Source: Nitrososphaeraceae archaeon (GTDB taxonomy: Archaea > Thermoproteota > Nitrososphaeria > Nitrososphaerales > Nitrososphaeraceae). Taken from it: 6,722 bases of DNA. Location of the stretch: positions 1 through 6,722 of the forward strand of contig JASHSN010000423.1 in the NCBI GenBank assembly GCA_030038695.1, read 5' to 3'. A program made the translations under genes and the position numbers. The notes beneath the pieces are model-generated. The model was given only the letters and a program-made list of their open reading frames with translations, was not told the origin of the DNA and ran no database searches. Of this stretch, positions 1 through 6,722 are shown in pieces (the first letter of the stretch is position 1; each line of letters begins with the position of its first letter).

Positions 1-873
1 ACCAAAATTAGAATTATATACTGTTGGATCCATTGTACCTTCGCGTATACTTCCTTCACCTAATGAATATATTGTATCGACTCTTGCGCCGTTTTCCTCG
101 CCTTGAAATCCAAATCTTTGAGTCTCAACTAATGACGCAGTAGGGTCAAAAAGTACATACCATCTATCCATTGACTCAGCGAGTTTGCTATAATCGATAA
201 CTGGCATTTGTAATAACAGAATTGTTTGCTGTGTAGCTCCTGCCTTCTTCAACGTATCCATAAAGCCAGGCATTGCCGCGTCAAGGACTCCAGACATATA
301 GTTTATTTCAATATTCTTTGAAGTCCCGGAGTTGTTATCGATATACGATAGGTTGATAGGCTGGTCAATCGTAAAAGCTCTCCAGTTGAAATCAACAAAT
401 TTATGATTTGTCTCCTGATTGTTTGAAAGCATATATCCTTGCAAACCTAAAGTAAGCATAGTTCTCTGCGCTACTATGGATTCAGTATCAGAATAATGCT
501 TTATATCTGCAATGAACTTTAGGCTGACTGTTGTTGCTTGTACATTACTATGAGCATTTGTCAAGGCCTGATTTATTCCGTCAAGGAAGGACTGCATAGC
601 TGCAGCGTTCTGTCTGTTTTGTTCCGTAGGTGATGAGGCCGCTGTTATTGTTATTCTAGCTGGACTATTTTGCAAAAGGGTTGCAATCTGACTTTTTTGT
701 GGATAATCTATCAAAACAGTGTGGATTTCCTCATAAGTAGCATTAGTAACGTCTTGATTTGGATTTAGTACTGCGGTCAAAGTTACAGCTGCAGCCAATT
801 GAGGAATACACAAGCACGATGAAACGATCACTGAGAATGATAAAATTAATATAATAGAAACACTCTGATACAT
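1..873 (-). CDS. Exported protein of unknown function, C-terminus beyond window
   Basis: An open frame of 291 codons runs from ATG at 873 to the left edge without a stop. The first 30 or so residues form a signal peptide: MYQSV, then a hydrophobic stretch (IILILSFSVIVSS) and a small-residue region ending PQLAAA, so the mature protein is probably outside the membrane. The mature part is rich in Gln, Asn, Thr and Ala, has almost no Cys, and includes VTNATYEEIHTVLIDY (residues about 42-57) and a later FGFQGEENGARVDTIYS segment (about 258-274). I recognise no catalytic motif and no family. The start is supported by a TATA box at 905-912, about 35 bases upstream, which predicts a leader of only some 10 bases. 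Two palindromic operators sit directly upstream of that TATA box, so the gene is probably regulated. Coding character is strong; function is unknown. Confidence 0.8.
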   Translation of the reverse strand, partial: MYQSVSIILILSFSVIVSSCLCIPQLAAAVTLTAVLNPNQDVTNATYEEIHTVLIDYPQKSQIATLLQNSPARITITAASSPTEQNRQNAAAMQSFLDGINQALTNAHSNVQATTVSLKFIADIKHYSDTESIVAQRTMLTLGLQGYMLSNNQETNHKFVDFNWRAFTIDQPINLSYIDNNSGTSKNIEINYMSGVLDAAMPGFMDTLKKAGATQQTILLLQMPVIDYSKLAESMDRWYVLFDPTASLVETQRFGFQGEENGARVDTIYSLGEGSIREGTMDPTVYNSNFG

Positions 874-904
874 CTATTTCTATCTTTTTCTCATACTTAC
901 TCCG

Positions 905-943
905 TTATATATGTAACGTTCGTTACTATGTAATCATTGTTAC
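905..943 (-). promoter_or_regulatory. Promoter with two tandem GTAAC/GTTAC operators for the exported-protein gene
   Basis: On the minus strand a TATA box (ATATATAA, 905-912) lies about 25 bases ahead of the predicted transcription start and just before the ATG at 873. Directly upstream are two inverted repeats with 5-base arms and a 4-base spacer: GTAACGTTCGTTAC (913-926) and GTAATCATTGTTAC (930-943), 17 bases apart. The same palindrome recurs at 4594-4607 and 6261-6274, also touching a TATA box. A dimeric regulator (TetR/MarR/Lrp-like) is an inference. At this position it could repress by blocking TFB/TBP or activate from upstream. Confidence 0.65.
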
Positions 944-1022
944 AATAATAAAAACGCATAATACCCGTAATAATCTATCTATGCAACCAATATCATGTTA
1001 GGTACTATAAACGTAGTACATC

Positions 1023-1151
1023 TTATCGCATTACCAAAAGGGCGAGATTCAGTGCGCGTATTATAGAATAAGTGCAAAACCTAAGAGGATCTAAAACCAG
1101 ATAATAAACACCAGTCCAGGCAGCACAGTACTCAAAGGGACCTTTTCTCAT
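1023..1151 (-). CDS. Possible 42-residue hydrophobic small protein
   Basis: ATG at 1151 opens a 42-codon frame ending in TAA. The product starts MRKGPFEYCAAW and contains YYLVLDPLRF and IIRALNLALLVMR, with aromatic and leucine-rich stretches that could enter a membrane. An AT-rich TATA-like element (about 1178-1188) lies at a suitable distance upstream of a leaderless start. I recognise no family, and the frame is short enough to occur by chance. Confidence 0.25.
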   Translation of the reverse strand: MRKGPFEYCAAWTGVYYLVLDPLRFCTYSIIRALNLALLVMR

Positions 1152-1258
1152 GTCGTAATATTACATATCTAAACGTTAAATTTAATAAATATCTTGTGAA
1201 CAGTAATACAGATGGTTCTTGCTAGTAAAAAACGGCTACTGTTAATTATACACAGGAT

Positions 1259-1614
1259 ATGGAACATCACCTGATAGTAAGAATAAACGGGACCCTGCCA
1301 GATCTTTCGATGATGGGCAATGAAGAGTTGGAAAGAGCTGCAGAAGTAAAGAAAATTTTGAGGAACACATTCGCGGGCTTCATTTAACATTATAAAGCCT
1401 AATGAAACTTTTCAAATTGGCCCTTTTTCAGTAACACTGTACACACGTCTTAGCATCCCACGGGGAGAACTCACCGCCTGGTTCTGTTATTTATGTTGTT
1501 ATAACTGAAGACAAGAAGATCATATTTGCGTGGGATTTTCTAGACTCTCACCTTGCAGTTAGTGGAGATAGTGGAAGGTTTAAGATAACGGTTGCAAAAG
1601 AAGGTATGATCTAG
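1259..1614 (+). pseudogene. Remnant of a metallo-beta-lactamase-fold hydrolase gene
   Basis: Protein-like sequence continues through three reading frames. Frame one (ATG 1259 to TAA 1387) gives MEHHLIVRINGTLPDL and then a charged helix (GNEELERAAEVKKILRN). Frame two (about 1377-1460) gives NIIKPNETFQIGPFSVTLY. Frame three (about 1460-1614) gives SHGENSPPGSVIYVV, KKIIFAWDFL and then DSHLAVSGDSGRFKITVA before TAG. The HGENSPPGS...IIFAWDF pattern resembles the later metal-site part of the metallo-beta-lactamase fold (H..G...GS, then a strand ending in Asp). The N-terminal HxHxDH region is missing. The jump from WDFL to DSHL looks like an internal deletion, and the TAG after GMI may replace a Trp codon. 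Two frameshifts, a deletion and a nonsense codon make it non-functional. Family assignment is by recognition only. Confidence 0.5.
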
Positions 1615-1632
1615 GCTGCTAGAGGTTCCTAA

Positions 1633-1908
1633 ATATTCCGATGATGAAAACGTGCCTATTGGAATCAGTTTTCTGTAAGCCGGGATCTATACTGACTTGT
1701 AGTCACGCTCATATCTATAAGCATAGTCCAGTTCTTTTCCTGAATGGATCAAATGATAATGCTAAGCCGGGTACGTAATGAACAATAACGATTACTACTA
1801 TACATGATTTTGTTAGATAGCATAAACCTGCTAATTTATCTTCTCGGTACCGTACTTTTGACAACTACGTTTTTTGTTAGTTCCTTGACTGCGTTATGAC
1901 TATGATAC
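1633..1908. other. Non-coding gap between the hydrolase remnant and the enolase 3' end
   Basis: I see no convincing gene here. A 45-codon plus-strand frame (1641-1778, starting MMKTCLLE) exists but has no promoter or family resemblance. No clear terminator for the converging genes is visible apart from a run of six T at about 1870-1875 on the plus strand. Confidence 0.4.
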
Positions 1909-3243
1909 CTACTTCAGAAAGCCGTTAGATTTAAAAACCAGCTTAGGCAGTGATAATTCATATTTCGACTCTTCTATTTGCATGATTCTATTGTATTTGG
2001 CTGCACGCTCACCACGGGCAGGAGCACCCGACTTGATCCCGTCACTTCCAATACCGACTGCGAAATCAGCTAACCAGTCATCGGTCGTCTCACCTGACCT
2101 ATGACTAGCCACGATTGTCCAAGATTTAGAAGAAGCGGTTCTGCTGGCCTCTAGGGCTCTTGTGAGAGAGCCAACTTGGTTTACCTTGATTATGACGGAA
2201 TTTGCCGCTCCTAATTTTATACCTTCATCTATTCTAGCACTATGTGATACAAAAATATCATCACCTACTATACATGTTTTACCTGCCAATTTTGACGTTA
2301 TTTGTACAAATGAATTAGGATCATCTTCTCTAAATGGGTCTTCTATTATTTTAATTGGGTAGAGCTCGCATAGAAAGCGATAATAATCTAACAGCTCGCC
2401 TGTATCGAGGGACTTTCCATCTATATGATAATGTTCTGTATCATGATTCCAGAAATTACTTGCAGCACAATCGATTCCAAATACAACGTCGCTTCCTAAG
2501 CTGTATCCATGTTTTTCAACCGCATCAGAAATGTAGGAAAGCACAGCTTCCGTAGACTTGATTGGTGCAGGCGCAAAACCACCTTCATCACCTACATTTA
2601 CTGCTGTTTTTCCAATTCTGTTTGATAATATAATTTTAAGCTCATGATATATTTCAGAACCCATCCTGACAGCTTCACTAAAGTTTCTTGCTCCAACAGG
2701 GGCTATCATAAATTCTTGTAAGGCCAGCTCGCTTCCTGCATGCTTTCCCCCATTTACGATATTCATTAGTGGAACCGGAGTAGTCATTACATTTTTTGGG
2801 CTTTCAGTACAATTAAAAAGCTCAGAAATGTGTTCGTATAACTGGATTCCTCTTATCTTGGCAGCAGCTTTGGCACATGCCATAGATACAGCGGTTGTTG
2901 CATTTGCACCAAGTATCCCCATGTTCTCAGTACCGTCAGCTTCGGACACGAGTCCATCAAGTTCCTGTTGATTGTCACAACTTCTTCCAACAATAATTGA
3001 GGCTATCTTTTCATTAACATTAGTAACAGCCCGTAATACCCCTCTACCTAAGAATCTGCTCATGTCATTAGTATCTCTAAGCTCTATAGCTTCATGCTTA
3101 CCAGTCGATGCTCCTGATGGTGTAGATGCTGTTGCCTTAATTCCTGAATTTGTGCAAACTTCTGCTTCAACAGTTGGAGTTCCACGGGAATCAAGTATCT
3201 CCCTGGCCCTTACCGATTTGATTACACATCCATCTATTGACAT
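1909..3243 (-). CDS. eno: Enolase (phosphopyruvate hydratase)
   Basis: The product interconverts 2-phosphoglycerate and phosphoenolpyruvate in cytosolic glycolysis/gluconeogenesis, normally as an Mg-dependent dimer or octamer. From ATG 3243 it has 444 residues, a little above the usual 410-435. Visible family features in order: REILDSRGTPTVE near the N-terminus; the mobile loop SGASTGKHEA; GGKHAGSELALQEFM with substrate-binding His and Glu; SEIYHELK; GDEGGFAPAP; the metal ligands in FGIDCAAS, IEDPF and GDDIF; the signature IIKVNQVGSLT with the catalytic Lys; SHRSGETTD; and IKSGAPARGERAAKYN. All key residues appear intact. A GTG at 3261 would add six residues (MDVIGV), but the TATA box at 3279-3286 predicts transcription starting near 3257, which favours the ATG at 3243. 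No operon partner lies next to it. Confidence 0.96.
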   Translation of the reverse strand: MSIDGCVIKSVRAREILDSRGTPTVEAEVCTNSGIKATASTPSGASTGKHEAIELRDTNDMSRFLGRGVLRAVTNVNEKIASIIVGRSCDNQQELDGLVSEADGTENMGILGANATTAVSMACAKAAAKIRGIQLYEHISELFNCTESPKNVMTTPVPLMNIVNGGKHAGSELALQEFMIAPVGARNFSEAVRMGSEIYHELKIILSNRIGKTAVNVGDEGGFAPAPIKSTEAVLSYISDAVEKHGYSLGSDVVFGIDCAASNFWNHDTEHYHIDGKSLDTGELLDYYRFLCELYPIKIIEDPFREDDPNSFVQITSKLAGKTCIVGDDIFVSHSARIDEGIKLGAANSVIIKVNQVGSLTRALEASRTASSKSWTIVASHRSGETTDDWLADFAVGIGSDGIKSGAPARGERAAKYNRIMQIEESKYELSLPKLVFKSNGFLK

Positions 3244-3248
3244 AACAC

Positions 3249-3354
3249 CTATAACATCCACTGTACCCGCTAATCACTGATATAATGGTACTCTACTTTG
3301 ACTATAACATCCACTGTACCCGCTAATCACTGATATAATGGTACTGTACTTTGA
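3249..3354. repeat. 53-base tandem duplication spanning the enolase promoter
   Basis: Copy one is 3249-3301 and copy two 3302-3354. They abut exactly and differ at a single base (C at 3293, G at 3346). Each copy contains the minus-strand TATA box and the GTG candidate start codon region of enolase, and the plus-strand start ATGGTACT. The near identity points to a recent event. Confidence 0.93.
3279..3286 (-). promoter_or_regulatory. TATA box of the enolase promoter (proximal copy)
   Basis: On the minus strand the sequence ATTATATC lies about 25 bases ahead of a predicted start near 3257 and about 40 ahead of the enolase ATG at 3243. An identical box occurs 53 bases further upstream (3332-3339) because the whole region is duplicated, so enolase may have two promoters. 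Confidence 0.45.
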
Positions 3355-3553
3355 GCGGTTGTTAAAAGAGAAGGACACTAGATTTCGATGGGAATACTGT
3401 TCAATTCATACGACCTCAAAAAGGAAAAGACAATATGAGCGTTTTACTGCTCATAGAGACAAAAAACTCAGGAAAAGAGAAAGGTTAGGATTTTTTGGTT
3501 TAATCCCATTTACTCCAAAATGCAACGTCACGTCTACAACTTCACGTATTTAG
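3338..3553 (+). CDS. Possible small basic protein, unknown
   Basis: ATG at 3338, inside the second copy of the tandem duplication, opens 71 codons to TAG. The product is strongly basic (KRKRQYERF, RDKKLRKRERLGFFG) and resembles nothing I recognise. The first copy offers the same start but stops after 13 codons, so the duplication either created this N-terminus or duplicated a real one. A TATA-like CTATAACA at 3302-3309 lies about 30 bases before the ATG. It could be a real divergent gene or chance. Confidence 0.3.
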   Translation: MVLYFERLLKEKDTRFRWEYCSIHTTSKRKRQYERFTAHRDKKLRKRERLGFFGLIPFTPKCNVTSTTSRI

Positions 3554-3651
3554 CTTAGCAGTCAATTCGCAGCAAGGGACAGAGTAGTAGGTTGTAATTT
3601 GCATTTCTATCACTTGATGTTAACAATCTGAACGCAGCTTTCCTCACTTTT

Positions 3652-3725
3652 GAACAGAAAATTATTCAAATTCATTATTATGCGTAAATAACGTTTTCAA
3701 TAATTTGTGAACAGAGAATTATTCA
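3652..3725. repeat. Short imperfect direct repeat, period 57
   Basis: GAACAGAAAATTATTCA (3652-3668) recurs as GAACAGAGAATTATTCA (3709-3725), 16 of 17 bases matching. The region between is AT-rich. It might be a pair of protein-binding sites or a relic of a duplication; nothing further can be said. Confidence 0.5.
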
Positions 3726-3756
3726 CCCATAGAATAGTCACTCCTCATTGAAAGAA

Positions 3757-3920
3757 ATGGAAATACATATAACATTCGTAGTTCCAGCAGAAATGCCAGA
3801 TCTATGTAGTACCCAAAGCGCATGAATCATTACAAAGAGGTCAAGTCTCTTGCTGATAATTTCGCAAACGTATCATTCGTCTGGGATAGGATGTATGTAA
3901 GCGCAACAATAAGTCTATAA
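3757..3920 (+). pseudogene. Two overlapping fragments, probably one frame-broken gene
   Basis: ATG 3757 gives a 22-residue frame (MEIHITFVVPAEMPDL...) ending in TGA at 3823-3825. A second frame with ATG at 3822-3824, overlapping the stop as ATGA, gives 32 residues including VKSLADNFANVSFVWDRMY and ends in TAA at 3918-3920. Both pieces read like ordinary protein, so one frameshifted short gene is a simple explanation; two translationally coupled tiny ORFs is the alternative. The 3' end overlaps the last bases of the convergent CsoR-like gene. The family is not recognised. Confidence 0.35.
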
Positions 3921-4364
3921 GATATGCGAAATACTTTTCTTGAGTTCTGTCGCTGCATTATTTTTTGATCTACCAATGCTAGCTGCTTTAATGTAATGTT
4001 CAACTAGATCGTGAACCATTACCTCTACTACCCCATCCAATGCAGCCTGAACAGCAGAAATCTGTTGTATTATGTCAGATATATCTTCAGCTATCATTTT
4101 CCGAATAGACTTGACATGACCCTCGACCCTGGCTAATCTAATCTCTGCGTCGTGTTCTTTATGAAGAATCGTAGGTCTTGCATTTTTTAATACGACGCGT
4201 GATAATTTGTCTGACAACCTAATCTTTAGTTTCAATGTGTATTCGATAGCCAACTTAATAAGGATATGCCATAAATAATAAAAGCAAGATTCAAATAGTT
4301 GTAGTCTGAGCCTCAATCCTCTACCAGAGGACGTGGACTTGAATGCTACTGCTAAAATCAACAA
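3915..4364 (-). CDS. CsoR/RcnR/FrmR-family (DUF156) transcriptional regulator
   Basis: The C-terminal half is the all-helical CsoR/FrmR fold: EIRLARVEGHVKSIRKMIAE at about residues 74-93, IIQQISAVQAALDGVVEVM at about 98-116, HDLVEHYIKAA, and a tail like that of FrmR proteins. Family members are DNA-bound oligomers released by Cu, Ni/Co or formaldehyde. Here the three usual sensor ligands (Cys in helix 1-2, His and Cys in the H-x3-C pair) align with Ile, Leu and Tyr, so metal or aldehyde sensing by the standard site looks lost. Family proteins are about 90 residues; the 149-residue frame from ATG 4364 has about 70 extra N-terminal residues (hydrophobic then basic). These may be untranslated, with a TTG start near 4217 possible, or an unusual extension. 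The stop overlaps the tail of the convergent fragments at 3757-3920. Family confidence is good; start and function are uncertain. Confidence 0.75.
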   Translation of the reverse strand: MLILAVAFKSTSSGRGLRLRLQLFESCFYYLWHILIKLAIEYTLKLKIRLSDKLSRVVLKNARPTILHKEHDAEIRLARVEGHVKSIRKMIAEDISDIIQQISAVQAALDGVVEVMVHDLVEHYIKAASIGRSKNNAATELKKSISHIL

Positions 4365-4545
4365 GTGTAAAACCGCCTTTCAGTATCCAGAGTCCAAGTA
4401 AACTAGTCGTCCTAACGAAGCACAATAGTCCGAGTTCTAATAGACGAATATTTCTAACAACAGTAAAACCATTATTCAATTCGGTGATTTTCGACGGTTC
4501 GACGCGAGATAAGAGTTGGAACAGCAGATATTCATGAATAATAGT
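4321..4545 (-). other. Open frame of unclear status upstream of the CsoR-like gene
   Basis: A stop-free minus-strand frame of 74 codons with no ATG reads in a protein-like way: HEYLLFQLLSRVEPSKITE, then hydrophobic LLELGLLCFVRTTSLLGLWI and GGFTLVDFSSS, ending in TAG. It overlaps the 5' end of the CsoR-like frame by about 44 bases in another frame, so it could be a fragment of a membrane protein or the frameshifted start of the same transcript. The minus-strand operator/TATA pair at 4585-4607 lies just upstream. No family recognised. Confidence 0.2.
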
Positions 4546-4851
4546 TTAATAAGAATTGTTGTAAACTACATATCAATAATAAGCTTTATAAATGTAACTG
4601 TTGTTACAGCTTTAGTATGCGGTCCTCTAGGGGATTACGATGGGGTGTTTAGTGTGAGCATCAATTTGCCACCAGGCGTTTTAAGGAACGAAAGAATAAT
4701 AGTAGAAGAAGGACTAGACGTGGTCAAGGAAATAGAATCTGGTCGCTTAGCTGAGGATATTCGAGAAATGAATTGTGATTATGCCACTTTGTGTGCTAAA
4801 TGTTGGGTCGATATAAGGAAAAGCTCGACAATATTGAATAATGTATTCTAG
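4516..4851 (+). CDS. Unknown protein with a C-x5-C-x2-C motif; start uncertain, possibly truncated
   Basis: The frame opens at TTG 4516 (another candidate is ATG 4534) and runs to TAG 4849-4851, up to 111 residues. Residues 11-34 are hydrophobic, but they are encoded by AT-rich DNA that holds a TATA box and an operator, so they are probably promoter rather than protein; a GTG at 4645 is a plausible later start. The rest reads as real protein: LPPGVLRNERIIVEE, a charged helix VVKEIESGRLAEDIREM, then NCDYATLCAKCWVDIRK with Cys at 87, 93 and 96, which could bind a metal. The last codons lie in a tandem duplication; in another frame copy one ends KEKLDNIE and stop, hinting that the original C-terminus was lost by a frameshift near 4815. 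The family is not recognised. Confidence 0.45.
   Translation: MEQQIFMNNSLIRIVVNYISIISFINVTVVTALVCGPLGDYDGVFSVSINLPPGVLRNERIIVEEGLDVVKEIESGRLAEDIREMNCDYATLCAKCWVDIRKSSTILNNVF
4585..4607. promoter_or_regulatory. Palindromic TATA box abutting a GTAAC/GTTAC operator
   Basis: TTTATAAA (4585-4592) is followed one base later by the inverted repeat GTAACTGTTGTTAC (4594-4607). Read on the minus strand, the order operator then TATA matches the sites at 905-943 and 6261-6283, which would direct transcription toward the CsoR-like gene. Because the TATA sequence is itself palindromic it could also serve the plus strand, toward the ORF ending at 4851, with the operator at the start region. The site lies inside the longest version of that ORF. 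Confidence 0.55.
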
Positions 4852-4903
4852 GCATCATACAATGGTCGATATAAGGAAAAGCTCGATATATGCATCATAC
4901 AAT
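4806..4903. repeat. Tandem duplication with an 18-base length difference
   Basis: Copy one (4806-4863, 58 bases) and copy two (4864-4903, 40 bases) abut exactly. They share a 23-base head (4806-4828 and 4864-4886) and a 12-base tail GCATCATACAAT. The middle is 23 bases in copy one and 5 in copy two. The 58-base period shifts the reading frame by one between copies, and copy one supplies the TAG that ends the upstream ORF. Confidence 0.9.
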
Positions 4904-5103
4904 CACACAAGGATAACGAGAAGTTGTACATTTCACCTCCATAAAATAATCCATCCAGATACTATATGGTTGAATCATAGTACTATGTATGACGATACTC
5001 GCTTAAGCAAAGCTTCTGTATATGTTGGAGTCAAAAGGATATCGACAAGACTTGCCAGATTATCGATACCATTATAAAAAGAACAGGCATATCAACACAA
5101 TAA
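4904..5103 (+). other. Frame-broken, protein-like sequence ahead of the ChrB-like gene
   Basis: No continuous gene is present, but short stretches read as protein in different frames: HKIIHPDTIW and RLSKASVYVGVKR (a helix-turn-helix-like look) in one frame, and KDIDKTCQIIDTIIKRTG ending in TAA at 5101-5103 in another. The last stop lies two bases before the proposed GTG of the ChrB-like gene. It may be the decayed end of a gene that preceded it. Low confidence. Confidence 0.25.
5072..5081 (+). promoter_or_regulatory. Probable TATA box of the ChrB-like gene
   Basis: TTATAAAAAG lies about 30 bases before a GTG at 5106, the usual archaeal spacing for a start of transcription at or just before the codon. 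This supports a leaderless start at 5106 rather than the ATG at 5022. Confidence 0.4.
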
Positions 5104-5105
5104 CT

Positions 5106-5684
5106 GTGACTATCAAAAAACTCGCATCCTGGTTGGTTGTATTGTATGATGTATCCGCAGAACCTTCTAAATTCAAAGTGCGACTATGGAGGGATTTTAA
5201 GCGCATGGGAGCACTCTACCCGCAAATGTCTATCTGTGTTATACCAGACAACAAAGAGAACAGGAAAAATTTAGAGAGAATAGAAAACATGATAATGAAG
5301 GATGGCAGACTTACGAAGATTCATGGGAGAGCAATTACTGAAAATGATCAAAACCGTATTTTACATATATTTAGAGACGAACGTAACAGACAATATGATG
5401 AAATCCTTGAGGAATGCCACGAATATATAGACGAAATCAATCTCAATATCAAGAACAAAAAAACGATACAAGAGGAAGTGGAGGAGATGGAAGAGGCTTT
5501 GGATGGTTTAAAGAGATGGTTTGCCAGAATCAAATCAATAGATTGGGTCGCAAGGCCTGCTAATGCAATCAGGGTTGAAAAATCACTTTGGGAATGTCAA
5601 GATTTGCTGCACAAGTTCACTGAGCTTTCTCATCCAAAAAAAAGCAATCGTACACACTCAATATCTGATTCACTTAGAAGCTAG
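5106..5684 (+). CDS. ChrB N-terminal-domain protein (chromate-resistance regulator-like)
   Basis: The N-terminal part has the ChrB_N pattern: WLVVLYDVSAEPSKFKVRLW, then RDFKRMGALYPQMSICVIPD, close to the WLLLIY..P..PS..RV.VWR.LK.LGA.YLQ..V.VLP consensus of proteobacterial ChrB. ChrB is a chromate-sensing regulator of the ChrA efflux pump. The usual ChrB C-terminal domain is missing; instead there is a charged helical region, probably coiled coil (EECHEYIDEINLNIKNKK, EEVEEMEEALDGLKRW), and a tail with EKSLWECQDLLHKF. The protein is 192 residues from GTG 5106, chosen because a TATA box lies 30 bases upstream and homology begins at the Trp nine residues in. An ATG at 5022 would add 28 unconvincing residues. 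No chrA is visible in the window, so chromate as substrate is unproven. Confidence 0.8.
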   Translation: MTIKKLASWLVVLYDVSAEPSKFKVRLWRDFKRMGALYPQMSICVIPDNKENRKNLERIENMIMKDGRLTKIHGRAITENDQNRILHIFRDERNRQYDEILEECHEYIDEINLNIKNKKTIQEEVEEMEEALDGLKRWFARIKSIDWVARPANAIRVEKSLWECQDLLHKFTELSHPKKSNRTHSISDSLRS

Positions 5685-5692
5685 ACACGTTG

Positions 5693-5721
5693 GTGATTTG
5701 GTACCTTCTAATATAAATCAC
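5693..5721 (+). terminator. Possible hairpin after the ChrB-like gene
   Basis: GTGATTT (5693-5699) pairs with AAATCAC (5715-5721) across a 15-base loop, starting 9 bases after the stop codon. It overlaps the perfect palindrome TCACTAGTGA (5718-5727). There is no strong T-run, so it could be a weak terminator, an RNA-stability element or chance. Confidence 0.25.
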
Positions 5722-5775
5722 TAGTGACTAAATTTCATCCAGCAGATTATAGAAATTTAAAACCTATGGAAAAGC

Positions 5776-6210
5776 CTAATCAGAATATTTTAGACCAGAT
5801 TCTAACTTTCGAATTCTATCGTAGATGTTTAAATGATTGGCGTCTACTTCTGTAGTTAAATAAAGAAGAAGATCGTCTCCAAACGGCATCGTTATGCGTT
5901 TAATATTCTGCTAATACGTACCTGCTTTTCCTATCTTATCGGCAAGTTCACTTCGAATTTTCCATGAGGTCGTTGCTAGCTCTAGTGACTTTTTGCTTTC
6001 TTCATTGTTAAGCAGATTTTTTAAACCCTCACGGTGACGAGAGTACATTATCTAACCATTCTCATCACAAAGCGTCACTAACCTAATCTTCGGATCGACG
6101 TTTATGATATCTACATAATGCTGTTTTATTTTAAACACGCTAATTCTTAGCAATGAGCTCATTATAAAGCCAAATATTGCTCCCCAGATCATATGAAATA
6201 GAATTGCCAT
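5776..6210 (-). pseudogene. DUF6659-like archaeal protein gene with two internal TAG codons
   Basis: One frame of 145 codons starts at ATG 6210 and is interrupted by TAG at codons 53 (6052-6054) and 100 (5911-5913) before the final TAG at 5776-5778. The first 25 residues are hydrophobic (FHMIWGAIFGFIMSSLL), probably a membrane segment. The rest reads VDPKIRLVTLCDENG, stop, IMYSRHREGLKNLL, ESKKSLELATTSWKIRSELA, stop, NIKRITMPFGDDLLLYLTTE. That pattern resembles a Nitrososphaeria family I associate with DUF6659, in which the first stop position would normally be Glu or Lys and the second is in a slightly shortened stretch. Function of the family is unknown. Frame is preserved across both stops, so decay is recent or the stops are read through. 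The operator at 6261-6274 lies upstream. Confidence 0.55.
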
Positions 6211-6260
6211 AATGGATATATTTATGACTGATTTACTTATTTCTTCAGGTATAATAATAT

Positions 6261-6283
6261 GTAACCTTTGTTACATTTATATT
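6261..6283 (+). promoter_or_regulatory. GTAAC/GTTAC operator with TATA box, possibly divergent
   Basis: The inverted repeat GTAACCTTTGTTAC (6261-6274) is followed directly by TTTATATT (6276-6283) on the plus strand, which predicts transcription from about 6305, just before an ATG at 6309. The minus strand also has AT-rich TATA-like sequence just beyond the palindrome (about 6250-6260) that could serve the pseudogene starting at 6210. Confidence 0.6.
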
Positions 6284-6308
6284 TCAGATAAATTTCACTC
6301 AACTACGA

Positions 6309-6395
6309 ATGAAACGTTTGTATAATAATAGAGAGAGTATGAAAAAGATTCATGAAATTGATTTGATTTTAATCATTAGTACTTACGCTAAATAA
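6309..6395 (+). CDS. Possible 28-residue peptide behind the operator
   Basis: ATG 6309 lies at leaderless distance from the TATA box at 6276-6283 and opens 28 codons to TAA (MKRLYNNRESMKKIHEIDLI...). The end (DLILIISTYAK) is hydrophobic, like the beginning of a signal peptide or membrane segment. It may be the stub of a broken gene or a promoter-proximal leader peptide. The stop lies 14 bases before the zinc-ribbon ATG. Confidence 0.25.
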   Translation: MKRLYNNRESMKKIHEIDLILIISTYAK

Positions 6396-6409
6396 CAAGA
6401 GTCGGATTT

Positions 6410-6529
6410 ATGTCCTGCCTCGGCGTGTGTGATAAATTAAAAAGCACTAATGTGAACAAAGTAAGTACCAGAGGTGGAAAAGGTCGATATGATCAGGGGC
6501 AGAGATGGTGTGCCGTGTGTGAAGTATAG
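6410..6529 (+). pseudogene. Zinc-ribbon protein gene truncated by the insertion sequence
   Basis: ATG 6410 begins MSCLGVCDKLK and continues through RGGKGRYDQGQRWCAVCEV to a TAG at 6527-6529. The C-x3-C and C-x2-C pairs (Cys 3, 7, 34, 37) resemble the first half of a small archaeal zinc-ribbon protein (pattern MSCPG.C...GGRY..GQ..C..CE), whose members continue with a second Cys-rich half around a WCPCCG motif. Here the reading frame ends exactly where the insertion-sequence end begins, and the last stop codon base is probably contributed by the element. The second half is absent from the window. Confidence 0.65.
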
Positions 6530-6722
6530 CTCTGTTGCACAATTCACTTATTACTTCGTACTCTATCTATCCGTCTACATCTTCATAGCAACAAACATGT
6601 TATACAATGATGCTTTCATGACCAACTCCTTAGTCATGTTATGAAATTTTCTAGCATTTACATACTCACCAAACATTCTCTTGATACTAGAGAATACCGT
6701 TTCTGCCATCCACCTTTGTCCA
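6529..6722. mobile_element. IS5-like insertion sequence, one end only
   Basis: The terminal sequence GCTCTGTTGCACAATTCAC, beginning near 6529, resembles IS5-group ends (such as the IS903 type GGCTTTGTTGAA). The transposase C-terminus follows 46 bases inward on the minus strand. The other end, the matching inverted repeat and the target duplication lie outside the window, so the boundary may be off by a few bases. Confidence 0.6.
6575..6721 (-). CDS. DDE transposase, C-terminal 48 residues
   Basis: The minus-strand frame enters from the right edge and ends in TAG at 6575-6577. It reads GQRWMAETVFSSIKRMFGEY, then VNARKFHNMTKELVMKASLY and NMFVAMKM. The ETVFSSIKRMFGE block is typical of the region around the catalytic Glu of IS5/IS4-type DDE transposases, and the N/Y-rich tail with KASLYNM is common in archaeal members. 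The N-terminus and the two Asp residues lie outside the window, so activity cannot be judged. Confidence 0.85.
   Translation of the reverse strand, partial: GQRWMAETVFSSIKRMFGEYVNARKFHNMTKELVMKASLYNMFVAMKM

What the first reader, a model, noticed from the sequence alone, without database searches (positions are those of the whole stretch)
913..6274. A shared palindromic operator, GTAAYNNTNGTTAC, at three loci
Four copies are visible: 913-926, 930-943, 4594-4607 and 6261-6274. All have 5-base arms with a 4-base spacer, and all lie outside confident coding sequence. At each locus the palindrome directly abuts a TATA box in the same order (operator then TATA, within two bases). This suggests a small regulon linking the exported protein, the CsoR-like/Cys-ORF region and the right-hand locus, controlled by a dimeric regulator I cannot name. 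Known CsoR operators are GC-rich, so the local CsoR-like protein is not an obvious match.
Basis: partly seen in the sequence, partly recalled or inferred. Interest (0 to 1): 0.75.

Follow-up and report, generated by a model that had tools for sequence, protein, structure and literature searches.

The report
Palindromic operator of ChrB-type regulators
A short mirror-image DNA sign, GTAAC-four bases-GTTAC, sits in front of recurring genes in soil archaea and in front of the chrB gene in many bacteria; it is likely the landing site of the ChrB protein, a little-studied regulator that would keep those genes off until a still unknown signal arrives.

Summary
The four palindromes are real (0.01 expected by chance). 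They belong to an operator, TGTAAC-NRYN-GTTACA, that in Nitrososphaeria often lies 1 or 8 bases from a TATA box. Across 400 genomes of the class, operator-plus-TATA occurs in 16 of 22 genomes with ChrB_N and 13 of 378 without (Fisher 3e-16). In 23 named archaeal chrB loci (211 kb) the palindrome occurs 38 times with a 4-base spacer and never with twelve other spacers. On bacterial plasmids 13 of 16 stand-alone chrB genes, from Pseudomonadota, Bacillota and Actinomycetota, have it upstream with at most one mismatch; 0 of 5 long chrB genes do. Neighbouring genes change (Ehr-like complex, CrcB, HAD phosphatase, MFS); chrB stays. Main rivals: HcpR2 of the CRP/FNR family, which has the same consensus in print but no fitting protein was found, and an unknown regulator. 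Binding, repression and inducer are untested; a published N-terminal piece of a long ChrB did not work alone.

The parts
913..926 (.). operator 1, GTAACGTTCGTTAC, perfect palindrome
930..943 (.). operator 2, GTAATCATTGTTAC, one arm mismatch, 3 bases from operator 1
905..912 (-). TATA-like box (ATATATAA on the minus strand) directly downstream of operator 1
   Evidence: sequence; regex
1..873 (-). predicted target: exported-looking protein (runs off the window), no Pfam family; 97% identical copy on contig C73 (L086)
4594..4607 (.). operator 3, GTAACTGTTGTTAC, perfect palindrome
4611..4618 (+). TATA-like stretch TTTAGTAT between operator 3 and the Cys-ORF; the paralogue has TTTATTAT here
4654..4851 (+). 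predicted target: Cys-ORF, start GTG by comparison with its paralogue (51% identity, L084)
5106..5684 (+). predicted regulator: stand-alone ChrB_N (PF20229) protein, 192 aa, Cas2-like domain plus three long helices; no site with 3 or fewer mismatches in the 266 bases upstream
6261..6274 (.). operator 4, GTAACCTTTGTTAC, perfect palindrome
6276..6284 (+). TATA-like TTTATATTT beside operator 4; a second AT-rich TATA-like stretch lies on the other side (6250-6260, minus)
   Evidence: regex
6052..6210 (-). uncertain target: short ORF facing away from operator 4, no relative among the loci held

Best explanation
The palindrome GTAAC-N4-GTTAC is likely the operator of the stand-alone ChrB_N protein encoded in the same window, which is predicted to bind it as a dimer and to block transcription from the TATA box beside it. 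Shown here by sequence: the operator, its fixed 4-base spacer, its preferred distances to TATA boxes in archaea, its tie to chrB genes in archaea and bacteria, and the change of neighbouring genes from lineage to lineage. Inferred: that ChrB_N binds it; that the dimer covers the BRE/TATA region and keeps TFB and TBP off (repression rather than activation); that chrB controls itself where the site lies in its own promoter; that an inducer, not necessarily chromate, lifts the block. The likely reading part is the first helix of a Cas2-like domain with two conserved arginines, not a helix-turn-helix.
For: Co-occurrence in 400 genomes: pattern in 16 of 22 with ChrB_N, 13 of 378 without; 10 of those 13 lie in open frames of 300 or more codons. 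Perfect palindrome in the DNA fetched around chrB for 17 of 22 genomes, one mismatch for 2 more. 38 sites with spacer 4 and none with twelve other spacers in 211 kb of 23 named chrB loci. 13 of 16 bacterial stand-alone chrB genes carry it upstream, shuffled p 0.008 or less each. Genes beside the site vary while chrB stays. A long ChrB is a dimeric DNA-binding regulator of its own operon; R18A and R23A made it constitutive (PMC3817168, passages); R24 and R29 with the same spacing are conserved in short and long, archaeal and bacterial members.
Against: Over all 400 genomes the pattern is no commoner than its reversed control (29 genomes against 41, counted from the table); the signal is its concentration in ChrB_N genomes (control in 2 of 22). 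The strict match of G262 lies on another contig, inside a long open frame, and is probably chance. No site near chrB in G054, G113 and G405 (for G405 two sites lie 3.4 and 4.2 kb off). The window's own chrB has no site directly upstream. Arthrobacter Hiyo8 and the 5 long chrB genes lack it. In O. tritici the N-terminal part alone did not regulate, and the proposed repeat there is a different one. The same consensus is in print for HcpR2. Genomes and rhizobial genes are related, so the statistics overstate independence.
Confidence: 0.8

Rival explanations
1. chrB is only a member of the regulon and another regulator reads the site, for example the small ribbon-helix-helix-like protein that is divergent from chrB or from the phosphoesterase in family f10.
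For: The RHH-like gene shares a divergent operator in L073 and L075 and in nine named loci (L162, L164-L167, L169-L171, L173).
Against: It was not seen beside chrB in the Nitrosocosmicus loci, in the window or in the annotated bacterial loci, while the site is. RHH is a reading by eye; Pfam gave no such family.
Confidence: 0.1
2. The site belongs to an HcpR2-like regulator of the CRP/FNR family, whose predicted motif is GTAACnnnnGTTAC.
For: Identical consensus in PMC1274295 (passages read). cNMP-binding domains occur in 21 of 25 genomes tested.
Against: No frame holds both a cNMP-binding and a Crp-type HTH match. G290 and G110, with a site at chrB, have no cNMP-binding match at all; G084 and G354 only below cut-off. 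HTH matches are as common in five genomes without ChrB_N. Three cNMP frames of 208-260 aa are CRP-sized, so it is not fully excluded there. Bacteria were not tested.
Confidence: 0.04
3. The local CsoR-like repressor (3915-4364) is the regulator.
For: It lies in the window and a CsoR/FrmR-type gene is also near chrB in Pararhizobium.
Against: Homologues in 10 of 101 genomes; no perfect site in 23 homologue loci.
Confidence: 0.02
4. ChrB_N binds the operator but as an activator that recruits the transcription machinery to the adjacent TATA box.
For: A place just upstream of TATA is also used by archaeal activators (recalled); two fixed TATA distances exist.
Against: A long ChrB represses its operon and a site 1-2 bases from TATA overlaps the BRE position (recalled layout).
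Confidence: 0.2

Closest known systems
ChrB of Ochrobactrum tritici TnOtChr (long ChrB, chromate operon; PMC3817168)
   Same: ChrB_N domain; DNA-binding, mainly dimeric, self-regulating; two arginines near the N-terminus needed for repression (passages)
   Different: has a C-terminal chromate-sensing part that it needs; its proposed operator is an imperfect repeat with a 9-base linker; the long chrB genes fetched here lack the palindrome (0 of 5)
Stand-alone bacterial ChrB_N proteins annotated 'Chromate resistance protein ChrB'
   Same: similar size (about 180 aa) and the same palindrome upstream in 13 of 16
   Different: bacterial promoters; other neighbours (MFS, CDF, GDT1, chrA)
PaaX
   Same: Cas2-like domain; best Foldseek match to the model (8a39, E 0.013) and weak PaaX_M Pfam matches in 15 of 20 members
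   Different: PaaX has an N-terminal winged helix (recalled), the model has none; no confident fold match (0 at E 0.001)
HcpR2 (CRP/FNR family; PMC1274295)
   Same: identical predicted motif GTAACnnnnGTTAC
   Different: cNMP-type domain plus HTH protein controlling hcp; no such protein found in the archaeal genomes tested

Membership tests
ChrB_N (PF20229), stand-alone form | Pfam match over the gathering score | tested here: met
   92.9 bits against 23; all 20 aligned members match
ChrB_N (PF20229), stand-alone form | conserved W-R and R five residues before it in helix 1 | tested here: met
   W28 R29 invariant, R24 nearly
ChrB_N (PF20229), stand-alone form | binds the palindrome | not testable with these tools
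   sequence association only
long chromate-sensing ChrB | C-terminal domain after ChrB_N | tested here: not met
   192 aa, ChrB_N is the only family over cut-off; no counterpart of the long C-terminal part in alignment A2
long chromate-sensing ChrB | operon with the chromate transporter chrA | tested here: not met
   no transporter ORF in the window by Pfam on the 9 ORFs scanned
PaaX | N-terminal winged helix before the Cas2-like domain | tested here: not met
   the model starts with the first strand at residue 8
HcpR2 / CRP-FNR | cNMP-type domain and Crp-type HTH in one protein of the genome | tested here: not met
   no frame with both in 25 genomes
CsoR regulon | operator beside csoR genes | tested here: not met
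   no perfect site in 23 CsoR-homologue loci outside the window, one with one mismatch

The most novel reading that the evidence does not exclude
Stand-alone ChrB_N proteins are a cross-domain family of sequence-specific regulators that read DNA with a Cas2-like fold and no helix-turn-helix, all using one operator, TGTAAC-N4-GTTACA, in archaea and in three bacterial phyla; chrB and operator travel together as a plug-in control module while the controlled genes are exchanged.
Probability: 0.5. Interest if true: 0.75.

Novelty: new variant of a known kind. Interest (0 to 1): 0.62.

Why it matters
The operator of ChrB proteins was unsettled: the one experimental study found here proposes a repeat whose mutation did not stop binding (PMC3817168). 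The palindrome is a precise, testable operator, carries the family into archaea, proposes a regulator for Ehr-like complexes of uncultured Nitrososphaeria, and suggests that many stand-alone proteins annotated 'chromate resistance' control other genes.

Full report
OBSERVATION. GTAAYNNTNGTTAC matches at 913, 930, 4594 and 6261 and nowhere else in the window; shuffles give 0.01. The window is contig C639 of a 3.75 Mb, 679-contig, 78.5% complete draft genome. The perfect form GTAACNNNNGTTAC occurs 16 times in it against 4 for the reversed control; 11 of 16 have a TATA-like stretch 1-3 bases from the palindrome, 5 do not (C55, C97, C309, C530, C646). The five genus relatives have 2-5 sites against 1-6 control matches.

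LAYOUT. Printing flanks showed the same arrangement, near ATGTAAC-N4-GTTACATTTATA, on contigs C73, C228, C239, C305, C660 and C676 of the same genome (some with one mismatch) and in clusters of sites in other families: G100 contig C4 (5 perfect sites in 12 kb), G084 contig C24 (4 in 5 kb), G083 and G067. Genes downstream include an intact paralogue of the window's Cys-ORF (L084), a 4Fe-4S protein (L079, L081), an ABCE1/Rli1 protein (L081) and NuoH-like subunits (L082, L085) (families).

REGULATOR CANDIDATE. In an all-against-all comparison of ORFs in 14 loci the family spread over most loci was ChrB_N, in 6 of 14; the window has it at 5022-5684, likely start GTG 5106 by comparison with relatives. 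Across 400 genomes of the class GTAACNNNNGTTACNTTWA occurs in 29 and ChrB_N over its cut-off in 22 (G400 is below it). Sixteen have both; 13 of 378 without ChrB_N have the pattern, one copy each except G199 with two, and 10 of these 13 loci lie in open frames of 300 or more codons. Fisher's exact test: 2.7e-16. Against this, over all 400 genomes the reversed control is at least as common (41 genomes, counted from the table); the signal is the concentration in ChrB_N genomes, where the control matches in 2 of 22. One of the 16, G262, has its strict match far from chrB and inside a long frame, although another palindrome lies on its chrB contig. Genomes are related, so the p value overstates independence. 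Around chrB, 17 of 22 genomes show a perfect palindrome, G043 and G100 a one-mismatch site, and G405 (contig end), G054 and G113 none.

NAMED LOCI. The one scan of genome contigs gave 23 loci (Nitrosocosmicus, Nitrososphaerales and other Nitrososphaerota drafts). In their 211 kb the palindrome occurs 38 times with spacer 4 and never with spacers 0-3 and 5-12; 22 of 23 loci have a perfect site, L157 has two with one mismatch. After removal of duplicates 34 sites with full flanks remain: the base outside the arm is A in 63 of 68 flanks, spacer position 2 is R in 33 of 34 and position 3 is Y in 31 of 34, and TTTA/TATATA starts cluster at offset 1 (14 of 68 sides) and offset 8 (8 of 68); a TATA-like stretch at offset 1 is seen for 15 of 34 sites against 2.5 (maximum 9) with shuffled flanks.

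BACTERIA. tblastn found 157 and 191 plasmid records. I fetched 21, picked for diversity. In the 150 bases upstream of chrB, 13 of 16 stand-alone genes (one of them followed by a separate second ChrB piece) have the palindrome with 0 or 1 mismatch at about -25 to -100: seven Rhizobiaceae/Paracoccus, Polaromonas, Cupriavidus, Pantoea, Priestia, Arthrobacter ZXY-2 and Streptomyces. Frigidibacter and Bradyrhizobium have two mismatches in sequences that are palindromes themselves; Arthrobacter Hiyo8 has none. The 5 long genes have 2-4 mismatches. Starts are approximate where no gene was annotated. Several rhizobial genes are close relatives.

STRUCTURE. The model of the window protein (mean pLDDT 86.5) has a ferredoxin-like part (strands 8-15, 43-47, 68-75, helices 21-33, 50-62) and three long helices. 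PaaX_M matches 15 of 20 and Cas2 9 of 20 members weakly. Foldseek ranks PaaX first (E 0.013, probability 0.99), then Cas2 chains; none reaches E 0.001. Across short and long, archaeal and bacterial members W28, R29 and G35 are invariant and R24 nearly so. In O. tritici ChrB, R18A and R23A were constitutive, the protein is mainly a dimer, and neither half works alone (PMC3817168, passages). That R18/R23 equal R24/R29 is inferred from the spacing of 5; that protein was not aligned here.

TARGETS. Beside the site lie, by lineage: an Ehr-like membrane complex (Complex1_49kDa subunit without CxxC, NuoB-, NuoH-, HyfB-, HyfE- and HyfF-like proteins), metallophosphoesterase, Usp, DUF6062, MFS and NUDIX proteins; in L155 and L159 CrcB; in L156 a HAD-type hydrolase, with look-alikes in L158 and L160. 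Annotated bacterial neighbours are MFS transporters (L180, L185-L187, L189), CDF transporters (L181, L188), a GDT1-family protein (L186), chrA (L197) and mcr-5.1 (L183). The constant element is chrB.

MECHANISM. A dimer on a 14-base palindrome 1-2 bases from TATA would cover the BRE, so repression is the simplest reading; the inducer is unknown. In the window chrB itself has no site with 3 or fewer mismatches in the 266 bases upstream, so its control here would run through the 4594 promoter or be absent; a chrB fragment elsewhere in the genome (L084) has a one-mismatch site upstream.

KNOWN. No paper on an archaeal ChrB regulator was found and the palindrome string was found in one paper, as the predicted HcpR2 motif. 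The library lacks most subscription journals, so this does not prove novelty.

Noticed in passing
window 3246-3354: A stretch of about 50 bases before the enolase gene is repeated in tandem (ATAACATCCACTGTACCCGCTAATCACTGATATAATGGTACT twice).
   Followed up: no
window 4797-4887: A direct repeat (GGTCGATATAAGGAAAAGCTCGA) at the end of the Cys-ORF; the ORF is shorter than its paralogue L084 (65 against 110 aa).
   Followed up: no
window 3915-4364 and L059, L064, L067, L069, L071, L072: The genome has seven CsoR-homologue matches, some with stops inside.
   Followed up: no
window 6575-6721: End of a DDE transposase at the right edge (PF01609).
   Followed up: no
L082, L085: Two copies (76-88% identical proteins) of an Ehr-like complex in one draft genome, each with an operator upstream; large subunits without the [NiFe] CxxC motifs.
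   Followed up: partly
L183 (NZ_CP098737.1): A stand-alone chrB with a one-mismatch palindrome upstream directly precedes mcr-5.1 in this plasmid record. Described only.
   Followed up: no
alignment A1, residues 99-127 and 164: Invariant E99, E102, E103, C104, E106, E124, E127 and C164 in the archaeal helices could form a metal or redox sensing site; this is a guess.
   Followed up: no
L073 6711-8015 and window 1909-3261: Enolase lies near operator sites both in G100 and in the window (50% identity).
   Followed up: no
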